DNA from: Rikenellaceae bacterium
GTDB lineage: Bacteria; Bacteroidota; Bacteroidia; Bacteroidales; Rikenellaceae
Assembly: GCA_902362705.1 (NCBI GenBank)
Contig: CABIXK010000013.1
Coordinates: 1 to 28,093, forward strand
Length of the DNA: 28,093 nucleotides
Reading direction: 5' to 3'
The notes beneath the pieces were generated by a model, which made no database searches, was not told the DNA's origin, and saw only the letters and a list, made by a program, of their open reading frames with translations. Made by a program: the position numbers and the translations under genes. Below, piece after piece: positions 1 to 28,093 of this stretch. Numbering within the stretch: the stretch's first letter is position 1; the number at the start of each line of letters is the position of its first letter.

Positions 1-6
1 CGCAGC

Positions 7-76
7 CCGTAGCCCCCCCCGGCGGAGGGCTGCTCTTCTCGCCCGAAGGCTCGGCGGCGCCCTCCGCTGGCTACGG
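7..76 (-). repeat. GC-rich hairpin module, copy 1
   Basis: Outer arms ccgtagcc (7-14) and ggctacgg (69-76) pair over 8 bp. Inner arms gcggaggg (22-29) and ccctccgc (60-67) pair over 8 bp. Read on the minus strand, the apex is gcc-ttcg-ggc, a C(UUCG)G tetraloop. It is closely similar to 16073-16141, but the outer arms carry a T-A pair where that copy has C-G. No protein-like reading is evident. Confidence 0.75.
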
Positions 77-102
77 TCTGCAATCCAAGGCGGTGCGCGT
101 TC

Positions 103-127
103 GTAATTATGAATTGCGCATTGCGAA
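103..127. repeat. Heptad-period tract (short)
   Basis: Successive 7-mers gtaatta, tgaattg and cgcattg repeat an att core every 7 bp. The tract lies beside hairpin module copy 1, as the longer heptad tracts in the window do. It is short and degenerate. Confidence 0.45.
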
Positions 128-409
128 GCCCGCGGCTTCGCTGCGTGTCGCTGACTTTCGGCTACACCCTTGCGAACGATTCCCTTTTCCGGCTCGCGCC
201 CCGGACACGACCGCCCCGGCCGGCAGAGAGACAAAGCCAGAGGCCTCGACCGATGTTCGCCCAGAAACCCGCCGGCAGCCGCACCCCTCGCAGCCAAAGC
301 GACAATGAATACGATCCTTTCTCTTATTCATCGCTCATCGCCGCCCCAACGAATCCCGGAAATCCGCAAAGGAACGACCGCCGGACAGCGGAGTCACGGT
401 TATTTTTCG

Positions 410-417
410 TACCTTCG
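410..417 (+). promoter_or_regulatory. Weak candidate -7 box for cvpA
   Basis: TACCTTCG differs by one base from the Bacteroidetes -7 consensus TAnnTTTG and lies 29 bp before the cvpA start. No good TTTG box is seen at the right distance, so this is tentative. Confidence 0.3.
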
Positions 418-446
418 CAGGCGAAAAGAGACGAAAAAGCAACCCT

Positions 447-983
447 ATGAACACAATCGACCTCATCGTCCTGCTGGCCCTCGGCCTGGCCGTGTGGAGC
501 GGCTGGCGCCGCGGCTTCGTCGTGCAGGTCGGCTCGCTGGCGGGGCTCGCCCTGGCGCTGTGGGCCGCCTGGCACTACGGCAGCACGGCCGCCGCGTGGC
601 TCAGGCTCGACGCCGACACGTCGGCCGCGGGCGGCTTCGTCGCCGTGCTCGTGGCGGTGCTGCTCGTGACGGGCATCGTCGCCCGCCTCGTGCGGGGCGT
701 CTTCCGCTTCGCGGGGCTGGGATCCTTCGACGCGCTGCTCGGCGTGGCCGTCTCGCTCTTCAAGTGGGTGCTGCTGCTGGGCGTGCTCTGCTCGGCGCTG
801 GGCGACCTGAACCGCGACTACGACCTTGTGCCGCAGCAGACCGTCGACGAATCGAAAACCTACCGGCCGCTGCGCGACTTCTCGCAGCGCCTCTTCCCAC
901 GGCTGAAGGCCCTGGGCGAGGCGGTCGCGGCACCCCGCGCGGACGAGGGCGGGGCGGAGGCCGTAAAAACCGGCGAAGCATGA
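447..983 (+). CDS. cvpA: CvpA family membrane protein
   Basis: A 178-residue integral membrane protein. It opens with MNTIDLIVLL and the W-x-G-W-R-R-G-F signature (about residues 17-24) typical of CvpA. Hydrophobic segments follow at about 1-16, 25-43, 61-82 and 95-115, then a soluble, charged tail of about 60 residues. In other bacteria CvpA is linked to envelope stress, bile tolerance and colicin V production, but its biochemical activity is not settled. It is the first gene of a tightly packed plus-strand cluster, and its stop overlaps the rsgA start (ATGA), suggesting translational coupling. The family call is firm; the physiological role here is not. Confidence 0.85.
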   Translation: MNTIDLIVLLALGLAVWSGWRRGFVVQVGSLAGLALALWAAWHYGSTAAAWLRLDADTSAAGGFVAVLVAVLLVTGIVARLVRGVFRFAGLGSFDALLGVAVSLFKWVLLLGVLCSALGDLNRDYDLVPQQTVDESKTYRPLRDFSQRLFPRLKALGEAVAAPRADEGGAEAVKTGEA

Positions 984-1903
984 CGGACGAAAGACGCACG
1001 GGCGTGGTGATGCGCGCCACCGGATCGTGGTACGAGGTGGCGTGCGACGGCTGCCGCATCCGCTGCCGCATCCGCGGGCGGCTGCGCCTTCGGGGCGTGC
1101 GGTCGACCAATCCCGTGGTGGTGGGCGACAGCGTGGAGTGCCTCTCCGACGAGAACGGCGACTGGACGATCGTCGACATCCGCCCCCGCCGCAACTACGT
1201 CATCCGCCGCGCCTCCAACCTCTCCAAGGAGTCGCACATCATCGCCGCGAACCTCGACCGGGCGCTGCTCATGGTGACGTTGCAGGCGCCGCCCACGCCG
1301 CCCGAGTTCGTCGACCGCTTCCTGGTGACGTGCGAGGCCTACAAGGTGCCGGTCGTGATCCTGCTCTCGAAAGCCGACCTGCAGGACCCGGCCGCCATGG
1401 CGGCTTTCCGCGCGGTCTACGAGGGGGCGGGCTACGAAGTGGCGGAGGTCTCGACCCGCGACGGGCGGGGTCTGGAGCGCGTGGGCGAGCTGCTCGCGGG
1501 GCGCACGACGCTGCTCTCGGGCAACTCGGGCGTGGGCAAGTCGACGCTGGTGCGGGCCATCGACCCGTCGCTCGACATCCGCACGGGCGAGCTCTCCGAG
1601 AGCCACGGCAAGGGGCGCCACACCACCACCTTCTCGACGATGTATCCGCTCTCCGGGGGCGGCGCGGTGATCGACACGCCGGGCATCAAGGGCTTCGGGC
1701 TGCTCGACATCGACCGCGACGAGCTGTGGCACTACTTTCCCGAGATGCTGCGCACGGCCCCCGGCTGCCGCTTCTACAACTGCACCCACACCCACGAGCC
1801 GGGCTGCGCCGTGCGCGAGGCCGTGGCCGAGGGGGCGATCGACGCCGGGCGCTACGAAAGTTACCTGAAAATCCTGGACGAGGATGACAAATACCGAAAA
1901 TAG
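980..1903 (+). CDS. rsgA: Ribosome small-subunit-dependent GTPase RsgA
   Basis: A 307-residue circularly permuted GTPase that acts late in 30S ribosomal subunit maturation. An OB-fold occupies about residues 1-70. The permuted G domain then shows G4 as SKAD (130-133, Ser in place of the usual Asn), the P-loop GNSGVGKST (181-189) and G3 as DTPG (232-235). The C-terminal zinc site has Cys263, Cys268, His270 and Cys276. Length and domain order match the family. The ATG overlaps the cvpA stop, and the 3' end overlaps the next gene by 20 bp, so the three genes are probably co-transcribed and coupled. The only oddity is Ser in the G4 motif, which should be tolerable. Confidence 0.95.
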   Translation: MTDERRTGVVMRATGSWYEVACDGCRIRCRIRGRLRLRGVRSTNPVVVGDSVECLSDENGDWTIVDIRPRRNYVIRRASNLSKESHIIAANLDRALLMVTLQAPPTPPEFVDRFLVTCEAYKVPVVILLSKADLQDPAAMAAFRAVYEGAGYEVAEVSTRDGRGLERVGELLAGRTTLLSGNSGVGKSTLVRAIDPSLDIRTGELSESHGKGRHTTTFSTMYPLSGGGAVIDTPGIKGFGLLDIDRDELWHYFPEMLRTAPGCRFYNCTHTHEPGCAVREAVAEGAIDAGRYESYLKILDEDDKYRK

Positions 1904-2573
1904 AGCGCCGGAGTGGTATGCCGGGCGGATTGCCTGCCTCGAGGAGTTCATGCTTCCCGAGCGCTCCGAGACGCTGCGGCGCGCGCTGGCCATGCGCACG
2001 CGCTACATGACCCTTCTGGCCGAGAATACCTTCCACCCGCAGAACGCCGCGGCGCTCATCCGCCACTGCGAAGCCTTCGGCGTGCAGCGCATGCACACCG
2101 TGGAGGCGCTCTGCCCGTTCGAGCCCAGCGCCTCGGTGGTGCGGGGCACCGACCGCTGGGTCGACGTGGTGCGCCACGCCTCGACGACCGAGGCGCTGGC
2201 CGCGCTGCGCGCCGGGGGCTACCGCATCGTAGCGACGACGCCCCATCGCGAGGACCGCACGCCCGAGACGTTCGACGTCGGCGCAGGCCCCTTCGCCCTG
2301 GTCTTCGGCACCGAGCACGCCGGGATTTCGGACGAGGTCGTCGCCTCGGCCGACGAGTTCCTGCGCATCCCCATGTGCGGCATGGTCGAGAGCCTCAACG
2401 TCTCGGCCTCGGCCGCCATCCTCATCTATCAGCTCGCGCAGCGGGTGCGGGAGCAGGTCGGCGGGTGGCGCCTGAGCGCCGACGAGCACGCCGAGCTGCT
2501 CTACCGCTGGATGCGCACGAGCGTCGCCGACGCCGACGCGATTCTCCGCCGCCGCTTCGGCGACCCGATCTAA
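1884..2573 (+). CDS. trmH: TrmH/SpoU family RNA 2'-O-methyltransferase
   Basis: A 229-residue SPOUT-fold methyltransferase that uses S-adenosylmethionine. All three SpoU motifs are visible: NAAALIRHCEAFG near residues 54-66 with the catalytic Arg, LVFGTEHAGIS near 139-149, and IPMCGMVESLNVSASAA near 163-179, which forms the trefoil knot. The size equals that of E. coli TrmH, which methylates the ribose of G18 in tRNA, and the N- and C-terminal helices favour TrmH over the rRNA enzyme RlmB. The start lies inside the rsgA 3' end, and the aminotransferase begins 10 bp after the stop. The family is firm; tRNA G18 as target is inferred. Confidence 0.85.
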   Translation: MTNTENRAPEWYAGRIACLEEFMLPERSETLRRALAMRTRYMTLLAENTFHPQNAAALIRHCEAFGVQRMHTVEALCPFEPSASVVRGTDRWVDVVRHASTTEALAALRAGGYRIVATTPHREDRTPETFDVGAGPFALVFGTEHAGISDEVVASADEFLRIPMCGMVESLNVSASAAILIYQLAQRVREQVGGWRLSADEHAELLYRWMRTSVADADAILRRRFGDPI

Positions 2574-2583
2574 ACCCACACGC

Positions 2584-3780
2584 ATGAATATTCTCCGCAA
2601 ACAATTTCTCGCCCACGTGGGGCAGACGTCGCCCTCGCCGATGCTCGTCGAGGTGGCGCGCGCCGAGGGCACCTTCTTCTACACCCCCGAGGGCAAGCGC
2701 TACTACGACCTGGTGGCCGGGGTCTCGGTGAGCAACGTCGGCCACTCGAACCCCGCCGTGGTGCGGGCCGTGCAGGAGCAGGCCGCGCGCTACATGCACG
2801 TGATGGTCTACGGCGAGCTGGTCGAGCGGCCCCAGGTGGAGTATGCCGCGCGCATCGCCGCGCTGCTGCCCGGGGGGCTGGAGAGCGTCTACTTCGTCAA
2901 CTCGGGCGCCGAGGCGGTCGAGGGGGCGCTCAAGCTGGCCAAGCGCTACACGGGGCGCACGGAGCTCGTCTCCATGCGCCGCGCCTACCACGGCTCGACC
3001 CACGGGGCGATGAGCATGATGGGCACGCCCGAGGGCGAGGAGTGGAAGAGCGCCTTCCGCCCGCTGCTGCCCGACGTGCAGGCCATCGAGTTCAACGACT
3101 TCGCCGCTCTGGAGCGCATCACCGACCGCACGGCCTGCGTGCTGGCCGAGCCCGTGCAGGGCGAGGCGGGGGTGCGCCCCCCGCAGCCGGGCTATCTGGA
3201 GGCGCTGCGGCGGCGCTGCGACCAGGTGGGGGCGCTGCTCCTCTTCGACGAGATACAGACCGGCATGGGCCGCACCGGGGCGATGTTCGCCGCGACGCGC
3301 TACGGCGTCGAGCCCGACATCGTGTGCCTGGCCAAGGCCTTCGGCGGCGGCATGCCCCTCGGGGCCTTCGTCGCACGACCGCAGATCATGGCCACGCTGC
3401 GCGAGCGCCCCGTGCTGGGGCACATCACCACCTTCGGCGGCCACCCCGTGTGCTGCGCCGCGGGGCTGGCGGCCCTCGACTACCTCGTGGAGCACCGCGT
3501 GGTGGAGCGGGTCGAGGCGAAGGGGGCGCTCTACGAGGAGCTGCTGCGCGACCACCCCGCCGTGCGCGAGATCCGCCGCGCGGGGCTGCTCATGGCCGTC
3601 GAGCTGGGCGAGGCGCCGAAGCTCTACCGCCTGATGGAGCTCTTCAAGGAGGAGGGGATCCTGAGCGACTGGTTCCTCTACTGCGACACGGCATTCCGCA
3701 TCTCGCCGCCGCTGACCATCTCGGAGGAGGAGGTGCGCGACAGCGCGGCGATCATCCGCCGCTGCCTCGACCGGCTGTGA
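2584..3780 (+). CDS. Class III PLP-dependent aminotransferase
   Basis: A 398-residue fold-type I, class III aminotransferase. Visible are the phosphate-binding stretch NSGAEA (106-111), a YHGSTHG motif (135-141), FDEIQTGMGRTG with the PLP-contacting Asp222, and the Schiff-base Lys251 in LAKAFGGGMPLG. It most resembles acetylornithine, ornithine and 4-aminobutyrate aminotransferases. The neighbours (cvpA, rsgA, trmH) are not arginine-pathway genes, so the substrate cannot be read from context. It is the last gene of the cluster and runs into a bidirectional terminator. Annotating it as ArgD would overstate the evidence. Confidence 0.88.
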   Translation: MNILRKQFLAHVGQTSPSPMLVEVARAEGTFFYTPEGKRYYDLVAGVSVSNVGHSNPAVVRAVQEQAARYMHVMVYGELVERPQVEYAARIAALLPGGLESVYFVNSGAEAVEGALKLAKRYTGRTELVSMRRAYHGSTHGAMSMMGTPEGEEWKSAFRPLLPDVQAIEFNDFAALERITDRTACVLAEPVQGEAGVRPPQPGYLEALRRRCDQVGALLLFDEIQTGMGRTGAMFAATRYGVEPDIVCLAKAFGGGMPLGAFVARPQIMATLRERPVLGHITTFGGHPVCCAAGLAALDYLVEHRVVERVEAKGALYEELLRDHPAVREIRRAGLLMAVELGEAPKLYRLMELFKEEGILSDWFLYCDTAFRISPPLTISEEEVRDSAAIIRRCLDRL

Positions 3781-3827
3781 AGCGCCGCCGGCCGCCCCGA
3801 CCGGGCCCGGCAGAAGAGAGACACAGA

Positions 3828-3861
3828 AAAGGAGCGGCCTCCGACGGGGAGCCGCTCCTTT
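3828..3861. terminator. Bidirectional intrinsic terminator
   Basis: An 11-bp perfect stem, aaaggagcggc (3828-3838) with gccgctccttt (3851-3861), can extend inward by tcc/gga. T-rich sequence follows on the right and A-rich sequence precedes on the left, so it can end transcripts from both the aminotransferase (+) and the convergent phosphatase (-). Confidence 0.85.
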
Positions 3862-3884
3862 CGTTTCGCGCCTTGCGCCCTGCG

Positions 3885-4787
3885 TCAGCGCAGGACGTTC
3901 CTGCCGCGCCAGAGGTCGGGGGCCTCGAGCCCCAGCAGCCAGGCGATCGTCGGGGCGTTGTCGTACTTCATCACTTCGCGCCCGATCGTCGTGCCGGCTT
4001 CGATGCCCGGACCGACCAGCACGTAGGGCACCTGCATCTCGGACATGGTCTTGCCGCCGTGGCCCGTGCCGATGCCCCCGTGGTCGGCCGTGAAGACGAT
4101 GACCGTCTCGGCGGGATCCATCCGCTCGTCGACGCACGCCACCACGCGCCCCACCAGCGAGTCGATCTTCCGGCACATGGCCAGATACTCGGGGCTCTCC
4201 CAGCCGTAGGCGTGGCCCGTGTGGTCGGGCTCGGCGAAGTAGACGAAGGCCAGGTCGGGCCGCCGCCCGGCGATGAAGCGGCACGCCTCGCGGCACACGG
4301 CCTCGTCGTCCGCGTCGGCCGAGAAGTTCTCGTCGACGGCCTCGCGCTCGTAGAGGTAGCCGATACCCTCCCACGAGTAAAAGACGCCGGTGACCGCCTC
4401 GGGGCGCTGGCGGCGCACCTCGCCGAAGATGCCGGGGAAGATGCCGTATTCGGAGACGGCGATGGGCTCGACCTCGGGCGTGCGGCTGCCCCACTCGGTG
4501 AAGCCGTGCATCTCGGGGCCGGCGCCCATGAGCAGCGTGGCCCAGTTGACGGCGCTCGACGAGGGGAGCACGCTGCGCGCCTCGAGCGTCGAGGCGCCGC
4601 GGGCGCAGAGCGCCTCGATGTGGGGCAGGGCCCCGGGGTTGCGGCGCACGACGTCGGCGCTCAGGCCGTCGCCGGCGATGAGAATGACCGAGCGGACGGG
4701 GTGCGGGTTGCGCCCGTCGGGCGCGGTGCAGGCTCCGGCGGCCGCGGCGAGGGCGGCCAGGAGCAGGATGCGGAGGTTGCGGATCAT
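3885..4787 (-). CDS. Alkaline-phosphatase-superfamily phosphodiesterase/nucleotide pyrophosphatase, probable lipoprotein
   Basis: A 300-residue exported protein. A hydrophobic signal sequence ends in a lipobox-like AGA-Cys20, so it is probably an outer-membrane or periplasmic lipoprotein. Metal-site motifs of the phosphodiesterase/NPP branch are visible: GDGLS after the signal, SSSAVNW followed by GPEMHG around the expected nucleophile, EPDHTGHAYG, and TADHGG. The substrate is unknown; nucleotides, phospholipid headgroups or other phosphodiesters are all possible. The start was chosen because the signal peptide begins there; the open frame continues upstream into the nfo gene. It lies 47 bp downstream of nfo and is probably co-transcribed with it. 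Confidence 0.85.
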   Translation of the reverse strand: MIRNLRILLLAALAAAAGACTAPDGRNPHPVRSVILIAGDGLSADVVRRNPGALPHIEALCARGASTLEARSVLPSSSAVNWATLLMGAGPEMHGFTEWGSRTPEVEPIAVSEYGIFPGIFGEVRRQRPEAVTGVFYSWEGIGYLYEREAVDENFSADADDEAVCREACRFIAGRRPDLAFVYFAEPDHTGHAYGWESPEYLAMCRKIDSLVGRVVACVDERMDPAETVIVFTADHGGIGTGHGGKTMSEMQVPYVLVGPGIEAGTTIGREVMKYDNAPTIAWLLGLEAPDLWRGRNVLR

Positions 4788-4788
4788 A

Positions 4789-4812
4789 ACGGTATGGCAG
4801 ACGGTATGGTAG
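4789..4812 (-). repeat. 12-bp direct repeat before the phosphatase start
   Basis: Two adjacent 12-mers, acggtatggcag and acggtatggtag, differ at one base and fill the space just upstream of the phosphatase ATG. They could affect translation initiation or bind a regulator, or be a chance duplication. Confidence 0.5.
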
Positions 4813-4834
4813 TTGAACGGTTTGCGGCGGGCGT

Positions 4835-5683
4835 TCAGGCCTCTTCGGCGAAGGCCTCGAGGGCCGCGATCTCGGCGGGCCAGCGGCTCTCGTCGGGGGT
4901 CTCGAGGATGAGCGGGATGCCGTCGAAGCGCGCGTCGCGGGCGATGTAGCGGAAGCACTCCCAGCCGATCTCGCCCTCGCCCAGCGGCGCATGGCGGTCG
5001 ACGCGGCTCCCGAGCGGCTTCATCGCGTCGTTGAGGTGCATGCCCCGAAGATAGCGGAAGCCGACGATGCGCCCGAACTCGTCGAACGTGCGGTCGCACG
5101 CCTCCGCCGTGCGCAGGTCGTAGCCCGCGGCGAAGGCGTGGCAGGTGTCCAGACAGACGCCCACGCGCGAGGGGTCGTCGATGCGCCCGACCAGATAGGC
5201 CAGATGCTCGAAGCTGTAGCCCAGGTTCGAACCCTGCCCGGCGGTGTTCTCGATGACGGCCGTGACCCCTTCGGTGGCCGCGAGGGCGAGGTTGATCGAC
5301 TCGGCCACCAGGTCGAGCGACGCCTCCTCCGGGATCTTCCGCAGGTGGCTGCCGGGGTGGAAGTTGAGGCGGTCGAGCCCCAGCGCCTGGCAGCGGAGCA
5401 TCTCCTCCGTGAAGGCCGTGCGCGATTTGCGGAGGGCCTCCTCGTCGGGGTGGCCGAGGTTGATCAGGTAGGTGTCGTGCGGCAGGATCTGCGCCGGGGC
5501 GTAGCCCGCCTCGTCGGCGGCGGCGCGGAAGGCGGCGATCTGCGCGGCGGTGAGCGGCGCGGCGCTCCACTGGCGCTGGTTCTTGGTGAAGAGGGCGAAG
5601 GCCGTGGCGCCGATCGCGCGGGCGTTGCGGGGGGCGTTGTCCACGCCGCCCGAGGCGCTGACGTGGGCTCCGAAGTACTTCAT
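4835..5683 (-). CDS. nfo: Endonuclease IV (AP endonuclease)
   Basis: A 282-residue TIM-barrel AP endonuclease of base excision repair; it cuts DNA 5' to abasic sites and damaged 3' ends. All nine zinc ligands known for E. coli Nfo are present at the same numbers: His69, His109, Glu145, Asp179, His182, His216, Asp229, His231 and Glu261. Family signatures such as [11 protein letters not shown] and [13 protein letters not shown] are intact. It reads divergently from the outer-membrane barrel gene and has its own promoter at 5755-5762. The phosphatase lipoprotein follows 47 bp downstream. Function is secure. Confidence 0.97.
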
Positions 5684-5754
5684 GGACGTGGGGTTTTCGC
5701 GCGGAGCGCTCCGCAGGCCGCGCGGGCCCGGAACTTCCGCTCAGTAAGTTGAGG

Positions 5755-5762
5755 CAAAGTTA
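5755..5762 (-). promoter_or_regulatory. -7 box for nfo
   Basis: On the minus strand TAACTTTG matches TAnnTTTG. It lies about 70 bp before the nfo start in the short, AT-rich divergent spacer shared with the barrel gene. The -33 element is not clear. Confidence 0.6.
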
Positions 5763-5783
5763 AGAAATCCGCAAATAAATTCA

Positions 5784-5791
5784 TAAATTTG
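5784..5791 (+). promoter_or_regulatory. -7 box for the outer-membrane barrel gene
   Basis: TAAATTTG matches TAnnTTTG 27 bp before the ATG at 5819. Because an upstream in-frame ATG at 5789 falls within this box, the box also supports the downstream start. Confidence 0.65.
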
Positions 5792-5818
5792 CAGCTGCAA
5801 TTCCTAATCAGTGACGAC

Positions 5819-6973
5819 ATGAAACATCTCTCCCGAATCCTCGCATCGGCGGGGGCATCGCTCTTTTGCCTCGGCGCCTCGGCCCAGATCTCGGTCGACA
5901 AGGTCGACGTACAGCAGGACCAGGTGAAGTTCGAGGACCGGATGCGGAGCGTGGAGATCGGCTCCGACTACTTCAGCCCGGCCCGCTACCGCGCCGAGCG
6001 CGCCGCCATCCGCAAGGAGCGCAACTTCCTCGAGTTCGGCGGCGGCCTGCAGGGCGCCCTGACGGCCTACAACGACCCCTGGGTCGACGTTTCGGGCGGT
6101 GACAACTCCATAGCCCTGGTGGGCAGCCTCTTCCTGCACCACACCTTCACCAAGAACCTCTTCACCGTGGAGACCAAGTTCGACGCCAAGCTGGCCTACA
6201 ACCGCATGAAGGTGGAGTACGAGGACGGCGGCGAGCAGGGCATCTGGTTCAAGAACCAGGACGAGTTCGCGGTGTCGATCGCCCCGTCGTTCAAGATGTC
6301 GAAGAACTGGTCCTATGGTGCCATCTTCAAGTTCCGCAGCCAGTTCGTCAACGGCTACAAGTCGCGCACGGAGCAGGAGGAGGAGCACATGAAGAGCAAG
6401 TTCATGTCGCCGGGCTACCTCGACCTCTCGTTCGGTATCACCTACAAGAGCCCCAGCGCCAAATTCCCCATCCAGGTCAACATGTCGCCCGTGGCCATGA
6501 GCGCCACCTTCGTCGAGAGCGACCTGATACGGCGCGACAACGGCTTCTCCTACGGTATCGAGGACCCGTCGAAGACCTCCAAATACGAGGGCGGTTCGTC
6601 GATCCAGATCGACTTCGACCGCACCTTCGGCAAGTCGGGCGTCCTGCGCTACCGCACCACGCTCTACTCCTTCTTCGGCTGGATCAGCGACATCGGCCAG
6701 AAGAACCGCATCAGCGACTACTCCGAATACCTCGACGCCTACGAGAAGTGGCAGGACGCCAATGACACGACCGTGGGCCACGAGATCACCGACAAGCCCC
6801 GCCTGCCGATCCACCCCACCGTGCGCTGGGAGAACACGATCGACATCAAGGCCACCAAGTACCTCTCCACGACCCTCTCGTTCCAGCTCTACTACAACCG
6901 CGCGCAGAACGTCTCGGTGCAGACGCGCACGCTGCTGAGCGTGGGGCTCTCCTACACCTTCAAAAACAAGTAG
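5819..6973 (+). CDS. DUF3078-like outer-membrane beta-barrel protein
   Basis: A 384-residue exported protein. An N-terminal signal peptide ends at ASA-Q near residue 23. The rest alternates polar and hydrophobic residues in beta-hairpin fashion and ends with an aromatic strand, GLSYTFKNK, as expected for a barrel inserted by the BAM machinery. The C-terminal KYLSTTLSF pattern and overall layout resemble DUF3078 proteins of Bacteroidetes, whose function is unknown. A start at 5789 would put ten polar residues before the signal peptide and would lie in the promoter, so 5819 was chosen. The S41 protease begins 48 bp downstream and may share the transcript. Confidence 0.75.
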   Translation: MKHLSRILASAGASLFCLGASAQISVDKVDVQQDQVKFEDRMRSVEIGSDYFSPARYRAERAAIRKERNFLEFGGGLQGALTAYNDPWVDVSGGDNSIALVGSLFLHHTFTKNLFTVETKFDAKLAYNRMKVEYEDGGEQGIWFKNQDEFAVSIAPSFKMSKNWSYGAIFKFRSQFVNGYKSRTEQEEEHMKSKFMSPGYLDLSFGITYKSPSAKFPIQVNMSPVAMSATFVESDLIRRDNGFSYGIEDPSKTSKYEGGSSIQIDFDRTFGKSGVLRYRTTLYSFFGWISDIGQKNRISDYSEYLDAYEKWQDANDTTVGHEITDKPRLPIHPTVRWENTIDIKATKYLSTTLSFQLYYNRAQNVSVQTRTLLSVGLSYTFKNK

Positions 6974-7021
6974 CGCCCCGCGGTGCGGCTCCGGCCGCGC
7001 CCCCGGGGCCGCGATCCGGCC

Positions 7022-8656
7022 ATGTACAAGAACTCCAAACGCACGATCCTCTTCCCGCTGCTGCTGGCCGCGGGCGTGATCTGCGGCCTGCTGGCGGGCC
7101 GCTACGTGGGCCGCAACTCCACGGCCACCGAGCTGCGGACGCTGCTCCGCGCCGTCGCGCAACCCTCCAACAAGCTCTCCTACACCCTCTCGCTCATCGA
7201 GAACCGCTACGTCGACTCCGTGTCGGTCGACTCGCTCACCGAGCACATCCTGCCGCTTCTGGTCGACGAGCTCGACCCCCACTCGATCTACATCCCCGCC
7301 GAGGAGATGGCCCGCGTGAACGAACCCCTCGAGGGCGAGTTCGACGGCATCGGCGTGGTCTTCAACATGGCCACCGACACGGTGATCGTGCTCAACGTCA
7401 TCTCGCAGGGGCCCAGCGACCGGGCCGGAGTGCGGCCGGGCGACCGCATCCTCATGATCGACGACTCGCTCGTGGCCGGGCGCAAGATCGCCCAGGACGC
7501 GATCGTCAAGCGGCTGCGCGGCCCCCGCGGCTCGAAGGTCCGCCTGGGGCTGGGCCGGCAGGGGATCGCCGAGCCGGTGGAGGTGGAGGTCGAGCGCGAC
7601 AAGATCCCGCTGCGCAGCATCGAATCGGCCTTCCGCATCGCCGAGGGCATCGGCTACATCCGCCTGGGGCAGTTCGCCCGCACGTCGCACGACGAGCTGC
7701 TCGCGGCGCTCGCGCGCCTGCGCGGCGAGGGAGTCGGCAAGATCGTCTTCGACCTGCGCGGCAACTCGGGAGGTTACCTCGACCAGGCGATCCTCATCGC
7801 CAACGAATTTCTGCACGAGGGGCAGCTGATCGTCTACACCGAAGACCGCCGCCACGAGCAGCTGCGCGAGTATGCCGACGGCACGGGCACGGCCCAGCAG
7901 ATGGAGGTCGCGGTGCTCATCGACGAGCAGAGCGCCTCGTCGAGCGAGATCCTCGCCGGCGCGTTGCAGGACAACGACCGCGCCACGATCATCGGCCGCC
8001 GCTCGTTCGGCAAGGGGCTCGTGCAGCAGCAGATACCCTACCCCGACGGATCGGCGCTGCGCCTGACCACGGCCCGCTACTACACCCCCACGGGCCGCTC
8101 GATCCAGAAGCCCTACGTGGCGGGCCACGGCGCCGAGTACGAGGAGGAGATCTGGGAGCGCTACCGCCGCAACGAGCTCTTCTCGGCCGACAGCATCCGC
8201 CGCATCGACTCGCTGAAGCGCACCACGCCGGGCGGCAAGACCGTCTACGGCGGGGGCGGCATCATGCCCGACCTCTTCGTGCCGGTCGACACGGCCGACG
8301 TGACACGCTACTTCCTCGAGGTGGCGGGGCGCAACATCCTCTATCGCTACACGATCGAATACGCCGACCGCCACCGCGCGCAGCTCGATGCCGTGCGCAC
8401 GGTCGACGAGCTGCGGCAGCTGCTCGACGCCGACGCGACGCTCGTGGACGACTTCGTGCGCTACGCCGCGCGGCAGGGCGTCGCACCGCGCCGGGCCGAC
8501 ATCGCCCGCTCGCGCCGCCTGATCGAGGCGCAGCTGCGCGCCTACATCGGCCGCAACACCCCCGTCGAGGACGACGGATTCTACGCCAACATCTATCCGG
8601 CGGACCGCACGCTGGTGCGGGCCGTCGAATGGCTAAACGGAAAACGAGATGATTAG
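7022..8656 (+). CDS. S41 family C-terminal processing peptidase (CtpA/Prc-like)
   Basis: A 544-residue envelope protease. A signal anchor (about residues 8-26) is followed by the N-terminal helical cap, a PDZ domain (about 103-190; GPSDRAGVRPGDRIL is typical) and the S41 catalytic core. The Ser306/Lys331 dyad lies in SASSSEILAGALQD and SFGKGLVQQ, with the 25-residue spacing seen in E. coli Prc. A tail of about 150 residues follows the core. Such enzymes trim or degrade periplasmic proteins from their C-terminus. MYKNSK was chosen as start because the 13 codons before it are Arg/Pro-rich and would displace the signal anchor. Its last 8 bp overlap a 46-residue membrane ORF. Confidence 0.93.
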   Translation: MYKNSKRTILFPLLLAAGVICGLLAGRYVGRNSTATELRTLLRAVAQPSNKLSYTLSLIENRYVDSVSVDSLTEHILPLLVDELDPHSIYIPAEEMARVNEPLEGEFDGIGVVFNMATDTVIVLNVISQGPSDRAGVRPGDRILMIDDSLVAGRKIAQDAIVKRLRGPRGSKVRLGLGRQGIAEPVEVEVERDKIPLRSIESAFRIAEGIGYIRLGQFARTSHDELLAALARLRGEGVGKIVFDLRGNSGGYLDQAILIANEFLHEGQLIVYTEDRRHEQLREYADGTGTAQQMEVAVLIDEQSASSSEILAGALQDNDRATIIGRRSFGKGLVQQQIPYPDGSALRLTTARYYTPTGRSIQKPYVAGHGAEYEEEIWERYRRNELFSADSIRRIDSLKRTTPGGKTVYGGGGIMPDLFVPVDTADVTRYFLEVAGRNILYRYTIEYADRHRAQLDAVRTVDELRQLLDADATLVDDFVRYAARQGVAPRRADIARSRRLIEAQLRAYIGRNTPVEDDGFYANIYPADRTLVRAVEWLNGKRDD

Positions 8657-8789
8657 AAAGTGGTTGGGACGGCTCTTCGCTGCGGCCGTCGTCGCATTGC
8701 TGGTCTTCACGGTGCTGCACCGCGACCGCTACCGTTCGCTGCTCTTCGACGCGGCCCCCGCCGCGACCGAAGCGACGAACGGCCGATAA
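8649..8789 (+). CDS. Small single-pass membrane protein, 46 residues
   Basis: This starts inside the 3' end of the S41 protease gene with an 8-bp overlap. It encodes a basic N-terminus (MIRKWLGR), one hydrophobic helix (about residues 9-22) and a short polar tail ending EATNGR. The positive-inside pattern predicts an inner-membrane peptide with its C-terminus outside. I recognise no family. The overlapping start and sensible topology argue for a translated gene; short length and lack of a known homologue argue for caution. Confidence 0.55.
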   Translation: MIRKWLGRLFAAAVVALLVFTVLHRDRYRSLLFDAAPAATEATNGR

Positions 8790-9074
8790 CCGAAACGACC
8801 GGCGGGAAAGGGGCGAGCGGCGGAAAAGGGGCGACCGACCCCGCCCGTCGTCGGCCATACACCGGCCGGCGGCTCGGCTCCGGCTGCGCGGGCAGCCGCC
8901 GAAGGGCAGCCGCGGCCCGCCGTCCGTCTGCGGCCCGGGCGGGCGCTCCGCCGCCTGCCGAACGCTGCCCGAAGGCGACCCGAAGGCCGCCGCCCGCGCA
9001 GAAACCACCCAAAACCGCCCGAAGGCCGCAAGACCGCAAAACACCCTCCGATCCGCCCAAAAACCGGCTTCTCC
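8790..9074. other. GC-rich non-coding stretch with short repeats
   Basis: Between the small membrane ORF and the WbqC gene. It contains an 18-bp tandem duplication (8800-8817 and 8818-8835, two differences), an inverted repeat cggctgc/gcagccg near 8878-8896, and several copies of cccgaaggc. Open frames on both strands give low-complexity Arg/Ala/Pro/Gly sequence and look spurious. No -7 box is seen before WbqC. Confidence 0.55.
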
Positions 9075-9680
9075 ATGACGATCCTCCCTCTCTCCTACCT
9101 CCCCTCGGTGGAGTGGTTCGCCCACGCCCTGCGGGGCGACTGCCTCGTCGACCTGGGCGAGCACTTCGTGAAGCGCTCCGAGCGCAACCGTGCCCGCATC
9201 CTGGCGGCCGACGGCCCCATGACGCTCACCGCGCAGGTGGCCCATGCCGACCGCCCGCGCCAGCCCATGCCGACCGTGCGCCTCGACTACTCGAAGCGCT
9301 GGCAGCACCAGCACTGGGGCGCGCTGGTCGCCTCCTACAAGGCTTCGCCCTACTTCGACCACTACGCCCCGGCGCTCGAACCCTTCTACCGCCGCGAGGG
9401 AGCCTTCGCGACCCTCGCGGAGTGGAACCTGGCGCTCGTCGAGACCCTCTGCGAACTGCTGCGCATGCCGCCTCCGGCGCTGAGCGAGCGCTACGTGGAG
9501 GCGGCGGCCGGCGACGTCGACCTGCGGCCCCGACACAGCGAGGGCCCGGCCTTCCGCGCCGAGCCCTACGTGCAGGTATTCTGCGACCGGCAGCCCTTCG
9601 CCGCCAATCTCTCCGTCATAGATCTGCTGTTCGCCGAAGGACCGGCTGCCGTTTCGATTTTGCGACGCTCTTTACCATGA
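9075..9680 (+). CDS. WbqC family protein
   Basis: A 201-residue protein matching the WbqC family. It opens with the typical pattern of a short strand followed by LPSVEWFAHAL, and keeps the conserved QHQHWGALVASYKASPYFDHY region (about residues 76-96) and the LAEWNLALVETLC helix. In other bacteria WbqC-like proteins sit in O-antigen or amino-sugar gene sets, but their reaction is not firmly known. In Bacteroidetes the gene often lies near signal peptidase genes, which are absent here. Its last 65 bp overlap the end of the convergent GH2 gene, so the two mRNAs are antisense there. Confidence 0.82.
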   Translation: MTILPLSYLPSVEWFAHALRGDCLVDLGEHFVKRSERNRARILAADGPMTLTAQVAHADRPRQPMPTVRLDYSKRWQHQHWGALVASYKASPYFDHYAPALEPFYRREGAFATLAEWNLALVETLCELLRMPPPALSERYVEAAAGDVDLRPRHSEGPAFRAEPYVQVFCDRQPFAANLSVIDLLFAEGPAAVSILRRSLP

Positions 9681-11628
9681 TGCGCATGCTGTCGCGCAGC
9701 GCCCCGGCGCGCACCTTGACCTCGACGGCCCCCTTGAGCGAGACCGTGTCGGAGCGGTACTGGCAGGCGGCGTATTCGGTCATGCGCACCGTGTCGCCGC
9801 CCACGGTCAGCAGCGGCTCGCCCTCCGACGAGTAGACGTGGAACGACTGCTCCTCGCGGTCGCGCAGCACGCTGCGGCGGTCGACCAGATGGAGCGTCGG
9901 GCGGCGGCGGTTCCACAGCGCGCGGTAGAGGTAGAAGGCGTCCTTGCGGTCGCGGCGGTCGAGCGTCACGAGCCCCTCGCTGTTCTGGCCGTAGGGGCGG
10001 CGCGCCGAGCCGTAGTCGAACAGGTTGGCGATCCACGTGCCCCAGAAGAGCGAGTCGCCCTGGAGGTGGCGGGCATACTCCTCGTGGAAGCGGGTCTGCG
10101 CCTGCTCGGGCTGCCAGTTGGTCTGCGGCATCGACCGCGCGGCATAGCTCGTGTGGCCGATCATGCCCTCGCCGCCGTAGCAGATCGCCGAGCGCAGGTA
10201 GGACCAGTTCTTCTGCAGCAGGTCGCGCCAGACGACCACGTCGTCGGTCTTGCCCTTGCGCCAGCCCACCCGCTGGTGCCAGACGATCAGGTCGGGCACG
10301 AAGTTGATCGGGCCGTCCTGGTCGCTGCACGCCACCGTCGGACGCGAGGGGTCCATCTCGCGGGCCGCGAAGCCCAGCCGCTTGAGGTAGGGGATCACGT
10401 CGTCGCCGCGCCCCCACAGATGGGAGAAGAGCCCCCACATGGCCACCGACGGGTGGTTGATGTTCTGCGCGATCACCTCGCGCAGCTGCTCCAGGCCGTT
10501 CTGCTCGAAGGCCTCGGTGGCGAAGTAGGCCACGTCGCCCATGAAGGCGCGGTGGAACGGAATATCGACCCACACCAGCACGCCGAGCTCGTCGCAGCGG
10601 TCGTAGAGGTAGGGGGCGTGGGGCATGAGCGACGAGCGGAGGGCCGTGGCGCCCAGCTCCTCGACCAGGCGCAGGTCGCGGTCGTAGTCCTCGGCGCGGA
10701 GCGTGCCCCCGGCCAGGGCGTTGTCGTGGTGGAGCACGACGCCCCGCACGGCCTGCCGCTCGCCGTTGACGAGCAGCCCGCGGTCCGTGGCCTCCAGCGT
10801 GCGGAAGCCCGTGCGCACGCGCACCGTGTCGGCGCAGCCCCCGTTCGCGACGACCGCCGTGACGGTGTAGAGCGCCGGGCGCGCGGGGCTCCACAGCGCG
10901 GGCCGCTCGACCGAGAAGGGCACCGTGACGGGGCGCCCGTCGGCGTGGATGCGCTGCTTGCGCAGCGACACCAGACGCCCGTCGGGGGCCGAGATCCCCA
11001 CCGTGAGCATGCACGAAGTCCCCTCGCGGGCCGCCAGGTGCACCTCGACCGAGCCCTCGGCCTGCGCCTCGTCGGCACGCGCCGTACGCACCAGCACGCC
11101 GTCGGTGCCCAGGTAGAGGGGCGAGATGGCCGTGGCGTCGGTGACGATGAGCTCCGCCTCGCGGTAGATGCCGCCGTAGAGGTTCTGGTCGGTGGAGGTG
11201 GGCAGCACGTCGTTGCGCTCGGCGTTGCTGACGATGACCACCAGGGCGTTGTCGGCGCCGAAGCGCACCTTGTCGGTGATCTCGAAGGCGAAGGCCGTGC
11301 CGCCGCCCCGATGCTCGCCCGCATGGCGGCCGTTGACGAACAGATCGGCCACCGACTGCACGCCGTAGAAGCGCACGAAGAGGCGCTTGGAGGCCCACTC
11401 CTCGGGGATGTAGAGGTCCTTCTGGTAGTTGCCCGTGGTGCGCAGGAACGAGCCCTCGGCCAGCGGATCGGTGTTCCAGCTGTGGGGCAGGGTCACGTAG
11501 CGCGCCCCGTCGGAGGAGTTCTCCGACTTGAAGAAGAAGCGCCACCCCTCGTTCAGGGGGTAGATCTCGCGGGCCGGGGCCGACACGGCGGCGGCAGCCA
11601 GCAGCAGAAGCAGAAGGTATCGTTTCAT
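9616..11628 (-). CDS. Glycoside hydrolase family 2 protein with altered catalytic residues
   Basis: A 670-residue exported protein laid out like a GH2 beta-galactosidase/glucuronidase. It has a signal peptide (1-19), a jelly-roll sugar-binding domain (about 22-165 with the GGIYREAEL motif), an immunoglobulin-like domain (about 175-280) and a TIM barrel (about 285-575), then a short beta domain. NHPSVAMWGLF and the downstream GTWIANLFDYGS stretch place it firmly. However, where the acid/base Asn-Glu should follow there is Ser402-His403, and the nucleophile motif S/C-E-Y-G reads I-C483-Y-G. The RxxHYP substrate-site motif is also lost. It may be non-hydrolytic or use other residues. The start is at the signal peptide; 13 upstream in-frame codons were excluded. 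Confidence 0.85.
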   Translation of the reverse strand: MKRYLLLLLLAAAAVSAPAREIYPLNEGWRFFFKSENSSDGARYVTLPHSWNTDPLAEGSFLRTTGNYQKDLYIPEEWASKRLFVRFYGVQSVADLFVNGRHAGEHRGGGTAFAFEITDKVRFGADNALVVIVSNAERNDVLPTSTDQNLYGGIYREAELIVTDATAISPLYLGTDGVLVRTARADEAQAEGSVEVHLAAREGTSCMLTVGISAPDGRLVSLRKQRIHADGRPVTVPFSVERPALWSPARPALYTVTAVVANGGCADTVRVRTGFRTLEATDRGLLVNGERQAVRGVVLHHDNALAGGTLRAEDYDRDLRLVEELGATALRSSLMPHAPYLYDRCDELGVLVWVDIPFHRAFMGDVAYFATEAFEQNGLEQLREVIAQNINHPSVAMWGLFSHLWGRGDDVIPYLKRLGFAAREMDPSRPTVACSDQDGPINFVPDLIVWHQRVGWRKGKTDDVVVWRDLLQKNWSYLRSAICYGGEGMIGHTSYAARSMPQTNWQPEQAQTRFHEEYARHLQGDSLFWGTWIANLFDYGSARRPYGQNSEGLVTLDRRDRKDAFYLYRALWNRRRPTLHLVDRRSVLRDREEQSFHVYSSEGEPLLTVGGDTVRMTEYAACQYRSDTVSLKGAVEVKVRAGALRDSMRIMVKSVAKSKRQPVLRRTADL

Positions 11629-11692
11629 AGCGTAAACCGTTAGGCGGGGCGGACGGGCGCAGCGCAAGGCCGCAGCCGCAGGCCGCCCGGGA

Positions 11693-11700
11693 CAAAGTTA
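11693..11700 (-). promoter_or_regulatory. -7 box for the GH2 gene
   Basis: On the minus strand TAACTTTG matches TAnnTTTG and lies about 65 bp before the GH2 start. The -33 element is only approximate. Confidence 0.55.
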
Positions 11701-11781
11701 CGAAATTTTCCCGAAACGCAGCCGCACCCCCGCCGACGTAAGAACGGCAGCCGGGGGCTTTTCCGTATGCAGGCCCCGCTT

Positions 11782-11812
11782 TTTGACCGTAAGCGCAAAT
11801 TGACTATCTTTG
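11782..11812 (+). promoter_or_regulatory. Canonical promoter of recG
   Basis: TTTG (11782-11785), 19 bp, then TATCTTTG (11805-11812): an exact match to the Bacteroidetes housekeeping promoter. It lies downstream of the first in-frame ATG (11767), which forces the recG start to be further in. Confidence 0.85.
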
Positions 11813-11832
11813 CGAGAAGTATTCCCTGCTGC

Positions 11833-13947
11833 GTGGATAAGGTTTTCGATACCGACGTGAAATTCGTGCCCGGCGTGGGCGAGGCGCGCGCCCAGCTGCT
11901 CGACCGCGAGCTGGGCATACGCACCGTGGGCGACCTCATACGCCACTACCCCCACCGCTACATCGACCGCACGCGCATCTACCCCATCGCCGAGGTGACC
12001 GAGGCGGCGGGGCTCTCCTTCGTGCAGCTGCGCGCCCGCCTGACGGGCGTAAGCTATGCGGGCGAGGGGCGCAAGCGCCGCTTCACGGCCTACGCGCAGG
12101 ATGCGTCGGGGGCCGCCGAGCTGGTGTGGTTCCACGGCGTGAAGTGGATCGAGAAGCGCGTGGAGGTGGGGCGCGAGTATGTCGTCTTCGGCCGCCCGAC
12201 CTTCTACCGCGGCGAGCTGCGCATGGCCCACCCCGAGCTCGAGACGGTCGAGCAGGCCCTCTCGCGCCGCGCCGAGAGCGGCATGCAGGGCATCTACCCC
12301 TCGACCGAGAAGCTGGGCAACGTGCTCGGCGCCAAGGGCATGTACCGCATCGTGTGCAACGCCTGGGCGCTCGTGCGCGACCGCATCGCCGACCCGCTGC
12401 CCGACGCTCTGCGCACGCGCTACGGGCTCGTCCCGCTGCGCGAGGCGCTCTACAACATCCACTTCCCCCAGTCGCAGCAGGCCCTCGCCGCGGCGCAGTA
12501 CCGGCTGAAGTTCGACGAGCTGCTGGGCGTGCAGCTCAACATCCAGGCCCGCCGCACGGAGCGCCTCGCCCGCAGCGACGGCTTCCTCTTCAACAGGGTC
12601 GGGCCCCTCTTCAACGCCTTCTACAACGAGAAGCTCCCCTTCCCGCTCACGGGCGCCCAGAAGCGCGTCGTGCGGGAGATCCGCCGCGACACCGTCACGG
12701 GGTTCCAGATGAACCGCCTGCTGCAGGGCGACGTGGGCAGCGGCAAGACCCTCGTGGCGCTGCTGTCGATGCTGCTGGCCGTAGACAACGGCTACCAGGC
12801 CTGCATGATGGCCCCCACCGAGATCCTCGCGCGCCAGCACTTCGCCACCGTCTGCCGCATGCTCTCCGGCCTGCCCGTCGGCGTGGCGATCCTCACCGGC
12901 GCCTCGAAGGCCCGCGAGCGGCGCGAGGCGCTCGAAGGCATCGCCTCGGGCCAGGTGCGGATCCTCATCGGCACCCACGCCCTCATCGAGGAGCGCGTGC
13001 AGTTCGCCGACCTGGGGCTGGTGGTCATCGACGAGCAGCACCGCTTCGGCGTCGAGCAGCGGGCGCGCCTCTGGACCAAGAACGCGCGGCCGCCCCACAT
13101 CCTGGTGATGACCGCCACACCCATCCCCCGCACGCTGGCCATGACCCTCTACGGCGACCTCGACGTGTCGGTGATCGACGAGCTCCCGCCGGGCCGCCGG
13201 CCCATACGCACGGTCCGCTACACCGACGCGGCGCGGCTGCGCCTGTTCGGCTTCATGCGCGAGCAGATCGCCCGCGGACGGCAGGTCTACGTGGTCTACC
13301 CGCTCATCAAGGAGTCGGAGGCGATGGACTACAAGGACCTCACGGACGGCTACGAGGCCATCTCGCGCGACTTCCCGCCGCCGCAGTACGTCACGGCCAT
13401 CTGCCACGGCAAGATGAAACCCGCCGACAAGGAGGAGTCGATGCGCCAGTTCAAGCAGGGCGAGGCCCATATTCTGGTCGCCACGTCGGTCATCGAGGTG
13501 GGGGTCGACGTGCCCAACGCCACCGTGATGGTCATCGAGTCGGCCGAGCGCTTCGGCCTCTCGCAGCTCCACCAGCTGCGCGGCCGCGTGGGGCGCGGCG
13601 GCGAGCAGTCGTACTGCATACTCATGTCGGGCGAGAAGCTCTCGCGCGAGTCGCGGGCGCGCCTGGAGGCGATGTGCGAGACGTCGGACGGCTTCCGCCT
13701 GGCCGAACTCGACCTCAAGCTGCGCGGCGCGGGCGACATCAACGGCACGCAGCAGAGCGGTGTGGCACTCGATTTGAAGATAGCCAACCCGACGGCCGAC
13801 GTGCAGGTGCTGACCCTCACGCGCGAGGCGGCCGCGGCACTGCTCGAGGCAGACCCCGCGCTCGCCGACCCCGCGCACCGCGGACTGGCGGAGCTGCGCA
13901 GCCGCTACGCCGCGGGCGAAGCGCGCGATTTTTCGAAAATATCGTAA
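11833..13947 (+). CDS. recG: ATP-dependent DNA helicase RecG
   Basis: A 704-residue superfamily 2 helicase that remodels stalled forks and Holliday junctions. The N-terminal wedge domain starts DTDVKFVPGVG, the usual RecG opening. Helicase motifs follow: LTGAQKR, Walker A GDVGSGKT, MAPTEILARQH, motif II DEQHRFG, TATPIPRTLAM, and ATSVIEVGVDVPNA with the QLRGRVGRG motif near the C-terminus. The start is assigned to GTG at 11833 because the in-frame ATG at 11767 lies upstream of the promoter and would add 22 residues unlike RecG. Length then matches the family. The DUF3108 gene follows after 41 bp with no promoter of its own. Confidence 0.95.
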   Translation: MDKVFDTDVKFVPGVGEARAQLLDRELGIRTVGDLIRHYPHRYIDRTRIYPIAEVTEAAGLSFVQLRARLTGVSYAGEGRKRRFTAYAQDASGAAELVWFHGVKWIEKRVEVGREYVVFGRPTFYRGELRMAHPELETVEQALSRRAESGMQGIYPSTEKLGNVLGAKGMYRIVCNAWALVRDRIADPLPDALRTRYGLVPLREALYNIHFPQSQQALAAAQYRLKFDELLGVQLNIQARRTERLARSDGFLFNRVGPLFNAFYNEKLPFPLTGAQKRVVREIRRDTVTGFQMNRLLQGDVGSGKTLVALLSMLLAVDNGYQACMMAPTEILARQHFATVCRMLSGLPVGVAILTGASKARERREALEGIASGQVRILIGTHALIEERVQFADLGLVVIDEQHRFGVEQRARLWTKNARPPHILVMTATPIPRTLAMTLYGDLDVSVIDELPPGRRPIRTVRYTDAARLRLFGFMREQIARGRQVYVVYPLIKESEAMDYKDLTDGYEAISRDFPPPQYVTAICHGKMKPADKEESMRQFKQGEAHILVATSVIEVGVDVPNATVMVIESAERFGLSQLHQLRGRVGRGGEQSYCILMSGEKLSRESRARLEAMCETSDGFRLAELDLKLRGAGDINGTQQSGVALDLKIANPTADVQVLTLTREAAAALLEADPALADPAHRGLAELRSRYAAGEARDFSKIS

Positions 13948-13988
13948 TAAACGGCCCGACAATCCGTTACACTGTAAATCCAACGCCG

Positions 13989-14786
13989 ATGAAACGAATC
14001 CTGCCGACGATCCTCCTCCTGCTGGGCGCCCTGCCCCTGCAGGCCCAGCTCTACCACCCGGGCGAAGTGCTCGAGTACCGCGTGAGCTACCGCGCCAAGA
14101 TGTTCCCCAACACCGAAGTGGGGGCCGTGAGCGTCGCCACGACGCAGGAGGGCTCGGGCGACACGCTCCGCTACAAGGTGGTGGGCAAGGGGCGCACGCT
14201 GCCCACCTACCGCTGGTTCTACAACATCGACGACACCTACACCGTGTGGGTCGACCCCGCGACGCTGCGTCCCCAGCGCTTCGAGAGCGACATCCGCGAG
14301 TCGGACTACACCTTCCGCAGCGCCTACGACTACCGCTGGGCCGACTCGGTGGTCCACACCCGCTGGAGCAGCCGCCAACGCCCCGAGCAGCAGCGGACGA
14401 TGCGCCTGACGGACGAGACGATGGACGCCATCGCCCTCTTCTTCAGCCTGCGCACAGCCGAGGCCGACACGTTCCGCGAGGGCGAGCCCGCGACGCTGCG
14501 CATGGTGCTCCAGGACACGATCCGCGACCTGCAGTACCGCTACCTGGGGCGCGAGCAGAAGAAGATCCGCAACATGGGGCGGTTCGCCACCCTCAAGTTC
14601 GAGTGCCAGCTGGGCACCACCGAGGGATTCTCGTTCACCGACGGCACCGTCTTCACGATCTGGATCTCCGACGACCGCAACAAGATCCCCCTCTGGATCG
14701 AGTCGCCCGTGCGCGTGGGAAGCATCAACGCCTACATATCGGGCTACCGGGGGCTCAAGTACCCGATGGAGAGCCTCATGAAATGA
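13989..14786 (+). CDS. DUF3108 domain exported protein
   Basis: A 265-residue protein with a clear signal peptide (cleavage after LPLQA, about residue 19) and a DUF3108 domain. The YHPGEVLEYRVSYRAKMFPNTEVG opening, abbreviated, is the family hallmark: a lipocalin-like beta structure starting x-PGE-x-L-x-Y-x-V-x-Y. It is probably periplasmic or attached at the outer membrane; function is unknown. It lies 41 bp after recG without a visible promoter, so it likely rides on the recG transcript. The last two sense codons and the stop are part of a 7-bp-period repeat tract that continues into the spacer. Confidence 0.8.
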   Translation: MKRILPTILLLLGALPLQAQLYHPGEVLEYRVSYRAKMFPNTEVGAVSVATTQEGSGDTLRYKVVGKGRTLPTYRWFYNIDDTYTVWVDPATLRPQRFESDIRESDYTFRSAYDYRWADSVVHTRWSSRQRPEQQRTMRLTDETMDAIALFFSLRTAEADTFREGEPATLRMVLQDTIRDLQYRYLGREQKKIRNMGRFATLKFECQLGTTEGFSFTDGTVFTIWISDDRNKIPLWIESPVRVGSINAYISGYRGLKYPMESLMK

Positions 14787-14819
14787 GAAATTGAAAATAG
14801 AAAATTGAAAGTTGAAGGT
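14778..14819 (+). repeat. Heptad-period A-rich tract at the DUF3108 stop
   Basis: Six consecutive 7-mers: atgaaat, gagaaat, tgaaaat, agaaaat, tgaaagt, tgaaggt. The stop codon TGA (14784-14786) lies within the tract, and a TTG at 14805-14807 can serve as the -33 element of the next gene. Confidence 0.8.
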
Positions 14820-14835
14820 TTAATTCATATATTTG
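14805..14835 (+). promoter_or_regulatory. Promoter of the coiled-coil membrane protein gene
   Basis: TATATTTG (14828-14835) matches the -7 consensus, with TTG (14805-14807) 20 bp upstream as -33. The start codon follows 17 bp later. The -33 element is contributed by the heptad tract. Confidence 0.75.
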
Positions 14836-14852
14836 CACAAAATTAACGCCTT

Positions 14853-15782
14853 ATGGAAGAGAACAAGGGATACGACCCCTCGGACTACGAAGACGAGGAG
14901 GAATATTACGCCCCCGAGCCCGACGCCGGGAAGTCGATACGCGGATACCGCATCGTCATCGTCATCCTCTCGGTGATCCTCGTGGCGCTCTCGATGCTCT
15001 ACTTCGGCATCCACCGCCAACAGATGGCCGACAACGAGCTGCTGAGGGCCGACCGCGACTCGATCCAGGCCAACCTGGGCAGCCTCATCACCGAGTTCGA
15101 CGGACTGAAGGTGCAGAACGACAGCATCGCCGCCAACCTCGAGAAAGCCAACGAGATGATGGAGCAGCTCAAACGCGAGCGCCGCTGGAACTACGCCAAG
15201 CTCAAGGAGTACGAGAAGGAGCTGGGCACGCTGCGCACGGTCATGCGCGGCTACCTGCGCCAGATCGACTCGCTCAACACGCTCAACAAGAAGCTCATCA
15301 ACGAGAACGTCTCCTACCGCAAGGAGATCACCTCGGCGCAGCTGCGCGCCGACATGGCCGAGGAGAAGGCCGCCGAGCTCGACAACAAGGTGCGCGCCGG
15401 GGCCGTGCTCCGCGCCCGCGACATCACCCTCGCGGCGCTCAACGACAAGAGCAAGCCCGTGTCGCGCATCCGCAACGCCACGCGCCTGCGCACCGACTTC
15501 GTGATCTCGGCCAACGAGCTGGCCACGCCGGGCAACAAGGCCATCTACGTGCGCATCACCTCGCCCGACGGCTACGTGCTGACCACCGAGGCCATGCCCA
15601 CCTTCGAGTTCGAGGGCGAGCGCCTGAGCTACTCGGCCATGCGCGAGGTCGACTACGACCAGAGCACCGACCTGGCCGTGGCGATCTTCTTCAACAGCTC
15701 GGGCTTCGCCGCCGGCACCTACCGCATCGAGCTCTACTGCGAGGGGCGCCTCATTGGCCAGACCCAGGTCGCCATGCGATAA
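14853..15782 (+). CDS. Membrane-anchored coiled-coil protein of unknown function
   Basis: A 309-residue protein. A short acidic cytoplasmic N-terminus (rich in Asp, Glu and Tyr) is followed by one transmembrane helix (about residues 33-52). A long coiled coil (about 55-185) with heptad Leu/Ile spacing comes next, then a C-terminal beta domain (about 195-309) ending GTYRIELYCEGRLIGQTQVAMR. The topology suggests a periplasmic rod with a globular tip; envelope organisation is one possible role. Similar architectures occur in Bacteroidales hypothetical proteins, but I know no function. It has its own promoter, and a strong terminator lies about 150 bp after the stop. Confidence 0.75.
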   Translation: MEENKGYDPSDYEDEEEYYAPEPDAGKSIRGYRIVIVILSVILVALSMLYFGIHRQQMADNELLRADRDSIQANLGSLITEFDGLKVQNDSIAANLEKANEMMEQLKRERRWNYAKLKEYEKELGTLRTVMRGYLRQIDSLNTLNKKLINENVSYRKEITSAQLRADMAEEKAAELDNKVRAGAVLRARDITLAALNDKSKPVSRIRNATRLRTDFVISANELATPGNKAIYVRITSPDGYVLTTEAMPTFEFEGERLSYSAMREVDYDQSTDLAVAIFFNSSGFAAGTYRIELYCEGRLIGQTQVAMR

Positions 15783-15935
15783 CCCCGAGGGGCGGGGCGG
15801 GTGTTTTGGCCGTCTTGGCTGTCTCGACAGTTTGGGCTGCTACAGCCGCTCGGCTACCGGCTGCTTCGGTGCCGCCCGCCACCCCGTCCCGGGCGTGCGC
15901 CTGCCGCTTCGGCCCCCGCATCCGCTTTCTTTTCT

Positions 15936-15971
15936 ACCGCCGATTCCCTGCGAGGAGTCGGCGGTTTTCTT
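15936..15971 (+). terminator. Intrinsic terminator after the coiled-coil gene
   Basis: A 12-bp stem (15936-15947 with 15954-15965, one G-T pair) with a 6-base loop is followed by ttttctt. It lies about 150 bp beyond the stop codon. Confidence 0.85.
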
Positions 15972-15980
15972 CAATCAGGT

Positions 15981-16015
15981 AAAAAGTAATTAAGTGAAAA
16001 GTAAAAAGTAGCAGT
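15981..16015 (+). repeat. Heptad-period A-rich tract
   Basis: Successive 7-mers aaaaagt, aattaag, tgaaaag, taaaaag, tagcagt. It follows the terminator and precedes hairpin module copy 2. Confidence 0.7.
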
Positions 16016-16072
16016 CCCGGAGATTTGCGTCGCGGGCGACAAATCCGGAGGCCTTCGGAGGCTTTTTGCAGG

Positions 16073-16141
16073 CCGCAGCCAGCGGAGGGGCCGGCGAGCC
16101 TTCGGGCGAGACGGGCAGCCCTCCGCGCCGGGTGGCTGCGG
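16073..16141 (+). repeat. GC-rich hairpin module, copy 2 (best-formed)
   Basis: Outer arms ccgcagcca (16073-16081) and tggctgcgg (16133-16141) pair over 9 bp. Inner arms gcggaggg (16082-16089) and ccctccgc (16119-16126) pair over 8 bp. The apex gcc-ttcg-ggc (16098-16107) forms a UUCG tetraloop. The sequence between the arms is close to copy 1. Confidence 0.8.
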
Positions 16142-16192
16142 GCTGCCGGCTCTGCGAGCCGAAAACCGCCTGTTCTTTCTTTGAAGAAAGAA

Positions 16193-16222
16193 GCAGGAGC
16201 TCCCTCTGTAGGGAGCCCCTGC
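16193..16222 (-). terminator. Intrinsic terminator of the EF-G paralogue
   Basis: On the minus strand agggagc and its complement form a 13-bp stem with one mismatch and a 4-base loop (16193-16205 with 16210-16222), followed by a T/C-rich run (ttctttcttc). It lies 24 bp after the stop codon. Confidence 0.85.
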
Positions 16223-16246
16223 GCAAACGAAAACCGGGGACGGGGA

Positions 16247-18403
16247 CTACTCCTCGTCGGTATCGGAGTAGGCCTTGAGCAGCTTCTCCTGCACGTCGGC
16301 GGGCACCTGCTCGTAGGAGGAGAACTTCATGGTGTAGGTCGCCGACCCGGAGGTGAGCGACGAGAGGGTCGTCGAGTAGCGGTAGAGCTCGGCCAGCGGC
16401 ACCAGCGCGTTGAGGCGGTCGAAGCCCTTGTCCGACTCCATGCCGGCGATCATCGCGCGGCGGTTCTGCAGATCCGACATCACGGCGCCCATGTAGTCGC
16501 TCGGCACGAGCACCTCGACCGAGTAGATCGGCTCCATGATCTTGGGCCCGGCCTGACGGAAGGCCTCCTTGAAGGCGTTGCGCGCGGCGAGCTTGAACGA
16601 GATCTCGTTCGAATCCACCGGGTGCATCTTGCCGTCGTAGATCACCACGCGGATGTCGCGGGCGTAGGAGCCCGTGAGCGGACCCTGATCCATCTTCTCC
16701 ATGATGCCCTTGAGGATGGCGGGCATGAAGCGGGCGTCGATGGCGCCGCCGACGATCGCCGAGTAGAAGAGCAGCTTGCCGCCCCACGGCAGGTCGTACT
16801 CCTCCTTGGTCTTGACGTTGAGCACCATGTCTCCCTTGCCGGGGACCTTGTAGTTCTTCGGCTCGGGCATCCCCTCCGAGTAGGGCTCGACGATCATGTG
16901 CACCTCGCCGAACTGGCCGGCGCCGCCCGACTGCTTCTTGTGGCGGTAGTCGGCCTGCGCGACCTTGGTGATGGTCTCGCGGTAGGGGATCTTCGGCGCG
17001 ATGTACTCGAACTGGATCTTGCTCTCGCCCTGGATGCGCGAGCGCAGGATGTTGAGGTGGTGTTCGCCCTGCCCCTGGACGATGGTCTGCTTGAGCTCCT
17101 TCGAATACTCGACCAGGATCGTGGGATCCTCGTACTTGGCGTCGACCAGCAGCTTGCCCAGCTTCTCCTCGTCGCCCTGCTCCCTGCACTTGACGGCGGC
17201 GCGGTAGCGCGGTTCGGGGAAGAGGATCGGCTCGACGGCCACGGGCGTGCCCGGAGCGGCCAGCGTGTCGTTGGTGCGCGTGCCCTTGAGCTTCACCGTG
17301 CAGCCGATGTCGCCGGCCGAGAGCTCCGTCACCTTGATGCGGTTCTTGCCCGCCACGGCGAAGAGCTGCGAGAGCTTCTCCTTGTTGCCCGTGCGGCTGT
17401 TGACCAGCTCCGTGCCCTCGGCGATGCGGCCGCGGACGACGCGGAAGTAGGTGATCTCGCCGATGTGCTGCTCCAGCTGGCTCTTGAAGACGAAGGCCAC
17501 GGCCGGAGCCTCGGCGTCGGCGGCCACCTCCTCGCCCTCGGCCGTGAGGAACTTGGGCGCCTTGAGCGGACCCGGAGCGACGTTGATGATGAACTCCATC
17601 AGGCGCTTGGTGCCGATGTCGCGCTTGCCCGAGCAGCAGAAGACGGGCATCACCTCGCGGTTGGCCAGACCGATCTTCAGACCGGCGCGGATGTCGTCCT
17701 GCGTGAGGGTTCCCTTGTCGAAGTAGAGCTCCATGAGCTGCTCGTCGTGCTCGGCGGCCATCTCCACCAGCTCCTTGTTGAGCTCCATGGCGCGCTCCAT
17801 CTCCTCGGCCGGGATCTCCAGCTCCTCGCGGTGGCCGTCGTGGTCCTTGAAGCGGTACATCTTCATCATCAGCACGTCGATGAACGAGTCGAAGCCCGCA
17901 CCCTGGTTGACGGGATACTGCACGACGACGGGCTTGACGCGCGACGAGGCCCGGATCGACTCGAGGGTCGCCTCGAACGACGCCTTGTCGGCGTCGAGCT
18001 GGTTGACGACGGCGATGACGGGCTTCTTGAGCAGGCGTGCGTAGCGGGCCTGGATCTCGCTGCCGACCTCCCAGCCGTTCTGGGCGTTGAAGACGAAGAC
18101 CCCCACGTCGCCCACCTTGAAGGCCGAGAAGAGGCTGCCGCAGAAGTCGTCCGAACCGGGGCAGTCGATGATGTTGAGCTTGCGGTCCATGAACTCGGTG
18201 AAGAGGATCGTCGAGTAGATCGATCGCTTGTATTCGTGCTCGATGTCGGTGTTGTCCGACAGGGTGTTGTTGTTCTCGATGGAGCCCCGGCGGTCGATGA
18301 CCTTGCCCTCGAAAGCCATCGCCTCGGCCAGGGTCGTCTTGCCCGTACCCGGCGCGCCGATCAGAACGATGTTCTTGATCTCCTTGGCTGAATAGTTTTT
18401 CAT
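16247..18403 (-). CDS. fusA2: Elongation factor G paralogue (EF-G2-like) with degenerate GTPase motifs
   Basis: A 718-residue protein with the full EF-G domain order. The G domain is at about 1-280, domain II at about 305-395, domain III (GQGEHHLNI near 460), domain IV (SGGAGQFGEVHM near 515) and domain V at the C-terminus. The G domain departs from translational GTPases: G1 reads GAPGTGKT rather than HxDAGKT; switch I lacks RGITI; G3 is DCPGS (80-84), with Ser84 where the catalytic His belongs; G4 is NQLD. Bacteroides thetaiotaomicron has such a paralogue, EF-G2, reported to translocate ribosomes without GTP hydrolysis and to be needed for gut colonisation. Orthology is inferred. The gene stands alone between a promoter and a terminator. 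Confidence 0.88.
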   Translation of the reverse strand: MKNYSAKEIKNIVLIGAPGTGKTTLAEAMAFEGKVIDRRGSIENNNTLSDNTDIEHEYKRSIYSTILFTEFMDRKLNIIDCPGSDDFCGSLFSAFKVGDVGVFVFNAQNGWEVGSEIQARYARLLKKPVIAVVNQLDADKASFEATLESIRASSRVKPVVVQYPVNQGAGFDSFIDVLMMKMYRFKDHDGHREELEIPAEEMERAMELNKELVEMAAEHDEQLMELYFDKGTLTQDDIRAGLKIGLANREVMPVFCCSGKRDIGTKRLMEFIINVAPGPLKAPKFLTAEGEEVAADAEAPAVAFVFKSQLEQHIGEITYFRVVRGRIAEGTELVNSRTGNKEKLSQLFAVAGKNRIKVTELSAGDIGCTVKLKGTRTNDTLAAPGTPVAVEPILFPEPRYRAAVKCREQGDEEKLGKLLVDAKYEDPTILVEYSKELKQTIVQGQGEHHLNILRSRIQGESKIQFEYIAPKIPYRETITKVAQADYRHKKQSGGAGQFGEVHMIVEPYSEGMPEPKNYKVPGKGDMVLNVKTKEEYDLPWGGKLLFYSAIVGGAIDARFMPAILKGIMEKMDQGPLTGSYARDIRVVIYDGKMHPVDSNEISFKLAARNAFKEAFRQAGPKIMEPIYSVEVLVPSDYMGAVMSDLQNRRAMIAGMESDKGFDRLNALVPLAELYRYSTTLSSLTSGSATYTMKFSSYEQVPADVQEKLLKAYSDTDEE

Positions 18404-18462
18404 ATCCGTGAAGTTTTAGGTGTTTTCGGTAGAGCTGCCGGAGGTTGGCCGGTAGCCGACTA

Positions 18463-18470
18463 TAAATATA
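18463..18470 (-). promoter_or_regulatory. Candidate -7 box of the EF-G paralogue
   Basis: TATATTTA on the minus strand is one base off TAnnTTTG, with CTTG about 18 bp upstream. It would give a leader of about 55 nt. No riboswitch-like fold was recognised in that leader. Confidence 0.5.
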
Positions 18471-18547
18471 CGAATTTTTCGGGACAAACAAGTATTCGGC
18501 CGGCTTTTTTGCGCCGCGCGGGGCGACACCTTAAATATATGGGGAGG

Positions 18548-18575
18548 GGCTTCGGGTCGCAGAGCCGGCGAAGCC
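18548..18575. repeat. Short inverted repeat
   Basis: Arms ggcttcg (18548-18554) and cgaagcc (18569-18575) with a 14-base loop, next to the DUF418 terminator. The sequence resembles fragments of the hairpin module, but the match is too short to assign. Confidence 0.4.
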
Positions 18576-18585
18576 GCCGCCCCAC

Positions 18586-18619
18586 AAAAAAAGAGGGGCC
18601 GCGTCGCCGCGCCCCTCTT
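18586..18619 (-). terminator. Intrinsic terminator of the DUF418 gene
   Basis: On the minus strand a 9-bp stem aagaggggc/gcccctctt (arms 18591-18599 and 18611-18619) runs into seven T residues. It lies 6 bp after the stop codon. Confidence 0.85.
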
Positions 18620-18624
18620 CTCCT

Positions 18625-19773
18625 TTATCCATTTTTCGCCCCGATCCACGTGAGCCGCTTCCACAGCCACTCGACCGGACCGTGGGAGAAGCGGCCGAGC
18701 CACCAGCGCGAGAAGAGATACTGCACCGCGACGATCCCGACGCCGCACAGCAGCGCGTAGGCGACGCCCACCTCACGGTAGAGTCCCAGACCCCAGTTGT
18801 AGAAGACGAAGGTGCCCAGAATCGATTGCAGCAGGTAGTTCGTCAGGCTCATGCGGCCGATCGTGGCAAGCCGGCCGAAGAGGCGGCGGAAGCCGGCGAA
18901 GGCGTACCAGAGCAGCACCGCCGACGAGACCACGACCATCGTCTGCGCGAGGTTGTACCACGCGGCGGTCATCACGCGCAGGGGCGTGCCCCACTCGCCG
19001 AAGCCGCGGTAGAGCAGCGCCGCCATGAGCAGGCTGCCCGCCAGCACGCGGCCCCACACGCGCCGGTTGCCCGGCTCGTCGTAGAAGAGCCGCCGGCGTC
19101 CGAGCAGGAGGCCCAGCACGAAGAGCGCCAGGGTCTGCGTCACGCGCCCGTTGTTGAGGTACCACGCCAGGGTGATGGGCTGACCGTAACGGAGGCTCGC
19201 CCAAAGCGTGTCACCCAGACCGCCGTCGGTGAACGCCGGGAAGGCAGCCGCCTCCCACGCCCCGGCGTCGACATAGAACCGGCAGCCGGTCGCGAGCTGC
19301 ACCCACTCGATCGGTTGCAGCACCAGCACGGCGAAGAGGCCCCACAGCCAGCGGTCGGGGAGACGTCCCAGCCACGGCAGCAGCAGCCCCAGCATCGAGT
19401 AGAGCACCAGCACGTCGCCGTTGTAGACGGACGTGTTGACCATGCCGATGGCGAACAGCAGCACCATGCGCCACGTAAAGCGCCATGTGAAGTCGCGCCC
19501 GCGCTGCGCCTGGTTGTCGCTCTGCACATAGAAGCTCAGGCCGAAGAGCAGGGCGAAGACGGTGTACATCTTACCCGCGAAGAGCCACCAGGCGAAGTCG
19601 GTGACGGGCTGCTCCCACCCCTCGACCAGCGCGCGGTCGAACGACATGCCCGACCAGTAGAGGTTGAAATGCTCGCACGAGTGGATGAGGATGATGCCCG
19701 CGACGGCGAGGCCCCGCAGCGCATCGGCCACGCCGATGCGGGGGTTGGGAAGCCCCGAAGTGCGCAGCGTCAT
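18625..19773 (-). CDS. DUF418 family polytopic membrane protein
   Basis: A 382-residue inner-membrane protein with about eight to ten hydrophobic helices. The C-terminal third carries the DUF418 signature: GRMSLTNYLLQSI followed by the FYNWGLGLY segment and a final RWWLGRFSHGPVEWLWKRLTW that closes the family. The N-terminus (RIGVADALRGLAVAGIILIH) is the usual start of the acyltransferase-3-like fold shared by this group. Function is unknown; some members affect envelope or sugar modification. The start was set at MTLRTSG, whose ATG overlaps the stop of the small upstream gene (ATGA). The open frame extends further, but only antisense-like sequence precedes this Met. Confidence 0.85.
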   Translation of the reverse strand: MTLRTSGLPNPRIGVADALRGLAVAGIILIHSCEHFNLYWSGMSFDRALVEGWEQPVTDFAWWLFAGKMYTVFALLFGLSFYVQSDNQAQRGRDFTWRFTWRMVLLFAIGMVNTSVYNGDVLVLYSMLGLLLPWLGRLPDRWLWGLFAVLVLQPIEWVQLATGCRFYVDAGAWEAAAFPAFTDGGLGDTLWASLRYGQPITLAWYLNNGRVTQTLALFVLGLLLGRRRLFYDEPGNRRVWGRVLAGSLLMAALLYRGFGEWGTPLRVMTAAWYNLAQTMVVVSSAVLLWYAFAGFRRLFGRLATIGRMSLTNYLLQSILGTFVFYNWGLGLYREVGVAYALLCGVGIVAVQYLFSRWWLGRFSHGPVEWLWKRLTWIGAKNG

Positions 19774-19964
19774 TTCGCGTCGCGTTTCGACCGCCCGCCG
19801 AAGCGTCCCAGCAGCCATCCGGCGCCGAAGACGATCAGGTAGATGAGCAGGTCGACCAGCATGTTCTCGAACCAGTTCCAGACGTTCTTCGAGAAGATCA
19901 CGATGAGCAGCAGCGCGATGAGCGTCAGCGCGCCGCCGATAATCCATTTGGTTTTCGTCGTCAT
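19770..19964 (-). CDS. Small two-helix membrane protein coupled to the DUF418 gene
   Basis: A 64-residue protein. A short basic start (MTTKTK) precedes a hydrophobic helix (about residues 7-25), an amphipathic linker with NVWNWFENM, a second helix (about 34-53) and a basic tail (GRSKRDAK). Both ends are predicted cytoplasmic. The stop overlaps the DUF418 start, so the two are probably translated together and may act together. I recognise no family. An ATG two codons upstream is also possible. Confidence 0.65.
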   Translation of the reverse strand: MTTKTKWIIGGALTLIALLLIVIFSKNVWNWFENMLVDLLIYLIVFGAGWLLGRFGGRSKRDAK

Positions 19965-19976
19965 ATGCAAAATTTT

Positions 19977-20004
19977 TAAGTCAAAAGCGAGAAGTGAAAG
20001 CGCA
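19977..20004. repeat. Heptad-period tract
   Basis: 7-mers taagtca, aaagcga, gaagtga, aagcgca sit between the start of the small membrane gene and a partial hairpin module. Similar to the other tracts but more degenerate. Confidence 0.55.
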
Positions 20005-20017
20005 GCCCGAGCACGCT

Positions 20018-20034
20018 CCGGCCCCTCGGGCCGG
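20018..20034 (-). terminator. Possible terminator hairpin after the aminopeptidase P gene
   Basis: A perfect 7-bp stem (ccggccc/gggccgg) with a 3-base loop, about 50 bp after the stop. No T-run follows directly, so termination is uncertain. Confidence 0.35.
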
Positions 20035-20039
20035 GCAGC

Positions 20040-20081
20040 CCGCAGCCACCCCCGGCGAAGGGCCGCTCCGTCGGCCGCGCC
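20040..20081 (+). repeat. Partial hairpin module ending at the aminopeptidase P stop
   Basis: It begins ccgcagcca, continues ggcgaagggc and ctccgtcgg, and matches the left half of the module at 23325-23392. The second half is missing, and the repeat stops where the coding region begins. Confidence 0.55.
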
Positions 20082-21476
20082 TCAGTCGCGCCCCACGACC
20101 GCCTCCAGCTCGTCGACCGTGACGGGGATGCGGCCCTCGCCCAGCATGCGGTTGCCCTCGTCGGTGACCAGCAGGTCGTCCTCGATGCGGATGCCGCCGA
20201 AGTCGCGGAAGGCGTCGAGCGCATCGTAGTCGACGATGCCCCGGTAGAGCCCCTCGGCGCGGCACTTGTCGATGAGCGCCGGGATGAAGTAGAGACCCGG
20301 TTCGTCGGTGAGCACCGTGCCCGGACGCAGCCGCCACGTGGCACGGTGGATGCAGCTGCCCGACGCGGCGGCGCGCTCGGCGATCTGCGAAAAGTCGAAC
20401 GAACGCTCGCCCATAGCCTCGCAGTCGTGAACGTCCATGCCCAGGCCGTGACCCAGCCCGTGGGGCATGAAGAGCGTGAGGGCCCCCGCCTCGACGGCCG
20501 CCTCCGCCGTGCCCTTGAGCAGCCCGGCGCCGATCAGACCCTCGGCCAGCGCGAGGTAGGCCGTGCGGTGCACTTCGGTGTACATCATGCGGGGCTTCAC
20601 GATTCGTGCCACACGGTCGTGGGCCTCCAGTACGATCTCGTACATTTCGCGCTGAAGCGCCGTGAAGCGACCGCTCACGGGGTAGGTGCGCGTGTGGTCG
20701 GAGCAGTAGCCCTCGAGGCTCTCGGCACCGGCGTCGCAGAGCAGCAGGCGCCCCTCGCTGAGGACGCCGTCGGCGTTGAGGTTGTGTAGCGTCTCGCCAT
20801 GCTGCGAGACGATCGAGGGGAACGACAGCCCCTGCCCCTCGGCCTTGGCGATGCCCTCGATCGCACCGGCGATCTGGCGCTCGACCACACCCGGGCGGCA
20901 CATGCGCATGGCGGTGGTGTGCATCCGGCAGCCGATCTCGAAGGCGCGTTCCATGGCCTCGATCTCCTCGGCGCTCTTCACCTCGCGCATCTCGGCCACG
21001 GCCAGCATCAGGTCCACCGACTTGCGGTCGTGGAGCATCGAGGGGGCGATGCCCAGCAGCTCGGCGAGCAGGAGCTTCGTCTCGCCGCGATAGGGCGGCA
21101 GGTAGTGGACGCGGCGCCCCAGCGCGATGGCGCGGCGCAGGCGGTCGGCCAGAGCGGCCGAGGGGAAGGTCGCCGCGACGCCCGCCCCGGCGCCCAGCTC
21201 GGCGAGCGTGGGCTGGGGCCCCGTCCAGACGATGTCCTCCACCGTGAAGTCGTCGCCGTAGAGCTCCGCCTCGCCCGTCTCGGCATCAATGAGGCCCGCG
21301 ACCGAGGGGACGTTGAGCCCGAAGTAGTAGCGGAACGACGAATCCTGGCGGAATGCGTAGGCGTTATTGGGGTAGTTGTTCGGCGTGAGGGGGTTGCCCG
21401 GCAGCAGGATCAGCCCCTGCCCGATGCGGGCGCACAGCTCGCGGCGGCGCGCCTGGTAGGTGGATGCAGAAAACAT
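20082..21476 (-). CDS. Aminopeptidase P family metallopeptidase (M24)
   Basis: A 464-residue pita-bread metallopeptidase that removes N-terminal residues before proline. An N-terminal creatinase-like domain (about 1-160, with a PNNAYAFRQDSSFRYYFG stretch typical of PepP) precedes the catalytic domain. All five metal ligands are visible: Asp248 (CDAG), Asp260 (SDHTRTYPVSG), His343 (HGLGHGLG), Glu392 (TDEPG) and Glu432 (IRIEDD). It is probably cytoplasmic. The start at MFSAST was preferred because the 16 codons before it overlap the likely promoter. It lies 69 bp after the MFS gene on the same strand but appears to have its own promoter. Confidence 0.92.
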   Translation of the reverse strand: MFSASTYQARRRELCARIGQGLILLPGNPLTPNNYPNNAYAFRQDSSFRYYFGLNVPSVAGLIDAETGEAELYGDDFTVEDIVWTGPQPTLAELGAGAGVAATFPSAALADRLRRAIALGRRVHYLPPYRGETKLLLAELLGIAPSMLHDRKSVDLMLAVAEMREVKSAEEIEAMERAFEIGCRMHTTAMRMCRPGVVERQIAGAIEGIAKAEGQGLSFPSIVSQHGETLHNLNADGVLSEGRLLLCDAGAESLEGYCSDHTRTYPVSGRFTALQREMYEIVLEAHDRVARIVKPRMMYTEVHRTAYLALAEGLIGAGLLKGTAEAAVEAGALTLFMPHGLGHGLGMDVHDCEAMGERSFDFSQIAERAAASGSCIHRATWRLRPGTVLTDEPGLYFIPALIDKCRAEGLYRGIVDYDALDAFRDFGGIRIEDDLLVTDEGNRMLGEGRIPVTVDELEAVVGRD

Positions 21477-21497
21477 GGCGTAAGGTTTTAGATGCAG

Positions 21498-21505
21498 TAA
21501 AGATA
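21498..21505 (-). promoter_or_regulatory. Candidate -7 box for aminopeptidase P
   Basis: TATCTTTA on the minus strand is one base off TAnnTTTG, 21 bp before the ATG, in the only AT-rich stretch between the two genes. Confidence 0.5.
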
Positions 21506-21545
21506 GCGAAAATTTCGCTCGCACGGCACCCCGGGCTCCCGATTT

Positions 21546-22937
21546 TTACGCCCGCCGCCGCAGGGCCTCGGGCAGCGGGAGCGAGAGGCGCGAGAAGCCC
21601 GTGAGCGACCCCGCCGCGGCGCAGAGGCAGGAGAGCAGGAGCGCCGCGCGCGTGGGGGCCTCGGGGGCCAGGTGGAAAAGCAGGGCCATCGCCCCCGCGC
21701 CGGCCGTCTGCCCCACCAGGCGCGCCGTGGCGAGCATGCCGCTGGCGCTGCCGCTCCGATGCCGGGGCGCCGAGGCGATCAGCAGGCTGTTGTTGGGCGA
21801 CTGGAACAGCGCGAAGCCCACGCCGCAGAGCATGAGGCGCCAGACGATCGACCCCGTCGCCGGATTGTCGGGCAGCAGCGCCAGCGCCAGCAGACCCGCA
21901 GCCATCGCGGCGAGCCCCGCGCCGCCCAGCAGTCCCGCGTGGATGCGGCCGACCAGCGACCCGGCCACCGGCGCGGCGACGACGATCACCGCGGGCCACG
22001 CCGTGAGGAGCAGGCCCGTGCGGCAGGCGTCGTAGCCGCACTCGTGCTGGAAGTAGAAGGGCAGGGCGACCATGGCCAGCATCTGGGCGAAGTAGGAGCA
22101 GACGGAGGTGAGGATCGAGACCAAGAAGAGGGGTATGCGCATCAGGTCGAAGGGCAGCAGCGGCCGCTCGGCGCGCAGCTGGCCGCGCACGAAGCGCCAC
22201 CCCACAGCGACGGCCACGGCGAGCCCCACGGCGACCCACCGACGGTCGGCGCCGTGGGAGAAGCCCTCGACCGATGCCATCAGGCAGCCGAAGGTGAGGG
22301 CGTTGAGCGCCGCGTCGCGCCAGCGGAAGCCGCGGCCCGCGCACGGCTCGGGGTTGTCGGGCAGGAAGCGGCGGGCGAGCGCGAAGGCCGCGACGCCGAC
22401 GGGCAGGTTGACGGCGAAGAGCCACGGCCAGTCGCCCACGGCGAGCAGCGCCCCGGCCACCGTGGGCCCGGCCACCGACGAGACGGCCACCACCGTGGCG
22501 TTGATGCCCATGCCGCGGCCGAGCTGCGCACGGGGGTAGATGATGCGGATGAGGGTGGTATTGACCGACGTGACGGCCGCGGCGCCGAAGCCCTGGAGCA
22601 CACGACCGGCGACCAGCAGCGGATAGGTGCCGGCCAGAGCGCAGAGGGCCGAGGCAAGGGTGAAGAGGGCCAGACCGGCGACGTAGATGCGGCGGTAGCC
22701 GAGGCTGTCGCCCAGAGCCGAGAGGGGAAGCAGGGCCACGACGGTGGCCAGCTGGTAGGCGTTGACGATCCAGATCGAGTCGGCCGACGAGACGCCCATC
22801 TCGCGCGAGAGGGTGGGCAGGGCCACGCCCACCACCGTGGCGTCGAGCACCGAGAGCCCCACGCCGAACGCTACGGCGAGGATGGCGCCCAGGCGGCGCG
22901 GCATGGGCAGGCCGTCGGTGTGGGTTGCAGAGGACAT
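21546..22937 (-). CDS. MFS transporter, DHA2-type drug/proton antiporter
   Basis: A 463-residue polytopic protein with roughly 13-14 hydrophobic helices. Early motifs are those of the DHA2 group: LDATVVGVALPTL in helix 1 (motif D1), WIVNAYQLA, motif A LGDSLGYRRIY, RVLQGFGAA, and motif C near SSVAGPTVAGALL. The family exports quaternary amines, dyes, bile salts and other lipophilic compounds; the substrate here is unknown. The start at MSSATH lies just after a canonical promoter; upstream in-frame codons run through repeat DNA. No adjacent TetR- or MarR-type regulator is present. Confidence 0.9.
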   Translation of the reverse strand: MSSATHTDGLPMPRRLGAILAVAFGVGLSVLDATVVGVALPTLSREMGVSSADSIWIVNAYQLATVVALLPLSALGDSLGYRRIYVAGLALFTLASALCALAGTYPLLVAGRVLQGFGAAAVTSVNTTLIRIIYPRAQLGRGMGINATVVAVSSVAGPTVAGALLAVGDWPWLFAVNLPVGVAAFALARRFLPDNPEPCAGRGFRWRDAALNALTFGCLMASVEGFSHGADRRWVAVGLAVAVAVGWRFVRGQLRAERPLLPFDLMRIPLFLVSILTSVCSYFAQMLAMVALPFYFQHECGYDACRTGLLLTAWPAVIVVAAPVAGSLVGRIHAGLLGGAGLAAMAAGLLALALLPDNPATGSIVWRLMLCGVGFALFQSPNNSLLIASAPRHRSGSASGMLATARLVGQTAGAGAMALLFHLAPEAPTRAALLLSCLCAAAGSLTGFSRLSLPLPEALRRRA

Positions 22938-22959
22938 GCGGTCGGATGGTTTCGGAGGG

Positions 22960-22991
22960 CAAAGGTACGCAAAGTCGAGGGCAGAAGCAAA
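22960..22991 (-). promoter_or_regulatory. Canonical promoter of the MFS gene
   Basis: On the minus strand TTTG (22991-22988), 20 bp, TACCTTTG (22967-22960), a full match to the Bacteroidetes consensus, 22 bp before the ATG. The -33 box directly abuts the heptad tract. Confidence 0.85.
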
Positions 22992-23002
22992 CCACAGCAA
23001 AT

Positions 23003-23030
23003 TGAAAGTTGAAAATGGAAAATTGAAAAT
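23003..23030 (+). repeat. Heptad-period A-rich tract
   Basis: Four 7-mers in strict register: tgaaagt, tgaaaat, ggaaaat, tgaaaat. Followed by a run of nine G (23032-23040). Confidence 0.8.
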
Positions 23031-23050
23031 AGGGGGGGGGATTTGCGAGG

Positions 23051-23113
23051 CGCAGCCAGCGAAGGGCGGCACGAGCTGTGCGAGTTGCGGGTCTTCGCCG
23101 GGAGTGGGTGCGG
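23051..23113 (+). repeat. GC-rich hairpin module, copy 3
   Basis: Outer arms cgcagcc (23051-23057) and gggtgcg (23106-23112, one mismatch). Inner arms gcgaag (23059-23064) and cttcgc (23093-23098), where copies 1 and 2 have gcggag and ctccgc: both arms changed together. Confidence 0.65.
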
Positions 23114-23324
23114 CCCGCCGGCCTCCGGCCGCCGTTTCGCAACCAATATAGTGCCCTGCAATAGCCCGGCAACCACTCCCATTTTCAATTTGCATTCGGG
23201 CAGCAGCCTGCGGAGGGACGAACGAGCGAGAGCGAAGTGCGGGCCTCCGCCGCCGGAGGCTGCGGCCCGCGCAGCTGGCGCTGCGGTGGAAAGCAACTAT
23301 CAGCCCCGGCCGGAGGCCGGCAGA

Positions 23325-23392
23325 CCGTACTCGCCCCCGAGCGAAGGGCTGCTCTGTCGGCGAAGCCTCCCGAGCACCTTCGCCGGCTACGG
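23325..23392 (-). repeat. GC-rich hairpin module, copy 4
   Basis: Outer arms ccgta and tacgg (23325-23329, 23388-23392); inner arms gcgaag (23341-23346) and cttcgc (23378-23383). The order ccgta, ccccc, gcgaaggg, ctgctct matches the corresponding parts of copy 1. Confidence 0.65.
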
Positions 23393-23468
23393 GCCGAGAA
23401 CAGAGACAGAACTCTTCAAGCAGCAGCGGCTCCTAACCGGGCGCTGGCTACGACCCGAAAACACCGCC

Positions 23469-23496
23469 ATTTTCAATTTTCAACTTTCCATTTTCA
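23469..23496 (-). repeat. Heptad-period tract, inverted orientation
   Basis: Plus-strand 7-mers attttca, attttca, actttcc, attttca are the complement of the tgaaaat units at 23003-23030. Confidence 0.8.
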
Positions 23497-23606
23497 ATTC
23501 GCCCCGCCTTGCCTTTACGCTCGACTTTTCGTATCTTTGGCTGCGCCCAAGATACTCCCGCTCGGCAAAACGCAAGCGAGCTTGCTTTTGCCCTCGCTTA
23601 TTCGTA
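23476..23606. repeat. 131-bp inverted repeat, left copy
   Basis: Complementary to 27837-27967 with four mismatches by my alignment. It covers part of the heptad tract and the first promoter repeats. It flanks deoC, ispG and the GH109-like gene together with the right copy. Confidence 0.85.
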
Positions 23607-23685
23607 CATTTGACTGCGTCGAACGCACTCTCGCTCGGCAAAACGCAAGCGAGCTTGCTTTTGCCCTCGCTTATTCGTACATTTG
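23509..23685 (+). promoter_or_regulatory. Tandem 73-bp promoter repeat upstream of deoC
   Basis: Three -7 boxes lie exactly 73 bp apart: TATCTTTG (23532-23539), TACATTTG (23605-23612) and TACATTTG (23678-23685). The last two 52-bp cores (23561-23612, 23634-23685) are identical. Each core contains a palindrome gcaaaa-c-gcaagc-ga-gcttgc-ttttgc (23565-23591, 23638-23664), whose gCTTG sits 20 bp before the -7 box and can act as -33. The deoC start is 25 bp after the last box. Confidence 0.8.
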
Positions 23686-23710
23686 CACCGAAACGAAACC
23701 TACGCCAACA

Positions 23711-24589
23711 ATGGAATACGCAACCCGTCTGAACGCATACGCTCCGGCGCCCACCGCAGCCGAGGTGGATGCCGAGGTGGCCCGCATCCGCGCGATCGCC
23801 GGCCGCAACCACAACGCCGAAGTCTACAAGTTCTGCTACTCGGCCATCGACCTGACCACCCTCTCGTGCAACGACTCGGTGCAGTCGGTGACGGAGTTCG
23901 CCCGCAAGGCCGCAGAGTTCAACCTGCAATACCCCCACATCCCCAACGTCGCCTCGATCTGCATCTACCCCTCGTTCGTCGAGACGGTGGGGCTGGCCGT
24001 CGACGGCACGCCGCTGCGCATCACCTCGGTCGGAGGCGGCTTCCCGGCCGCGCAGACCTTCCTGGAGGTGAAGGCCCTGGAGGTGGCGATGGCCGTGGAG
24101 AACGGTGCCGACGAGGTCGACATCGTGCTCAACGTGGGGCGCATGCTCACGGGCGAGTGGGACGAGGCGGCCAACGAGGTGGAGGCGATCCGCGCCGAGC
24201 TGGACAGCGACGTCGTGCTGAAGGTCATCATCGAGTCGGGGGCGCTCCGAACGCCCGAGCTGATCCGCCGCGCCTCGCTGCTCTCGATGCTGGCGGGCGC
24301 CGACTTCGTGAAGACCTCGACGGGCAAGATCGACGTAGCGGCCACGCCCGAAGCCGCTGTGGTGATGTGCCGCGCCATCCGCGACTACTACGAGGCGACG
24401 GGCCGCCGCGTGGGCTTCAAGGCTGCGGGCGGCGTCCGCACGGCCGAGGATGCGGCGCTCTACTACACCATCGTCGAGGAGACGCTGGGCCGCGAGTGGC
24501 TCACCACCGACCTGTTCCGCATCGGCGCCTCGTCGGCGGCCAACAACATCCTTTCGTCCATCGAGGGCCGGGAGGTGAAGTACTATTAG
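23711..24589 (+). CDS. deoC: Deoxyribose-phosphate aldolase
   Basis: A 292-residue class I aldolase that splits 2-deoxyribose-5-phosphate into glyceraldehyde-3-phosphate and acetaldehyde during deoxynucleoside use. The Schiff-base Lys201 (FVKTSTG), the proton-relay Lys237 (GFKAAGGVRT) and Asp137 (DIVLN) are all present, and the YKFCYSAIDLTTL opening is normal. MEYATR is taken as start because the open frame upstream is translated repeat DNA. No other deoxynucleoside genes lie nearby. Expression is probably driven by the tandem promoter repeat. Confidence 0.96.
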   Translation: MEYATRLNAYAPAPTAAEVDAEVARIRAIAGRNHNAEVYKFCYSAIDLTTLSCNDSVQSVTEFARKAAEFNLQYPHIPNVASICIYPSFVETVGLAVDGTPLRITSVGGGFPAAQTFLEVKALEVAMAVENGADEVDIVLNVGRMLTGEWDEAANEVEAIRAELDSDVVLKVIIESGALRTPELIRRASLLSMLAGADFVKTSTGKIDVAATPEAAVVMCRAIRDYYEATGRRVGFKAAGGVRTAEDAALYYTIVEETLGREWLTTDLFRIGASSAANNILSSIEGREVKYY

Positions 24590-24620
24590 CCCTATACATT
24601 AAGATATAAACCTCCGCACG

Positions 24621-24650
24621 CCGCGCATCTTCCCTCGGGAGGGTGCGCGG
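24621..24650 (+). terminator. Terminator of deoC
   Basis: Stem ccgcgca/tgcgcgg with an inner ccct/aggg pairing, followed by tgttt. It lies about 30 bp after the stop codon. Confidence 0.65.
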
Positions 24651-24773
24651 TGTTTCGCGCTCGAGGAGGGAGGGGTGCCGCCGGAGGCCGCGCCCCGATC
24701 GTCCCTCCGCTGGCTACGGTCTGCCGCAAGGCGCCAGACCGTTCGCGAAATATCGGCCGCAGGCCGGCGGGCC

Positions 24774-24832
24774 GCAGCCACCGGCGGCGAAGGTCCGCAA
24801 CTCTTGGCAGAGCCGCGGTCTTCGCTGGCTGC
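24774..24832 (-). repeat. GC-rich hairpin module, copy 5
   Basis: Outer arms gcagcca (24774-24780) and tggctgc (24826-24832) pair perfectly; inner arms gcgaag (24787-24792) and cttcgc (24820-24825) pair perfectly. On the minus strand the apex adds ccgc/gcgg and ctct/agag pairs. Confidence 0.75.
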
Positions 24833-24862
24833 CGGCCCATTATTCGGTGCCGCGCAGCCCCA

Positions 24863-24904
24863 CTTATCACTTTTTACTTATTACTTTTTACTTCTCACTT
24901 CACT
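24863..24904 (-). repeat. Heptad-period tract at the ispG stop
   Basis: Six 7-mers in register on the minus strand: agtgaag, tgagaag, taaaaag, taataag, taaaaag, tgataag. The ispG stop TGA (24902-24900) lies inside the first unit. Confidence 0.8.
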
Positions 24905-26390
24905 CCCCCGCCTCGCTCCAGTCGCCGTTGGCGCGGATGAGCCCGACGAGCCGGTCGAGCGCCTCCTCCTGGGGGATGTTGCGCGCGACGACCTCGCGCC
25001 CCTTGTAGAGGGTGATGCGGCCGGGGGCGGCCCCCACATAGCCGTAGTCGGCGTCGGCCATCTCGCCCGGACCGTTGACGATGCAGCCCATCACGCCGAT
25101 GCGGAGGTTGCTCAGGTGCGACGTGCGGGCCTTGATCGCCGCCAGCGTCGCCTCGATGTCGTAGAGCGTGCGCCCGCACGAGGGGCAGGCGATATACTCG
25201 GTGCGCGAGAAGCGCACGCGCGCCGCCTGGAGGATCATCAGCTCGACCTCGCGCAGCGCCTCCTCCGCATGGCCCGGCGCGTCGATACGGATGCCGTCGG
25301 CCAGCCCGTCGAGGAACAGCGGCCCGAGGTCGGCCGCCGCCTTCACGGCAAGCGTTTCGAGCGACGCATCGTCGTAGCGGCGGCGGACGATGACCGGCTC
25401 GTCGGCGCGGTCGAGCGAGAGGATCGCGGCGCGCAGCTCGGCCGTGGGGTTCGCCGACACCGCCTCGATCGTGCGGAAGCCCTCGGCCCGCTCGCCCCGC
25501 ACCACGGGCACCTGCACCGCCGTGCGGCGGCGGTAGGTCGTGGGCGAATAGCGCTCGGGGTGGAGCACCTCGAAGCTGCCGGGCCGCGAGGCGAAGTGGT
25601 CGACCAGCAGCCGCGCCACGGGAACCTCCCGCTCGGGCGCCTCGGTGAGCGACACGCGGATCGTGTCGCCGATGCCGTCGGCGAGCAGGGCGCCGATCCC
25701 CACGGCGCTCTTGATGCGCCCCTCCAGGCCGTTGCCCGCCTCCGTCACGCCCAGGTGGATCGGATAGCGCATCCCCTCGCGCTCCATCGCGTCGGAAAGC
25801 AGGCGGTAGGCGGCGACCATGACACGCGTGTTGGACGACTTCATCGAGACGACCGCCTGGTCGAACCGCCGCGCCTGACAGACGCGCAGGAACTCCATGG
25901 CCGCGGCGACCATCCCCTCGGGCGTGTCGCCCCAGCGGTCGAAGATGCGCTTCGACAGCGACCCGTGGTTGACGCCGATGCGCAGCGCCACGCCGCGCGT
26001 GCGGCACTGCTCGATGAGCGCCTCCAGCTCGCCGTGCTCGTTGCGGTAATTGCCCGGGTTGATGCGCACCTTGTCGACATGTTGCGCGGCGATGGCGGCC
26101 ACCTCGGGCACGAAGTGGATGTCGGCGACCAAAGCCGCATCGCACCCCTCCTCGCGCACGCGTCGGGCGATTTCGCGCAGGTTCTCCGCCTCGCGCCGCC
26201 CCTGGGCCGTGAGCCGCACGATGGGCGCTCCGGCCCGGGCGATCGAGAGGATCTGGGCCACGGAGGCCTCGGTGTCGTTGGTGTCGGTGTTGGTCATCGA
26301 CTGCACGGCGACGGGACGGTCGCCGCCGATCGTGGTGCGGCCGATGCGGACCTCCGAGGTCTCGCGCCGCCGGAATCGGGTGATGTTCAT
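24900..26390 (-). CDS. ispG: (E)-4-hydroxy-3-methylbut-2-enyl-diphosphate synthase
   Basis: A 496-residue [4Fe-4S] enzyme of the MEP isoprenoid pathway that converts MEcPP to HMBPP. The TIM barrel (about 1-260) opens with IGGDRPVAVQSMTNTDT. The C-terminal cluster domain has Cys402, Cys405 and Cys436 plus Glu443, spaced almost as in E. coli IspG (270, 273, 305, 312). Between them lies an inserted domain (about 270-395), as in Bacteroidetes, Chlamydiae and plants, but shorter than in the roughly 600-residue Bacteroides enzymes. It starts 21 bp after the GH109-like gene and is probably co-transcribed with it; no separate promoter is obvious. Its stop lies in a heptad tract. Confidence 0.95.
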   Translation of the reverse strand: MNITRFRRRETSEVRIGRTTIGGDRPVAVQSMTNTDTNDTEASVAQILSIARAGAPIVRLTAQGRREAENLREIARRVREEGCDAALVADIHFVPEVAAIAAQHVDKVRINPGNYRNEHGELEALIEQCRTRGVALRIGVNHGSLSKRIFDRWGDTPEGMVAAAMEFLRVCQARRFDQAVVSMKSSNTRVMVAAYRLLSDAMEREGMRYPIHLGVTEAGNGLEGRIKSAVGIGALLADGIGDTIRVSLTEAPEREVPVARLLVDHFASRPGSFEVLHPERYSPTTYRRRTAVQVPVVRGERAEGFRTIEAVSANPTAELRAAILSLDRADEPVIVRRRYDDASLETLAVKAAADLGPLFLDGLADGIRIDAPGHAEEALREVELMILQAARVRFSRTEYIACPSCGRTLYDIEATLAAIKARTSHLSNLRIGVMGCIVNGPGEMADADYGYVGAAPGRITLYKGREVVARNIPQEEALDRLVGLIRANGDWSEAGE

Positions 26391-26411
26391 GGGGTATGAT
26401 ATTTTCGTTCG

Positions 26412-27749
26412 TTATTCGGCATAGGCGTGGCGGTAGCCGTCGATGCGCTCCCACTCGCCGCGCGTGAAGTCGGGCACGGCCACCGGGGCGCTGCGGTGGG
26501 CGAGAGAGAGAGCTGTCAGCTCGCCCATCGACGACCACTCGGCCGCGTCGTAGACATCCTGATCGAGCGGCAGGCCGTGGCGCAGGCAGTAGACCAGACG
26601 GTAGTCCATTCTGAAGTTGATGCCCTCGCGCACGGGGTCGATCCTCCGGGCCCGCTCCTCGCCCACCTGGGCGGCGATCGGGTGGCGGAACCGCTCCGCG
26701 AGCGTGCGCCGCAGCGCCTCGGGGAGATATTCGTTGGGCCGGCACTCCGCGCCGTCGGGAAAGAGTTCGGCGATCCGGCGCGCCGAAAAGGCGTACTCCT
26801 CCGCGGGGTACTTCTCAGCGAACCCCTCGCTGCCCACGACCTGATAGCGGCGCGAGTAGGGGCGCGGCGTGGCGACGTTGTGTTGCAGCGAGACGGTGCG
26901 GCCGCGCACCGTGCGCAGCAGGGTCGAGGTCTGGTCGCCGTTCGCAAACGACGGATCGCCCGTCTGGCGCCCGGCAGCCGCACTGCCCCCCACGGCGGGG
27001 GTGTCGACGGCCACCAGATAGTCGAGCCTGTCGCCGCGATGGATGTCGAGCAGCTGGCACGCGGGACCCAGTCCGTGCGTGGCGTAGAGGTCGCCGCGGC
27101 GCCGGCGGTTGAACTCCAGGCGCCACCGCTCCCACGTGTCAAAGGGGTGGATGTAGGCACCCTCGACGTGGAGCAGGTCGCCCAGCACCCCCTCCTGCGC
27201 CATGCGCAGCGTGGTGAGCGCGAAGAGGTCGTAGATGCAGTTCTCGAGCATCATGCAGTGGCGCTGCGTGCGCTCGGCCGTGTCGACCAGCGCCCAGCAC
27301 TCGGCCAGCGACGTAGCTGCCGGCACCTCCACGGCCACGTGGCGGCCCTGCTCCATGGCGTAGAGTGCGATGGGGGTGTGCGAATCCCAGGGGGTGCAGA
27401 CGTAGACCAGGTCCACGTCGTCGCGCTCGCAGAGGCGGCGCCACCCCTCGGCGCCGGTGTAGGCGGCCGCCGCCGGGAGGTTGCGGTCGGCGAGGATCCG
27501 CTGCGCAGCTTCGACCCGCTCGGGATCGACGTCGCACAGCGCCGCGATGCGCACCCCCTCGATGTGGGTGAAGCGCTCGACGGCCGTGGGGCCGCGCAGC
27601 CCCAGCCCGACGAACCCCACGCGGAGGCACTCGATGGGCTCCGTCCGCAGGCCCAGCACGGAGCGCTGCCCCGCCGGCCGGTCGGGGGCGGGGAAGGTGA
27701 AGACGCCGTCGGCATCGCGGCGGGCGGCGAGGGAGAGCGATCGCATCAT
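26412..27749 (-). CDS. Gfo/Idh/MocA-fold protein, GH109-like (alpha-N-acetylgalactosaminidase family)
   Basis: A 445-residue NAD-dependent protein. A Rossmann fold with GFVGLGLRG (45-53) is followed by features of glycoside hydrolase family 109 rather than ordinary Gfo/Idh oxidoreductases: EVPAA (141-145) where EKP is usual, MMLEN (166-170), and the HGLGP motif (225-229) with the catalytic-type His. GH109 enzymes remove alpha-GalNAc by a transient oxidation mechanism. Many are exported, but no signal peptide is seen here. Substrate is unproven. ATGATG gives two adjacent starts (27749, 27746); the open frame upstream is promoter repeat. The nearest -7 box ends only 5 bp before the ATG, implying a near-leaderless mRNA. 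ispG follows in the same direction. Confidence 0.82.
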   Translation of the reverse strand: MMRSLSLAARRDADGVFTFPAPDRPAGQRSVLGLRTEPIECLRVGFVGLGLRGPTAVERFTHIEGVRIAALCDVDPERVEAAQRILADRNLPAAAAYTGAEGWRRLCERDDVDLVYVCTPWDSHTPIALYAMEQGRHVAVEVPAATSLAECWALVDTAERTQRHCMMLENCIYDLFALTTLRMAQEGVLGDLLHVEGAYIHPFDTWERWRLEFNRRRRGDLYATHGLGPACQLLDIHRGDRLDYLVAVDTPAVGGSAAAGRQTGDPSFANGDQTSTLLRTVRGRTVSLQHNVATPRPYSRRYQVVGSEGFAEKYPAEEYAFSARRIAELFPDGAECRPNEYLPEALRRTLAERFRHPIAAQVGEERARRIDPVREGINFRMDYRLVYCLRHGLPLDQDVYDAAEWSSMGELTALSLAHRSAPVAVPDFTRGEWERIDGYRHAYAE

Positions 27750-27754
27750 GAGGT

Positions 27755-27911
27755 CAAAGATACGAATAAGCCGAGTGAAAAAAGCAAGCTTGCTTGCATT
27801 TTTTCCGAGGCGCAGTATCTTGGGCGCAGCCAAAGATACGAATAAGCGAGGGCAAAAGCAAGCTCGCTTGCGTTTTGCCGAGCGGGAGTATCCTGGGCGG
27901 AGCCAAGGATA
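27755..27911 (-). promoter_or_regulatory. Tandem promoter repeats upstream of the GH109-like gene
   Basis: Minus-strand -7 boxes TATCTTTG (27762-27755), TATCTTTG (27838-27831) and the imperfect TATCCTTG (27911-27904), spaced 76 and 73 bp. Palindromes lie between them: gcaaaa-gcaagc-tc-gcttgc-g-ttttgc (27852-27878) and the perfect agcaagcttgct (27783-27794). This is an inverted relative of the array before deoC. Confidence 0.75.
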
Positions 27912-27967
27912 CGAAAAGTCGAGCGTAAAGGCAAGGCGGGGCGAATTGAAAGTGGAAAGTTGAAAAT
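27837..27967. repeat. 131-bp inverted repeat, right copy
   Basis: Complement of 23476-23606 with four mismatches. Two of those mismatches compensate each other inside a palindrome (see findings). Confidence 0.85.
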
Positions 27968-27974
27968 GGAAAAT
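27947..27974 (+). repeat. Heptad-period A-rich tract
   Basis: 7-mers tgaaagt, ggaaagt, tgaaaat, ggaaaat in register. It partly overlaps the right copy of the inverted repeat. Confidence 0.8.
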
Positions 27975-28028
27975 GGGCGGGCTGTCGGCTCTGCTGGCCG
28001 AAAGGCAGTGAATTGAAAATGGCGGTGT

Positions 28029-28093
28029 TTTCGGGTCGTAGCCAGCGCCCGGCTAAGAGCCGGGGTCTTTCTATTTTCGGGCGGCAGCCAGCG
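28029..28093 (+). repeat. Partial hairpin modules at the window edge
   Basis: Contains gtagccagcg (near 28038), a hairpin cccggct-aag-agccggg (28048-28064), and a second gcagccagcg at the last bases. The segment from about 28010 to 28050 is the complement of 23436-23475. Truncated by the window end. Confidence 0.5.

What the first reader, a model, noticed from the sequence alone, without database searches (positions are those of the whole stretch)
16073..16141. Dispersed intergenic hairpin module whose arms co-vary between copies
Five copies (7-76, 16073-16141, 23051-23113, 23325-23392, 24774-24832) plus partial copies (20040-20081, 24704-24720, 28029-28093) share one plan: outer arms CGYAGCC/GGCTRCG and inner arms GCGGAG/CTCCGC or GCGAAG/CTTCGC. 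Arm changes are matched: C-G becomes T-A in the outer stem of copy 1, and G-C becomes A-T in the inner stem of copies 3-5. Copies 1 and 2 end in a UUCG tetraloop. This points to maintenance of a folded form, as RNA or as cruciform DNA, and not to simple GC-rich filler. All copies are intergenic. I know of no described family that it matches.
Basis: seen in the sequence. Interest (0 to 1): 0.72.

Follow-up and report, generated by a model that had tools for sequence, protein, structure and literature searches.

The report
Repeated intergenic hairpin element in Rikenellaceae
Some gut bacteria related to Alistipes carry from dozens to an estimated thousand copies of a short folding DNA repeat between their genes; it looks like a self-spreading or gene-converted repeat whose folded form is kept, and the enzyme that spreads it is unknown.

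Summary
Relatives carry more: 145 of 150 scored candidates in G170, 95 copies per 200 kb in G175 (about 1,200 per genome, extrapolated), 147 in G223. It was found in 35 of 268 Rikenellaceae genomes and 0 of 393 sampled Bacteroidales genomes. Of 409 copies in G170 and G175 loci, none overlapped a called gene by over 20 nt. Across 84 copies from 15 genomes, 89.7% of pair cells pair (at most 48.5% in slid controls).

An RNA role for single copies is not favoured: no transcription-strand bias, and G·T and A·C mismatches about equal in core pairs, although the foot pairs show G·T excess. Best reading: a new family of REP/BIME-like non-autonomous intergenic repeats, spread by copying or gene conversion. 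It fails two GTAG-REP criteria: the tag is paired, and no RAYT-type gene was found beside it. Mobilizer and function are unknown.

The parts
3..80 (-). full body copy A (type I); its tail would lie off the window
   Evidence: E 1.2e-13
16069..16145 (+). full body copy B (type I), the copy of the finding
   Evidence: E 6.8e-13; no copy found in the orthologous gap of G170
16147..16161 (+). tail hairpin of copy B
   Evidence: 6-bp perfect stem, 3-nt loop
20036..20084 (-). partial copy G (3' part); the orthologous gap in G170 holds a full copy
   Evidence: E 5e-4
20018..20034 (-). tail hairpin of copy G
   Evidence: 7-bp stem
23046..23117 (+). full body copy C
   Evidence: E 9.1e-12
23119..23131 (+). 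tail hairpin of copy C
   Evidence: 5-bp stem
   Evidence: E 7.5e-13
23270..23285 (+). tail hairpin of copy D
   Evidence: 6-bp stem
23321..23396 (-). full body copy E
   Evidence: E 6.6e-12
23306..23320 (-). tail hairpin of copy E
   Evidence: 6-bp stem
24768..24838 (-). full body copy F
   Evidence: E 1.3e-11
24754..24766 (-). tail hairpin of copy F
   Evidence: 5-bp stem
24704..24718 (-). 5' half copy H (outer and inner 5' arms only)
   Evidence: pattern match; not returned by the model
28037..28062 (+). doubtful deletion derivative: 5' start CGTAGCCAGCG followed by a hairpin
   Evidence: sequence; model E about 1

Best explanation
A new family of high-copy, non-autonomous, REP/BIME-like intergenic repeats of Rikenellaceae. 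Shown: the unit shared by dispersed copies in G175 is a ~75-nt imperfect hairpin with sharp ends. Its ends are inverted repeats of about 13 bp (type II: CGGG.YGCAGCCT ... AGGCTGCGGCCCG), an inner stem GCGRAGG/CCTYCGC lies behind a 3' bulge, and most copies have a short perfect tail hairpin directly 3'. Inferred: copies spread, or are homogenised by gene conversion, as DNA. An enzyme acting in trans, perhaps a single-strand HUH-type transposase now lost or too divergent to detect, recognises the folded strand, so pairing is kept in the replicating lineage while single copies decay in intergenic space. The tail's changing but paired arms are best explained by intra-hairpin template switching.
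For: High and patchy copy number: G170 145 of 150 scored, G175 150 of 150, G168 34 of 150, the other 17 of 20 genomes 0-3 weak matches; 35 of 268 family genomes; G223 147 of 150 scored. Contiguous stretches: 12 per 200 kb in G170, 95 per 200 kb in G175. 0 of 65 and 0 of 344 copies genic. Dispersed similar copies: 2,503 non-independent pairs >=88% identical in G175, similarity beginning at median 0 and ending at median +1 of the body (G170: 45 pairs, 2 and 7; G223: 47 pairs, 1 and 6). No 3-8 nt target duplication above chance in G175, G170 or G223. Gaps with conserved neighbours between window and G170: one shared, one window-only, one G170-only. No transcription-strand bias. Core mismatches 106 G·T, 89 A·C. 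Compensated subfamily changes, e.g. GCAGCC/GGCTGC to GGAGCC/GGCTCC in G223.
Against: No mobilizer found: Y1_Tnp passes its cut-off in 5 of 268 family genomes, 3 of which (G011, G254, and G208 with stops in frame) carry the element; nhmmer at E<=10 over the 8 Y1 loci finds no element. The RAYT model NF047646 passes in 0 of 35 element-bearing genomes. No convincing autonomous copy in the sampled loci. No clean empty site could be aligned; intergenic DNA of the nearest genomes is too diverged. Sharp limits are also what gene conversion would give. The foot pairs have 155 G·T against 22 A·C. Promoter avoidance is not general: G170 density is 9 per 16.3 kb in divergent and 24 per 48.5 kb in co-directional gaps, and 3 of the 6 window copies are in divergent gaps. 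Many genomes look fragmented and their completeness is not told.
Confidence: 0.6

Rival explanations
1. Structured RNA or UTR element (stability, termination or attenuation): copies are transcribed and selection on each RNA keeps the pairs; the competing c:c' helix would make it a two-state switch.
For: Covariation in the long hairpin and in c:c'; G170 enrichment between convergent genes, 28 per 19.6 kb against 24 per 48.5 kb co-directional; G·T excess in the foot pairs (155/22) and in pair 8:66 (39/0).
Against: No preference for the transcribed strand (104/111; 15/9); core mismatches about equal (106/89); no run of T directly after the tail in most flanks read; patchy presence in close relatives; c:c' is in the predicted minimum of 0 of 84 (RNA) and 1 of 84 (DNA) copies.
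Confidence: 0.18
2. Purely mutational palindrome maintenance: template switching between arms (quasipalindrome correction) creates and repairs the pairs without any function, in an old repeat family homogenised by gene conversion.
For: Tail hairpins: perfect stem of 5 bp or more in 48 of 62 (G170) and 300 of 338 (G175) flanks against 4 and 17 in shuffles. Mechanism described in PMC8794818 (abstract and part of the introduction seen). Near-equal core mismatches.
Against: Does not by itself explain the sharp unit, hundreds of copies, or expansion in single genomes; the body arms change far less than the tail.
Confidence: 0.16
3. DNA-binding or nucleoid site (BoxC/PIT- or BIME-like cruciform) kept for chromosome organisation.
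For: Intergenic and in both orientations; BoxC is reported so too (PMC4666352, passages).
Against: Weak or no matches in 17 of 20 close relatives; the pyrimidine arm is central with purine-rich arms on both sides, unlike the Py-Pu-Pu order of the BoxC motif.
Confidence: 0.06

Closest known systems
GTAG-tagged REPs and REPtrons (RAYT/TnpA_REP)
   Same: Short imperfect hairpins, intergenic, high copy, clusters, subfamilies with complementary stem changes; GYAG in many copies
   Different: GYAG lies inside a paired stem, subfamilies have GGAG or GAAG, bodies are ~75 nt with a bulge and a tail hairpin, and no RAYT gene was found beside a copy
TnpA_REP subclass 2.6 'atypical' structures of Bacteroidetes and subclass 2.4 'double foot' REPs (PMC6006769: section 25 and passages)
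   Same: Same phylum; atypical structures with copies elsewhere in the genome; a double foot is likewise a terminal tetranucleotide with its complement at the other end
   Different: There the repeats flank the transposase gene; no such gene found here. Their sequences are in a supplement I could not read, so identity is untested
BIMEs / BoxC (PIT) elements
   Same: Clusters, intergenic, no strand bias, no visible mobility gene
   Different: Different sequence; BoxC has a Py-Pu-Pu triplex order
MITEs of Bacteroidetes (BrickBuilt of Porphyromonas)
   Same: Small non-coding repeats, inverted ends

Membership tests
GTAG REP / REPIN | tetranucleotide GTAG (or degenerate GYAG/GYRG) unpaired at one end of the stem-loop | tested here: not met
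   GYAG is within the outer stem and pairs with CTRC; some subfamilies have GGAG (G223) or GAAG (G226, G169)
GTAG REP / REPIN | RAYT gene in the genome flanked by the repeats | tested here: not met
   PF01797: 0 of 20 close genomes over cut-off, 5 of 268 family genomes, no element at the 8 loci; NF047646 0 of 35 over cut-off. Genomes may be incomplete
REP/BIME in the wide sense | high-copy intergenic imperfect palindromes, often clustered | tested here: met
MITE of DDE transposase | target-site duplication | tested here: not met
   perfect 3-8 nt flanking repeats (offsets up to 2) at chance in G175, G170, G223
Rfam RNA family | match at gathering score | tested here: not met
   0 in the window; only sub-threshold hits, E 0.007-0.66, to unrelated families in two stretches
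cis-acting RNA element | fixed orientation to the gene | tested here: not met
   104/111 in G175 and 15/9 in G170
TnpA_REP subclass 2.6 repeat | sequence and structure of the published Bacteroidetes repeats | not testable with these tools

The most novel reading that the evidence does not exclude
A mobile element with a built-in variable palindrome: a conserved foldable body carries a tail hairpin whose stem differs from copy to copy (25 distinct inner hexamers among 224 G175 tails with stems of 7 bp or more) yet stays perfectly paired, and a body with two competing helices that both covary. It would be spread by an unknown, non-RAYT enzyme that reads shape more than sequence, with tail diversification a by-product or part of its reaction.
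Probability: 0.2. Interest if true: 0.78.

Novelty: new variant of a known kind. Interest (0 to 1): 0.5.

Why it matters
In the sampled stretches of G175 there is about one copy per 2 kb, which makes the element a large part of the intergenic DNA of a gut bacterium. It shows REP-like expansion without a detectable RAYT, so the search for the mobilizer is directly testable. The tail hairpin offers hundreds of natural replicates of a stem that changes sequence but keeps pairing, a test bed for separating selection on structure from template-switch mutation. Searches for structured RNAs by covariation would score this element highly although single copies show no preference for the transcribed strand.

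Tried and rejected
RAYT hypothesis: PF01797 and NF047646 searches. Weak NF047646 hits in frames of about 470-570 aa in 10 genomes (E 0.003-0.06) are not transposases in the two read: both score as Rne/Rng ribonuclease (frames).

Replication-strand bias: in G175 orientation goes with GC skew (p=0.0026), in G170 not (elements not masked); the 2.69-Mb contig of G223 shows none by eye over 146 positions. Not relied on.

About 308 sites stand beside a body end and about 13 do not (26 counted on both strands; some of these are beside degenerate bodies, by eye), in 30 G175 loci. Tail as intrinsic terminator: no T run directly after it in most flanks read. Triplex (BoxC): arm order is wrong. Autonomous copy: none convincing.

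Counts of distinct tail stems (30 and 64) include nested strings, so they overstate; one search gives 10 and 25 inner hexamers.

G·T against A·C: the equality rests on chosen pairs. Left out of 106/89: foot 155/22, pair 8:66 39/0, pair 12:62 11/94 (a bulge in type I), inner end 32/51; all 20 long-hairpin pairs give 300/221. In view of the foot I lowered the best explanation from 0.62 to 0.60, raised the RNA rival from 0.15 to 0.18 and lowered the mutational rival from 0.17 to 0.16 while checking.

RNAalifold on A4 predicted c:c' only and missed the long hairpin; I counted both as fixed structures. First gene calls chose wrong frames in the window and were replaced.

The order search, 0 of 393, scored 12 candidates per genome and had no known positive; the family search scored 17. 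Loci were chosen because they held hits; stretches used for densities are contiguous, but I had seen the hit list when choosing contigs. One search used 84 of 471 full-length copies (quota per genome, under 90% identity within a genome).

Full report
Observation. The window (28,093 bases, GC 68%) has no Rfam match at gathering score. Six full copies of one imperfect hairpin were aligned and folded; a covariance model R1 built from them returns these six and one partial. Three of the six (B, D, F) fold better than dinucleotide shuffles and three (A, C, E) do not, so the case rests on recurrence and covariation. No genome is held for the window itself.

Copy number and distribution. With R1, 145 of 150 scored candidates in G170, 150 of 150 in G175 and 34 of 150 in G168 match at E<=1, while the other 17 of 20 genomes give 0 to 3 weak matches. 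An earlier search of 7 genomes at E<=0.01 gave 0. In the family, 35 of 268 genomes match at E<=0.001 (17 candidates scored per genome); in an even sample of the order, 0 of 393 at E<=1e-4 (12 scored). Contiguous stretches give 12 copies per 200 kb in G170 and 95 per 200 kb in G175, about 1,200 in a 2.5-Mb genome by extrapolation. An nhmmer profile finds 420 matches in the window, G170, G175 and G168 loci and 0 in 11 loci of six relatives.

Anatomy. In the direction AGCGGAGG first: foot CRGS.C, outer arm GYAGCC (a), one base, inner arm GCGRAGG (b), variable loop, arm GCRGSCC (c) overlapping CCTYCGC (b'), a bulge of about 6-7 nt, outer arm GGCTRC (a'), end GGSCYG (c'). Type I ends GGGCYG, type II GGCCCG. 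Dispersed copies in G175 share similarity from the first to the last base of this body (2,503 pairs; 1,566 end within 0-4 nt of the body end). A perfect hairpin follows on the 3' side: stem of 5 bp or more in 48 of 62 G170 flanks and 300 of 338 G175 flanks, against 4 and 17 in shuffled flanks. Of hairpins with stems of 7 bp or more touching G175 bodies, 224 are on the 3' side and 1 on the 5' side (29 and 0 in G170); 197 and 169 further intergenic hairpins do not touch a full body. In the window 6 of 6 copies with a readable flank have a tail. Hairpins with the common tail stems nearly always stand beside a body end.

Covariation. On 84 copies from 15 genomes including the window, aligned without structure, the long hairpin pairs in 89.7% of cells with 122 two-sided changes against 46 in shuffles; sliding the partner by 1-3 columns gives 34-49% and 9-29 changes. 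Examples: pair 8:90 (CG 55, GC 12, UA 5, AU 3) and 17:74 (GC 54, AU 17, CG 1). Two other measures of that call are weaker: 8 pairs with a two-sided change (30 of 500 shuffles as high) and 30 further pair types (12 of 500). The helix c:c' pairs in 95.8% of cells with 59 two-sided changes against 25 in shuffles, all at two pairs (489 of 500 shuffles also have two such pairs). Within G170 type I copies its variable pair reads GC 19, AT 14, GT 2, AC 1. Foot and c carry the same letters, so c' can pair with either. By my reasoning c:c' cannot easily coexist with the long hairpin, which is more stable (mean -44.0 against -29.5 kcal/mol with RNA, -24.9 against -15.4 with DNA parameters) and appears in most minima (a:a' in 78, b:b' in 60, c:c' in 0 of 84 with RNA). 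Copies of a genome are related, so these counts are not independent events and the shuffles do not correct for that.

RNA or DNA. If each copy were selected as an RNA, G·U would be tolerated and A·C not. Over 413 distinct rows, mostly G175 (337), the core pairs of the a and b stems give 63 G·T and 54 A·C (p=0.46) and c:c' gives 43 and 35. Left out are the foot (155/22), pair 8:66 (39/0), pair 12:62 (11/94) and the inner end (32/51); some of these are subfamily differences, but the foot excess is against a simple DNA reading. Orientation to co-directional genes is 104 same and 111 opposite in G175, 15 and 9 in G170. By gap type, G170 has 28 copies in 19.6 kb convergent, 24 in 48.5 kb co-directional and 9 in 16.3 kb divergent; G175 has 67 in 23.1, 215 in 83.9 and 48 in 32.9 kb; the window has 2 convergent, 3 divergent and 1 at the edge. 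So divergent gaps are poorer in G175 only. G175 arrays are head to tail (228 same, 8 different neighbours within 500 bp); G223 neighbours are mixed (13 and 11).

Mobility. Between window and G170, three gaps with conserved neighbours hold a copy in at least one genome: one in both (partial in the window), one in the window only (copy B), one in G170 only (window 4788-4834). An orthologous gap of G227 and G223 has a copy only in G227. No target duplication is seen. T precedes 83% of 196 type II bodies in G175 and 67% of 18 in G170, but not type I bodies of G175 (12%) nor type II of G223 (20%). Known mobilizers were not found.

Comparison. GTAG REPs are described for Proteobacteria, Cyanobacteria, Chloroflexi and the PVC group (PMC3733652, passages). 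Bacteroidetes TnpA_REP subclass 2.6 has 'atypical' repeats identified by eye (PMC6006769, section 25 and passages). The present element resembles these in kind but fails two defining features of GTAG REPs tested here. The RepRanger paper (PMC12306157, one passage) lists three Bacteroidota outside Rikenellaceae in that passage. A human-microbiome RNA survey (PMC8040213, passages) names Alistipes once, for an L20 leader, and reports palindromic candidates from Bacteroidetes (HMP2_4205, HMP2_1065) that I could not compare with the element. PMC2267715 has none of the Bacteroidetes names searched; PMC5771137 was seen in passages.

Verdict. Real, structured, abundant in some genomes and not found described in my searches; most likely a REP/BIME-like repeat family, with function and mobilizer open.

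Noticed in passing
window 23452-23643 and 27800-27991: 192-nt inverted repeat pair, 88% complementary, containing GTATCTTTGGCTGCGCCCAAGATAC and AAAACGCAAGCGAG motifs; similar stretches also in G175 (L157) and G177 (L181) by BLAST.
   Followed up: partly
window 22992-23030, 27929-27970, 14774-14810: AT-rich arrays of GAAAATTGAAAA type beside some hairpin copies; in G175 ATTCAAAATTCA spacers follow many tail hairpins.
   Followed up: no
L218-L247 (G223): Many elements are embedded in another dispersed palindrome, TTAACCGTACGGTTAA-like, forming mosaics.
   Followed up: no
L212 around 1400-2100: A Y1 transposase gene of G254 is flanked by GCAGGGC..GCCCTGC-like hairpins, by eye a possible different REPtron.
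   Followed up: no
alignment A4 columns 71-87: In many copies the inner 3' arm can also pair with bulge plus outer arm (CCTCCGC-CGG-GCGGAGG or CTTCGC-GGG-GCGAAG), a further competing hairpin, seen by eye; one search counts 49 perfect hairpins of 7 bp or more inside G175 bodies.
   Followed up: partly
L152-L209 (G175): Element orientation goes with local GC skew (p=0.0026), not seen in G170 or, by eye, in G223.
   Followed up: partly
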